DNA of 34,204 nt. It comes from a virus. Under the pieces are notes generated by a model. It did not search any database and was not told the DNA's origin. It was given only the letters and a program-made list of their open reading frames with translations. A program made the position numbers and the translations under genes. Within the stretch, counting starts at the first letter, position 1. The number at the start of each line of letters is the position of its first letter. This document shows positions 1 through 34,204 of this stretch, piece by piece. The stretch is taken from positions 1 through 34,204 of the IMG/VR virus record IMGVR_UViG_3300007516_000066. One strand, 5' to 3'.

Positions 1-111
1 ATTATACCAACTGAAGGTATTGTTTTCATATACAAAGGTAAAACAATGAAACTTACAGGAACGTTCGCTGCAATTAATCAGCTAATGGGTATTATAAAAT
101 ACGGGAGATAA
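1..111 (+). CDS. 3' end of a CDS (5' end outside the window), possible nucleotidyltransferase/ligase-fold C-terminus
   Basis: Frame 1 is open from the first base to a TAA at 109-111 and gives 36 residues ending KYGR. The segment EGIVF followed about 8 residues later by MKLTG resembles motifs IV and V of the covalent nucleotidyltransferase (DNA/RNA ligase) superfamily. It is therefore a possible paralogue of the N-terminal half of the fused protein at 756-2630. Too little is present for a firm family call. It is followed by an A-rich spacer and then a capsid-targeting-type gene. The open frame is seen directly; the ligase-fold suggestion is inference. Confidence 0.6.
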   Translation: MIPTEGIVFIYKGKTMKLTGTFAAINQLMGIIKYGR

Positions 112-140
112 AACAAATAAATAAAACAAATAAAACAATT

Positions 141-414
141 ATGAAACACATTAAATTATTCGAGGAATTTTATCAACGAAGCTAAAGGAAACTGGAGCAA
201 AATAATGAAAGGTGTTAGAGGTGGAAGTCAAGCAGGTCCTTGGGCCTTAGTTGTTATTAAGGATAAAAAGGTAATTCATCAAGAATTAGCAAGCATTAGG
301 GATATTATTCCAGCAGTGTATGAATCAATTCGTAATATGCCGTTTACGCATTATACACTAGTAATAGAAGATAATGAGGGTATGATAGTCTATTCAGAAA
401 ACATAAAATCATAA
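141..414 (+). pseudogene. Capsid-targeted internal protein with a +1 frameshift after the targeting peptide
   Basis: The ATG at 141 begins MKHIKLFEEF, a good match to the T4-type capsid targeting sequence. The frame then runs into a stop at 183-185. Deleting one T from the TTTT run at 168-171 restores F-I-N-E-A-K-G-N-W and joins the frame that is open to 414. The downstream part (about 70 residues, from KGVRGGSQAG) is a small mixed alpha/beta protein of unknown family. The leader and start share 18 identical bases (132-149) with those of the internal protein at 15652. If the ATG at 205 were used instead, the product would be a 69-residue protein without a targeting peptide. It could be real inactivation, a sequencing error in a homopolymer, or recoding. 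Confidence 0.6.
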
Positions 415-424
415 AAGAAATACA

Positions 425-724
425 ATGAAAAAGGTAAAATTATTTAAGGAGTTTGTTAGTGAATATAGGAATGTTGCATACGATACTCAAATTCCAGGAG
501 AATATGAACTAGTTATTGGTGCAAATAAATATAGTATTAACGTCGCTGGTTTTGAAAGAGAAGGAGATAAGACCGATAGCCTTTATCTAATGGACAACGA
601 TCCTCGAAAAGATATTATAGGTTCTGTTATTGTAAAGAACAGTGACATGAAAAGATTATCTAAAGGAGAAACTGTTTCAGCTAAAACATCAAAGGGTGAA
701 GAGGCTAAAATAACACGAATATAA
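425..724 (+). CDS. Small capsid-targeted internal protein (hypothetical)
   Basis: This 99-residue protein begins MKKVKLFKEFVSE, which fits the M-K-x-x-K-x-F-x-x-F-[ILV]-[NS]-E pattern seen in nine places in the window. In T4, similar N-terminal peptides (for example MKTYQEFIAE of the internal proteins) direct proteins into the prohead and are removed by the gp21 protease after [IL]-x-E. The remainder (about 86 residues) is a lysine/glutamate-rich domain that looks beta-strand rich, with no family I recognise. It follows the frameshifted internal protein by 10 bases, probably in one transcript. Packaging into the head is inferred from the targeting motif only. Confidence 0.75.
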   Translation: MKKVKLFKEFVSEYRNVAYDTQIPGEYELVIGANKYSINVAGFEREGDKTDSLYLMDNDPRKDIIGSVIVKNSDMKRLSKGETVSAKTSKGEEAKITRI

Positions 725-727
725 ATA
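720..727 (+). promoter_or_regulatory. Candidate T4-type late promoter, TATAAATA
   Basis: An exact match to the T4 late -10 box TATAAATA overlaps the stop codon of the preceding gene, 28 bases before the ATG at 756. In such AT-rich DNA a chance match is possible. Confidence 0.4.
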
Positions 728-755
728 AGATTTACATTAATAATACTAAAATAAA

Positions 756-2630
756 ATGGCTTTACAAAAACTAAGAGAATACTTTAATGACACTAACAGG
801 GAAATGTTCAGTGATATGTTAAAGAATAGGGTGCTTATAACTGAAAAGGTCGCAGCTCCCACATTTCTTGTTAGAAGAAAAATGGATGGTTTTGAATACT
901 TTAAGTCTTCAAACACTGATAAGCTAAATTTAGTAGATAGGACTATTATTTCACTATATGAAATTGCTATAAATTATATGCAAAGTTTGCCAGTATCTAT
1001 TAAAAATGAAATACCAACTGATTGGAGATTTGGTTTTGAATACTTACCAGAGGTTGAAGCCTCTAAGGTATCATATCAAAGTACTCCTACTAATAATTTA
1101 ATATTGACACATATTCAACAAATTGGAGAAAGTGGAAAGATTAAAAAAACAATAAACGATCCAGATGTCTTAAAGAAATGGGCAAAGAAATTAAATGTTC
1201 AAGAACCATTAATAGTTTTTGACGGATATTTATCTCAAGTACAGAAAGACGAATTGACTGAACTTTTATCAATGAGTGACCGTGAATTTTCAGATTCATT
1301 TGATTATTTAATAGAAACTAAAGATAAAACTAGTTTTACATTAAAGATGTTTAAACTTTTTAATAAAAGTATTAGTTCAACGTCATTAAATACTGATCTT
1401 GAAAGTGAAATTGACGGCCTTATCATTAATTTTATAGATGGTAATAATATGAATTCGTTTAAACTTGAAGATTTTACTAGAACATATAACGTTGAGGCCT
1501 TTAAGGAATCAAGTCATACATACCAAATAGCAGTCACAGACTTTTTAGAATATTTAGCTCAATATGACTTAGACGAAATTATACTAGAAGAAGACAGCGC
1601 AGAATATAGATACCTTGAAGCAATGTCAATCATTTTTAATTCTTATATTGACAAAAACTCCTCAAAATATATAGGAGTTAATTTTGAAAGTGCAGAATTT
1701 TCTTCTGCTGATTCATTCAAGTTAAATATAAAATACATTAAGAATGAAAAGACTCTTAAATTTATATCAAACGATGTTTTAGCAGAGCTTTTTAAAATGG
1801 TTTTAAGTTCTTTCAGAAAGAAAAGAACAAAAACATCAGATCTTATAGACAAAGATACTATGTCTAGAATGAATGAGTTAATAGTCAAAATAACTGAAAA
1901 GATATTTGCCGAAAAGACTGATGAGAACTCAATACATGACTACCGAAACTTTATGTTAAATAATAAGATTAAAGCTTCTGTTGATTTGAATGAGGCTCTT
2001 AAAGTAAATCATACTGAAGGAGGAAAAACACCAGTTAATATGTTCGTTGGTAGATTTCAACCATTTACATTAGGACATGCAAAGGTATTGGAAACTATAC
2101 ATAAGGAAAATGGGTTCCCTGTTGTTGTATTTTTAGTTAAGGCTAAAGCACAAAAGAAAGGTGATGAATTTAGCAAACCATATGACGAGAAAACACAAAT
2201 TGAAATGTTCAATAATGTTAAGAAACAATATCAATTCCTAAAAGAAATATATGTTATTCCAACAGGTGGTATTGATACTATGTTTAATGAAATGAGACCT
2301 AAATATGAGCCAGTATTATGGGGAACCGGAAGTGATAGAATGATTAGCTATGGATATCAGGTCAATAATGATTCATATAGAGATCAATTAAACGTTAGAG
2401 CTGATTTTGGACTTTTTGAAATTCCTAGAACAGATAACGATATTTCTGCAACTGCTGTCAGAAATGCATTATTAGCAGGAGACGAGAAGCTATTTAAAAC
2501 ACTAACACCAAAGGCAATTCACTCAATGTACTTTGAGTTAAAAACAAAGATAGAAGATTCAATGGGTGTTGTCGCAGAATCATTCAACGATATATTAACA
2601 TTTAGTCAATTTATTAAAAAAGATATATAA
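756..2630 (+). CDS. Fusion protein: ligase-like nucleotidyltransferase domain plus NMN-adenylyltransferase-like domain
   Basis: This 624-residue protein has two recognisable parts. Residues about 35-245 carry the order of motifs of the covalent nucleotidyltransferase (RNA/DNA ligase) superfamily: K42-M-D-G (motif I), W90 with FEY at 94-96 (motif III-like), E218-I-D-G-L-I-I (motif IV) and FKLED at 235-239 (motif V-like). Residues about 426-600 form a Rossmann-like nucleotidylyltransferase: GRFQPFTLGH at 432-441 (HxGH-type, with T in place of the first H) and ISATAVR at 563-569, as in NadM/NadR-type NMN adenylyltransferases. The middle (250-425) is helical and unassigned. Possible roles are RNA or NAD-linked repair, but activity is not shown by sequence. 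The first 140 codons lie beside capsid-targeted genes, so it may belong to the late set. Confidence 0.7.
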   Translation: MALQKLREYFNDTNREMFSDMLKNRVLITEKVAAPTFLVRRKMDGFEYFKSSNTDKLNLVDRTIISLYEIAINYMQSLPVSIKNEIPTDWRFGFEYLPEVEASKVSYQSTPTNNLILTHIQQIGESGKIKKTINDPDVLKKWAKKLNVQEPLIVFDGYLSQVQKDELTELLSMSDREFSDSFDYLIETKDKTSFTLKMFKLFNKSISSTSLNTDLESEIDGLIINFIDGNNMNSFKLEDFTRTYNVEAFKESSHTYQIAVTDFLEYLAQYDLDEIILEEDSAEYRYLEAMSIIFNSYIDKNSSKYIGVNFESAEFSSADSFKLNIKYIKNEKTLKFISNDVLAELFKMVLSSFRKKRTKTSDLIDKDTMSRMNELIVKITEKIFAEKTDENSIHDYRNFMLNNKIKASVDLNEALKVNHTEGGKTPVNMFVGRFQPFTLGHAKVLETIHKENGFPVVVFLVKAKAQKKGDEFSKPYDEKTQIEMFNNVKKQYQFLKEIYVIPTGGIDTMFNEMRPKYEPVLWGTGSDRMISYGYQVNNDSYRDQLNVRADFGLFEIPRTDNDISATAVRNALLAGDEKLFKTLTPKAIHSMYFELKTKIEDSMGVVAESFNDILTFSQFIKKDI

Positions 2631-2643
2631 ATAAATATAAATA
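2622..2643 (+). promoter_or_regulatory. Tandem late-promoter-like boxes (two TATAAATA)
   Basis: TATAAATA occurs at 2626-2633 and again at 2636-2643, the first within the longer GATATATAAATA at 2622-2633. They lie just before the ATG at 2651; the first overlaps the stop codon of the fusion gene. They match the T4 late box and the GATATATAATA family found before head genes. Confidence 0.45.
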
Positions 2644-2650
2644 ATAAGAA

Positions 2651-4606
2651 ATGGAATTTATCATAACAAATTTTAATGATTTCGTAAATGAAGCAATTAC
2701 ACCTGGAGAGAAAAAAGTTGCGGCGTTCGTCACAAAAACCGCAAAAGAATACGGATATTCAGAATCCGATGCTGTATTTTTTATTAAATCAACAATAGAA
2801 AAACTAGGATTAGGCGTAGATGAATCTTTAGTAATATATGAATCAATGTCTGATCTTGATTTAATAGCAAAGGAATCAAAAGATTTTAAAGATTTTGCAA
2901 AGCAAGCAAAGAAAGAATATCCTCAATTTGCAAAGGGAGATGACAAAGAATTAATACAATGGCTCCAGTCAATATATGATAGTGCAATTGATGAATCTTC
3001 AAGTAAATTAATTGACTTTAATTTAAAACCTGGAGTAATTTTAAACTTTAAGGATGGAGAAACATGGAAAGTCACTAAAGTTATTGGAAATGCAAATAAC
3101 CCAAGAGGAATCTTAGCTACTCCATATGGAGACACTAAAAAACAATACGTTTCAGTTGCAATTGAATTTACAATGGATCAATTAAAATCTGTTGAAGCTT
3201 TAGATGAATCTAACGTTAATAAAAACAACAAATTGTCTATTACAAAGACATCTAGAGTAACTGGAGGACATAATCCAACAATCAGATTTGATTTTTCTGA
3301 TGGTGAGGAATTACAAACAAAAGCAGATGGATATGGTATTGAGAATGAAGATGAGATTTATCAAACTTTAATATCAAAGTGGTTTCAAAATGAATCTGTT
3401 GAAGCTTTAGATGAATCTACTCTCTCAATAGAAGTATCTGTAAGAGATGCTAGGAAAGCCAATGAAATTCTTAGAGATAATGGAAACATTAAATATAAGA
3501 ACGACGGATCCAATGTTTTTATATTCAAAAAGAAATCAAGTTACGAAGATGCTTTAGAAGCTTTTGGCAACTTGGAAATAGAGATTATTGTTGAATCCAA
3601 CAATACTGAAGGCAAAATCACACTTAAAAGACAATATACTGAAAATCATCCAGCAATTAGAGTAGGTCACCATGCTAAAATCAGAAACAAAGTAATAGAA
3701 GCATTAAAGGACGGACAAATTACACAAGAAGAATTCTATACAATACTAAAAGAAATGACATCTGACTCAGCCCGTTGGATGAAAAGAAATTCACATTATT
3801 TTAACGTTTCTGAAGATGGAATTACATTATCAAAAACAGGAAGTACTGTTCTCAAGGGCATATTAACTGAAAAAACAACAAAAAATCCTGAAGTATGGGT
3901 TCCGGGTGGATTTGACAAAGAAATATCTAAATATCCAAACAAAAAAATAGACATTGGAGTTGTTTCTAAATTAGCTAGAAAATATGAGGTTGATCTAGAA
4001 GATGCAATAAAATATGTTGAATATGGATGGGCAATAGACTTACAAGAAAATATAAACAACACAATTATGAAACACGTAAAATTATTTGAAGCATTTGTTA
4101 ACGAAAAAGCATATAGAATGACAGGACCATACTCTGCAAAGGGTATAGTAGGAAAAGTACTGCAATCTTTTAAAAAACAAATTGAAAGAGTACAATACAA
4201 TGGAGATGCAGACGATACTCTGAAGGAAGTTAATAAAGAATGGGAAAAGTTCTTTGAATCTGCAACTGATATCATTTTAGAAGAGGTTGAAAAAGCAGTT
4301 AAATCGATGGATGGTGTTTTATTCGTAAGTGCAACACTTACAAAAGAATGGACAGCAGATGTTATTAACAAACTTAACAGAGAAGGTAGCGATACTTTAC
4401 ATATTTCACCAGGAGAAATTGTAATTAATGTTGGTTTTATGGATGATGTTAATGCTCAGAAATACTCAAGAAAATTAGGAGGAATGACGAACGCACCAAC
4501 TGAGAGTAACGGAAGTGTTGATCTTCATGGATCGTTTGACATGTCAGTTGGAGATAACAATGTTGAAATTAGAGCAACTGAAGTTATTCAAATAGACTCA
4601 AAATAA
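2651..4606 (+). CDS. Modular, polyprotein-like capsid-targeted internal protein
   Basis: This 651-residue protein starts with a targeting-like peptide, ITNFNDFVNEA (residues 5-15). It contains a second complete targeting peptide at residue 473 (MKHVKLFEAFVNE), preceded by an A-rich stretch resembling a gene leader. Candidate prohead-protease sites of the form [ILV]-x-E followed by S, A or K occur at E14, E58, E115, E186, E255, E315 and E485. The segment SVEALDES appears twice, 69 residues apart, from a 27-base exact DNA repeat. Between sites lie compact domains: a beta-rich module (116-186), an alpha/beta module (187-255), and a module with RWMKRNSHYF at 375-384. The architecture suggests several internal proteins fused in frame and cut apart in the prohead. 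No enzymatic motif is recognised. The ATG at 4067 could also act as an internal start giving 179 residues. Confidence 0.75.
   Translation: MEFIITNFNDFVNEAITPGEKKVAAFVTKTAKEYGYSESDAVFFIKSTIEKLGLGVDESLVIYESMSDLDLIAKESKDFKDFAKQAKKEYPQFAKGDDKELIQWLQSIYDSAIDESSSKLIDFNLKPGVILNFKDGETWKVTKVIGNANNPRGILATPYGDTKKQYVSVAIEFTMDQLKSVEALDESNVNKNNKLSITKTSRVTGGHNPTIRFDFSDGEELQTKADGYGIENEDEIYQTLISKWFQNESVEALDESTLSIEVSVRDARKANEILRDNGNIKYKNDGSNVFIFKKKSSYEDALEAFGNLEIEIIVESNNTEGKITLKRQYTENHPAIRVGHHAKIRNKVIEALKDGQITQEEFYTILKEMTSDSARWMKRNSHYFNVSEDGITLSKTGSTVLKGILTEKTTKNPEVWVPGGFDKEISKYPNKKIDIGVVSKLARKYEVDLEDAIKYVEYGWAIDLQENINNTIMKHVKLFEAFVNEKAYRMTGPYSAKGIVGKVLQSFKKQIERVQYNGDADDTLKEVNKEWEKFFESATDIILEEVEKAVKSMDGVLFVSATLTKEWTADVINKLNREGSDTLHISPGEIVINVGFMDDVNAQKYSRKLGGMTNAPTESNGSVDLHGSFDMSVGDNNVEIRATEVIQIDSK
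3186..3212 (+). repeat. 27-base direct repeat, copy 1
   Basis: Identical to 3393-3419 and in the same reading frame, encoding the SVEALDES segment with a predicted protease site (L-D-E before S). The copies are 207 bases (69 codons) apart. Confidence 0.9.
3393..3419 (+). repeat. 27-base direct repeat, copy 2
   Basis: Identical to 3186-3212. It encodes the second SVEALDES linker of the modular internal protein. Identity at DNA level, including third codon positions, points to recent duplication or recombination. Confidence 0.9.
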
Positions 4607-4607
4607 T

Positions 4608-4838
4608 ATGAAAATCACTAGCAGGAAATTAACAGAAAATGTAACACCAGGCGACATCGGAGGTATGGGAGCTACTTTATTACCTACCGCTACTGAAATT
4701 GGATCAGGTGATGTTTTATCAGGACCTGGGAATGCTGAAGAGGAATATAAAAAGAAGCGCAAGAAAATGAAACACTTAAAGACATTTGAATCTTTCATAA
4801 ATGAAGCATATATTTCACGTATCATCGAAATACATTAA
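4608..4838 (+). CDS. Small Gly/Pro-rich protein ending in an orphan capsid-targeting peptide
   Basis: This 76-residue ORF starts one base after the previous stop. Residues 14-40 are glycine-rich and low in secondary structure (GDIGGMGATLLPT, then GSGDVLSGPG), followed by a charged EEEYKKKRKK helix. At residue 54 (base 4767) a full targeting peptide begins, MKHLKTFESFINEA, but only nine further residues follow before the stop. Either the peptide is the C-terminal tail of this protein, or the ATG at 4767 begins a separate 23-residue peptide left over from a truncated internal-protein gene. The position just before a terminator fits the end of a transcription unit. Confidence 0.6.
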   Translation: MKITSRKLTENVTPGDIGGMGATLLPTATEIGSGDVLSGPGNAEEEYKKKRKKMKHLKTFESFINEAYISRIIEIH

Positions 4839-4847
4839 ACCACAATT

Positions 4848-4876
4848 TGAAACTTTAATTAAAAGCTCTGTATAAG
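4848..4876 (+). promoter_or_regulatory. Candidate promoter, TGAAAC-N17-TATAAG
   Basis: TGAAAC at 4848-4853 and TATAAG at 4871-4876 are separated by 17 bases, matching four better TGAAAC/TATAAT pairs in the window. It overlaps the terminator hairpin, so it may be fortuitous. The next ATG is at 4905. Confidence 0.35.
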
Positions 4877-4891
4877 TATACAGAGCTTTTT
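4861..4891 (+). terminator. Rho-independent terminator
   Basis: AAAAGCTCTGTATA pairs with TATACAGAGCTTTT around a very short loop, followed by T-rich sequence. It ends the 141-4838 gene group. The hairpin is symmetric and could also act on the other strand. Confidence 0.85.
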
Positions 4892-4904
4892 AATTTAACA
4901 AGAA

Positions 4905-5147
4905 ATGGAGTATATTTTTAGACGAGACAATTATAATGATTGGTCAAAATCAACAATGATCAAGATAGAGAAGGCTATAGACTCATGTACTACCCTGGAT
5001 CAACTGAATAGCTCCAAGAGAATGGTTGACAGTTTTATTATAATAACATCGCTCGAGGAAGGTGTTGAAACAGAGGACATCGAGTCACTTGTACGTTTAT
5101 TTTGGCTACGAATAGACTTAAGGAAAACAATGATAAGAACTCGTTAA
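4905..5147 (+). CDS. Hypothetical protein, 80 aa
   Basis: A small, mostly helical protein with a charged N-terminus (MEYIFRRDNYNDW) and two helices around residues 30-75 (LDQLNSSKRMVDSF; LVRLFWLRIDLRK). I do not recognise the family and no catalytic motif is visible. The start is preceded by an A-rich AACAAGAA leader typical of this genome. It is the first gene after the terminator at 4861-4891, so it probably begins a new transcription unit. Confidence 0.6.
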   Translation: MEYIFRRDNYNDWSKSTMIKIEKAIDSCTTLDQLNSSKRMVDSFIIITSLEEGVETEDIESLVRLFWLRIDLRKTMIRTR

Positions 5148-5233
5148 TAACTTTAACATTTTTTAACATATTTTTGTTTCGGTTTCTATATAAATTGATT
5201 ATATTTACATATAACAAATTAAACAAAGAAATT

Positions 5234-5506
5234 ATGAGTGATCGAGCAATTGCAATTAAAGTAACTAATGAAGTCTTAGCTAACCTAACACCAGAAAAAG
5301 CAAATCAGATATTTTGCGAAGAGTGTGAACTTCAAGTAGATTTCTTAAACACATATATTTGGAGTGAATATAATGTACAGGGATGGTACTATGATGAAAA
5401 TGATAGTTGCTTCGATCTTATCAGATATCAGTACATAGCCAAAGCAATAGAATTTGCTGCCACTAATAATATACTAGGGCAACAAAAAAACAAAAGCAAT
5501 ATATAA
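5234..5506 (+). CDS. Hypothetical protein, 90 aa
   Basis: The frame is open from 5102, but the ATG at 5234 (MSDRAIAIKV) is preferred. It follows an A-rich leader (AAACAAAGAAATT), avoids overlap with the preceding gene, and the upstream codons encode a phenylalanine/leucine-rich run that looks like translated non-coding DNA. The protein has an N-terminal alpha/beta part with a Cys pair (FCEECEL), an aromatic middle (YIWSEYNVQGWYYDEND) and a helical end. Function is unknown. The 86 bases before it contain AT-rich sequence that may hold a promoter. Confidence 0.6.
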   Translation: MSDRAIAIKVTNEVLANLTPEKANQIFCEECELQVDFLNTYIWSEYNVQGWYYDENDSCFDLIRYQYIAKAIEFAATNNILGQQKNKSNI

Positions 5507-5530
5507 CTTATAATACTTAAACATTATTTT

Positions 5531-5806
5531 ATGAATATTTTAGATGAAGCTAGTGGCATAGTTAACAATCGTAACGAAGAACAGGACAGACAATATGGTC
5601 CATTTTCTGAAGGGATGGACAGAGCTGCTATGATATTCAAAGGTATGACAGGGTTTGAAGTTACTGGAGAGCATATGTATAAAGCATTAATTGCTCTTAA
5701 ATTCAGCAGAGAGTCATACAATCACAAGAGAGATAACTTACTTGATGCAGTTGCATATATCCAAGGATTAGACAACTATATCGCTGAAAAACAAAACAAT
5801 GGTTAA
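5531..5806 (+). CDS. DUF6378-like small phage protein
   Basis: The 91-residue protein matches from memory a small phage family characterised by an N-terminal QYGPF segment, a central helix, and a C-terminal LIALKFSRES...HKRDNLLDAVAYI block (about residues 55-80). The name DUF6378 is given with moderate certainty. Such proteins often sit among nucleotide-metabolism genes, but no biochemical role is established to my knowledge. The all-helical, acidic/histidine pattern (HKRDN, D73-A-V-A-Y) is vaguely like MazG-type folds. Its end overlaps the next gene by 8 bases, indicating a shared transcript. Confidence 0.65.
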   Translation: MNILDEASGIVNNRNEEQDRQYGPFSEGMDRAAMIFKGMTGFEVTGEHMYKALIALKFSRESYNHKRDNLLDAVAYIQGLDNYIAEKQNNG

Positions 5807-6848
5807 TATATATGACGTTGCAGATTCTTTGAAAGGTAAGACTATAGCAATTGACGACGTTGTGACAACGTATAGTTCAAAGAAGGCTAGTCATAAAAGT
5901 GCTTGGGCTTATCTTTTAGCAAATCAATTAACATCAATAGGACTTGATGTTAAAGTACTTTCAAAATCAGGGAACATTCACGAATACGATGTATGGCTGG
6001 TAGCACTTCCAATGGAATTTCAAGGGTCTTATAATTTATTTGGAGGAGCCACTGATGACCCGGCAGAAAGAATTAAAAGATTTCTTGATTTTAAAGGTGA
6101 AATATTCTGCTTGAATCGCGAAATGCCAGATGTTGGTATGTTTGTCCAAAGTCGAATAAAAGCATGTTCAGACTTATGGGCATCTTTAGATGTCGAATCA
6201 CTTACATCAAGAAGCAAAAACACCCAAACTATCGATCTTTCTTTAAAGTCAAATACATTTGTCTTAGGAGACTCTCACTCTGTTTCAGTCTATCATCCTG
6301 GTGCAAACATAAGTAGAAATGATGGTAAAACATTATTCGGAGTTATGAAAGAAGGAATGGAGTCTTATATACCTGAAGGAACAAAGCATCTTATAGTTTA
6401 TTTTGGAAACATTGATGTTAGGCATCATTTATGTAGACAAGAAAAGCCAGTAGATTCTATTAAAAAATTGGTTATTAATTATTTTGAACATTTGAAATCT
6501 CTTAATATTGAAAAAATTTCAGTTGTAAAATTGCTTCCAATAGAATTTGAAGAGCGCAGAATACCTAAGACTGGGTGGCATAAGGGAACTGCCTTTGTAG
6601 GTTCTCATAGAGAAAGAACTCAATTGATGGAAATCTTTAATGAAGAGGTTAACAATCTCTCGGCTATATATAATATGAATGTAATCGAATGGCCAAATAA
6701 CTGGTACATTGAAGATCCAAAGTATTTTGCAGACACTTATATGGAGAAACCTGGTTCAGTTCATTTATCTAGAGAGTTTTATCAATATGACTTAGAGACG
6801 TCTAGCCAGAATAAAATATTAAAGAGAACTATCAATAGTCTCTTTTGA
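5799..6848 (+). CDS. SGNH-hydrolase-like protein
   Basis: This 349-residue protein has GDSHS at 157-161 (block I of the GDSL/SGNH fold, putative catalytic S159), YFGNIDVRHH at 201-210 (resembling the GxND block III, with N204) and SVHLS near 317-321 (a block V-like His). The first about 150 residues form a separate alpha/beta region (VVTTYSSKK, DVWLVALP) that could be a second domain. SGNH enzymes are esterases or acetyl hydrolases acting on glycans, lipids and small esters; the substrate cannot be read from sequence. The spacing of the blocks is unusual, so it may be a binding-only or divergent member. It overlaps the gene before it and precedes a promoter candidate for the inositol gene. 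Confidence 0.6.
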   Translation: MVNIYDVADSLKGKTIAIDDVVTTYSSKKASHKSAWAYLLANQLTSIGLDVKVLSKSGNIHEYDVWLVALPMEFQGSYNLFGGATDDPAERIKRFLDFKGEIFCLNREMPDVGMFVQSRIKACSDLWASLDVESLTSRSKNTQTIDLSLKSNTFVLGDSHSVSVYHPGANISRNDGKTLFGVMKEGMESYIPEGTKHLIVYFGNIDVRHHLCRQEKPVDSIKKLVINYFEHLKSLNIEKISVVKLLPIEFEERRIPKTGWHKGTAFVGSHRERTQLMEIFNEEVNNLSAIYNMNVIEWPNNWYIEDPKYFADTYMEKPGSVHLSREFYQYDLETSSQNKILKRTINSLF

Positions 6849-6874
6849 AACTTTTTAAATAAATAAAGTATAAT
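6846..6874 (+). promoter_or_regulatory. Candidate promoter, TGAAAC-N17-TATAAT
   Basis: TGAAAC at 6846-6851 (overlapping the preceding stop codon), a 17-base spacer and TATAAT at 6869-6874. The box ends 23 bases before the inositol-phosphate synthase ATG, the same distance as at the clamp gene. Confidence 0.6.
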
Positions 6875-6897
6875 AAAAATAAATTAAATTTTAGAAA

Positions 6898-8073
6898 ATG
6901 AACAAAATTAAAGTAGGAATTATTGGAACTGGTAATTGCGCCAAGTCTCTGGTCGAAGGTGTACAATATTACACTGAAAATCCAAATGAAGTAACTGGTC
7001 TTATGAAAGCAGACATCGGTGGCTATAAGGCTGAGAACATTGAGTTTGTATGTGCCTTTGAAATTGATGAACGGAAAATTAACCAAACTCTAGGACATTC
7101 ACTAAAACAAAGACCAAATTGCGCATGGGATATCGTTAAAAAAATAACATCAACTGCACCTGTTTATGAAGCTCCGGTAATTGATGGTTATGCAGCACTT
7201 ATGGACAACTATCCAGAAGAAAATAGATTCTTAGTTGATGAAAAATTAAGAAATTCAACTGATATGAATCGTACTGATTGGACTCAAAAGAAAGCACGAA
7301 TATGGAAAGATTCAATAATTGCACTTTTAAAAGAACACGAAGTTGAAGTGCTTATAAACTATTTGCCAGTAGGTTCTCAAAAAACTACAGAATTCTGGGC
7401 TGAAATTTGCCTTGAGACAGGAATCTCTTTTGTTAATTGTATTCCAGTTTTTATAGCATCTGACCCAGTTTGGGAGCAAAGATTTATTGATGCAGGAATT
7501 CCAATAATTGGGGATGACATGAAAAGTGCATACGGAGCCAGCATACTTTCCCAAATGCTACAAGAACTTGCATTTGAAAGAGGACACCACGTAAAATGTC
7601 ACATTCAAAGAAATGTCGGAGGTAATACTGACTTTTTAAATATGGAAGACAAAACGCGTTTAGCTTCTAAGAAAATATCTAAAGAAAATGTAATCCGATC
7701 ACAAAACGATATTCGTGGAATTTTAACTGAAAATACATTCTTACATGCAGGTCCTTCAGAATACATCACATTCTACGGTGACAATAAAATTGCTAACTTT
7801 CACTTAGAGCTTACAGGATTTGGAGGCGCACCAGTTATTTTTGATGCTCAATTAAGTGTGCAAGATTCACCAAACTCTGCTGGTGTTGTTATTGAAGCTA
7901 TTAGATATATTAAAGTTGCAAGAGAACTTGGTATTGTTGGCTCACTTCGCGGTCCTTCAGCGTCCACACAGAAAACACCACCTCAACAAATGATGTTTAA
8001 TGACGCAATTTCTGAATGTAACGCCTTAGCAAATCGAGAACTGACAGCAATTACTAAGAAGCAATTAAAATAA
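6898..8073 (+). CDS. ino1: Myo-inositol-1-phosphate synthase
   Basis: This enzyme family converts glucose-6-phosphate to 1L-myo-inositol-1-phosphate with bound NAD+, in the cytoplasm. The 391-residue protein shows the N-terminal NAD site GIIGTGNCAKS (7-17) and, in order, the family blocks NYLPVGS, CIPVFIASDPVW, IIGDDMKS, RNVGGNTDFLNM and SPNSAGVVIEAIR. The length matches the short bacterial/archaeal form rather than the about 530-residue eukaryotic one. All blocks look intact. It has its own promoter candidate and is followed after 2 bases by a HAD-type phosphatase that could remove the phosphate. In a phage this is an auxiliary metabolic gene; its use (host lipid/glycan change, osmolyte, or modification donor) is unknown. 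Confidence 0.9.
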   Translation: MNKIKVGIIGTGNCAKSLVEGVQYYTENPNEVTGLMKADIGGYKAENIEFVCAFEIDERKINQTLGHSLKQRPNCAWDIVKKITSTAPVYEAPVIDGYAALMDNYPEENRFLVDEKLRNSTDMNRTDWTQKKARIWKDSIIALLKEHEVEVLINYLPVGSQKTTEFWAEICLETGISFVNCIPVFIASDPVWEQRFIDAGIPIIGDDMKSAYGASILSQMLQELAFERGHHVKCHIQRNVGGNTDFLNMEDKTRLASKKISKENVIRSQNDIRGILTENTFLHAGPSEYITFYGDNKIANFHLELTGFGGAPVIFDAQLSVQDSPNSAGVVIEAIRYIKVARELGIVGSLRGPSASTQKTPPQQMMFNDAISECNALANRELTAITKKQLK

Positions 8074-8075
8074 GA

Positions 8076-8477
8076 ATGCTAAATATTTTCAAAAAAACAA
8101 AGAAAAGTAATGATGTCTTTGCTTATGATTTTGATGGAGTAGTTTCAATTGGAATTACACCAAGATCCGGCAAGGACATCATTATAACTGGAAGATGTAT
8201 TGATGAACAAGAATATATTAAGAACATTCTTAAAGAGCTAGGAATTAAATGCAAGGTTTATTTTAACCCAATGACTTTAGCAGAAAGAGGAGACCATACG
8301 CTTAAGGCTAGAAGGTTCTCAGGTAATCATAAAGCAAAAACAATAAATCGTTTAAAAAGTGAAGGTATTAATGTTGTTAGATTTTTTGAAGATGATAGTG
8401 TACAGCTCGAGTTAATTAAGAAAGCTCACAAAGAGCTCCAAGTAGTTCATATAATTTCATCACTAGTAAAAAAATAA
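8076..8477 (+). CDS. HAD-like phosphatase
   Basis: This 133-residue protein carries the HAD superfamily motifs: D18-F-D20-G21 (nucleophile and acid), IITGR at 36-40 (motif II T), K86 in SGNHKAKTI (motif III) and F-E105-D-D107 (motif IV metal ligands). It is short, without an obvious cap domain, like small phage 5'-nucleotidase or Cof-type relatives. It begins 2 bases after the inositol-phosphate synthase, so a role in dephosphorylating inositol-1-phosphate is an attractive inference. A nucleotide or other sugar phosphate is equally possible. It is followed closely by an FkbM methyltransferase. Confidence 0.75.
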   Translation: MLNIFKKTKKSNDVFAYDFDGVVSIGITPRSGKDIIITGRCIDEQEYIKNILKELGIKCKVYFNPMTLAERGDHTLKARRFSGNHKAKTINRLKSEGINVVRFFEDDSVQLELIKKAHKELQVVHIISSLVKK

Positions 8478-8484
8478 AGTAACA

Positions 8485-9162
8485 ATGTATACAATAGAAC
8501 AAAAACAAACAAAGGCATTAAAGAAAGAATATTGTAAATACTTAGGTGCGACAGAGGGTGTTGACAAAAGCATGATTAAGGATTGCTTGACACATTATAT
8601 GATTCCAGAAGTCGACTATACCGATAAAGTATGTCTAGATTTAGGCGGAAATGTAGGAGGATTTACCAAAATTGCCATAGATGGAGGAGCAGCTAAAGTA
8701 TACACGATAGAATGCGATCCAAGAAATTATGAGAAGATGAAAGCTAGTTTTGCTGACGAACCAAAGGCAAATATAATTCATGCCGCTGTTTCTGGGTCTA
8801 ACACTGAAACTATTAAGATTTATAAAGGCAATTCTAATAGTTCACATTGTTCAACATCAATCTTAAAAAGAAGCATGTTTAAAGATTATGATGAAGTTCG
8901 TAATATACACATCAGGGCCCTATTAAATAAATACAAACCAGATATTATTAAGATTGATATTGAAGGTGCAGAATATGAAATAATCAAGGATGTTGCTGAA
9001 TATTTCCCAGAAGTTCTTTTTGTAGAATTGCATATGGGAAAGGTAAAAGAATATGCACTTCCAACTATTGAGTTACTAACTTCAATATACCCAAATCATT
9101 TAGTTAATAGCTTTGAGGTTTTCAAGAATATCGGAGGCTACGATTGCTGGTTCAAAAAATAA
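8485..9162 (+). CDS. FkbM-family SAM-dependent methyltransferase
   Basis: This 225-residue protein has the SAM-binding motif I CLDLGGNVGGF (50-60), an acidic motif II (TIECDP at 74-79) and the FkbM signature IIKIDIEGAEYEII (154-167), followed by LFVELH. FkbM enzymes are O-methyltransferases acting on sugars, polyketides and other small molecules. The gene is in a tight run after inositol-phosphate synthase and the phosphatase, so methylation of an inositol- or sugar-derived product is conceivable. An effect on a modified base or glycan is another option. The family call is strong; the substrate is unknown. Confidence 0.85.
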   Translation: MYTIEQKQTKALKKEYCKYLGATEGVDKSMIKDCLTHYMIPEVDYTDKVCLDLGGNVGGFTKIAIDGGAAKVYTIECDPRNYEKMKASFADEPKANIIHAAVSGSNTETIKIYKGNSNSSHCSTSILKRSMFKDYDEVRNIHIRALLNKYKPDIIKIDIEGAEYEIIKDVAEYFPEVLFVELHMGKVKEYALPTIELLTSIYPNHLVNSFEVFKNIGGYDCWFKK

Positions 9163-9171
9163 TAAAAGACC

Positions 9172-10221
9172 ATGGAAAACTTAATTGAAAGTGCAAACAT
9201 GACTGTAATTGAAGACATCGGAAGATTCTTTAATAAAGTTAATGAAAGAGCTCTCTATAATATGGGAATCCTGGAAAGCTATGACAACGAGGGCGACGAG
9301 GCCCTTGGGGAAACTGTTGAATACTTTCATCCACAAATAACATTAGATGATCGTATGAAATATATCATGGAAAACATAGTAAATGCTCCAATATCAATGG
9401 ACAATATTATATGCAATACCATTATTTCTCACTTTTATGGAGCTCGTGGAATTCATCAAGTATTGACAAGAGACCCTAACCCTAAAACAGCACTTGTAGA
9501 TTTTGAAAGACTATTAGTTGACAGAGCATACGAAGATACTATCCGCAAAAACTTAGAAGATGCAGTTTCTTTAGGCTTACCAATATATGGTTCTACCGAG
9601 CTTCGAACAAGTCTTTATGGTGCTGCAAACACTTATGTCGCTAACCTTAGGAATCAACCAAGAGACGCACATAAGATAAACATATTATTATGGGTTGCTA
9701 GTTTTATACCTAGAGGAATAACAGGAAGTATGTCCAGGGTCAATTCTTTATCTGAGATGTTTAGCATATTAACACAGCTTGAAGGAGTTGGTGATTATTA
9801 TGGGTACCATTGCTCTACTTCTAACTCAGTTAATCCAAGAATCAATATAGATCATGATGAAAGATTTTGTGTTCCTGGTCCTGGTGCTAGGTTTACATTA
9901 GATTTAATGTTTGGAGATACTTGCAGTGTCCCTTATGGAGAAAGAGTTATTTGGTTCCGAGATAATTATAAAGAGTTGATTGGAGAAATTCCATTACATG
10001 AATCAACACATAATGTAATTGTAAATGGTAAGAAGATTTTCACACACGAACAAGATGAGCTTAAAACATACGGATGTGAGGTTGGTCTTTGCCAATATGG
10101 AGTTTATCACAGGCTTAGAAATAATCCACATCTTATTAGCAGAAGAAAGGTTGCTAGAACTGATGCTGCATTAATGCAATATTTTTTTAATAATAATTTT
10201 GAACAAAACCCACTTTTCTAA
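9172..10221 (+). CDS. Putative DNA-base hypermodification protein (alpha-glutamyl/putrescinyl thymine pyrophosphorylase-like)
   Basis: This 349-residue, mostly helical protein has a helix-hairpin-helix-like segment LEGVGDYYGYH (203-213) followed by DHDERFCVPGPGAR (227-240) and LDLMFG. From memory this combination resembles the HhH-fold family predicted to act in thymine hypermodification in phages (alpha-glutamyl/putrescinyl thymine pyrophosphorylases); I could not verify it by search. The N-terminal 180 residues are helical and unassigned. The ATG is preceded by AATAAAAGACC. The next gene is a dUTPase, consistent with a pathway that handles unusual thymine or uracil nucleotides. No hydroxymethyl-dUMP synthase or base kinase is in this window, so the pathway cannot be confirmed here. 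Confidence 0.5.
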   Translation: MENLIESANMTVIEDIGRFFNKVNERALYNMGILESYDNEGDEALGETVEYFHPQITLDDRMKYIMENIVNAPISMDNIICNTIISHFYGARGIHQVLTRDPNPKTALVDFERLLVDRAYEDTIRKNLEDAVSLGLPIYGSTELRTSLYGAANTYVANLRNQPRDAHKINILLWVASFIPRGITGSMSRVNSLSEMFSILTQLEGVGDYYGYHCSTSNSVNPRINIDHDERFCVPGPGARFTLDLMFGDTCSVPYGERVIWFRDNYKELIGEIPLHESTHNVIVNGKKIFTHEQDELKTYGCEVGLCQYGVYHRLRNNPHLISRRKVARTDAALMQYFFNNNFEQNPLF

Positions 10222-10245
10222 TATAACTAATATATAAAATTAATT

Positions 10246-10713
10246 ATGGCAAATATAGATAATGAATGTAAAGATCTAGAAGTAAAAGACCTTTATAAAG
10301 ACTCAACAACTCACCTAGCGGACATCATGGAGAACCAAAAGAAAATGCAAGAGCAGACATACGGTTTTAATTTTGAAAACATGAGTATTAGGGAGGTAAT
10401 GGACTTTTGGCATGTCAATACACATGCTCTTATCGATGAGGTGCATGAAATGACTGATGCACTCGGCGGTATTAAAGATGGTTCTGGAAATGCAGTATGG
10501 AAATACTGGAAAAAAGACTTTACAAAGTATGAAACTATGAAGGTTTCAGATCTTTCAGAAGGAGACAAGAAAGAATTATACATGGAATTTGTGGATATAA
10601 TCCACTTTATGTTTAACTACGCATCTTCAATTGGATTAGACGCACCAACTGTTTTTAATTATTATTTCTCTAAAGCTGAACAGAATAAAAAAAGACAGAA
10701 AGACGGTTATTAG
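10246..10713 (+). CDS. Dimeric dUTPase (all-alpha, MazG-like)
   Basis: This 155-residue helical protein has the metal-binding pattern of the dimeric dUTPase/MazG superfamily: HALIDEVHEMTDAL (E in E-x-x-E spacing) and EFVDIIHFMFNYA (E-x-x-D followed by H). The family hydrolyses dUTP to dUMP and pyrophosphate, supplying dTMP precursor and keeping uracil out of DNA. A lysine-rich C-terminus (NKKRQKDGY) follows. It sits between the putative base-modification gene and the DNA polymerase, in line with a nucleotide-pool role. dCTPase activity, as in T4 gp56, is an alternative that the sequence alone does not exclude. Confidence 0.8.
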   Translation: MANIDNECKDLEVKDLYKDSTTHLADIMENQKKMQEQTYGFNFENMSIREVMDFWHVNTHALIDEVHEMTDALGGIKDGSGNAVWKYWKKDFTKYETMKVSDLSEGDKKELYMEFVDIIHFMFNYASSIGLDAPTVFNYYFSKAEQNKKRQKDGY

Positions 10714-10776
10714 ATGAATATATATGGTCCAAACAAATCATATAATACACAATAATAACTTACTAAATTCAAATAG

Positions 10777-12174
10777 ATGATTCTTGACATAGAACAAAGA
10801 GAAAAAGATGTAATTATTTCATATTACAATACAGAAGGCGAAGTATCATTTAAACAATATCCAGTAGACAAATTTCAAAACTGGTACGTATGCGATGATA
10901 AAGATAGAGCGGCTAGTCCAGATTATAAAAACTGGGATGGACGTTCTGTTAAACTAGGAAATGGAAAGAAATTTAACAAGTTTTCAATTCTTTATTTTTT
11001 AGATAGTCTTTCAGAAAAGGACAAAGCAGAGTTAACAGCATATAATATGCCTAAAACATACTTTGTCGATATTGAAACAGAAATAGTAGATGGCTTCCCA
11101 AAGGCAGAAGAAGCTAAAAGTAGAATATTATCATTTTCAATAATTACACCGGACCGTAAAGCAATAGTACTAGGGCTAGAAGATATTGCCTCTGATAAGA
11201 TTCAAAAGATACAAGATGATACTAATGAGTATTTTAAAGATTTTGATATGGATTGGGAATTCAAGTACCATAAGTTTAAGTCTGAATATGACATGGTCTC
11301 AACATTCTTAATGAAATTCTTACCTAAGTTCCCAATGATGACAGGATGGAACTTCATAAATTATGACTGGCAGTATATTGTCAACCGATGTAAGAGATTA
11401 CAAATAGACATATCAGAAGTGGGTATGACAAAAACAGTCGATAGTAGAGACACTAGACCACTTCATATTGGAATCTTAGATTACATGCAATTATATGATA
11501 AGTATGATAGAAGTGTAAAGGTGAAAGAATCTAATTCACTTGATTTTGTTTCAACACATGTGCTTAAACTTAATAAAATTAAGTTTACAGGTTCATTACA
11601 AGATTTATATAGAGACAATTTTGTTAAATATATATACTATAATGTGGTTGACTCAGTATTGGTCTATTACATCGATCAAAAATTAAAATCGATGGAAGTA
11701 CTTTTAACACTAGCAAACATAACAAACATGCCTTTATATAAAGCAAGTTCACCAGTTGCGGTGACTGAATCTATTATGGCTAGAAAGCTTGCTGAACAAG
11801 GAATGCGAATCGGTAGTGAGGAGAAAAATGATAGTCATAAAGATGGGCAATATGCAGGAGCATATGTTAAGGAGCCAATTCTAGGATATTATGAAGGAGT
11901 AAGTGCATTCGATTTTGCTTCGCTCTATCCTTCAATTATGCGTCAATTTAATATTTCACCAGATGCTTATATCGAAAAGATCAATCAAAGTGAAATCGAT
12001 ACTAGAAGAAATGATAAAAATGTAATTGTATGCGATAATGGTGTAGTATATAAAACAGAAGATTCTATTCTTAGAAAAATATTAAGTGATCTATACAATA
12101 AACGTAAGGATTACAAAAAAACTTCGTATGAATACTACACAAAGGCAGAAAACTTAAAGAAAATAATCAAATAA
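10777..12174 (+). CDS. 43A: DNA polymerase, N-terminal piece (exonuclease and palm motif A)
   Basis: This 465-residue protein is the first half of a family B polymerase like T4 gp43. It has all three 3'-5' exonuclease motifs: D98-I-E100 (Exo I), N192-FINY-D197 (Exo II) and Y288-NVV-D292 (Exo III). It also has polymerase motif A, D379-FASLYPS, with one of the two catalytic aspartates. It ends soon after LYNKRKDYKK, in the fingers region, at a normal stop codon. Motifs B and C are missing and lie in the ORF at 17211. Both pieces look intact, so an active heterodimer is likely. Together they total 863 residues against 898 for T4 gp43. No intein or intron boundary motif is evident at the break. 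Confidence 0.93.
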   Translation: MILDIEQREKDVIISYYNTEGEVSFKQYPVDKFQNWYVCDDKDRAASPDYKNWDGRSVKLGNGKKFNKFSILYFLDSLSEKDKAELTAYNMPKTYFVDIETEIVDGFPKAEEAKSRILSFSIITPDRKAIVLGLEDIASDKIQKIQDDTNEYFKDFDMDWEFKYHKFKSEYDMVSTFLMKFLPKFPMMTGWNFINYDWQYIVNRCKRLQIDISEVGMTKTVDSRDTRPLHIGILDYMQLYDKYDRSVKVKESNSLDFVSTHVLKLNKIKFTGSLQDLYRDNFVKYIYYNVVDSVLVYYIDQKLKSMEVLLTLANITNMPLYKASSPVAVTESIMARKLAEQGMRIGSEEKNDSHKDGQYAGAYVKEPILGYYEGVSAFDFASLYPSIMRQFNISPDAYIEKINQSEIDTRRNDKNVIVCDNGVVYKTEDSILRKILSDLYNKRKDYKKTSYEYYTKAENLKKIIK

Positions 12175-12205
12175 ATAACATAACAACTTAAACATATTAC
12201 TTAAA

Positions 12206-13192
12206 ATGAAAAAGAATAAAAATATATTTCAAAAAAGAGTAAATATATTGCCATACGAATACCCTTCACTATTAGCATATAAAGACGCAATTAGACATTC
12301 ATATTGGATCCACACTGAATTCAACTTCACTACTGACATTGATGATTTCAAAACTAAAATCACAAAAGAAGAACGAGAAGTAATAAAAAGATCAATGCTT
12401 GCTATTGCACAAATAGAAGTCAATGTAAAAACATTTTGGGCAGACTTATATAAAAGAATGCCAATCACCGAAATAGGAGATGTAGGCATGACATTCGCAG
12501 AATCAGAGGTAAGGCATAAAGATGCATATGCGCAGCTTCTTAGAATTTTAGGTCTTGAAGAAGATTTCAAACATGTTATTGAGATCCCCGCGATTAAAGA
12601 CAGAATTGCATATCTAACCAAGTATCTAGATGGTACTAGAAGTAAGGACAATAAAATGTATACAAAATCTGTATTATTATTTTCATTGTTTATAGAACAT
12701 GTTAGTTTATTCAGTCAATTTTTAATTATGATGTCTTTCAACAAGGATAAGAATTTATTTAAAGGTATTTCAAATGTAGTTGAAGCAACTAGCAAGGAAG
12801 AAGAAATACATGGGAACTTTGGAGCAGAGCTTATCAATATCATAAAGAAAGAAAATCCTGAATGGTTTGATGAAGAGTTCGAGCAATTAATTGATTCAGC
12901 ATGTAAAAAGGCGTATATTGCCGAGGTTAAAATACTTGATTGGATTTTTGAAAAAGGAGAATTGGATTTTTTATCTAAAGATACAATTAAACAATTTATT
13001 CAAAACAGATTTAACAATTCATTAGGTAGAATCGGAATGAAGCCAGTATTCGATGTAGATTTTAATGAAATCGAAAAAACATTATGGTTTGACATTGAAA
13101 TTCTATCAACAAAAGAGGGAGACTTTTTTTACAAAAAAAGTGTCGATTATAACAAAAAATCAAAGTCAATTACTGAAGATGATTTGTTTTAA
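12206..13192 (+). CDS. nrdB: Ribonucleotide reductase class I, beta subunit
   Basis: NrdB holds the di-iron/tyrosyl radical used by NrdA to reduce ribonucleotides. The 328-residue protein keeps the expected metal ligands: E71 (in IAQIEV), E101-V-R-H104, E164 (FIEHVSLF) and E199-E-I-H202. The radical-type tyrosine Y108 lies four residues after H104. The C-terminal tail ITEDDLF resembles the peptide that docks on NrdA. It follows the first half of the polymerase by 31 bases and lies inside the gap of the split polymerase, with nrdA about 0.7 kb downstream. The complete ligand set argues for a functional enzyme. Confidence 0.92.
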   Translation: MKKNKNIFQKRVNILPYEYPSLLAYKDAIRHSYWIHTEFNFTTDIDDFKTKITKEEREVIKRSMLAIAQIEVNVKTFWADLYKRMPITEIGDVGMTFAESEVRHKDAYAQLLRILGLEEDFKHVIEIPAIKDRIAYLTKYLDGTRSKDNKMYTKSVLLFSLFIEHVSLFSQFLIMMSFNKDKNLFKGISNVVEATSKEEEIHGNFGAELINIIKKENPEWFDEEFEQLIDSACKKAYIAEVKILDWIFEKGELDFLSKDTIKQFIQNRFNNSLGRIGMKPVFDVDFNEIEKTLWFDIEILSTKEGDFFYKKSVDYNKKSKSITEDDLF

Positions 13193-13195
13193 TTA

Positions 13196-13459
13196 ATGTT
13201 CTTTTTTGATAAAAAAAGTCATTATAAGAACTTAATAGATAAAGAAATACTAGAAAATAGAATTAAAAAGTATTCTCTTAGAAATCTTTAAAAAGAAGAA
13301 GCTCAAAGACTGAGAGTTAAATTAGCAGTCGCAACTAACCGAAATGGCGGTAAAGTATTTAGAATATGTGACGGTGATAAAAATCCAATGAAAGATCCAG
13401 AAAAAGTTAAACAGGTCTCAGGTATTAGAAACCAAACTAAAAAAATAAAATTACAATGA
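13196..13459 (+). pseudogene. Decayed small ORF with an in-frame stop, possibly a mobile-endonuclease remnant
   Basis: From the ATG at 13196 the frame reads MFFFDKKSHYKNLIDKE to a TAA at 13289-13291. It then stays open in the same frame for 55 more codons to a TGA that overlaps the next gene's ATG (ATGA at 13456-13459). A single change of TAA to TTA would restore an 87-residue ORF. The second half (KLAVATNRNGGKVFRIC, then KNPMKDPEKVKQVSG) resembles the NPM-containing NUMOD-type DNA-binding segments of phage homing endonucleases, though only weakly. Its location inside the split-polymerase/RNR gap fits a decayed mobile gene. It could also be two short unrelated peptides. Confidence 0.5.
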
Positions 13460-13872
13460 AAAACTTAAAAACATTTGACAATTTCTTAAATGAATCAAAT
13501 AAAGACAGTTACAAAAATTTACGTAAATTTCTAGAAACTACTCTTACTGATGAAAAAAAAGGTTATTACTGGATATTTACGAATAGTACACTAAAAGGAG
13601 ATAAACTTTCTGGAAACATAAATGATAATGGTGGTTTAGGGAAATATTCTAGAACAGAAGTAGAAGATGATTTAAAGAATGATAAAAAGGAAGTTGATAA
13701 AAAAATTAAATTATTAGAACAAGCAATTAAAGAATTTAATGAAGAAAATAATGTAAATTTAATATTTACTTATAAATTAAATAATCCTAAAATCACAACC
13801 AATACATGGCAAGGCTCTGTTGTATATGATTCAGAAAATCTAGTAGCAAGTGTAATAATAACTCAAAATTAA
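13456..13872 (+). CDS. Capsid-targeted internal protein (hypothetical)
   Basis: This 138-residue protein begins MKNLKTFDNFLNES, with the prohead-protease pattern L-N-E before S. The body is lysine/asparagine/glutamate-rich with a long charged helix (about residues 70-100) and a C-terminal beta region (NTWQGSVVYDSENLVASV). No family is recognised. It lies between nrdB and nrdA, and its start overlaps the stop of the decayed ORF. A likely late head-packaged protein amid early metabolic genes suggests insertion. Codons are even more A-rich than in the flanking RNR genes. Confidence 0.75.
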   Translation: MKNLKTFDNFLNESNKDSYKNLRKFLETTLTDEKKGYYWIFTNSTLKGDKLSGNINDNGGLGKYSRTEVEDDLKNDKKEVDKKIKLLEQAIKEFNEENNVNLIFTYKLNNPKITTNTWQGSVVYDSENLVASVIITQN

Positions 13873-13885
13873 AAACAAAAACAAC

Positions 13886-15511
13886 ATGAATTACGAGAAA
13901 AATTACTGGCTTAATGCTGACAGTAGAACATTCCTCTCTCGAGGTTATATTGAAGAATCGCCAGAACAAAGAATTAAAGATGTCGCAAACACAGCAGAAA
14001 GATATTTAAAGATAGAAGGCTTCGCAAAGAAGTTTGAAGATTATATGACTAGAGGTTTTTATAGCTTGTCAACTCCAGTTTGGATTAACTTCGGAAAAGA
14101 TAAAGGATTACCAGTTAGTTGTTATGGATCAAACGTAGACGATACTTTAGATAGTATTTTAAACGGATCTAGAGAAATTGGAATGATGTCAAAATACGGA
14201 GGTGGAACTTCTGTATATTTAGGAAACATTAGAGCAAGAGGAACTACAATTTCAACTGGCGGAACAGCAGACGGACCAGTCCATTATGCTAGAATGTATG
14301 ACACAACAGTTGATGTATGTAAACAATCAGAAGCAAGGAGAGGTGCATGTGCAGCTTGGTTACCAATAGAACACACTGATATTTTAGAGTTCTTAGATAT
14401 TGGTAGTGAAGGTAATCCTATTCAAAACTTACAATTCGGAGTTACTGTTGGTGATGCATGGATTGCAGAGATGAAGGCAGGAGATTCTGATAAGCGTAAA
14501 ATATGGGCAAAGATTATTCAAAAGAGAAACGAATTTGGCTTTCCTTATATTATGTTTAAAGATAATTCAAACAACAATTCACCTTATAAAGATTTAGGTC
14601 TTGAAATCACAGCTTCAAATTTATGTTCTGAGATTCAGTTACCAACAGATTCTTTTAATTCATTCGTATGTTGTTTGGGTTCTATTAATATTTTACATTG
14701 GGATGAAATCAAAGACACTGACGCAATTGAAACTTATACATTATTCTTAAATGCAGTAATGGATGAATTCGTTAAGAAATCTACAAATATGCCAGGCATG
14801 GCAAGAGCACATCGTTTTGCTGAACAACACAGAGCATTGGGATTAGGCGTTCTTGGGTATCACTCATTATTTCAATCTAAATTAATTACATTTGATTCTC
14901 TTCAAGCAAAAGGATTAAACCATGATATATTTAGTACATTAAAAGAAAGAAGTGAAAAAGCATCTAAATGGTTACATGACGAAAGAGGTTATAGATCAAT
15001 TAGACCAGGATTTGCAAACACAACATTACTTGCAGTTGCTCCAACAAAATCAAGTTCTTTTATACTAGGACAGGTTTCTATGGGTATTGAACCAATCAAA
15101 TCTAATTATTTTATTAAAGATTTGGCAAAGTCAAAGACTATTTATAAAAATCCATACCTTATTAGAGAATTGATAAAGTATGACTTAAATACAGTAGATG
15201 TTTGGGAAGGAATTCTTAAAAGAGACGGAAGCGTTCAGCATTTGGATTTCCCAACTAAAGAAGTTTTTAAATCATTTGTTGAAATCTCTCCAAAGGAAAT
15301 AGTATTGCAAGCTGCACAAAGACAGAAATTCATCGATCAATCGCAGTCATTAAATTTAATGATACATCCAAGCGTTTCTGCAAAAGATATAAATACATTG
15401 TATCTTTATGCTCATGAAGAAGGTGTTAAGACACTTTATTATCAATTTAGTCAAAGTTCGGCTCAGTCCTTTGCTAGGGATATTTTAGATTGCGCAAGCT
15501 GTGAATCATAG
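13886..15511 (+). CDS. nrdA: Ribonucleotide reductase class I, alpha subunit (short, no ATP-cone)
   Basis: This is the catalytic subunit converting ribonucleoside diphosphates to deoxy forms. The 541-residue protein retains the catalytic set: C79 and C262/C263 (redox pair region), N245-L-C247-S-E249 (radical cysteine and general base), Y518-Y519 (radical transfer) and the C-terminal C536-x-x-C539 for re-reduction. The usual N-terminal ATP-cone (about 100 residues) and neighbouring sequence are absent; the protein starts directly at NYEKNYWLNADSRTF. Overall activity control by dATP would therefore be missing, useful for a phage that needs high dNTP output. It lies 13 bases after an internal-protein gene and before a structured terminator region. 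Confidence 0.93.
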   Translation: MNYEKNYWLNADSRTFLSRGYIEESPEQRIKDVANTAERYLKIEGFAKKFEDYMTRGFYSLSTPVWINFGKDKGLPVSCYGSNVDDTLDSILNGSREIGMMSKYGGGTSVYLGNIRARGTTISTGGTADGPVHYARMYDTTVDVCKQSEARRGACAAWLPIEHTDILEFLDIGSEGNPIQNLQFGVTVGDAWIAEMKAGDSDKRKIWAKIIQKRNEFGFPYIMFKDNSNNNSPYKDLGLEITASNLCSEIQLPTDSFNSFVCCLGSINILHWDEIKDTDAIETYTLFLNAVMDEFVKKSTNMPGMARAHRFAEQHRALGLGVLGYHSLFQSKLITFDSLQAKGLNHDIFSTLKERSEKASKWLHDERGYRSIRPGFANTTLLAVAPTKSSSFILGQVSMGIEPIKSNYFIKDLAKSKTIYKNPYLIRELIKYDLNTVDVWEGILKRDGSVQHLDFPTKEVFKSFVEISPKEIVLQAAQRQKFIDQSQSLNLMIHPSVSAKDINTLYLYAHEEGVKTLYYQFSQSSAQSFARDILDCASCES

Positions 15512-15518
15512 AAAAACG

Positions 15519-15563
15519 GCAACTTGAAATATAGTTGCATTTTAGGACCGTGTTAGTTCACGG
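15519..15563 (+). other. Two small hairpins downstream of nrdA (structured RNA candidate)
   Basis: GCAACT (15519-15524) pairs with AGTTGC (15533-15538), and CCGTG (15548-15552) with CACGG (15559-15563). Together with the terminator that follows, this gives three stem-loops in about 80 bases after the nrdA stop. It could be a 3' UTR stabilising element or a small RNA; no known family is recognised. Confidence 0.45.
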
Positions 15564-15570
15564 AAAGTAA

Positions 15571-15600
15571 AGCAGGGAATTCGCTACTCCCTGCTTTTTT
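15571..15600 (+). terminator. Rho-independent terminator after nrdA
   Basis: AGCAGGGA and TCCCTGCT form an 8-bp stem with a loop of about 8 bases, followed by TTTTTT. It closes the nrdB-nrdA group. Confidence 0.9.
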
Positions 15601-15613
15601 GTCTAAAAATAAT

Positions 15614-15622
15614 GATATATAC
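15614..15622 (+). promoter_or_regulatory. Late-promoter-like box GATATATAC
   Basis: Lies 29 bases before the internal-protein ATG at 15652, directly after the nrdA terminator, and is similar to the GATATATAATA family. The same 9-mer precedes the internal-protein gene at 34076 (34042-34050). Confidence 0.4.
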
Positions 15623-15651
15623 AAATATAAACAAATATAAACAAAACAATT

Positions 15652-16344
15652 ATGAAACACTTTAAATTATATAATGAATTTCTAAACGAAGCAATATCTG
15701 TTAAATATAAAAGGGATTCTAAAAAAGTAGTTACAGTTTACAATAATTTATTCTCTAAGAAATTAACCGATTTAGGTGCAATGACACAAGAAGGTAAATT
15801 AGGTTGTATTAAATACCTATTCGAATTAGCAATGGAAGACGCAAACTTTTCAAGAGAAGGTTTCAAGATCTCAAAAAACATTAAAGGTTCAATTGGTACC
15901 TTTGAAATTAAAATGCCAGGTTTAGGAAACTATTTCATTAAAATCGGAGCAACTACAACCAAGAAAATATTAGATCTATACTATAGTGATATCGCATCAG
16001 CAGCTAATTATTCTGGAATTGGAATTGTTGAAGGTACTGCGCTTTATTTAGAAAGTATCAAAGAAGAAGCAGCAGGCCAAGCGCTTTTAAACGAGTTTAA
16101 TATGGCGTTTGAGGGTAACGAAGCGATAACTGAATCTACCGTAAAATTTAATAACAAAAAAGTAAATATTAAATCTATAGAATTGAATGGTATAGATACT
16201 AATGATTACCCTGATTTTGCTGATGCATATGCTGAATACGCTGAATATTCTAATGGTAAAGAATTAACTGACGCTGAACTAGACGATTTTAACGACCAAC
16301 ATCCTGATATTATTCAAGAACTAGCGCTAGACTCATTCCAATAA
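15652..16344 (+). CDS. Capsid-targeted internal protein with two modules
   Basis: This 230-residue protein begins MKHFKLYNEFLNEA, a clear capsid-targeting pattern with L-N-E before A. Residues about 20-155 form one alpha/beta domain (AMTQEGKLGCIKYLFELAMEDA; GTFEIKMPGLGNYFIKIG). After AITES, which has the protease-site form I-T-E before S, a second acidic domain of about 68 residues follows (STVKFNNKKVNI to the end, with DDFNDQHPDIIQELA). This two-module layout with an internal candidate cleavage site resembles the larger chain at 2651-4606. The leader shares 18 bases (15643-15660) with that of the gene at 141. It sits alone between two terminators with its own late-type box, so it is an independent cassette inside the polymerase gap. 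Confidence 0.8.
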   Translation: MKHFKLYNEFLNEAISVKYKRDSKKVVTVYNNLFSKKLTDLGAMTQEGKLGCIKYLFELAMEDANFSREGFKISKNIKGSIGTFEIKMPGLGNYFIKIGATTTKKILDLYYSDIASAANYSGIGIVEGTALYLESIKEEAAGQALLNEFNMAFEGNEAITESTVKFNNKKVNIKSIELNGIDTNDYPDFADAYAEYAEYSNGKELTDAELDDFNDQHPDIIQELALDSFQ

Positions 16345-16364
16345 ATATCTTAAATACTTATTTT

Positions 16365-16394
16365 AAAACCTTACATTTATGTAGGGTTTTTTTA
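16365..16394 (+). terminator. Rho-independent terminator
   Basis: AAAACCTTACAT pairs with ATGTAGGGTTTT (one G-T pair) and is followed by TTT. It separates the internal-protein cassette from the clamp operon. Confidence 0.85.
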
Positions 16395-16396
16395 TG

Positions 16397-16425
16397 TGAA
16401 ACAAAACCAAAAAACCTAATATAAT
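16397..16425 (+). promoter_or_regulatory. Candidate promoter, TGAAAC-N17-TATAAT, for the clamp operon
   Basis: TGAAAC at 16397-16402 and TATAAT at 16420-16425, immediately downstream of a terminator and 23 bases before the clamp ATG. The upstream half shares GTGAAACAAAA with the element at 26989. Confidence 0.65.
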
Positions 16426-16448
16426 ACTTAAATAATTAAATAGATAAC

Positions 16449-17204
16449 ATGAAAATTAGCATTGACAAAGTAGACCAAAACAATTTCATCGGTTTTGTAA
16501 ACCGCTTAAAGGTTATAGATACCTTTATTTACTTTAAAATTAAAGATGGCGTAATTCAAGCCTCCGCATATCTTCCACAGAGAGATGCTGTAAAACACCA
16601 CAGAGTACCTGTAGGACAAGTATTTCAAATGGAGGATGACGCCATTAATACTACAAAGGAATTAAAGATTGCATTTTTCGATGCATCTCGATTAATTGAC
16701 GCGTTTAAACAATTTGAATTTGGAAACATCCAAGCTGAGATTGAATTCATTGAAAATGAAGATGATTTTGTAGCTACTGAGTTCCGTATCTTTAACAATG
16801 AATTAGAGATTACATTAGCATGTTCAGAACCGTCACTTGGGTATAAAGACCTTACAGATTCTCAAATCCAAGTCATTTTTAATATTGACGAAGCAAACTA
16901 TGTATTTGATATGGACTATACTGCAACTTCAAAGGTTCGTTCTCTATTCGGATTGGACAAAGAAGAAACATTTACAATCACGACAAATAAAGACGGTGTA
17001 CGAATGAAAGGTAAAACTTACAATTACTTAGTAACTGACGGATTCGAAGGAACAAACCCAAGTGATGTTACACTTTTCAAGAAATATTTGAATCTTTTAG
17101 ACAAAGAAGATTATTCAGCAAACGTAATGAACAATAGAGTTGTACTACGATCAAAGGATTCAGAAACTCTTTTAACAATCGCAACCTGTCAAACTGCTGA
17201 ATAA
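16449..17204 (+). CDS. 45: Sliding clamp (T4 gp45-like)
   Basis: This 251-residue protein has the size and strand-rich pattern of phage sliding clamps, slightly longer than T4 gp45 (228 aa). It begins MKISIDKVDQNNF; FFDASRLIDAFKQF (about residues 76-89) corresponds to the first-domain helix, and an acidic inter-domain part follows. TATSKVRSLFGLDKEETFTI matches the second-domain helix and strand. Clamps tether the polymerase to DNA and, in T4, also activate late transcription with gp33 and gp55. The gene ends 6 bases before the second polymerase piece, supporting a polymerase-clamp operon. The assignment rests on fold pattern and context rather than a sharp motif. Confidence 0.75.
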   Translation: MKISIDKVDQNNFIGFVNRLKVIDTFIYFKIKDGVIQASAYLPQRDAVKHHRVPVGQVFQMEDDAINTTKELKIAFFDASRLIDAFKQFEFGNIQAEIEFIENEDDFVATEFRIFNNELEITLACSEPSLGYKDLTDSQIQVIFNIDEANYVFDMDYTATSKVRSLFGLDKEETFTITTNKDGVRMKGKTYNYLVTDGFEGTNPSDVTLFKKYLNLLDKEDYSANVMNNRVVLRSKDSETLLTIATCQTAE

Positions 17205-17210
17205 TTATAT

Positions 17211-18407
17211 ATGACAATTGACGAATTAATACTAAAACCAGAAGAGGATCTATCAAGCGAAGAGATTAAAATATTGGTTGAACATTATTCAATGATGTCA
17301 GCTAAATATACAGCATACGAACAGGCTGTTAAGGTGATGCTTAGCTCTATTTATGGTGCATTTGGTAATAAATGGTTTCACTTTTTTAACATAGACATCG
17401 CAGAATCGATTACATTACAAGGTCAATCTACGATTCTATATTCTGAAAAGATTCTTAACAAATACTTTCATGAGTTTTGGCTTAAAGATAGGCAAGTTCA
17501 TTCCCATTTTAATATCTCTATTAGAAATAAATTAGTAAGACCATCTGTTGTTTATATCGACACTGATTCCGCATATGTGCAATTCGAAGAAATGTATGAA
17601 TCTATCGAGTGGAATGGTGATTCAATGTCAATTGACAAGTTTATTATGGAGTTGTATAACTTTAGACTTAAAGATTATATTTTTAAGTGTATGGAAAAGT
17701 ATTCTGAAGCAACGAATACTGAAAACTTTCTTGTATTTGAATTAGAAACAATAGCATACTCTGGGATATGGTTAGCTAAGAAAAAATATCTACAGAACAT
17801 ATCATGGGAAGACAGACTCGATATTAATGATAGATACCCTTCGCTCAAAAAGATAAAAACAATAGGATTTGATACTATTCAAAGTTCAACACCTGCTCTT
17901 GCAAGAAAGCAATTAACTGAGATTATTAAATTGATTCTTTCTGAAAAACCTACAGCTTCTTTGCTAAAAAAGTTAGTAGATTATTTAAAACTATGTAAGA
18001 AGGAGTTTCAATTAGCTAGCGTTGATGAAATTTGTTTTAATAAAAGAACTAATAACATTGAAAAATACATAATAGATGACACTATCGAATTTCAGTACGG
18101 TTTAAAATGTCCTCCAAATGTCAAGGCTGCAGGATTTTATAACTTCTTAATGAATAAAAACCCAAAGTTAAAAAATAAATACAAAATGATCGGCAATGGT
18201 GAGAAGTTAAAAATATATCAATGTAAACATACAACATGTGAGATATTTGCGTATCTACCCGGAGCGCATCCGTATGAAATTGCACCTAAAGTTGATTATG
18301 AACTACAATTTGAGAAAAGTGTTATAGATCCATTAAATAGAGTGCTTACCGCAGTTGGGTTACACACTCTAAATAGAAACTTAATATACTCAACATCATT
18401 ATTTTAA
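17211..18407 (+). CDS. 43B: DNA polymerase, C-terminal piece (fingers, palm motif C, thumb)
   Basis: This 398-residue protein is the second half of the family B polymerase. It has motif B K41-VMLSSIYGAFGNKW (incoming nucleotide, fingers helix) and motif C Y115-I-D117-T-D119-S (catalytic aspartate pair). The KKYLQN and later KTIGFDTIQSSTPALARKQL segments correspond to the T4 thumb-side KKRYALNVW and KIMGLETQKSSTPKAVQKAL. It ends SLF, like the clamp-binding tail of T4 gp43. The first about 35 residues form a new N-terminal extension rich in acidic residues. It starts 6 bases after the clamp, over 5 kb from its N-terminal partner, and has an independent start and stop. Confidence 0.93.
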   Translation: MTIDELILKPEEDLSSEEIKILVEHYSMMSAKYTAYEQAVKVMLSSIYGAFGNKWFHFFNIDIAESITLQGQSTILYSEKILNKYFHEFWLKDRQVHSHFNISIRNKLVRPSVVYIDTDSAYVQFEEMYESIEWNGDSMSIDKFIMELYNFRLKDYIFKCMEKYSEATNTENFLVFELETIAYSGIWLAKKKYLQNISWEDRLDINDRYPSLKKIKTIGFDTIQSSTPALARKQLTEIIKLILSEKPTASLLKKLVDYLKLCKKEFQLASVDEICFNKRTNNIEKYIIDDTIEFQYGLKCPPNVKAAGFYNFLMNKNPKLKNKYKMIGNGEKLKIYQCKHTTCEIFAYLPGAHPYEIAPKVDYELQFEKSVIDPLNRVLTAVGLHTLNRNLIYSTSLF

Positions 18408-18411
18408 AATT

Positions 18412-18606
18412 ATGAAAATAGATATGAACAACCTCAGTGAAGAACAAAATACATTTGTTCAAAGTTACCGAAGAATCAATGAAAGACTTGAAACTCTTCA
18501 GAAACAAATGACTATAGTTCAACAAGAAACCCAAGTACTTTTATTAGAACTTGAGGATTTACGAAACTTAGAAAGAACTGCAGAAACAAAAATAAAAAAA
18601 CTTTAA
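18412..18606 (+). CDS. Small coiled-coil protein
   Basis: A 64-residue, highly charged protein with an almost continuous heptad pattern from about residue 8 to the end (INERLETLQKQM, TQVLLLELEDL). It probably forms a helical dimer. It begins 4 bases after the polymerase stop and ends 1 base before uvsX, so it is co-expressed with replication genes. No family is recognised. Confidence 0.65.
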   Translation: MKIDMNNLSEEQNTFVQSYRRINERLETLQKQMTIVQQETQVLLLELEDLRNLERTAETKIKKL

Positions 18607-18607
18607 A

Positions 18608-19726
18608 ATGGCAAAGACTAAATTCACATTCGCAGACTTAAACGCAGAATTAGCAGAATTAAATCCGCTAGGATCTGTAATGGATCAATCGAACTTTTCA
18701 GAAGTAACTGAATGGATTCATACTGGAAACTATCACCTAAATGCATGTCTGTCTGGTACTGTTTTTGGAGGATGGCCAAATAATAGATCATGTTCTATTG
18801 CAGGACCATCAGGCACAGGAAAAACATTCCTTACATTAAACTCAGTTCGCGAAGCAATTAATATGGGGTACTATGTTATCTATTATGATTCAGAAGCTGC
18901 TGTAGATAAAGACCAAATGAAAAAGTTCGGTATTGATATTAGTAAAGTAAATTATCAGCCAGTAAATACAGTACAGGCATTTAGAACTTCAATCACTACA
19001 ATTACTCAAAAAATGCAAGAGGTTAAAAGAAAGGGTGGAGACGTACAAAAAATAATGATTATTCTTGATTCAGCAGGTAACCTTGCAACTGCAAAGGAAA
19101 TAGATGATGCAACAAGCGGAAGTGAAAAGGCGGATATGACTAGATCTAAGATTTTAAAATCTATTTTTAGAATTATAATGACTCCACTTGCTGATTTAAA
19201 AATTCCATTTTTATTCACTAACCACACGTATCAAACACAAGACTTTATTTCAAGACAAGTCGCTGGCGGAGGTACAGGTCCGGAATATGCCGCGTCTATT
19301 GTTCTTATGTTAACTAAAGCCCAATTGAAAGATGGTACCGAAAAGGTTGGCATTATCGTAACTGCAAAACCAGATAAAAATAGATTTGCGAAGCCGCATC
19401 CTATTAAGTTTCATTTAGATTTTACTAAAGGTATGAATCCTTATGTTGGTTTAGAGCAATATGCAACTTGGGATATTTGTGGAATTACAAGAGGCTCTAT
19501 AGAAAAAGGAGTTAAAACACCAAAGGCAACAGCACGTGGATGGATTTGTAAGCATTTAGACGAAGTAGTTACTAACTCCGAATTTTTTAGCGAAAAGGTA
19601 TTTACAAAGGAGATCTTAGAAAAAATAAATATTCATATTAAGCCTATTTTCAATTACAATACTGAGAGTGATAATATTGATAATGAGATTGGCGAACTTT
19701 TAAATAATGACTTAATTGTAGAATAG
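18608..19726 (+). CDS. uvsX: UvsX-type RecA-family recombinase
   Basis: The 372-residue protein has a RecA core: Walker A GPSGTGKT (66-73) and Walker B IMIILDSAG with D154. The strand-end segment LFTNHTYQ (about residues 200-207) and the glycine-rich RQVAGGGTGPEYAASIV (about 216-231) correspond to DNA-binding loop 2. T4 UvsX is 391 aa, so the length agrees. It polymerises on ssDNA and drives strand invasion for recombination-dependent replication, working with gp46/gp47 and gp41, which are all downstream. The acidic C-terminus (SDNIDNEIGELLNNDLIVE) resembles RecA-type acidic tails. Confidence 0.93.
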   Translation: MAKTKFTFADLNAELAELNPLGSVMDQSNFSEVTEWIHTGNYHLNACLSGTVFGGWPNNRSCSIAGPSGTGKTFLTLNSVREAINMGYYVIYYDSEAAVDKDQMKKFGIDISKVNYQPVNTVQAFRTSITTITQKMQEVKRKGGDVQKIMIILDSAGNLATAKEIDDATSGSEKADMTRSKILKSIFRIIMTPLADLKIPFLFTNHTYQTQDFISRQVAGGGTGPEYAASIVLMLTKAQLKDGTEKVGIIVTAKPDKNRFAKPHPIKFHLDFTKGMNPYVGLEQYATWDICGITRGSIEKGVKTPKATARGWICKHLDEVVTNSEFFSEKVFTKEILEKINIHIKPIFNYNTESDNIDNEIGELLNNDLIVE

Positions 19727-19727
19727 T

Positions 19728-20039
19728 ATGGAAGTTAATCTTACACTATTAAACGAAGACAAACTACCAATAAAATATATATTAGGTATTCAAGAGTCAC
19801 TTGAGAAATTTCCAGATGCATTCGATATTATCCATATATATGTTATTGAAACTCTTAGAAATGTCACTAGACCGCGCAACAACTTCACAAAGCATTCTTT
19901 AATGAAGTATCATTCATGTGGAAACGTTGATAATGCAGAAAAAGGACTTGAGAACGCTATACAATTAGGGTTAATAGAACAAACACATTTTGAAAATGGC
20001 AAGGAAGCCTATAAAATATTAATAAATCCATTCCAATGA
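19728..20039 (+). CDS. Hypothetical protein, possible winged-helix fold
   Basis: This 103-residue protein follows uvsX by 1 base and overlaps the next gene by 4 (ATGA). The middle (HIYVIETLRNVT, FTKHSLMKYHSC, DNAEKGLENAIQLGLIEQ, then EAYKI strand) reads as three helices and a two-strand wing, as in winged-helix proteins. Two Lys/Arg-rich stretches (RPRNNFTKHS) could bind nucleic acid. No family is recognised. Its position between uvsX and gp41 is shared with various small proteins in other T4-like phages. Confidence 0.6.
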   Translation: MEVNLTLLNEDKLPIKYILGIQESLEKFPDAFDIIHIYVIETLRNVTRPRNNFTKHSLMKYHSCGNVDNAEKGLENAIQLGLIEQTHFENGKEAYKILINPFQ

Positions 20040-20620
20040 TAACAGTATTTGATGATTTTATTAAAGACGAAAGCTTATTAGATGAGATAGCTAATGATGA
20101 AACATTTTATCAAGACCCTGGGGTATATTACTACTGGAAGGGATGGTGGAATGGTGAGAAACCCGAAGCAAACACAACCAAGCGAAAGATTATTGAGTAT
20201 ATCTGGAAGTACAATGCTCCTTTAAGAGAGATGTATACTGTCAATGGCTTTGAATATTGGACAGGTGTTCAAGAAGCAGATCCTAATGGCCGTTTTAGAA
20301 ACTACTTAGAGATGCATTATGATGACGACATATCATATCGAAAGGCAACCGGCAATAGAATGTCACCATCAATAGGATGTATTTATTACCCTGTTGGATC
20401 TGATTTCACTGGAGGTGCTCTAGAGGTATATACTGATGGTGAGGACATGAAACCAGATGTTATTTTATGCAGACCTAATAGATTAATTATATTTAATGCT
20501 GGACAAGTTCCGCACAAAGTAGCTAACGTTTTAACAGGTACTAGAAGAGCTTTAGCTATTAATTTATGGGATATAGAACCATACTCTAGCTCTGAAGGTA
20601 TTTTTAAGGTAGAACCTTAA
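20036..20620 (+). CDS. 2-oxoglutarate/Fe(II)-dependent oxygenase
   Basis: This 194-residue protein carries the iron and 2-oxoglutarate triad of prolyl-hydroxylase-type enzymes: H94-Y-D96 (in EMHYDDD), distal H160 (VPHKV) and R170/R171 (TRRALAINLW) for the co-substrate carboxylate. GGALEVY (about 126-132) is the conserved strand before it. Such oxygenases are common in marine T4-like phages; the target (protein, nucleobase or small molecule) is unknown. With a possible hypermodification gene at 9172, base hydroxylation is a speculative option. It overlaps the preceding ORF by 4 bases. Confidence 0.85.
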   Translation: MITVFDDFIKDESLLDEIANDETFYQDPGVYYYWKGWWNGEKPEANTTKRKIIEYIWKYNAPLREMYTVNGFEYWTGVQEADPNGRFRNYLEMHYDDDISYRKATGNRMSPSIGCIYYPVGSDFTGGALEVYTDGEDMKPDVILCRPNRLIIFNAGQVPHKVANVLTGTRRALAINLWDIEPYSSSEGIFKVEP

Positions 20621-20648
20621 TGAAACTTTATCACTTTTATCTTATAAT
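20621..20648 (+). promoter_or_regulatory. Candidate promoter, TGAAAC-N16-TATAAT
   Basis: TGAAAC at 20621-20626 directly after the oxygenase stop and TATAAT at 20643-20648, 15 bases before the helicase ATG. Confidence 0.5.
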
Positions 20649-20663
20649 TAAAAACAAAAATAA

Positions 20664-21977
20664 ATGAAATTCGGACAAGATTTTGAAAAAATATTCTTTA
20701 AGTTATCTTTAGCAAAACCAAAATATCTAGATAAAATTCACAAAGGCTTTTATACTTCAGATGAAATTGATACGATGCATTTTTTAGCTACTAAATTTTA
20801 TGAGAAGTTTCACGAGTCTCCGAAGGCTGATCAGATGAAAATCTTAGTTAAGAGCCCGAAGTTTAAAGGAAAGGTAGAAGACTCTATCATTGAATTAGTT
20901 TACAACACTGATTTAACACAATATGACGAAGAGTGGCTAGTATCAACAGCAGAGGCATGGATAAAATGGAGAACATTCGATACAACACTTATTGATACTA
21001 TTGAATATATTAAGACAACTGAAGTTACTCCTGAGAATGCTGATTCAATCATATCTAAAGTAAAGAGTTTAATTAATGATAGAAACTCTATTGTATTTAA
21101 CTCAGATATTGGGTTAGATTTCTTTAATGCAGATGACCATGGAACTGAAGGTAGAGTAAAGGTATCTAGTGGTTATTCGTTTTTGGACAGATTATTAGAA
21201 GGTGGTTATGATAAGGATGGTTCACTCGTAGTGTTCGTTGGTGAAGCCAACATTGGAAAGTCGATTTTTCTAGCAAATGATGCTGCTAATTTTGTAAAAA
21301 GAGGAGTAAATACTGTTTTTGTATCAGCAGAGATGGCTGAGCATAAGGTTCTTAAAAGAATAGGATCCAACCTATTGACAATACCTATGAATGAATATGA
21401 TGTTAAGGTAAGGAACAAGGATTTAATTAAAAGAAAGCTTGAAAACGTAGGAGATGGTTTAACACCCCCTGGTCAATTGTTTATTAAGCAATTCCCGACA
21501 TCACAAGCTACTGTTCCTGACGTAGAGGCTTATTTAAAACAAATAGAAGAAGAGAGAAAAATTAAATTAGGGTGTATAGTTATTGATTATATTAATATTC
21601 TATCAAACTACAGAAATCCAAACTCCGAAAATACTTATATGAAAATTAAACAAATCGCTGAGGATTTAAGAGCAATGGGAGTTAGAAATGGTTGGTTGAT
21701 AGTCACCGCAACACAAATCAATAGAAATAATTATAACTCAAGTGACATTGGAATGGGAGACGTTGCAGAATCCGCAGGTCTTTCACATACTGCAGACTTA
21801 ATGCTTGGAATTATTCAAGATGACATGATGAGAGCTAGTAGCGAATATTGGCTTAAAGTTTTAAAAATAAGAGACGGTGAAGGTAAGGGAGTTAAATGTC
21901 GACTAGATATTAACTATCAATATATGCGACTTACAGAAACCGATGATGTTACAAATTCAAATATACACAATTTATAA
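20664..21977 (+). CDS. 41: Replicative DnaB-like helicase (T4 gp41)
   Basis: The 437-residue protein has a helical N-terminal domain (1-150) and a RecA-type motor. It has Walker A GEANIGKS (193-200), the catalytic glutamate region VSAEMAE (220-226), Walker B CIVIDYI with D308, and sensor-type segments TATQINR and LSHTADLMLGI. This is the T4 gp41/DnaB layout and size (T4 gp41 is 475 aa). It unwinds DNA at the fork and works with primase gp61, which is not in the window. A TGAAAC/TATAAT element precedes it, and its stop overlaps the next start (TAATG). Confidence 0.92.
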   Translation: MKFGQDFEKIFFKLSLAKPKYLDKIHKGFYTSDEIDTMHFLATKFYEKFHESPKADQMKILVKSPKFKGKVEDSIIELVYNTDLTQYDEEWLVSTAEAWIKWRTFDTTLIDTIEYIKTTEVTPENADSIISKVKSLINDRNSIVFNSDIGLDFFNADDHGTEGRVKVSSGYSFLDRLLEGGYDKDGSLVVFVGEANIGKSIFLANDAANFVKRGVNTVFVSAEMAEHKVLKRIGSNLLTIPMNEYDVKVRNKDLIKRKLENVGDGLTPPGQLFIKQFPTSQATVPDVEAYLKQIEEERKIKLGCIVIDYINILSNYRNPNSENTYMKIKQIAEDLRAMGVRNGWLIVTATQINRNNYNSSDIGMGDVAESAGLSHTADLMLGIIQDDMMRASSEYWLKVLKIRDGEGKGVKCRLDINYQYMRLTETDDVTNSNIHNL

Positions 21978-22420
21978 TGAGAACACATAGAGATAAAATA
22001 TTCAACAATACATTTGAAGAGAGCGGATTCGAAATGGACCCTTCATTTTCATTTGATATAGCTCCAAGTTACATAGATAACAGGGACGAAGAAGATAAAA
22101 TTGAAACTAAAATAATTGTTTCAAAAATTCATGAATTGATAGAAAATTCAAGATTTAAAAAATTCAATAATATTAATGAATTCAATCAAACTACTAAATT
22201 AAAGAAAATAGAAATCAATGAAATCTATGAGTATATTTCAGACGAGTTAAGAACAAGTCACTCAATAATTGAAGTGTATTCTGAGCTGTGTGATTACTTT
22301 AATATAAATCCAACAAAATTCTATCAATCATTAGGAAATAAATTTAAGGAAGAATTAATAGAGGTACTTGATAGAAAAACAAACGTGCTAAAGAAAAAGA
22401 ATATAAATAGATTATTCTAA
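21977..22420 (+). CDS. Hypothetical protein, possible gp33-like late-transcription coactivator
   Basis: This 147-residue, acidic, helical protein sits between the helicase and gp47. The C-terminal half (about 75-147) has the helical pattern EVYSELCDYFNINPTKFYQS and KFKEELIEVLDRKT, and it ends NRLF, a hydrophobic tail of the kind that binds the sliding clamp. T4 gp33 is a small protein of similar size and C-terminal clamp-binding design that links clamp and RNA polymerase. The resemblance is general rather than residue by residue, so this is a guess supported by the presence of a gp55 gene at 27049. Confidence 0.4.
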   Translation: MRTHRDKIFNNTFEESGFEMDPSFSFDIAPSYIDNRDEEDKIETKIIVSKIHELIENSRFKKFNNINEFNQTTKLKKIEINEIYEYISDELRTSHSIIEVYSELCDYFNINPTKFYQSLGNKFKEELIEVLDRKTNVLKKKNINRLF

Positions 22421-22423
22421 AAT

Positions 22424-23536
22424 ATGATCGAGCAAACTACACTAGATAAACCTGTAAAAAGGATTTGGATTCTCGGAGACATGCACCTTGGTGTTCGTTC
22501 AAGTTCATTAGAATGGTTGGACATGCAAAGAGATTTCTATGACAATCAATTCATACCAACAGTTATTGAAAACTATAAAGACGGAGACATTTTAGTTCAA
22601 GTCGGAGATATTTTTGATAATAGACAGAGTGTCAATATAAAGGTCTTACATTATGCAATTGATCTTTTTGAAAGACTAGGAGCTATCCTACCAACATATG
22701 CAATAGCAGGCAACCATGATATTTGGGCAAAGAAAAGCAATGAAGTAAGTTCTATCGACGCATTGAAATGGATCCCAAACGTATCAATTTACAAAGAGCC
22801 AGAAGAATTTACTTGGGGAGGCAAGAAGGTTTTGTTAATGCCATGGAGAAGAGACATGGACCATGAGCTTGAAACACTTGAAAAATTTCCACATTCAGAA
22901 ATAGTTTTCTGTCACTCTGAGGTTAGAGGCATTAAATTAAACAAGAAGGTTGATAACTTCCATGGTGTTGAATCATCATCATATGACCGGTTTGACGCAG
23001 TTTATTCAGGACATATACATTACCGCCAAAGAAAGGGAAAGCTTAGAATGGTAGGTACTCCTTATGAGTTGACCAGATCGGACATTGACAATACCAAAGG
23101 GTTTGACCTGGTTGATTTAGAAGACATGCAGGAAACTTTCTTTGAAAATTCAATATCACCAAAGTTTGTGAAATTCTATTTAACCCAGTTGTACAACGTA
23201 CCTCTAAGTGAATTTAAAGACGCTATAAGAAACAACTATGTTGACTTATATGTTCCTTCAAATGTTGCAGCTACTTCAGCACTTTCCAGACTTATTAATA
23301 AGGTACAAAAGATTAGCAGAAAAATAGAACCAAACATATACGAACAAGATACTTTTTTAGATGAAGATATGTATGATATGGATCAGATCGAGGATCTCTA
23401 TAAGAATTATAATATTTTGCACCTTTGCAATATTTATGTTGATAGTTTAAGCCATGACGATATTACTAAAGATAATATCAAGGAAAGATTAAAGAAACTT
23501 CATGATTTCCATACATATAATAACCAAACTGATTAA
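22424..23536 (+). CDS. 47: Mre11/SbcD-like nuclease subunit (T4 gp47)
   Basis: This 370-residue calcineurin-like phosphoesterase has the full motif series: GDMHLG (18-23), VGDIFDNR, AGNHDIW, FCHSEV and SGHIHYRQR followed by VGTPYELTR. It forms a complex with the gp46 ATPase, encoded 2 bases downstream. The complex processes DNA ends for recombination-dependent replication and degrades host DNA in T4. T4 gp47 is 339 aa, so the C-terminal acidic region (DEDMYDMDQIEDLY) is a modest addition. All metal ligands appear intact. Confidence 0.93.
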   Translation: MIEQTTLDKPVKRIWILGDMHLGVRSSSLEWLDMQRDFYDNQFIPTVIENYKDGDILVQVGDIFDNRQSVNIKVLHYAIDLFERLGAILPTYAIAGNHDIWAKKSNEVSSIDALKWIPNVSIYKEPEEFTWGGKKVLLMPWRRDMDHELETLEKFPHSEIVFCHSEVRGIKLNKKVDNFHGVESSSYDRFDAVYSGHIHYRQRKGKLRMVGTPYELTRSDIDNTKGFDLVDLEDMQETFFENSISPKFVKFYLTQLYNVPLSEFKDAIRNNYVDLYVPSNVAATSALSRLINKVQKISRKIEPNIYEQDTFLDEDMYDMDQIEDLYKNYNILHLCNIYVDSLSHDDITKDNIKERLKKLHDFHTYNNQTD

Positions 23537-23538
23537 AT

Positions 23539-25212
23539 ATGAAAATTCAAAGTATTGAACTAAAAAATATTGCATCATACGGAAATAAGATTCAGAAGAT
23601 AGAATTCGAAGAAGATAAATCTGAGCTATTTTTAACGTTAGGTAAGAACGGAGAGGGTAAAACAACTATTGCTAACGCGATAGTTTTTGCTTTATATGGT
23701 AAAGTGGAAGGTGTTAAGTTGTCAGATCTTCCGAACAGGATAAATAAAGAATTGTGGGTAAGAATCAGACTACAATGCAAAACAACAGATATTGTTATTG
23801 AACGAGGTTTAATGCCTAATGTTTTTAAGGTTGAATTGAATGGTATTGAGTTTGATAAGGCTGGTAAAAGATCAGTTCAAGATTATTTAGAAGAGGAAAT
23901 ATTTGGAATTCCATACCATGTCTTTAAGAACATTATAATATTGTCAGTAAATGACTTTAAGTCTTTCTTGACTATGAGCAACGGTGACAAAAGACAAATA
24001 ATCGATAAGATGTTCGGGTTTTCAATTCTTAATGAAATGCAAAACGCAATCAAAGATGAACGAAAACTCCTTAAAGTAGATATTGATTCATTTTCTAGAG
24101 AACTAAGTCAGATTAATGAAAACATAACATCGGTTAAAGAAAAATTAGAGCAATTGTTGGTAGAAAGCCAAGAAAAAGACAAACAAAAAATACAAGAGCT
24201 TAAAGAATCTTTAATAAAATATGATGATAACAAAAATAAGTTAGAGGAGGCTCAGAATAAAATAGCAGAGGGTCTAGGTAATTTTACATTAGAACTACAA
24301 ACAAAACAAAATAACGAGTCTGATTTAAAATATAAAATAACAGAACTTAAAAATAAATTAGGACTTTATGAAAACAATGAATGCCCTATATGTGAAGGTA
24401 CATTAATTGGAGATTTCCATGTTGCAAGAAAGACTGAATTTGAAAATGAAATCAAAGAGATCCCTAAAAGACTAGAATCAGCAACTAACGAAGTTAGCAT
24501 AATTAAGAATAGTATATTAGACCTACGTTTAAAAGACAGAGCTGTTCAGGATAAGGTTTCAACATTAAACACAAACATTAGAAGCTTAAAGACCGAACTT
24601 ATAAAAATAAAAGAATCTATTAAAGGTAGCACCGATTTTTCTCATCTAGAACAAATAATTTCAGACTTTGAACAGCAAGAATTGGATAAAGGGTCTTTGA
24701 AGGACGTAAAGTCAATAGACTTTGGATTTCTTGAAATGGTTGAAGAGGTTTTAGGGGAAGATGGAGTTAAAAATCTAGCTATAAAAACTATTTTACCAGG
24801 ATTGAACGCGAACATATCAGCAATGGTACAAACAATGCATTTGCACTTCCACATTAGATTTGATGAGAAGTTCAATTGTATAATTAATCATTTAGGCGAA
24901 GAAATCAACCCGTTAACACTTTCAACAGGAGAACGTAAAAAGGCAGACTTCATAATTATCATTGCAATCATTAAGATTCTTAAGTTAAGATTCCCTCAAT
25001 TAAATCTGCTATTCTTAGATGAATTACTAAGCTCAGTCGATGCTGATGGGATTCATAACATTCTTAAGATTTTAAGCAATGTAATTAAAGAAAACAAAAT
25101 TAATACATTCATAATAAATCATTCAATATTACCTAGAGAACTCTTTGACAAAGAGGTTCAAATCTACAGGGAGAATGGCTTCTCTAAATTCGATGTTATT
25201 AAAATAGAATAA
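23539..25212 (+). CDS. 46: Rad50/SbcC-like ATPase (T4 gp46)
   Basis: The 557-residue protein (T4 gp46 is 560) has the ABC-type halves: Walker A GKNGEGKT (35-42) near the N-terminus, and signature LSTGERKKADF plus Walker B LNLLFLDELLSSVD in the C-terminal fifth. Between them is a coiled coil with the zinc-hook C282-P-I-C285 at its apex. The coiled coil is short compared with cellular Rad50. It partners gp47 for DNA end resection. It is the last gene of the recombination operon; the next unit starts with a late-type box. Confidence 0.93.
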   Translation: MKIQSIELKNIASYGNKIQKIEFEEDKSELFLTLGKNGEGKTTIANAIVFALYGKVEGVKLSDLPNRINKELWVRIRLQCKTTDIVIERGLMPNVFKVELNGIEFDKAGKRSVQDYLEEEIFGIPYHVFKNIIILSVNDFKSFLTMSNGDKRQIIDKMFGFSILNEMQNAIKDERKLLKVDIDSFSRELSQINENITSVKEKLEQLLVESQEKDKQKIQELKESLIKYDDNKNKLEEAQNKIAEGLGNFTLELQTKQNNESDLKYKITELKNKLGLYENNECPICEGTLIGDFHVARKTEFENEIKEIPKRLESATNEVSIIKNSILDLRLKDRAVQDKVSTLNTNIRSLKTELIKIKESIKGSTDFSHLEQIISDFEQQELDKGSLKDVKSIDFGFLEMVEEVLGEDGVKNLAIKTILPGLNANISAMVQTMHLHFHIRFDEKFNCIINHLGEEINPLTLSTGERKKADFIIIIAIIKILKLRFPQLNLLFLDELLSSVDADGIHNILKILSNVIKENKINTFIINHSILPRELFDKEVQIYRENGFSKFDVIKIE

Positions 25213-25213
25213 A

Positions 25214-25224
25214 GATATATAATA
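25214..25224 (+). promoter_or_regulatory. Late-promoter-like GATATATAATA
   Basis: Lies just after the gp46 stop and 75 bases before the first structural ORF of the late region. The extended form AAAGATATATAATA is closely related to the boxes at 26135 and 30564. Confidence 0.55.
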
Positions 25225-25298
25225 GGTAATGTTAAGCAATGTCATTTCGACAACTGTAATAAAATACTAATATATAAACAAAATAATAAATAAGTAAT

Positions 25299-26123
25299 AT
25301 GTCTAGCTATAACCAACGCTTTAATCCCGACGACAGTGTAATTAGGCATCTTATAATAGGCTTCTTGGCAGATCTTAACAATAAGGTATATTTTCACAGA
25401 CAAATATCCGATAGTGAACGTGTTAGAGTTGATGTTCCTTTCTATTATTCAATAACAGGTGATGACCAATACTTAAGAGACCAATTCCTATTTACAACAG
25501 CAAGCGGTCCAAGTTGCAACCCAGATGTTAGTTTTGCTGATGGGAATTATGACACAATACCACGAGGGGTAGCTAATCTTTCTTCAGTTACAATAGACTC
25601 ATCAAAGCTTGTAAATAAAAGAACAGTAGGAAGCTATACTAAAATGAATGATCTAGGCGCTATGGAGGGGTATACTGCTGAATTCGATATGATTCCAATA
25701 ACACTAGGATTTAATATTGTCATTTTGGTTTCCTCAATGTTGGATTCTTTTAAAATAACAGAGTCTATTATTAAAAGGCTATATAAATCAAATTATTTTA
25801 ACATAGAGGCTGGGCACCTAAACGAAGGTACTTATAGAATAGCATCTTATTATGCATTTCCAGAAGATTACACTCAAGAAAGACCACTTGAATATACATT
25901 TGAAGACAAAGAAGAGTATAAAATAACATTTTCTTTAGAGATAAATTCTTTCATTCCAGCATTTAATTGGGGTAATGAGCAGTCAGCAGCAATTCCACCA
26001 GGATCAACAGAACAATTCATTGGAAATAGAATGTTTGAGATTAAAACTAATTTGAATACTACACAAATACCTGATCAACAGAACATAAGAATAATTGATG
26101 AGACAGACATCGATAACAGGTAG
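25299..26123 (+). CDS. 15: Tail sheath terminator/stabiliser (T4 gp15-like)
   Basis: This 274-residue protein matches T4 gp15 (272 aa) in length and layout. It has an N-terminal helix with HLIIGFLADLNNKVYFHRQ, then RVDVPFYYSITGDDQYLRD (T4: IRVPITYASKEHF). A central block follows with MIPITLGFNIVILVSSMLDSF (T4: PIKMIYELSIFTRYEDDMF) and a C-terminal EEYKITFSLEINSFIPAF (T4: RIEWSLTFEVNGWMYPP). gp15 caps the tail tube and sheath and joins the tail to the head neck. Sequence identity is low and the assignment relies on the ordered blocks. It opens the late gene region after gp46. Confidence 0.75.
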   Translation: MSSYNQRFNPDDSVIRHLIIGFLADLNNKVYFHRQISDSERVRVDVPFYYSITGDDQYLRDQFLFTTASGPSCNPDVSFADGNYDTIPRGVANLSSVTIDSSKLVNKRTVGSYTKMNDLGAMEGYTAEFDMIPITLGFNIVILVSSMLDSFKITESIIKRLYKSNYFNIEAGHLNEGTYRIASYYAFPEDYTQERPLEYTFEDKEEYKITFSLEINSFIPAFNWGNEQSAAIPPGSTEQFIGNRMFEIKTNLNTTQIPDQQNIRIIDETDIDNR

Positions 26124-26134
26124 TATTTTTAAAA

Positions 26135-26146
26135 GGATATATAATA
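26135..26146 (+). promoter_or_regulatory. Late-promoter-like GGATATATAATA
   Basis: The 15-base form AAAGGATATATAATA (26132-26146) is identical to 30561-30575. It ends 21 bases before the ATG at 26168. Confidence 0.6.
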
Positions 26147-26167
26147 AAATAAATAAACTAAAATAAT

Positions 26168-26929
26168 ATGATAACTAATATTCTAGCACCATTCATTAAG
26201 GTAGATGAATCATTCCAATTTTATATAAATGGAAGAATTTTTGAAATGAATGACATTGAGATTAATGAAGTTGAAGGAACTAATAATCCAACACTAATAA
26301 ATGCTATCAACGCATTTGAATCATTTGAATTTTCAAATGATTCAATCAAATGGTTTCACGGACCAATTAAATTCATGTACACACTATCCGAAGGTAAATT
26401 CCAACACAACAACTCGTTAATAGAAGGAAATACATTCTCAGATCATGTATTGGCTGCAGGTATGGTTAGATACAATGAAAAGCCTATGGCTGAATTATTT
26501 GAATCTCTTCCAACTCTTTTAGAAAACTATGTAAATTTAGATTTTGCTGCAACATTCGAAGGAAACAACACAATTGTTAGTTTATTCAAATTGAATGAAG
26601 ATGTTTATATTGCTCGCACTAATAAGGTAAATAAAATCTCTAAGTTCTTTAAAGCTAACAATGCTAGCGAAGCAGCATCATATGTTACTAATGAAACTGG
26701 AGAATCTGCTCTTTTATTCTTAAAAGAAATGGTTGAAGGTCAATCTTTAAAATTAGCAGAGATAGAAGCTTCAGTGATTACTAATGAAACTATGATTGCT
26801 TTCTTAAAGGATCAAAAGGGATTGTTAGCATCTACTGATAGAAATGATGACGCTATTAAAGAAGCAGAAGCTTTAATTAACAGTGAAATTAAGATGTTTG
26901 AGGACAAGATTACTGCATTATATCTATAA
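26168..26929 (+). CDS. Hypothetical late protein, 253 aa
   Basis: The start follows a strong late-like box and an A-rich leader. The N-terminal half is mixed alpha/beta (SFQFYINGRIFEMNDIEINEVEG; IKWFHGPIKFMYTLSEGKF). The centre has alternating hydrophobic residues (TIVSLFKLNEDVYIARTN), and the C-terminal about 70 residues are helical and charged (KEAEALINSEIKMFEDKITALYL). I recognise no family and no capsid-targeting peptide. Its place between the gp15-like gene and gp55, with its own promoter-like box and terminator, suggests a structural or assembly protein expressed as a single-gene unit. Confidence 0.65.
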   Translation: MITNILAPFIKVDESFQFYINGRIFEMNDIEINEVEGTNNPTLINAINAFESFEFSNDSIKWFHGPIKFMYTLSEGKFQHNNSLIEGNTFSDHVLAAGMVRYNEKPMAELFESLPTLLENYVNLDFAATFEGNNTIVSLFKLNEDVYIARTNKVNKISKFFKANNASEAASYVTNETGESALLFLKEMVEGQSLKLAEIEASVITNETMIAFLKDQKGLLASTDRNDDAIKEAEALINSEIKMFEDKITALYL

Positions 26930-26948
26930 AACATATAATTATTAAAGG

Positions 26949-26980
26949 GAAGGGTCGCTATGTGACCCTTTCATTGTTTT
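26949..26980 (+). terminator. Rho-independent terminator
   Basis: AAGGGTC (26950-26956) pairs with GACCCTT (26964-26970) around a 7-base loop, followed by T-rich sequence. Confidence 0.8.
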
Positions 26981-26989
26981 AATTACAAG

Positions 26990-27019
26990 TGAAACAAAAT
27001 CAATGTATATCTATATAAT
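26990..27019 (+). promoter_or_regulatory. Candidate promoter, TGAAAC-N18-TATAAT, before gp55
   Basis: TGAAAC at 26990-26995 and TATAAT at 27014-27019. It lies after a terminator and 29 bases before the gp55 start, and shares GTGAAACAAAA with the clamp promoter. This would place the late sigma factor under the same early or middle control as the clamp. Confidence 0.6.
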
Positions 27020-27048
27020 TTAATATAAATTTAAGAAACGAAGTAGCC

Positions 27049-27420
27049 ATGGCTAAGACTAAAAATTATTTAAACAACAAGGATCTCCATAACGCAATGT
27101 GTGAATCTAAAGAGCTTGACAAATTAACACCAACTGCAGAGAAAATGCTTATATTATTAGCTGAAAGAGCAATTAACAGAATGTTCTATGTTAACAGTGA
27201 TGATAGACAAGATTGTCTTCAATTTGCAATGCTAGATCTTTTAAAATATTGGAGAGGTTTTAACCCTATATACCCGAATGCATTTGCATACTTTACAGAA
27301 ATTGCAAAGCGAGGATACGCTAAGGGATGGAACAAAATACACCCTCAAAAATACAAAGGAACAATATCAATGAACAGGTCTTCAAGTGAAAATGACAATG
27401 CCGGAATATATTCTATCTAA
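27049..27420 (+). CDS. 55: Late-transcription sigma factor (T4 gp55-like, short)
   Basis: gp55 binds host RNA polymerase and recognises the late box. This 123-residue protein aligns by eye with T4 gp55 (185 aa): NYLNNKDLHNAM with NYVNNKELLQAI, then MLILLAERAINRMFYV with IMLIAEGLSKRFNF. The stretch LQFAMLDLLKYWRGFNPIYPNAFAYFTEIAKRG corresponds to the T4 block around [20 protein letters not shown]. It ends about 20 residues after that block, without the long acidic C-terminus and SLDFLYE clamp-binding tail of T4; the tail here is GIYSI. It overlaps the gp4 start by one base. Clamp contact may be weaker or provided by a partner. Confidence 0.78.
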   Translation: MAKTKNYLNNKDLHNAMCESKELDKLTPTAEKMLILLAERAINRMFYVNSDDRQDCLQFAMLDLLKYWRGFNPIYPNAFAYFTEIAKRGYAKGWNKIHPQKYKGTISMNRSSSENDNAGIYSI

Positions 27421-27908
27421 TGTCTATTAAAAATCTTAAACCTTCCAAGAACTCAGGATTTAGCCAAGGATATTACAATCCAAAAAATCCTGAAAAGTAT
27501 GCTGGGCAAATGCCTATAATATATAGAAGTTCATGGGAGTTTAAGTTTATGATATGGTGCGACATGAATGATAAAGTATTAATATGGTCAAGCGAACCTG
27601 TTGAAATTAAATACTGGTCAAGACAGGTAAACAAGCAAAGAACATACCACCCCGACTTTTATTTTAAGATTTTAAAACAGGATGGCTCAAGCGAAGAGTT
27701 TCTTGCAGAAATAAAGCCAAAGGCTCAGATTCAAAAACCAACAATTCCAACTAAAATGTCTAAGAAAGCTATTAACTCCTATAAGTTTCTTGCTGAACAA
27801 TATATTAAGAATATGGACAAGTACAATGCTGCTAAAGAATATGCAGATAATAGATGCTGGAGATTCATAGTCTTAACCGAAGATACGATATTAAACGGGT
27901 TACTCTAA
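27420..27908 (+). CDS. 4: Head completion protein (T4 gp4-like, nuclease fold)
   Basis: The 162-residue protein matches the T4 gp4 (head completion) pattern YRSSWE...W.D, with IIYRSSWEFKFMIWCDMN at about 33-50, SSEPVEIKYWS, a YHPDFYF strand and FLAEIKPKAQ. These residues (E in SSWE, D in HPDF, E and K in EIK) form a PD-(D/E)xK arrangement like TnsA-type endonucleases. In T4 it is needed to finish DNA-filled heads. The C-terminus (NRCWRFIVLTED) fits the final strand. It follows gp55 with a one-base overlap and precedes the gp2-like gene, its usual neighbour. Confidence 0.82.
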   Translation: MSIKNLKPSKNSGFSQGYYNPKNPEKYAGQMPIIYRSSWEFKFMIWCDMNDKVLIWSSEPVEIKYWSRQVNKQRTYHPDFYFKILKQDGSSEEFLAEIKPKAQIQKPTIPTKMSKKAINSYKFLAEQYIKNMDKYNAAKEYADNRCWRFIVLTEDTILNGLL

Positions 27909-27912
27909 AATA

Positions 27913-27925
27913 GGAATATATAATA
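27913..27925 (+). promoter_or_regulatory. Late-promoter-like GGAATATATAATA
   Basis: Close variant of the GATATATAATA box, 30 bases before the ATG at 27956. Confidence 0.45.
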
Positions 27926-27955
27926 ATATGAAAACCGCTATATATTGAATTACAA

Positions 27956-28555
27956 ATGGGCTACATTAAAAAGAGAATCGCAGAGTTAATCAAAGAACAT
28001 GGCGGAAAGATAAAAGCATCAAGGGCGTCTATTAAATGGTTTCAAGACGGAATTAAATCTAAACAAGTAAACGAAGCACAGGAAACTAGAAATAGATTCG
28101 AACCTGGAAAAATATATGTGTTTGAATATAAACCAAAGTACAAAAAAGAACTTCCATGGTTTGATCTACACCCGGTAGTACTTGCAATAGAGCAAGATGG
28201 CGCTAATGATTTTGGAATAAACTTAAATCTTTTACCACTACCTTTCAAGGAAAAATTACTAGATGAACTATACACTAAATTGAAAGGTTCTATTACAAGT
28301 TCAGAAAAAGAAAAATCAAATGCATTAAAGGAAAGGCCTCTTAAAATTGACTTTAAAACAATAAAAGATTATTTAAAAAAGAATGGATATGATTTTGCAC
28401 TTAGGCAATACATACCATCAAGAAAAAGAAAACAATCAGTCGTAAGTTACTCAAAATGGCCAGACATAGCCCTATGCGACTTTATAGAATTAAAAGGCAT
28501 TAACGTTATGCAATTAAGATTACTGTTTAACGACTATTTTAAAAAGAATATATAA
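27956..28555 (+). CDS. Probable DNA end protector / head completion protein (gp2-like)
   Basis: This 199-residue basic protein has a core block FEPGKIYVFEYKPKYKKELPWFDLHPVVLAIE (about 48-79) and then GINLNLLPLPFKEKLLDELY. From memory this matches the family annotated as DNA end protector (T4 gene 2) in marine T4-like phages, with the typical sequence FxYDPKxKxxLPYYDxFPLVxP...GLNLHYLP. T4 gp2 binds packaged DNA ends and blocks RecBCD. It is next to the gp4-like gene, as in T4. The C-terminus is rich in basic residues (PSRKRKQSV). The function is inferred from family annotation and may be a head-neck role instead. Confidence 0.55.
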   Translation: MGYIKKRIAELIKEHGGKIKASRASIKWFQDGIKSKQVNEAQETRNRFEPGKIYVFEYKPKYKKELPWFDLHPVVLAIEQDGANDFGINLNLLPLPFKEKLLDELYTKLKGSITSSEKEKSNALKERPLKIDFKTIKDYLKKNGYDFALRQYIPSRKRKQSVVSYSKWPDIALCDFIELKGINVMQLRLLFNDYFKKNI

Positions 28556-28556
28556 C
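28546..28556 (+). promoter_or_regulatory. Weak late-promoter-like GAATATATAAC
   Basis: Overlaps the preceding stop codon and ends 21 bases before the portal ATG. It is a weaker member of the GATATATAATA family, but at the same spacing as the boxes at 26135 and 30564. Confidence 0.35.
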
Positions 28557-28577
28557 TAAAATTAATATTATAATATA

Positions 28578-30173
28578 ATGGCAGGATTTGTTGAACGAAA
28601 TGGACCATTGAGCACTGGAAAAAAACCATTCGTACTTAGTGATACTCTGAAGAAACTATCTTCATTTGGCATGTACTATGACGATTTAGTACTTAGGCAA
28701 TCACAGGCAATTGGGCCAATGGAAGACGCTTTCGGGTATGGTCAAATGAACCCGATGGGATTAGACAGTGATGACATGTACGGCGCTTTTGCAGCTCTAT
28801 CAATGGCTGATACAACGATGCGTAAGAACATTCCATTTTTTGACCAGCAATATAAAGGTAAAAGAGATGAACTTAGAAGCTTTGCACAACATGACGAGAT
28901 AGAAGACATATTAGATATTTTATGTGATGAATCTATTGTGTTTGACAATAAAAACTTCGTAGCTAACCCTGAAATAATAGGGATGGAAGTCTCAGAAGAT
29001 GTTCAGAAATATCTTAACAAAGCATATCGCGATATTTATCAATACTTTGGTTTCAATATGGACCAATCTATATGGTACTTCTACAGAAAATGGCTAATAG
29101 ACGGTTATTTATCTTTTGAGATTATTTATAATCCTGAAATGACAGAGATTATAGGATTTAAAGAAATTGATCCAATCACATTAGTACCTGGATATAATCA
29201 TGAAGATGGTAAAAAAGTATGGATCCAATTCAAAGATGATCCAATGAAGGAACGAAAGTTATATGATTCTCAAATTGTATACATATCATACTCTTCAATA
29301 ACGACAGCGTCTAGGGTTTCTTACATTGAAAGACTAGTACGATCGTTTAACTTGATGAGAATCATGGAACATACTAGAGTTATTTGGGCGGTTACAAACT
29401 CTTCATATAGAATGAAATTTATTATCCCAGTCGGTGGTAAATCTAAAACAAGAGCAAAACAATCGCTTTCTCAATTAATGAGTAACTATAAAGAAGTGGT
29501 TGATTTTGATTGGGACAGTGCTTCTCTTACAACTAACGGCAAACCAATGTTACAATTTAATAAAGAATATTGGTTACCTAGCAAGGACGGGGAACAACCT
29601 GAGATTGAAACTCTAGGTGGTGATGGACCAGAATTATCTGACACAGAAGCTTTAAAATATTTCTCAGATAAACTTAAAGCAGTTTCTAAAATTCCATACT
29701 CTAGATTTATGTATGAAGACGGTGGAGGTGACTTCGCAATGGAAGCAGACGGAATGATAAGAGACGAGATTAAATTCGCTAAGTTTATTAAACGATTAAG
29801 AAGTTCATTCCAAGAAATATTAGTTAAGCCATTATGGCTTCAAATGTGTCTTAAGTTTCCTGAATTTAAAGAAGATGCAGGGTTTAGAACTCAAATAGCA
29901 CTTCAATTTAATGAAGAAAACATGTTTGCTGAATTAAAGCAAATGGAAATTATGACAAAGAGACTTGATTTTATAGGCACTATGAAAGATTCATTAGTTA
30001 AGACAGATCCTGTTACAATGGAAGAGTCTCCATATTTCGACATGGAATTCTTAGTTGATAGATACCTTAAACTTTCACCAGACGATAAAGCAGCAAATGA
30101 GGCATATAAGGCGAGAACTGCAGCCAAGTTAGCTGCAGAACCTGAGGCAGAAGACCCAATGTACCCAATGTAA
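28578..30173 (+). CDS. 20: Portal protein (T4 gp20)
   Basis: This 531-residue protein (T4 gp20: 524) forms the dodecameric DNA gate. It shows DEIEDILDILCDESIV (about 114-129), SIWYFYRKWLIDGYLSFE (about 164-181), EYWLPSKDGEQPEIETLGGD (about 332-351) and the conserved RDEIKFAKFIKRLRSSF (about 395-411). It ends in an acidic tail EPEAEDPMYPM. All are recognisable gp20 blocks. The gene is followed by the prohead core protein and the protease-scaffold fusion, the T4 order 20-67/68-21-22-23. A weak late-type box lies just upstream. Confidence 0.95.
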   Translation: MAGFVERNGPLSTGKKPFVLSDTLKKLSSFGMYYDDLVLRQSQAIGPMEDAFGYGQMNPMGLDSDDMYGAFAALSMADTTMRKNIPFFDQQYKGKRDELRSFAQHDEIEDILDILCDESIVFDNKNFVANPEIIGMEVSEDVQKYLNKAYRDIYQYFGFNMDQSIWYFYRKWLIDGYLSFEIIYNPEMTEIIGFKEIDPITLVPGYNHEDGKKVWIQFKDDPMKERKLYDSQIVYISYSSITTASRVSYIERLVRSFNLMRIMEHTRVIWAVTNSSYRMKFIIPVGGKSKTRAKQSLSQLMSNYKEVVDFDWDSASLTTNGKPMLQFNKEYWLPSKDGEQPEIETLGGDGPELSDTEALKYFSDKLKAVSKIPYSRFMYEDGGGDFAMEADGMIRDEIKFAKFIKRLRSSFQEILVKPLWLQMCLKFPEFKEDAGFRTQIALQFNEENMFAELKQMEIMTKRLDFIGTMKDSLVKTDPVTMEESPYFDMEFLVDRYLKLSPDDKAANEAYKARTAAKLAAEPEAEDPMYPM

Positions 30174-30195
30174 TTAAATAAAATATAAAATAAAG

Positions 30196-30537
30196 ATGAG
30201 AATAATTAAAACATTTAACGAATTCACAGGTTCAATGTATGAAGATGCTATTGATGCAGGTGAAGATTCAAAAGTAGTTATTGATGATATTACACTAGAT
30301 TCAGGAAAAGAAATAAAATCAACTGAAATTTTAGGAGTTATTTTATCTTCAAAAAGTGAAAAGGAATTTAAAGAATATTTCTATAAAGAGTATGGAAACA
30401 CCGGGTTTACTGAAGAAGATATGTTTACTTTAGTTAAGTTTTATAGTGAGCATAGTGAAGAAGAAGCTGAAGCAGAAAAAGAAGCAGAAAAAGAATCTGA
30501 TGGCGGGGCTGAAGAAGATCCATTAGCAGGTATGTAA
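30196..30537 (+). CDS. Acidic prohead core protein (gp67/gp68-like position) with targeting-like N-terminus
   Basis: This 113-residue protein begins MRIIKTFNEFTGS, related to the targeting peptides elsewhere but with T-G instead of the usual N-E. It ends with a strongly acidic helical tail (EEEAEAEKEAEKESDGGAEEDPLAGM in two adjoining blocks). In T4 the position between portal and protease holds the small core proteins gp67 and gp68, of which gp67 is acidic and helps form the scaffold core. The acidic composition and position support that role; no direct similarity can be shown by eye. Confidence 0.6.
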   Translation: MRIIKTFNEFTGSMYEDAIDAGEDSKVVIDDITLDSGKEIKSTEILGVILSSKSEKEFKEYFYKEYGNTGFTEEDMFTLVKFYSEHSEEEAEAEKEAEKESDGGAEEDPLAGM

Positions 30538-30563
30538 TATTCAAAAATTCTATAAATTTAAAA

Positions 30564-30575
30564 GGATATATAATA
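30564..30575 (+). promoter_or_regulatory. Late-promoter-like GGATATATAATA
   Basis: Lies 22 bases before the protease-scaffold ATG. The 15 bases 30561-30575 are identical to 26132-26146. Confidence 0.6.
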
Positions 30576-30597
30576 GAAATATAATAAAATAACAATT

Positions 30598-32358
30598 ATG
30601 ACTAACAACTTACTGATCCTAGAAAGGTCATCTACGGAATTAGAGTTTAAAAAAGATGGTGGAACTTATGTTCTTGAGGGTATTTTTGGAGAAATCGATA
30701 AGAAGAATCGTAATAATCGAATATACACAGAATCAGAATATTTACCGCAAATCGAAGCTCTTCAGGCTAAAATTAAGTCATCAAAACTTTTAGGTGAATT
30801 AGATCACCCACAGACGTTTGATGTTTCTTTAAAAAATGTATCACATATTATTGAAGAATTAGCATACGACAGCGTTACCAAACAGGTTAAAGGAAGAATA
30901 AGGTTATTAGATACAGATGCTGGAAGACAAGCAAAAGCACTTGTTGACGCCGGAGTTCCTTTACAAATTTCAAGCAGAGCAGCAGGTGCTGTAGAATCTA
31001 ATGGTACTGTAAAGATCAAGCAATTATTTACATATGATTTAGTAGCAGATCCAGGATTTGAAAATGCTGAATTGAAACGAGTTAATGAGGCATATGGCTT
31101 TGTTAACGAAGGAAATGACCTATTTATTTACGAGATAAATAATATAGATGAAAATGAAAAACAAACAATCGAAAATATAAACGAAACAAAAATGGCAGAG
31201 TCTAAATTTATTACGGTTGAGGATTTTAACAAGTACTCCAAGTATCTTTCTGAAGAAATCAAATCCATTAAAGATGGTATGAACACTTTAACTGAAGATG
31301 AGTCAACTGATTCTCAATTAGAAACACTAAAACAATATGCAGATTATTTAGCTAAGCGCTTAGATGAATCTATAGCCTATACCGAACATGTTGCTGAAAA
31401 AACAGATAATGGTATTCAATACACAGAATCACTTGCAGAGAAATTAGATCAAGGTATTCAATACTCTGAACATATTGCAGAAAGTGTTGATGCTATCAAG
31501 AACTATACAAATTATTTAGCAGAATCCTATAATGAAGGATCAGCTTCTTATGAAGACTTAATTAAATACACAGAATATTTAAGAGAGAACTTAGAGAAAG
31601 TTACTGAATATGCTGAATATGTTGCTGAAACAGTTAATACTAATCTATTGTTAGAAGATGGCGAAGCTGCTGGTTTACCTGCAGAAGAACTTGAAGACGA
31701 GACTAAAGATGTTACTATAGATGATATAGACGCTGATGGTAATGTAATTGACAGTACACCAGAAGACGAGGAAGATGAATTAGAACTTAAAGGTTCTGGT
31801 GATGCTGCTGGTAAAGACGTAGATGCTATGGAAGCTTATAAAAATTCAATCACTTCTAAGTTAGAAGCTATTGTTGAAAGGGTTAATGCTAAGAAATCTA
31901 GCAATCCATCATTCTTTAAATTCATATCTGAAGAAAAAGTAAATGAATTTAATGCATTAACAACTGAAGAGAAATCTAAAATCACTAATGCGGTTGAAGG
32001 CAAAGGTTATTTAACTGAAGGACAAATCTTAGGTTTATGGGCTAACTCATTAATGGGAGCTGTACCTACAAATGAAACAACACTTCCAGTTATCTCAATG
32101 ATGCCAACAGAATATCATGCAACATGGACTAAATTGTCTGAAGCTAAGAAAAACCAAATTATTGCACAATCTAAAATGCAAAAATTAGAAACTTCTTATC
32201 AGGTTGCTAATTTCTGGCAAACTAGGGATCTTAGAGAAACTTCATCAATCATGGAGAAAATCACTATGATTAACGAAGCTAAGATTGAAGATGTTAAAAC
32301 ACTTGGATATGACGCAACTGAAATTGGAGCAGAAATCGCAAAAAGATTTAAAAAATAA
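30598..32358 (+). CDS. 21-22: Prohead protease fused to scaffold core protein (gp21-gp22 fusion)
   Basis: Residues 1 to about 175 are a T4 gp21-type serine protease: GELDHP with H70, ISSRAAG with S125/S126, and DLVADPGFENAEL. After a linker (180-198) the remainder is helical scaffold. Seven repeats of about 14 residues beginning Y-x-x-x-[VLI]-A-[EK] run from about 247 to 350 (YADYLAKRLDESIA, YTEHVAEKTDNGIQ, YTESLAEKLDQGIQ, YSEHIAESVDAIKN and three more). An acidic stretch and a C-terminal helical domain follow. In T4 these are two genes. An in-frame ATG at 31192 (residue 199, MAESKFITVEDF) follows GAAACAAAA, like the capsid leader, and could give a 388-residue scaffold alone. The predicted core is cleaved by its own protease. 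Confidence 0.88.
   Translation: MTNNLLILERSSTELEFKKDGGTYVLEGIFGEIDKKNRNNRIYTESEYLPQIEALQAKIKSSKLLGELDHPQTFDVSLKNVSHIIEELAYDSVTKQVKGRIRLLDTDAGRQAKALVDAGVPLQISSRAAGAVESNGTVKIKQLFTYDLVADPGFENAELKRVNEAYGFVNEGNDLFIYEINNIDENEKQTIENINETKMAESKFITVEDFNKYSKYLSEEIKSIKDGMNTLTEDESTDSQLETLKQYADYLAKRLDESIAYTEHVAEKTDNGIQYTESLAEKLDQGIQYSEHIAESVDAIKNYTNYLAESYNEGSASYEDLIKYTEYLRENLEKVTEYAEYVAETVNTNLLLEDGEAAGLPAEELEDETKDVTIDDIDADGNVIDSTPEDEEDELELKGSGDAAGKDVDAMEAYKNSITSKLEAIVERVNAKKSSNPSFFKFISEEKVNEFNALTTEEKSKITNAVEGKGYLTEGQILGLWANSLMGAVPTNETTLPVISMMPTEYHATWTKLSEAKKNQIIAQSKMQKLETSYQVANFWQTRDLRETSSIMEKITMINEAKIEDVKTLGYDATEIGAEIAKRFKK
31181..31194 (+). promoter_or_regulatory. Possible internal translation start for the scaffold
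   Basis: ACGAAACAAAAATG ends in the in-frame ATG at 31192-31194. AAACAAAAATGGCA here matches the bases around the capsid gene start at 32527, arguing for a genuine initiation site. Confidence 0.45.
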
Positions 32359-32526
32359 TGTAATTCTTTAGTTTTTTTGAAAAAATTAAAAATTTCAACT
32401 AATAATAAAGATATATAGTATTAATAAACCCATTCGATGCTCAGTTAAGAAGCAAAAAACTGAAATAATATCGAAAATTCGTAAAATACGAAAACATAAA
32501 CCATTAAAAAAATAAATAAAACAAAA
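32359..32526 (+). promoter_or_regulatory. Long leader of the major capsid gene with a late-type box and small inverted repeats
   Basis: This 168-base gap holds a late-type box GATATATAGTA at 32410-32420, then a leader of about 100 bases. Inverted repeats are TTGAAA/TTTCAA (32377-32382 and 32393-32398), CAGTT/AACTG (32442-32446 and 32458-32462) and TTCGTA/TACGAA (32478-32483 and 32487-32492). The leader ends in an A-rich stretch before the ATG. Most late boxes here are only 20-30 bases from their start codon, so a structured leader is distinctive. Confidence 0.5.
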
Positions 32527-33975
32527 ATGGCAAATTTAATTAATGAATCAGAAATCAGAGCAACATGGTCTCCGATTATTGAATCAGCAACAGGAATCAA
32601 TGACGCAAGCAAATTAGCTTGGATGTCAGAGTACTGTCACAATCACAAACTTTATGAAGATGCATCTACAATGTCTTTAGGTACTGCAGGTAATATCTTC
32701 GGTATGGGAGCAACAGTTCTACCTTCAGGTTATGCAAGTGGTGTTTCTACTGTAAATGGTTCTGGAGACAAATCTCCTTCACTATTACCTCTAGCAATGC
32801 AAGTTGCTGCACAAACTATCGGACTTGACTTAGTACCAGTAGTTCCTATGGCTGGACCAATGGGATTATTGTCTTACTTAGATTTCGTTTATGAAGGTGG
32901 TAAAACAGCAGGATCTACTTCGCCTACTTATATTAAAGGTAGTGCTGCACTTTTAGGAACTGGTAATATAGCTGCTGTTGAAGACGAAAACGGTGCTTAT
33001 ACATTTATCGGTTCTTCAAGAATTGATGGTAAATCAATCTTTAAAGTAGGAACAATCGTCGGTGCTACTGTTGCTGCTGATTTAGAAGCTTTTGCGCTTG
33101 GAGCTGGTGTAACTGTTGAACTAGTTAACGCATTGGAAGATCATATCAAAGGATTTACTGCTGCTAATGTTTCAGGAGCACCATTCTCAAGAGATGCTGG
33201 AGAACAAACTCCTGATAAAATCATGGGTCTTTCTCTACACTCTAAATCTGTTTCAGCTGAAACTTACCAAGTTGCTGCTGCAGTTACAAGAGAACAAGTT
33301 CAAGATTTGAAACAATTCGGCGTTGATGCAGTTGCTCAAGTTGAAGCAGTTTTAACTAATGAGTTGACTCAATCTATTAACCAACACATCCTAGGAAGAA
33401 TCAGATCTTTAGGTACAACTAACGTTACAGCTGCATTTACTGCAGGTGGTTTTGATTTAACATTGCCTACTGCAGCTTCTCTAGTTGGAGGTGAAACTTT
33501 ACCGTCAGTACACCGTAGAATCTTATCACAAGTTCTTGCAGCTGCTAACTTAATTGCTAACAGAGGTCGAAGAGGTGCTGGTAACTTCGCAGTATGTGGA
33601 CCACAAACTGCTACAGTTTTACAATCAATCGCTGGATTCGTTGCTAACCCAATGGCTAACACGTTTGCACAAGCTGCAGGAGCAATCTATCCTTTAGGAT
33701 CTGTTGCTGGAATCAATATCTATACTGATCCAACATTGGAATGGTCAGATTATTCTATCGCAGTTGGTAGAAAAGGCGATGGTAACGGTCCTGGTATCGT
33801 ATTCATGCCTTACTTAATGGCTGAATCAGTTCAGACTATTGCTGAAGGAACAATGGCTCCTAAGATTGCTATCAAATCAAGATTCGCATTGGTTGACGCT
33901 GGATTCCATCCTGAAACTCAATACGTTAACTTTGACGTTAAAGGTTCTTGGACAAACTTATTAACATTAGCTTAA
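32527..33975 (+). CDS. 23: Major capsid protein (T4 gp23)
   Basis: The 482-residue protein (T4 gp23: 521 before cleavage) has the conserved block LPLAMQVAAQTIGLDLVPVVPMAGPMGLLSY (about residues 87-117). Later come TREQVQDLKQFGVDAVAQVEAVLTNELTQSIN (about 256-287) and the C-terminal MAPKIAIKSRFALVDAGFHPE. The N-terminus MANLINESEIRATWSPIIESA carries two [IL]-x-E-S patterns (after E7 and E19) that could be protease sites; T4 gp23 is cut after residue 65. Base composition shifts to more GC-balanced, alanine- and glycine-rich codons, as expected for a highly expressed capsid gene. A strong terminator follows. Confidence 0.95.
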   Translation: MANLINESEIRATWSPIIESATGINDASKLAWMSEYCHNHKLYEDASTMSLGTAGNIFGMGATVLPSGYASGVSTVNGSGDKSPSLLPLAMQVAAQTIGLDLVPVVPMAGPMGLLSYLDFVYEGGKTAGSTSPTYIKGSAALLGTGNIAAVEDENGAYTFIGSSRIDGKSIFKVGTIVGATVAADLEAFALGAGVTVELVNALEDHIKGFTAANVSGAPFSRDAGEQTPDKIMGLSLHSKSVSAETYQVAAAVTREQVQDLKQFGVDAVAQVEAVLTNELTQSINQHILGRIRSLGTTNVTAAFTAGGFDLTLPTAASLVGGETLPSVHRRILSQVLAAANLIANRGRRGAGNFAVCGPQTATVLQSIAGFVANPMANTFAQAAGAIYPLGSVAGINIYTDPTLEWSDYSIAVGRKGDGNGPGIVFMPYLMAESVQTIAEGTMAPKIAIKSRFALVDAGFHPETQYVNFDVKGSWTNLLTLA

Positions 33976-34010
33976 TACTTAAATTAGAACTAACATTCTA
34001 ATGTACTGAA

Positions 34011-34037
34011 AAGGAACCGAGAAATCGGTTCCTTTTT
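34011..34037 (+). terminator. Rho-independent terminator after the capsid gene
   Basis: AAGGAACCGA and TCGGTTCCTT form a 10-bp stem closed by a GAAA tetraloop, followed by seven or more T. It is the strongest terminator in the window. Confidence 0.93.
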
Positions 34038-34041
34038 TTGT

Positions 34042-34050
34042 GATATATAC
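34042..34050 (+). promoter_or_regulatory. Late-promoter-like GATATATAC
   Basis: Immediately after the capsid terminator and 25 bases before the ATG at 34076. The same 9-mer precedes the internal protein gene at 15652. Confidence 0.4.
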
Positions 34051-34075
34051 TTATATAACAAATGAAATTATAAAT

Positions 34076-34204
34076 ATGAAGAGAATAATGTTATTCGAAG
34101 AGTTCATAAACGAACTTGAATTTAAAGATGCTAATGCATTTAAAGTATATGCTAAAGATAAAAAAATTGGAAAGAATACCAAAGTAACTATCGCCGGCAA
34201 AACC
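34076..34204 (+). CDS. Capsid-targeted internal protein, 5' part only (runs off the window)
   Basis: The ATG at 34076 opens a frame of 43 codons to the window end. It begins MKRIMLFEEFINEL, the capsid-targeting pattern with I-N-E, followed by EFKDANAFKVYAKDKKIGKN. It has its own late-type box after the capsid terminator, so this is a separate single-gene unit. Only the targeting peptide can be interpreted. Confidence 0.75.
   Translation, partial: MKRIMLFEEFINELEFKDANAFKVYAKDKKIGKNTKVTIAGKT

Follow-up and report, generated by a model that had tools for sequence, protein, structure and literature searches.

Phages are already known to have targeting leaders and processing at LxE, as well as scaffold proteins that are cut several times and injected proteins of the polyvalent kind. 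In T4, the internal proteins IPI, IPII and IPIII, together with Alt, carry a capsid-targeting leader that is cut by gp21, the prohead protease, which cleaves after [LI]xE (PMC9026906). Many head proteins of the giant phages phiKZ and SPN3US are cut after x-x-E by a gp21-like protease (PMC5694885, PMC10052503), and the polyvalent proteins described by Iyer et al. in 2017 are thought to be packaged and injected (PMC5512222).

The window, i.e. the whole 34,204-nt stretch of DNA analysed here, represents 34 kb of a T4-like phage whose host probably belongs to the Bacteroidota. At positions 2651-4606 of its plus strand lies an ORF of 651 aa with an ATG start, hereafter W651. We consider it quite probable that W651 is a head-targeted polyprotein, from which the prohead protease would release several cargo proteins of the virion. 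Its features are the following.

2651-4606, plus strand: ORF of the putative cassette polyprotein, 651 aa
2651-2692, plus strand: first capsid-targeting leader MEFIITNFNDFVNE, residues 1-14, candidate cut after E14; the form is common to the leaders of relatives
2693-2824, plus strand: cassette of residues 15-58, duplicated together with the leader in L005 and L006
2825-2995, plus strand: cassette of residues 59-115, sites E58 and E115; the homolog in G011_288 begins with VISE and ends with VVSE
2996-3208, plus strand: cassette of residues 116-186 (LNFKDGETWKV), site E186 at its end
3186-3212, plus strand: SVEALDES linker, copy 1 of an exact 27-nt repeat
3209-3415, plus strand: cassette of residues 187-255, between the two linker copies
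3393-3419, plus strand: SVEALDES linker, copy 2 of the exact 27-nt repeat
3416-3595, plus strand: cassette of residues 256-315, 53% identical to residues 491-547 of ORF140 of phage MaF61
3596-3871, plus strand: core cassette of residues 316-407 (ITLKRQYT...), site E407 at its end, present in >25 relatives
3872-4048, plus strand: cassette of residues 408-466 (WVPGGFDKEISKYP), DLQE466 at its end; at the E407 position, where it begins, G009_913 has an extra cassette
4049-4066, plus strand: relic 5' leader AATATAAACAACACAATT, translated as residues 467-472, like the leader of G005 8217 and of window gene 15652
4067-4105, plus strand: second capsid-targeting leader MKHVKLFEAFVNE, residues 473-485, candidate cut after E485, ATG kept
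4106-4603, plus strand: C-terminal cassette of residues 486-651, a stand-alone gene with its own leader in about 15 relatives

A first-pass annotation had claimed a leader at residue 1 and a second one at residue 473, and both are found, each of the T4 capsid-targeting type. With a slash marking the candidate cut, MEFIITNFNDFVNE/A and MKHVKLFEAFVNE/K both fit a short N-terminal CTS-type leader ending in a prohead-protease site; their likeness to the T4 leader itself is presumed from the known pattern. Leaders of the MEFIITNFNDFVNE type occur on dozens of genes in the relatives, and in L005 and L006 the whole leader plus module is duplicated in tandem. The seven [ILV]-x-E sites listed in that annotation are all present in the translation, namely E14 (FVNE/A), E58 (GVDE/S), E115 (AIDE/S), E186 (ALDE/S), E255 (ALDE/S), E315 (IIVE/S), and E485 (FVNE/K). 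The sites are real but their choice was selective, as E407 (ILTE/K) and E466 (DLQE/N), which relatives support as junctions, were omitted, and bare [ILV]xE occurs at chance level (17 matches versus 13.1 in shuffles, p=0.14), so that we dropped its count as evidence. The longer motif [ILV]xE[AGSC] is enriched, with 9 matches versus 2.5 in shuffles (p=0.0005). The linker SVEALDES, described earlier as exactly duplicated, occupies residues 180-187 and 249-256 and is identical even as DNA, forming a 27-nt exact direct repeat with copies 207 nt apart, whereas the number of such repeat pairs expected by chance is about 1e-8. Common motifs combined with a meaningless fusion or an assembly error could account for a bare motif at chance level, but this explanation is strongly disfavoured by all the comparative tests given below and by the independent IMG/VR contig L003, which has the W651 ORF at 100% identity, so that the ORF is not a chimera of one assembly.

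Searches of W651 against Pfam and PHROG gave no match, and thus no recognised effector or metallopeptidase domain; a PDB sequence search returned nothing useful, and Foldseek with the whole W651 model found no match in the PDB at E<=0.001. A weak titin match (residues 119-250, about 23 bits per domain) was taken as chance, since it spans two cassettes with low identity. The AlphaFold2 models, from which the MAFFT alignments of fragments A1 and A4 were left out because C-terminal homologs were misplaced in them, have a mean pLDDT of 55 for W651 and 53 for residues 1-486; the C-terminal cassette (486-651) has a confident predicted fold on its own, with pLDDT of about 80-90. Low-confidence gaps include E115, E407, E485 and, in the first model, E14; a helix of modest confidence begins at E58. 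Residues 180-343 have pLDDT below 50, so E186, E255, and E315 are outside the usable model. The low confidence at E115, E407, and E485 fits sites that would lie outside folds, in a model that covers only part of the sites.

A gp21-like S77 protease plus scaffold is present in the same genome as W651, and the window also holds the major capsid protein (MCP) and further genes with leaders.

30598-32358, plus strand: S77 prohead protease fused to scaffold, the proposed processing enzyme (PF03420, 2.6e-11; phrog_207, 7e-40)
32527-33975, plus strand: MCP with conserved KLYE44/D; LYE or IYE is kept in relatives and MaF61
425-724, plus strand: other leader gene, MKKVKLFKEFVSE
13456-13872, plus strand: other leader gene, MKNLKTFDNFLNE
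15652-16344, plus strand: stand-alone leader gene, FLNE/AISVKYKRD; corresponds to an internal cassette, VNE/AIQVQYKRD, in L112/L115
34077-34204, plus strand: other leader gene, MKRIMLFEEFINE, incomplete because the window stops within it

The nearest deposited proteases come from uncultured phages of 462-735 kb, and Lak phages and Sphingomonas phage PAU match too. KLYE44/D is the probable propeptide cut of the MCP, judging from its conservation: K[LI]YE is retained in the MCPs of the group, close to where gp23 of T4 is cut. The mature MCP of PAU comprises 520 of 585 residues according to N-terminal sequencing (PMC5646251), and it starts within one residue of LME64. These MCP data agree with proteolytic cleavage after [LI]xE, the specificity known from T4.

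Several other genes in the window and its relatives are worth recording. The gene at 4608-4838, after the polyprotein, has near its start IGGMGATxLPT...GSGD, also found in many MPSTSKAQQ proteins of relatives, and this matches a conserved arm of the mature MCP (FGMGATVLPSG...GSGDKSPSLLP); relatives with the arm-like motif are G009:171894-, L073-L081, L091, and L103. The motif is a possible capsid-lattice-binding or mimicry peptide. The gene adjoining the polyprotein on the other side (756-2630) has a cytidylyltransferase-like domain, and the 429-aa product of L004:1769-3055 bears a leader and the ligase-like motif KTDGQN; NAD or nucleic-acid repair functions may be encoded close to the cargo genes. 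In L017, a RimK-type ATP-grasp plus Zn-protease-like protein (3232-4698) and an AAA ATPase (1873-3225) both start with capsid-targeting-like leaders, which suggest that the head cargo of these phages may include enzymes. PAU (L121, JQ362498, about 106.0-113.7 kb) has a run of small genes starting with MK[ST][LI][ST]xLYExKLNE[AS] or similar, two of them labelled internal capsid protein by the depositors, and these N-termini are probably another version of the targeting leader. By eye, a DNA polymerase B-like sequence of the window is apparently split (10777-12174 and 17211-18407), with other genes in between.

Relatives were collected from IMG/VR, with 15 loci for the W651 ORF and 36 and 13 for two longer relatives; most are uncultured and akin to one another, so that cassette pairs are not fully independent. 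A search of 84,980 cellular genomes revealed no relative, and L011_427, G009_1029, and G009_913 had no tblastn match in GenBank phages. The sites had been placed near domain boundaries, in a polyprotein layout, and the homology blocks shared with relatives do end at sites. The 67 block ends lie at a median of 4-6 aa from a site, compared to a mean of 33-43 aa for random placement, and none of 5000 random shifts came as close (p<=2e-4). Moreover, stand-alone leader genes of one phage are internal cassettes of another, and of 69 distinct pairs, 49 have the cut-site Glu of the leader in exact alignment with an internal [ILVM]xE, against a background of 2.7%; counted by family, the figure is 13 of 17, or 11 of 15 without two doubtful families. 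Window gene 15652 and its L115 counterpart are one such pair, and IAE/ATTSWGKMM versus SIDE/ATTSWSRMM is another. Upstream of the ITLKRQYT cassette, 27 contexts keep Glu at P1 (24/27), I, L, V or M at P3 (24/27), and N, D, S or T at P2 (25/27), whereas the other linker positions turn over.

The last two results bear on the possibility that W651 is an uncut multidomain internal protein that loses only its first leader, the linkers serving as flexible joints or as repeats that bind the core. Cleavage of the chain has so far been deduced from sequence comparison, and some motif matches are located inside a folded domain, as in the MaF61 chain presented below; yet leader cut sites align exactly to internal [ILV]xE, and P3 and P1 are selectively kept while the remainder of the linker changes; a mere joint would have no need of the protease motif. 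We therefore regard an uncut chain as very unlikely.

The polyprotein reading is also supported by the way in which whole cassettes come and go. Four related chains of 921-1029 aa (L106/L109/L110/L111) differ by whole cassettes, with indels bounded by VSE or ESVVNE linkers, and the linker DNA of the 1029-aa gene is a repeat family of seven copies. In G001:133341 (661 aa), an 82-aa cassette is copied exactly in tandem with its border at ESFVNE. Cassette 116-186 is shuffled into polyproteins of L007, L010, L011, L012, and L017, with SLNE/S at the position of E186 in G006_340, and G009_913 has an extra cassette of about 65 aa at the position of E407, between MVSE and QIFE. For cassette 187-255, no homolog was found elsewhere. 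Comparative support is strong for candidate sites E14, E186, E255, E407, and E485, and moderate for E58, E115, E315, and E466. By this sequence comparison, cassette borders fall at [ILV]xE sites and the units are separable.

Motif enrichment points the same way. [ILV][NDST]E[SAG] is enriched 3.7x in leader proteins and 1.8x in other proteins, with control motifs at about 1x or lower. When 618 proteins from six phage contigs were ranked by excess of [ILV][NDST]E[SAGNK], W651 took fourth place: two of its relatives and another polyprotein scored higher, and close behind it came the protease-scaffolds, which are expected substrates of the prohead protease. Such chains and protease-scaffolds top the ranking both in the window group and, taken on its own, in MaF61. 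Since the motif was refined on the same data, this enrichment is weaker than the border, equivalence, constraint, and indel tests.

The cultured Flavobacterium phage MaF61 is the only GenBank phage match to W651. A homolog of cassette 256-315 occurs there inside the 1404-aa protease-scaffold ORF140, between NLNE and ALNE, and ORF140 carries the same protease domain as the window protease (32% identity, E 4e-19). In the window, a gene of its own, at 30598, encodes the scaffold-protease, and W651 is not a coiled-coil scaffold of the gp22 type that adjoins the protease or is fused with it. Separately, MaF61 ORF123 (L067:46272-49046) encodes 924 aa that include a NUDIX domain and eight candidate sites, and apparently gives this cultured phage a second polyprotein. 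One of its motif matches, VVNE402, lies inside the NUDIX domain (residues 332-439), so a motif match need not be cut. A Tenacibaculum PTm1 match to a MaF61 cassette was rejected as a chain, being a separate 85-aa gene.

The occurrence of such a cassette inside a scaffold-protease favours the main rival of the cargo reading, in which the chain is core filler: it would be cut in the prohead like gp22, gp67, and gp68, and its pieces would exit before packaging as scaffold material. In T4, gp22 and other core proteins are indeed cut into several fragments by gp21 (PMC9026906), and the gp22 pieces are mostly expelled, so cutting alone would be no proof of cargo. Nevertheless, the cassettes are conserved, partly predicted to fold, and interchange with stand-alone leader genes resembling those of T4 internal proteins, and filler need not retain a domain such as the NUDIX domain of the MaF61 chain. 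We consider core filler unlikely, and cargo the better reading.

The origin of the second leader could be followed among relatives. Residues 473-651 form a separate leader gene in about 15 of them, therefore the window chain is a real fusion. ATAAACAACACAATT lies directly upstream of ATG 4067 (codon 473), and the earlier remark that the second leader is preceded by gene-leader-like sequence proved correct: the stand-alone gene has a 5' leader similar to the 18 nt of AATATAAACAACACAATT, which by this resemblance are what remains of it. The first-pass annotation proposed that two genes had fused by loss of a stop; the fusion stands, but simple stop loss explains it less well than a deletion. G005_587 and G009_913 run on past DLxEN for about 300 aa that are missing from the window, and in G005 a separate leader gene directly follows this stretch. 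Because these relatives keep the 300 aa and the stop, the simplest account and best explanation from the comparison is an in-frame deletion that took a C-terminal domain of about 300 aa together with the stop. In L005, another leader gene underwent a comparable fusion and its ATG is now GGG, while the two genes are still separate in L006, which is 95% identical. In the window, a third leader, MKHLKTFESFINEA (4767-4838), is in frame inside a 76-aa ORF from 4608, with a stop soon after; the same type of arrangement extends into a longer domain in L007, so the window copy looks truncated.

With its ATG and A-rich leader kept, similar to those of the stand-alone gene, the second half of W651 might also, or mainly, be made separately by internal initiation at 4067. 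We found no start signal specific to leader genes except A-rich sequence, which other genes have too; the reading frame runs through the junction without a stop, and the comparable fusion in L005 lost its ATG. We hold internal initiation to be rather unlikely, and it would be compatible with the polyprotein reading rather than exclusive of it.

For the polyprotein, we propose the following route, in which targeting, cutting, cargo release, and injection are inferred by analogy with T4. The N-terminal leader, probably with the one at residue 473, would bring the chain into the prohead core, where the phage's own S77 protease would cut after the Glu of [ILV]-x-E at the leaders and inter-cassette linkers. 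About seven or eight proteins of about 44-170 aa would then be freed inside the head, as for the T4 internal proteins, and, in the least certain step, may stay as internal cargo able to leave with the DNA. The repeated linker may double as a recombination joint; the repeat pattern is observed, and through it cassettes would be gained, lost, and swapped among chains, stand-alone leader genes, and the MaF61 protease-scaffold. In the window, a separate leader gene would have become the C-terminus of the chain through the in-frame deletion. We lean, with somewhat less assurance than for W651 itself, towards a general form of this proposal, in which a group of T4-like Bacteroidota phages has modular cargo polyproteins of up to about a dozen proteins per chain, cut by the head-maturation protease and reshuffled among chains, genes, and scaffold at linkers serving as recombination joints.

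If W651 is cut as we propose, the polyprotein strategy extends to the injected proteins of tailed phages, and known protease sites become markers with which numerous small cargo proteins that lack annotation can be listed from sequence. Cargo of this kind, as with IPI and Alt in T4, would meet the host first, making the cassettes candidate counter-defence or takeover factors, and cassette swaps at repeated protease-site linkers suggest fast evolution of cargo sets.

In the open-licence literature, we found no tailed-phage chain with cargo units separated by and shuffled at prohead-protease sites, which does not prove absence. The considered parts of the phiKZ and SPN3US reports (PMC5694885, PMC10052503) likewise gave no splitting of one chain into several mature products; ejection proteins are cut several times there, but in N-terminal propeptides, whereas the candidate sites of W651 are between cassettes. 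W651 resembles the polyvalent proteins of phages and conjugative elements in having many domains per chain in varied architectures (PMC5512222), but those have known effector or enzyme domains and partly their own metallopeptidase, whereas W651 is without these and has head-maturation protease sites at its junctions. One chain, a virus-encoded protease, and sites between products also recall RNA-virus polyproteins, as an analogy only; we claim no homology, and W651 belongs to a tailed DNA phage with processing proposed inside the capsid precursor. Like T4 gp22, gp67, and gp68 (PMC9026906), W651 has several prohead-protease sites, with cuts that are putative in its case, but T4 core fragments are mostly expelled, whereas the pieces of W651 are distinct conserved domains that also occur as separate leader genes. 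A further likeness is to T4 IPI, IPII, IPIII, and Alt, with a 10-19 residue leader ending in x-E and, as for the T4 internal proteins, an S77 prohead protease in the same genome and a presumed role as head cargo (PMC9026906). T4 has one protein per leader, whereas W651 unites about seven cassettes in a single chain, which has sites of its own between them and another leader in its interior.
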